From Candidatus Iainarchaeum sp. (lineage in GTDB: Archaea; Micrarchaeota; Micrarchaeia; Anstonellales; Bilamarchaeaceae), in assembly GCA_028714395.1 (NCBI GenBank), contig JAQTMJ010000047.1:1-6450 (forward strand): a DNA stretch of 6,450 nucleotides. Reading direction: 5' to 3'. The translations under genes and the position numbers were made by a program. The notes beneath the pieces are model-generated. The model made no database searches and was not told where the DNA came from. It was given only the letters and a program-made list of their open reading frames with translations. This document shows, piece after piece, positions 1-6,450 of the stretch (position 1 is its first letter; each line of letters opens with the position of its first letter).

Positions 1-29
1 AGGATGCTACGCATCGAAATAGGAGAAAA

Positions 30-608
30 TCATTCTATGGATTCCAGGACCTTTTTTCCCACCCACACGGGGCAGCGCCTTAGGTAAGCCCTCAGGACTT
101 TCATGCGCAGTTTTTTCCCCATCTCCTGCGCGGTTTCCCTGCTGAGCGGCTGCCTGAAATAGGCGAAATCAATGAGCGTTTTTTCAACGTCCGAGACCGG
201 AATCCAGAAATTGCCGTATTTGAGCAGCTCGAAGCCAAAAAACATTCTCCGGCTTATTCTTTTTACCAGGAAATTGCCTCCCTGAAAAGTCCTTACTCCG
301 CTCCGTACGCTGCGCGGCGTAATTACAACCGGATTGGTTTCCTGCTCCCATAGATTCCTGATAGAAAGGGCCTCCTGCAGGCCATAGTAAAACGGCCTGA
401 ACGCGAAGCCGACCGTTTGCGCGTCATCGCTGAACGTGTACGTTCCTCTGCTGATTTTCCCTATTTCGCCCTTTGCGGCAAGATTATGCAGGAGCAGGTG
501 CACGTATCCGCTGCTTATCCCCTTGCTTCTTAGAAAAACCTTCACATCATTTATGGTGAAAGCCGGCGCATTCCTGAAGTGCTCCCTCAATTGCCTGACG
601 TATTTCAT
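30..608 (-). CDS. AbiEi-like antitoxin / winged-helix transcriptional regulator (type IV toxin-antitoxin)
   Basis: Predicted antitoxin and autorepressor of the AbiE-type module; family members neutralise the nucleotidyltransferase toxin and bind inverted repeats in their own promoter. The 192-residue product starts with a compact winged-helix region (about 1-62): a helix-turn-helix around residues 18-44 (FTINDVKVFLRSKG, then GYVHLLLHNL) followed by a wing with GEIGKISRGTYTF. Residues 67-150 fit the AbiEi core: the 'YYGLQEALSIRNLW' helix, a 'VVITPRSVRSG' strand, and 'VSDVEKTLIDFAYF' at 138-151. The C-terminus is basic. The start ATG overlaps the toxin stop as ATGA, so the two genes are probably translationally coupled. 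It is the second gene of the operon, the reverse of the classical order. Base composition is like its neighbours, so no recent transfer is evident. The family assignment rests on motif and context reading only. Confidence 0.8.
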   Translation of the reverse strand: MKYVRQLREHFRNAPAFTINDVKVFLRSKGISSGYVHLLLHNLAAKGEIGKISRGTYTFSDDAQTVGFAFRPFYYGLQEALSIRNLWEQETNPVVITPRSVRSGVRTFQGGNFLVKRISRRMFFGFELLKYGNFWIPVSDVEKTLIDFAYFRQPLSRETAQEMGKKLRMKVLRAYLRRCPVWVGKKVLESIE

Positions 609-1246
609 AGGAACCGCCTCTTCAGGAATTCGCGCAATTGGCTGAACGAAGGTATCGCGCCGGAATAAACTATCGCCCTGATGTTCGGTTCGTCCACGGG
701 CTGCTGCATGGAAACGATGAATTCCCTCATCGCGGCGGAAATCCTGCTCCCCTTGGCGTAGTTCGCCAGATGATAAATATCGTAAATATCGCGTACGAAC
801 CTCCTGCCTTTGTAGGCGCCTATCTTCTCGAGAATAAGCTCCTCTGCGCTGAGCGTAAATACATCCATGAACGTTCCGTCGGTTTTTTCGTACGATTTGG
901 TCATGTGCGGCTTTGTCGCGGAAAAGTTCATCTCAACCCGCACCTCGGCGCTCCCGTTGGAGATTTTGGAGAAGAGAAGGCTGGCGGTCTTCTTGTACTT
1001 CAGCATAGCGAGCCCGCGCTCCCGGACTTTTTGCCTGAATGCATCATCAATCCGCGCCATGTCCGCGCAATAGAAATCCAGGTCTTCGGAGAACCTGTTG
1101 CCCCCGTAGCAGCGCCATATCGCGGTTCCCCCGTGGAGCACCAGCCCGTTCTCTATCCCGTAGAGCATTTCCACGATTTCATCCTGCAACCTGGCAATCT
1201 CCATGTGCATCCTTTTCTTAAGGCGTTTTTCCAGCGGGATTATCAT
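605..1246 (-). CDS. AbiEii/AbiGii-like nucleotidyltransferase toxin
   Basis: Predicted toxin of the AbiE module, a DNA polymerase beta-fold nucleotidyltransferase; characterised relatives transfer nucleotides to RNA targets and cause growth arrest. In the 213-residue product the hallmark is at 38-59: HGGTAI, then the SEDLDF carboxylate pair (Asp55, Asp57). A third acidic position is plausibly Glu105 in 'VRVEMNFS'. The second family signature lies at 136-160, 'EELILEKIGAYKGRR' followed by RDIYDIYHL. No catalytic residue appears lost, so the toxin looks intact. I keep the first ATG because a TATA box is centred about 26 bases upstream of it, as expected for a leaderless transcript; internal ATGs at codons 13 and 15 are alternatives. 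It is promoter-proximal and overlaps the antitoxin gene by 4 bases. A housekeeping nucleotidyltransferase is unlikely given the AbiEi partner. Confidence 0.85.
   Translation of the reverse strand: MIIPLEKRLKKRMHMEIARLQDEIVEMLYGIENGLVLHGGTAIWRCYGGNRFSEDLDFYCADMARIDDAFRQKVRERGLAMLKYKKTASLLFSKISNGSAEVRVEMNFSATKPHMTKSYEKTDGTFMDVFTLSAEELILEKIGAYKGRRFVRDIYDIYHLANYAKGSRISAAMREFIVSMQQPVDEPNIRAIVYSGAIPSFSQLREFLKRRFL
617..620 (-). promoter_or_regulatory. Ribosome binding site (GAGG) for the AbiEi gene
   Basis: On the minus strand GAGG lies 8 bases before the antitoxin ATG, inside the end of the toxin gene. It is complementary to the CCTC of the usual 16S 3' end. Together with the ATGA overlap it supports this start and translation of the antitoxin as the internal gene of the operon. 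Confidence 0.5.
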
Positions 1247-1250
1247 GCAT

Positions 1251-1300
1251 ATATTGATTAACCTAAATTATATAAATATATATGTTTGGTTAATTGATAT
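1251..1300. promoter_or_regulatory. Candidate AbiEi operator: 13-base imperfect inverted repeat flanking the TATA box
   Basis: The left arm (1251-1263, ATATTGATTAACC) and right arm (1288-1300, GGTTAATTGATAT) are inverted copies: the reverse complement of the left arm matches the right arm at 11 of 13 positions. The arms flank the AT-rich core containing the TATA box of the toxin-antitoxin operon. The left arm falls between TATA and the predicted start of transcription (about -5 to -17), the right arm upstream (about -42 to -54). Known AbiEi proteins repress by binding inverted repeats in their promoter, so this is the natural operator candidate; that role is inference. Because the region is divergent, binding could also affect the rightward genes. 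Confidence 0.55.
1268..1276 (-). promoter_or_regulatory. Archaeal TATA box for the abiE-type operon
   Basis: Read on the minus strand this is TTTATATAA, close to the archaeal TATA consensus. Its centre is 26 bases upstream of the toxin ATG, the usual TATA-to-start distance, so transcription would begin at or next to the ATG (leaderless mRNA); there is no obvious ribosome binding site in between. The surrounding AT tract, 1267-1283, is nearly symmetrical and could also work rightward with a start near 1302. Confidence 0.6.
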
Positions 1301-1332
1301 TCTGAACCAGGACTAGGGGCACAGCAGAGGCG

Positions 1333-1341
1333 TTTTAAAAA
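1333..1341 (+). promoter_or_regulatory. TATA-like box for the rightward three-gene cluster
   Basis: TTTTAAAAA is centred about 28 bases before the ATG at 1365. There is no convincing ribosome binding site before that ATG, so a leaderless transcript starting at the ATG fits. The match to the consensus is weaker than for the leftward promoter, and no clear purine-rich BRE is seen before it. The AT tract around 1268-1283 is an alternative promoter that would give a leader of about 60 bases. Confidence 0.4.
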
Positions 1342-1364
1342 GCTTGAATTTGAAAAATACCAGC

Positions 1365-2951
1365 ATGGATTTGAACGAAGCCTGGAAGAGCACGTGCAAA
1401 ATCGTTTTTGGTGAAGAGATAGGTGAACTAGAGGAATTCGGGAAATACCTTGGAGGCAATGTGCTGGAGTTAGGAATGCGCAAATCCTCCATTTCAGGCC
1501 AGCCGGTCACGCTCTCTTCCCTCAACGAAATATGCGGGAGCGCAAAATTCATCAGCAACGACGAGGTTCCGGCATACCAGAAAGCCACGCAGGATATCCA
1601 GCTGGACATAAACCAGGTCAAGGACATAGATTCGGTTCTTTCCGCTTTGAAGGAGAAATTCTGCTACTCAGGCAACGTTGTCCTGGGGAATTCCAATGAT
1701 GTGGGGCTTTCGGACAATTGCACTGATTCCTCGCACGTCTACAAATCTCAGGTAGTTGGCGACGGGTGCAAATACGTTGCCTTCTCAAGCCAGGTCCGCC
1801 AGACCCAATACGCTTTCGGAGTAACTTACGACGGTGGCTCGAAGTTCGCAATCAGGGGCTTTTGCACATACAAGCTCAACCGCTGCTTCGAGAATCTCAA
1901 CACGTTCGACTCCTCGGATTGCTATTTCACGGCAGGCCTCAGGTCCTGTTCGAACTGCATGTTCTCCTTCAACCTGAGGAACAAGAACAATGCAATCGGG
2001 AATCTCGCGCTCCAGAAGGACGCTTACCTTGCCCTGAGGAAGAAGCTCCTTGCCGAAATAACGGACGAATTGAAGAGGAAAAAATCCATGCCCGGAATAA
2101 TAGGCCTGCTCACCGCGCCTTCACATTCACTTGCCCGCCAGGCAAAGGCACAGAATTTGAAGAACTTTTACCGCGGCAGGCCATCCGGGCATGTGGAAAC
2201 AGCTTTTGAAAACACCTGCACGGTCCTTTTCGGAAAGAGCCTGGGCCGGCTTGTGCCCTTCGAGAAGTGGCTGTCCAGGCACGTGAACGGCGTAGTGCCG
2301 TCAACGTCGCCCCTGAGCGGCCAGCCGCTCTATATATCAGCAATTCCCTCCTTTTTGGCCCTCAGGGGCAGGGTCCTTGGGCTTGAAGAAGCGGTGGAGC
2401 TGGGCAAGCTCCATATTCCAGAATCCGCTTTGCAGGATTTCAGCCTTTCCAATGCCGCCGAGAAGCTCGAGAGCATTCGCTACACGACCACCGAGGACAT
2501 ATACGGCACGAACAATCTGGACATGGTGGAGTGCACTGACTACGGAAACAACTCGGCGCACGCTTTCCGGAGTTCGCAAGCCTACGTGTGCAAATGTGTC
2601 GCCTATTCTTTCTGGCCCAGAAATTCGGAATTCATCTTCGGCTCGAAATTTGCGTTCTATTCCAAGCACTGCGTGAATTGCTACAATTCCACCAACCTAA
2701 GCCGATGCTTTGAAGTGAGCGATTCCAACAACTGCTCCGATTGCTACTTTTGCCATAATTCCGAAGGGCTTTCCAACTGCATATTCTGCTTCAATGCAAA
2801 GAGCCTGCGATATGCAATAGGGAATAAAGAAATCGGACGCGAGAACTATTTGAAAATAAAGAAAATCATTTTAGACGAAATGGTTAAGAAGCTGGAGAAA
2901 GATAAGAAGCTTGAATTAGATATTTACAACATAGGCTGCTATAAATCCTAG
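1365..2951 (+). CDS. Uncharacterised two-domain Cys-rich protein with 12-residue solenoid-like repeats
   Basis: Function unknown. The 528-residue product is an internal duplication: residues 4-236 and 278-510 align with a constant offset of 274. Each copy has a helical start (AWKSTC at 6-11, AFENTC at 280-285), an SGQP motif (44-47, 318-321), a variable middle, then six tandem 12-residue units (138-209, 412-483) closed by AIGN and a Lys-rich helix. Cysteines recur at unit position 1 (174, 186, 198; 436, 448, 460, 472) and, only in the second copy, at position 4 (439, 463, 475). There are 23 cysteines in all, with no signal peptide or membrane segment. From memory the repeats resemble C-terminal regions of Cys-rich CPR/DPANN proteins sometimes labelled 'CaiB/BaiF' in databases, a label this sequence does not support. 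I chose ATG 1365 because a TATA-like box fits a leaderless start there; an in-frame TTG at 1344 would add 7 residues. It heads the cluster with the TldE and LonB genes. Confidence 0.8.
   Translation: MDLNEAWKSTCKIVFGEEIGELEEFGKYLGGNVLELGMRKSSISGQPVTLSSLNEICGSAKFISNDEVPAYQKATQDIQLDINQVKDIDSVLSALKEKFCYSGNVVLGNSNDVGLSDNCTDSSHVYKSQVVGDGCKYVAFSSQVRQTQYAFGVTYDGGSKFAIRGFCTYKLNRCFENLNTFDSSDCYFTAGLRSCSNCMFSFNLRNKNNAIGNLALQKDAYLALRKKLLAEITDELKRKKSMPGIIGLLTAPSHSLARQAKAQNLKNFYRGRPSGHVETAFENTCTVLFGKSLGRLVPFEKWLSRHVNGVVPSTSPLSGQPLYISAIPSFLALRGRVLGLEEAVELGKLHIPESALQDFSLSNAAEKLESIRYTTTEDIYGTNNLDMVECTDYGNNSAHAFRSSQAYVCKCVAYSFWPRNSEFIFGSKFAFYSKHCVNCYNSTNLSRCFEVSDSNNCSDCYFCHNSEGLSNCIFCFNAKSLRYAIGNKEIGRENYLKIKKIILDEMVKKLEKDKKLELDIYNIGCYKS
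1776..1991 (+). repeat. Six 12-codon repeats, first domain copy
   Basis: Encodes six consecutive 12-residue units with no insertion: VAFSSQVRQTQY, AFGVTYDGGSKF, AIRGFCTYKLNR, CFENLNTFDSSD, CYFTAGLRSCSN and CMFSFNLRNKNN, followed by AIGN. Position 1 is always V, A or C, and position 12 is mostly aromatic, Arg, Asp or Asn. The exact period and stacked cysteines suggest a small beta-solenoid with 12 residues per coil, the same coil length as the disulfide-rich beetle antifreeze proteins. The fold is inferred; the period is seen directly. Confidence 0.8.
2598..2813 (+). repeat. Six 12-codon repeats, second domain copy
   Basis: Encodes VAYSFWPRNSEF, IFGSKFAFYSKH, CVNCYNSTNLSR, CFEVSDSNNCSD, CYFCHNSEGLSN and CIFCFNAKSLRY, then AIGN, in exact register with the first copy 822 bases upstream. 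Four successive units begin with Cys and three of them have CxxC at positions 1 and 4, which the first copy lacks. Such stacked pairs could form disulfide ladders or bind metal; neither can be decided from sequence. Confidence 0.8.
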
Positions 2952-2956
2952 AAAAT

Positions 2957-2961
2957 GTGAT
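2957..2961 (+). promoter_or_regulatory. Ribosome binding site (GTGAT) for the TldE-like gene
   Basis: GTGAT, complementary to the AUCAC of the conserved archaeal 16S 3' end, ends 3 bases before the ATG at 2965. The spacing is short, but the same pentamer precedes the next gene, which supports both starts. It lies in the 13-base gap after the previous stop codon. Confidence 0.5.
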
Positions 2962-2964
2962 TGA

Positions 2965-4230
2965 ATGCTCGACTCATTGAAGATGTTCCATTCCCTGGGC
3001 CTCCATGACGGGGAGATATTCAGCCTGGAAGGCACCCGCACAGTTTACGAATACTCGCAGAAAATCCTGAAGACAAAAACTTTCGGGATAGATACAGGGT
3101 TCGGAATCAGGGTCCTCAAGAACAAAAAGCTGGGCTTCTCATTCTGCAATTCAAAGGAGCAGATTCCGGCAGCGATAAAGCGCGCCATTTCCATTTCCTC
3201 ATTCTCCGACTCCAGCCCCTTCTCGTTTGCGCAGAGGCAGAAATACCGCCCTGCTGAAGCCTTTGACAGGAAAATCGCGGATGCGGACGAGAAGGAAATG
3301 CTCTCCATCGTAGGGCAGATTGAGGACGGAGTGAAAAAGCACGCCGAGCCTGTGCGCATAGTGCTTGTTTCCCAAAGAGAAGAAAGTGCATTGGCGAACA
3401 CCAGCCTGCTTTTCGCGAAGGAGCGCTCCACTTCGCTCATGGCGTTCGCAGAAGCCAAAAACGGGAACGGCTTCGGCTCCTCGGATTACGCCCACTACAA
3501 GGCACTGAAGGACCCTTATGCGCTCGGGGAAAAGGCCGGGCTCATGGCAAAGGAGATGAAAAACCCGAAAAAGCTCCCCGCAGGAAAATACTCGGTGATA
3601 TTCTCCCAGGAGACGCTCTCCTCGCTGCTTTCCCTCCTGCTCTATTCCTTCTCAGGCGAGCTGAAAAGGAGGAAAATCTCCAAATTATGGAATCAGGAAG
3701 GCGAGCGCCTTTTCCATGAAAAATTCACCCTCTTTGATGACCCGTTCGCGGATGCGGCCGCGAAATCCGCCTTCGATGGCGAAGGAGTTTCATCAAGGCG
3801 CACCGTTCTCATAGACAAAGGAAATGTGAATAATTTCCTCTACACCCGCGAGTGCGCGGCCTTCTCCGGAATAAATGCAGAAGGCAACTGCGCAAGGGCG
3901 GGCTATTCGCTCCCCCCTTCCATAGGGGATTCAAACACGGTAATAGAAGCCGGGGACGCAGAACCCAGGAAGGAACTGGGAAAGTACCTCTTCATAGAAT
4001 CCATGCACGGTCTTCATACCGCGAACCAGCTCAGCGGCGATTTCGGGGCCGAGGCGAGCATCGCCTTCCTGCATGAAAAAGGCAAAATACTCCCAGTGCG
4101 CGGCTTCATGGTGAGCGAAAACATATTTAAGCTGTTCAACAGAATAGAATACATAGGGAAAAAACAGGAGCAATCCGGAAACCTCGTTGCGCCTTCAATC
4201 GCATTTTCCGATGTTTCCATAATTTCCTGA
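2965..4230 (+). CDS. TldE/PmbA-like protein (TldD/TldE peptidase family, non-catalytic subunit type)
   Basis: Member of the TldD/PmbA family. In characterised systems TldD and TldE form a cytoplasmic heterodimeric metallopeptidase that degrades unfolded peptides and matures small peptides such as microcins; only TldD carries the zinc HExxxH site. The 421-residue product has the family's architecture: an N-terminal domain with 'GFGIRVLKNKKLGFSF' (45-60), then a C-terminal beta-rich domain with DGEGVSSRRT plus VLIDKGNVNNFLY (271-293), GLHTANQLSGDF (349-360) and PVRGFMVSENIF (377-388). No HExxxH is present; the equivalent helix reads FSQETLSSLLSLL (213-225), as in the TldE/PmbA branch. Length is slightly short of typical members (about 440-450). 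It follows the Cys-rich gene by 13 bases and precedes lonB by 9, so co-transcription is likely. A TldD gene is not in the window and may lie elsewhere. Confidence 0.88.
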   Translation: MLDSLKMFHSLGLHDGEIFSLEGTRTVYEYSQKILKTKTFGIDTGFGIRVLKNKKLGFSFCNSKEQIPAAIKRAISISSFSDSSPFSFAQRQKYRPAEAFDRKIADADEKEMLSIVGQIEDGVKKHAEPVRIVLVSQREESALANTSLLFAKERSTSLMAFAEAKNGNGFGSSDYAHYKALKDPYALGEKAGLMAKEMKNPKKLPAGKYSVIFSQETLSSLLSLLLYSFSGELKRRKISKLWNQEGERLFHEKFTLFDDPFADAAAKSAFDGEGVSSRRTVLIDKGNVNNFLYTRECAAFSGINAEGNCARAGYSLPPSIGDSNTVIEAGDAEPRKELGKYLFIESMHGLHTANQLSGDFGAEASIAFLHEKGKILPVRGFMVSENIFKLFNRIEYIGKKQEQSGNLVAPSIAFSDVSIIS

Positions 4231-4235
4231 GTGAT
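4231..4235 (+). promoter_or_regulatory. Ribosome binding site (GTGAT) for lonB, deciding its start
   Basis: GTGAT directly follows the TldE-like stop codon and ends 4 bases before the ATG at 4240. The GTG at 4231 is in frame and could be taken for the start, but it is better read as part of this ribosome binding site, because the same pentamer sits at a similar distance before the preceding gene and because an MRE-type start removes only three residues. Confidence 0.55.
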
Positions 4236-4239
4236 AATA

Positions 4240-6252
4240 ATGCGTGAATTCAAAACCACAGAAGAGATAGAAGTTCCTGAGAAGCTCATAGACCAGGTCA
4301 TCGGCCAGGAGAAGGCAGTGGAGATAATAAAGAAGGCGGCAAGGCAGAAGAGGAACGTGCTGCTCATAGGCTCCCCGGGGACCGGGAAGAGCATGCTGGC
4401 CCAGGCCATGGCTGGAATAATGCCGCTGGAAAGCCTTGAAGACGTTTTCGCGTACCCCAACCAGATAAACGAGAACCAGCCGCTCATACGCTCGTTCCCT
4501 ACCTATCCGGATTGGAACTACCTCGCGAAAAGGCCGGACTTGAAGCGCTACTACAATCCCCTGGAGCTTGCGGCCATAAAGAAATACAGCGAGGAAGGAA
4601 AGGTCCAGCTGTTGCCCCCCTTGCTGAAGGAAGGCCTGGGCAGGCGCATGGTCCGGTACCACAAGCCCCAGCAGGAAGAGCCCCAGTCCCAGGTGGGCAC
4701 CAACACCCTGCTCGCGATAGGTGGCGTGGTGCTTCTCGCAATCATCCTGTTTTCAGACCTGCCGGACAACACCAAGTGGCTCATATTCGCGGTCGCGGTG
4801 GGCCTCGGCTTCCTTTACCTTCTTTCGGGGCTTGCGAACAAAATGCAGAAGCGCATGATGCCCTTCGAGGCTCCTGCTCCCAAGATGATTGTCGACAATA
4901 CGGGAAACAATGCAGCGCCCTTCGTTGACGCCACCGGCTCCAGGGCAGGCTCGCTCCTGGGAGACGTGAAACATGATCCATTGCAGTCCGGAGGGCTGGG
5001 AACCCCGGCCCATCTCCGCGTTGAAAGCGGGGCAATCCACAAGGCCAACAAAGGGGTCCTGTTCATAGACGAAATCGCATCGCTCAAGCTCAACTGGCAG
5101 CAGGAGCTTCTCACTGCGATGCAGGAAAAGAAGTATTTCATAACAGGCCAGAGCGAGATGAGCTCCGGCGCGCTGGTGAAAACCGAGAACGTTCCGTGCG
5201 ATTTCGTGCTTGTGGCAGCAGGAAACCTTCCTGATATGCAGCACATCCATCCGGCTCTGCGCTCCAGAATCCGCGGCTCGGGCTACGAGGTTTACATGGA
5301 GGATAGCATGGAGGACAACGATGCGAATAGGGACAGGCTGGTCCAGTTCGTGGCCCAGGAAGTGAAGCGCGACGGGAAAATACCGCACTTCACAAGGGAA
5401 GCTGCAATAGACATCATGGAAGAGGGGCGCCGCATGTCCGGAAGAAAAGGCCGGCTCACCATGAACCTTAGGGAACTGGGCGGGCTCATGCGCGCCGCAG
5501 GGGACGTTGCCCGGGAGGAGAATGCACCCTACGTGCTTCCTGAGCACGTGAAGAAAGGAAAGAAGACATTTTCAAATGTTGAGTTCCAGCTCAGCAAGAA
5601 AATCGCGGAGCAGAAGAAGGAATACCAGATATTCACCAACAAGGGATTTGAAGTGGGGAAGGTGAACGGCCTGGCCATTTTGGGCGAAAGCATGGTCGGG
5701 CTGGTCCTGCCCATAGTGGCCGAGGTCACGCCTTCGGCTTCCAGGAGCGAGGGGCGCGTAATCGCGACAGGAAAGCTCGGGCAGATAGCCAAGGAGGCAG
5801 TGGACAACGTTTCCGCCATCCTGAAGAAATACGAGAGCAAGGACCTTTCCCAGAAAGATATTCACATACAGTTTTTGCAGACCTATGAAGGGGTGGAAGG
5901 GGACAGTGCATCCATCTCAATTGCAGTGGGGGTCATTTCAGCGCTTGAAGGGATTCCGCTGAACCAGGCCTTTGCGCTCACAGGCTCGCTTTCAGTGCGC
6001 GGGGATTCGCTCCCCGTGGGAGGAATAAACGGGAAAATAGAAGCTGCGATAGACGCGGGCATGACGAGCGTGATAATACCCAAGGCCAACGAAGGCGACG
6101 TGTACCTTCCCAAGGAGCTGCTCAGCAAGATAAAGGTGATTCCGGTTTCAACAATTGCCGAGGTTCTTGATTACGTGCTTGAGGACAGCCCGAGAAAGAA
6201 GAAGCTGGTTTCGGAAATAAAGAAGAACATGAAGAAGGAAGGGAGAAATTAG
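4240..6252 (+). CDS. lonB: LonB, archaeal membrane-anchored ATP-dependent Lon protease
   Basis: ATP-driven protease for quality control and regulatory proteolysis, anchored in the cytoplasmic membrane with its active parts in the cytoplasm. The 670-residue product shows Walker A GSPGTGKS (44-51), two membrane helices inside the AAA+ module (about 155-171 and 180-199), a conserved VDNTG...FVDATG segment, Walker B VLFIDE (273-278), sensor-1 AAGN (326-329), arginine-finger candidates in LRSRIR (340-345) and sensor 2 in '[15 protein letters not shown]' (Arg411). The protease domain has the catalytic dyad Ser556 (EGDSAS) and Lys599 (GGINGK). All key residues are present. Compared with Thermococcus LonB as I remember it, about 40-45 extra residues lie between the first AAA+ strands and the membrane helices (roughly 88-132). 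It is last in the cluster, 9 bases after the TldE-like gene. GTG 4231 is an alternative start. Confidence 0.95.
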
Positions 6253-6450
6253 GCTTTTTTCTCCTTTAATTCTTTGATTCTAGCTTTTACTTCTGGCAGA
6301 TAATAGTCCCTATCTCTCATGAAACCTTGAATTTGCTGCTGCACATCCGCGCTAGCCACCGATGCAGATATAAATGCCTTCCCCATATTTTCGTAGAATT
6401 CCAGCACTTCTGTTAGATTTGTTAGGTTCGAAGAGGACAGCAGTCCATAG
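6249..6450 (-). CDS. C-terminal end of an unrecognised gene (partial, runs off the window)
   Basis: An open frame enters from the right edge (first full codon at 6449) and encodes 66 residues ending in TAA at 6251-6249. The visible product is mostly helical and charged, with [16 protein letters not shown], then a Gln-rich patch (DVQQQIQGF), and a Lys/Glu tail ([10 protein letters not shown]). I do not recognise a family. Support for coding is the absence of stops over the whole edge segment, a plausible amphipathic-helix composition, and a stop placed exactly against the lonB stop. A hand count gives 83 G/C in the last 200 bases (about 42%), against 37 of 60 in a sampled part of lonB (5161-5220), so the gene may have a different history. 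Confidence 0.6.
6255..6260 (+). terminator. Possible oligo-T transcription terminator after lonB
   Basis: Six T residues begin 3 bases after the lonB stop and lead into a T-rich stretch to about 6288, the kind of signal archaeal RNA polymerase uses without a hairpin. The same bases encode Lys-Lys near the end of the converging gene, so codon need alone could explain them. Confidence 0.4.

Follow-up and report, generated by a model that had tools for sequence, protein, structure and literature searches.

A predicted 12-residue beta-solenoid family of DPANN archaea and CPR bacteria, often encoded beside a VirD4-like ATPase

The locus and its two-module protein

The window, i.e., the whole stretch of 6,450 nucleotides analysed here, carries on its forward strand the gene of a Cys-rich protein built of two modules (Table 1). 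Translation most likely begins at the ATG at position 1365, an in-frame TTG at 1344 being a possible alternative. The gene is followed after 13 bp by that of a TldD/PmbA-like metalloprotease and then directly by that of an archaeal LonB (TIGR00764, 816 bits). On the opposite strand lies an AbiEi-like/AbiEii nucleotidyltransferase pair which, judging from sequence, would form a type IV toxin–antitoxin-like system.

Table 1. Features of the window and the basis of their assignment
Feature	Coordinates	Strand	Basis
AbiEi-like gene	30..608	-	
AbiEii nucleotidyltransferase gene	605..1246	-	
Two-module solenoid protein CDS	1365..2951	+	ORF list; 528 aa, 23 Cys, pI 8.2, 58.9 kDa
Module 1 N-terminal alpha/beta domain (predicted), residues 1-100	1365..1664	+	AlphaFold2, pLDDT 88-98
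Module 1 solenoid (predicted), residues 104-209	1674..1991	+	strands every 6 residues in 111-157; lag-12 periodicity
Module 1 cap (predicted), IGN motif + long helix (218-239)	1992..2099	+	model; alignment
Module 2 N-terminal domain (predicted), residues 275-374	2187..2486	+	model; module HMM cross-matches
Module 2 solenoid (predicted), residues 376-483	2490..2813	+	model; lag-12 periodicity
Module 2 cap helix (predicted, 492-513) + conserved C-terminal tail	2814..2948	+	model; IYNIGC-type tail consensus in alignment
TldD/PmbA-like metalloprotease, then archaeal LonB	2965..6252	+	

The initial annotation had laid out twelve gapless units of 12 residues, six in each half of the protein, and this layout was reproduced at residues 138–209 and 412–483 (nucleotides 1776–1991 and 2598–2813). 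The first positions of the units read V, A, A, C, C, C and V, I, C, C, C, C, that is, seven cysteines and otherwise V, A or I, as had been stated; none of 20,000 phase-free shuffles of both blocks placed V, A, I or C at all twelve. In the window protein on its own, the hydrophobic/Cys mask gave a lag-12 signal of 0.34 in the N half, a value reached by 0 of 2,000 shuffles, and of 0.10 in the C half (p = 0.11, not significant). The strongest support for the register is the alignment of 119 homologues, where lag 12 was the top hydrophobicity lag in both halves (0.46 and 0.39; 0 of 2,000 shuffles), as compared to 0.16–0.17 at lag 18. Of 118 homologues, 115 have the first 72-residue block at exactly that length and 113 the second, so the 12-residue register is kept among them.

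Modelling of the window protein with AlphaFold2 predicted a two-strand solenoid with 12 residues per turn (mean pLDDT 89), supporting the minimal beta-solenoid that had been proposed rather than a non-solenoidal fold. Predicted strands start at residues 111, 117, 123, 129, 136, 142, 148 and 154 (block pLDDT 91–97), a geometry of two short strands per 12–13 residues. The solenoid model is confident at about residues 104–170 and 376–420, and the Cys-rich coils singled out by the initial annotation reach a pLDDT of 70–78; the predicted coils begin ahead of the annotated units, at approximately 104–111 in module 1 and 376–385 in module 2.

The protein consists of two homologous modules, the N and C modules matching each other's HMMs. 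Residues W7, G20, S41, S44, K86 and D87, all within the N-terminal domain of module 1, are at least 90% conserved, and F200, G212 and N213 are invariant across the 119 rows. The Cys-rich lower coils (residues 435–483) had the lowest mean column entropy of ten scored regions (1.14), the other nine, linker and tail included, ranging from 1.66 to 3.23 with the tail lowest among these.

Pfam and NCBIfam returned no family for the window protein at E ≤ 1, in line with the earlier view that no standard named domain fits, and PDB sequences gave no match at E ≤ 10. Coils of left-handed beta-helix acyltransferases (GlmU, LpxA, LpxD) span 18 residues and those of pentapeptide repeat proteins (A(D/N)LXX) span 20; unlike these hexapeptide and pentapeptide families, the window family has a period of 12 and no Pfam match. 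A closer likeness is found in the hyperactive antifreeze proteins of the beetles Tenebrio and Dorcus, whose 12-residue TCTxSxNCxxAx coils are described in PMC8038014: both have 12 residues per coil, regularly placed cysteines and a very regular coil length. However, the units of the window protein lack the TCTxSxNC motif, each coil is predicted to have two strands some four residues long, with large hydrophobic residues inside, the two modules are capped and carry N-terminal domains, and the hosts are archaea and CPR bacteria. We claim no homology between the two.

Paralogues, split genes and CPR relatives

Of 7,995 candidates scored with phmmer, at least 605 were homologues at E ≤ 0.001; the named ones among the 120 listed belong to Micrarchaeota and their relatives and are annotated as hypothetical or uncharacterised. 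The genome of the window holds 17 family matches. Merged by position, these represent about 14 members, each a gene or a gene pair: nine are full-length in one frame, three lie on contig C98 (two truncated by contig ends or close to them, the third divided between two frames), and the rest are N/C pairs located on C110 and C8. Related genomes also encode the modules as separate genes: in 17 cases an N-type gene is followed on the same strand by a C-type gene, and in 14 of these the two overlap, a count that is an upper estimate because the frames begin at the first possible start codon. The 822-aa homologue P0022 apparently contains three modules, and a distant branch (G106) carries tandem single-module genes adjoining its own ATPase (27% identical). 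This paralogy, the two-module and split-gene anatomy and the ATPase link go beyond the initial annotation, and literature searches whose scope excluded preprints and most subscription papers returned no description of the solenoid family or of that link.

A mobile-element origin was considered and dropped: the window protein has no match in plasmids, the CPR protein P0209 gave one short weak match against phages (15% of the query, E = 2e-4), and relatives in viral contigs numbered 0 for A2 and 1 for A5.

A likeness to Cys-rich CPR proteins had been noted in the initial annotation, and it holds by profile–profile comparison. A single-module profile made without CPR bait found the CPR-type protein P0202 (E = 4.3e-19). 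The subsequent search, run with a CPR bait, gave at least 7,996 scored candidates, the named matches being mostly Patescibacteria, Gracilibacteria and Peregrinibacteria. Against a 31-row CPR alignment with P0202 among its rows, the archaeal modules scored 99.1% probability in hhalign (E = 4.7e-19, 195 columns) and the two-module alignment 98.5%; these scores are perhaps raised by Cys-richness, and the match spans the Cys-poor N-terminal part too. By this comparison, the archaeal solenoid module and its cap share homology with a very large family of CPR proteins that end in treble clefs.

Treble-clef zinc-finger models (Pfam zf_Tbcl PF13451 and zf_Tbcl_2 PF23477) were matched by 22 and 18 of the 31 CPR members, and Pfam covers these ends only, leaving the solenoid uncovered. 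The window protein resembles these CPR proteins in its whole-module homology, and both families are tandem and have a VirD4-like neighbour; unlike them, with their treble clefs at both ends, it has no treble clef according to Pfam. The first CPR solenoid region shows a lag-12 signal as in the archaeal proteins, and the second gave no significant peak (hydrophobicity lag 12 = 0.16, any-lag p = 0.46). In the CPR model the first region (residues 121–220) reached a pLDDT of 62–69 and therefore does not confirm the solenoid fold there on its own.

GTDB genomes were scanned with the CPR alignment, and the best 80 of 517 relatives, i.e., the closest part of the family, yielded 75 loci, 49 of which contain two or more solenoid ORFs. 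One run comprises 20 solenoid genes on one strand, broken by one other ORF, with an ATPase gene 41 bp further; the paralogues within it are 32–61% identical (median 45). One of the loci (L133) has a treble-clef solenoid protein of the CPR type on a contig assigned by its label to Candidatus Micrarchaeota (UBA10214), which may reflect a binning error or a transfer.

Association with a VirD4-like ATPase

The genomic association of the solenoids with an ATPase is a larger result than the fold. Twenty archaeal loci were taken around solenoid matches irrespective of their neighbours, and 15 contain a P-loop ATPase family of 580–910 aa; the three proteins scanned matched Pfam DUF87 and TrwB_AAD_bind, i.e., the HerA/VirD4 type. 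When 146 genomes of the window's phylum were searched with solenoid and ATPase alignments, 24 had both, 2 the solenoid only, 3 the ATPase only and 117 neither (Fisher 4.7e-22), and without the 14 genomes that had given rows to the ATPase alignment the counts were 10, 2, 3 and 117 (Fisher 5.8e-11). The solenoid-only genomes are that of the window (G000; 83.7% complete, 134 contigs), where no such ATPase was found, and G102, which was searched likewise and gave no ATPase of the VirD4-like array type. The ATPase-only genomes (G003, G009, G067) have no solenoid beside the ATPase. Presence and absence are concordant in the genera g2 (3 genomes with both, 2 with neither), g3 (2 and 2) and g4 (2 and 6).

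The gap between solenoid and ATPase is at most 220 bp in 19 of the 24 genomes (for one, G132, from match coordinates), the non-adjacent ones being G057 (4.6 kb), G096 (1.2 kb), G113 (1.1 kb), G033 (~8.5 kb) and G126 (3.5-kb contig). The two genes are convergent, on the same strand or divergent, and because the orientations vary the link appears to be more than one inherited operon. A single ATPase was found in 25 of 27 genomes, G105 and G113 each having two partial matches, and at first look the number of solenoid candidates per genome ranged from 3 to 24.

Among the CPR loci, one ATPase cluster recurred in 18 of 75; 14 of its 22 proteins are encoded no more than 300 bp from a solenoid. VirD4-like genes gave 78 matches at E ≤ 1e-30 in 22 CPR genomes, 2–5 per genome. 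The top-scoring gene was examined in 20 of these, leaving out G148 (matches of another type) and G166 (TGA read as sense); it lay within 370 bp of a same-strand solenoid in 17 and was not adjacent in 3. A second VirD4-like gene near a solenoid was found in 0 of 20 genomes (19 shared with the former set, plus G148). Seven of the 20 had supplied rows to the ATPase query, and among the 13 others 10 were adjacent (Fisher 3.1e-6). The CPR link rests on adjacency, the archaeal one on adjacency and co-occurrence. In G166, the genome of locus L182, the VirD4-like genes carry 23–27 in-frame TGA each, and TGA is probably a sense codon there, as is known for Gracilibacteria.

Gene order common to related genomes could mean that the pair is linked by history alone, its proteins not cooperating. 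We regard this as barely plausible, since adjacency survives convergent, same-strand and divergent arrangements in both archaea and bacteria, presence and absence agree within genera, and other VirD4-like genes are adjacent in none of 20 cases.

The array ATPases match Pfam DUF87, TrwB_AAD_bind, T4SS-DNA_transf and TraG-D_C, keep Walker A and B, and contain a VirD4/TrwB-type P-loop motor domain, in all of which they resemble the coupling proteins of type IV secretion systems (T4SS). The HMM of the DPANN array ATPases scored 112–145 bits with 20 CPR array ATPases and 76–113 bits with 20 other CPR VirD4-like proteins, as compared to 8–26 bits with 22 DUF87 proteins that the same DPANN genomes encode besides the array ATPase. 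This pattern points to an archaeal ATPase of VirD4 kind, unlike the HerA-type proteins of its own genome. In the tree, which kept 61 of 62 rows (genC_L223, having no recognised Walker motif, was dropped), the DPANN array ATPases form a single clade (99/96) and those of CPR fall into two groups; one joint clade is neither shown nor rejected (AU p = 0.40).

Classical VirD4 carries an N-terminal hydrophobic segment. The array ATPases differ from VirD4/TrwB in being encoded with solenoid arrays and in having no such anchor: a simple hydropathy scan detected a membrane segment in 0 of 20 CPR array ATPases, N terminus included, and, in 4 of 14 DPANN ones, a single core segment just over the threshold, while 9 of 20 other CPR VirD4-like genes encode a strong N-terminal hydrophobic segment. 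Thus, the array ATPase is predicted to be free of a membrane anchor. No channel component recurred among the neighbour clusters seen at the 20 archaeal and 75 CPR loci. T2SSF is present in 142 of the 146 genomes, and type IV pilus genes, being near universal, are uninformative either way as a matching channel.

VirD4/HerA-family motors include DNA pumps, and the pair could accordingly handle DNA, with the motor moving it during uptake or processing and the solenoids binding or guiding nucleic acid. The best NCBIfam match of the DPANN ATPase is the DNA-translocating CedD, albeit at 39.6 bits, far below the cut-off of 600, and the treble clefs of the CPR members would also suit such a role. However, the window protein has none, the solenoids are not basic (median pI 7.4 for 119 DPANN and 5.9 for 31 CPR proteins), and large sets of diverged paralogues are unexpected for an accessory of a DNA pump, which makes this explanation unlikely.

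Possible roles of the solenoid–ATPase pair

Solenoids with open ends can stack, and the proteins could form filaments or a layer in or on the cell that the ATPase assembles or remodels. The ordered, mostly overlapping N/C gene pairs are as expected of a heteromeric assembly, and SLH-domain proteins (one of eight scanned) occur near 8 of the 75 CPR loci. On the other hand, a signal peptide-like hydrophobic segment above the hydropathy threshold was seen in 0 of 119 archaeal and 0 of 31 CPR solenoids, and a VirD4-like motor would be atypical as an assembly factor. We consider such a scaffold or coat rather improbable.

The patchy presence within genera could also indicate a defence or conflict system, in which the motor would act with diversified sensors against mobile elements or competitors. 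The best PADLOC match of both array ATPases was mad8 (1.3e-11 and 1.4e-12), with weaker matches to HerA, and the window gene adjoins the AbiEi/AbiEii pair. Nevertheless, the two solenoid proteins scanned have no PADLOC match, the neighbour clusters seen at the arrays include no recurrent nuclease or toxin domain, and AbiE-like genes are absent from the recurrent neighbours, leaving defence a slim chance.

We favour a role of the solenoid proteins as cargo that the VirD4-like ATPase recruits and that is probably exported or passed into another, partner cell, and assign it a probability of roughly 40%. It is suggested by the finding that a single motor gene is linked to numerous diverged partners in both archaea and bacteria. 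The one motor would serve these partners as substrates, docking on a pilus or a T4SS-type channel encoded elsewhere, and the solenoids would reach a host or neighbouring cell. The solenoid would be the rigid and compact body of the cargo. Its Cys-rich coils and cap are conserved, with the lowest entropy, and may serve all members as a site of docking or metal binding; the upper coils are less conserved and may be where the cargo varies. Against delivery as cargo stand the negative ATPase search in the window's genome and G102, the three ATPase-only genomes, the non-adjacent pairs (5 of 24 archaeal and 3 of 20 CPR genomes), the absence of an N-terminal anchor from the ATPases and that of a recurrent channel gene.

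PMC12102498 reports 5,713 VirD4 homologues in 2,918 genomes of Patescibacteria, 148 of them near virB4, and its authors leave an exaptation for other functions possible. The solenoid arrays supply a partner for some of those encoded far from virB4. On a wider and more tentative view, which we hold to be doubtful, CPR and DPANN, the two major groupings of symbionts with small genomes, would share an undescribed delivery system made of an anchor-less VirD4-like motor and lineage-diversified tandem Cys-rich solenoid cargo; it would serve a share of the 'orphan' coupling proteins of Patescibacteria, and the window gene would encode archaeal cargo. In any case, a very large unannotated superfamily is given a predicted fold and tied to a motor in archaea and bacteria. 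If the solenoids are indeed cargo of the ATPase, tests become possible for the role of the Patescibacteria VirD4-like proteins encoded away from virB4 (PMC12102498) and for the means by which CPR and DPANN affect partner cells.

Other genes were also seen beside the arrays. A 1,283-aa ORF adjoins one archaeal array (L057:11876-15724, + strand) and has no Pfam match at E ≤ 0.1. A family of 320–360 aa, Lrp/AsnC-like by eye, occurs in five archaeal loci, and regulators of 230–265 aa in 6 of 20 (L051, L054, L057, L058, L061 and L065), both members scanned matching HTH_10. At the CPR loci, TrmB-like regulators, so assigned from Pfam scans of 3 of 30 proteins, were found in 26 of 75 (e.g., L117:6375-7130), 23 of the 30 lying 300 bp or less from a solenoid gene.
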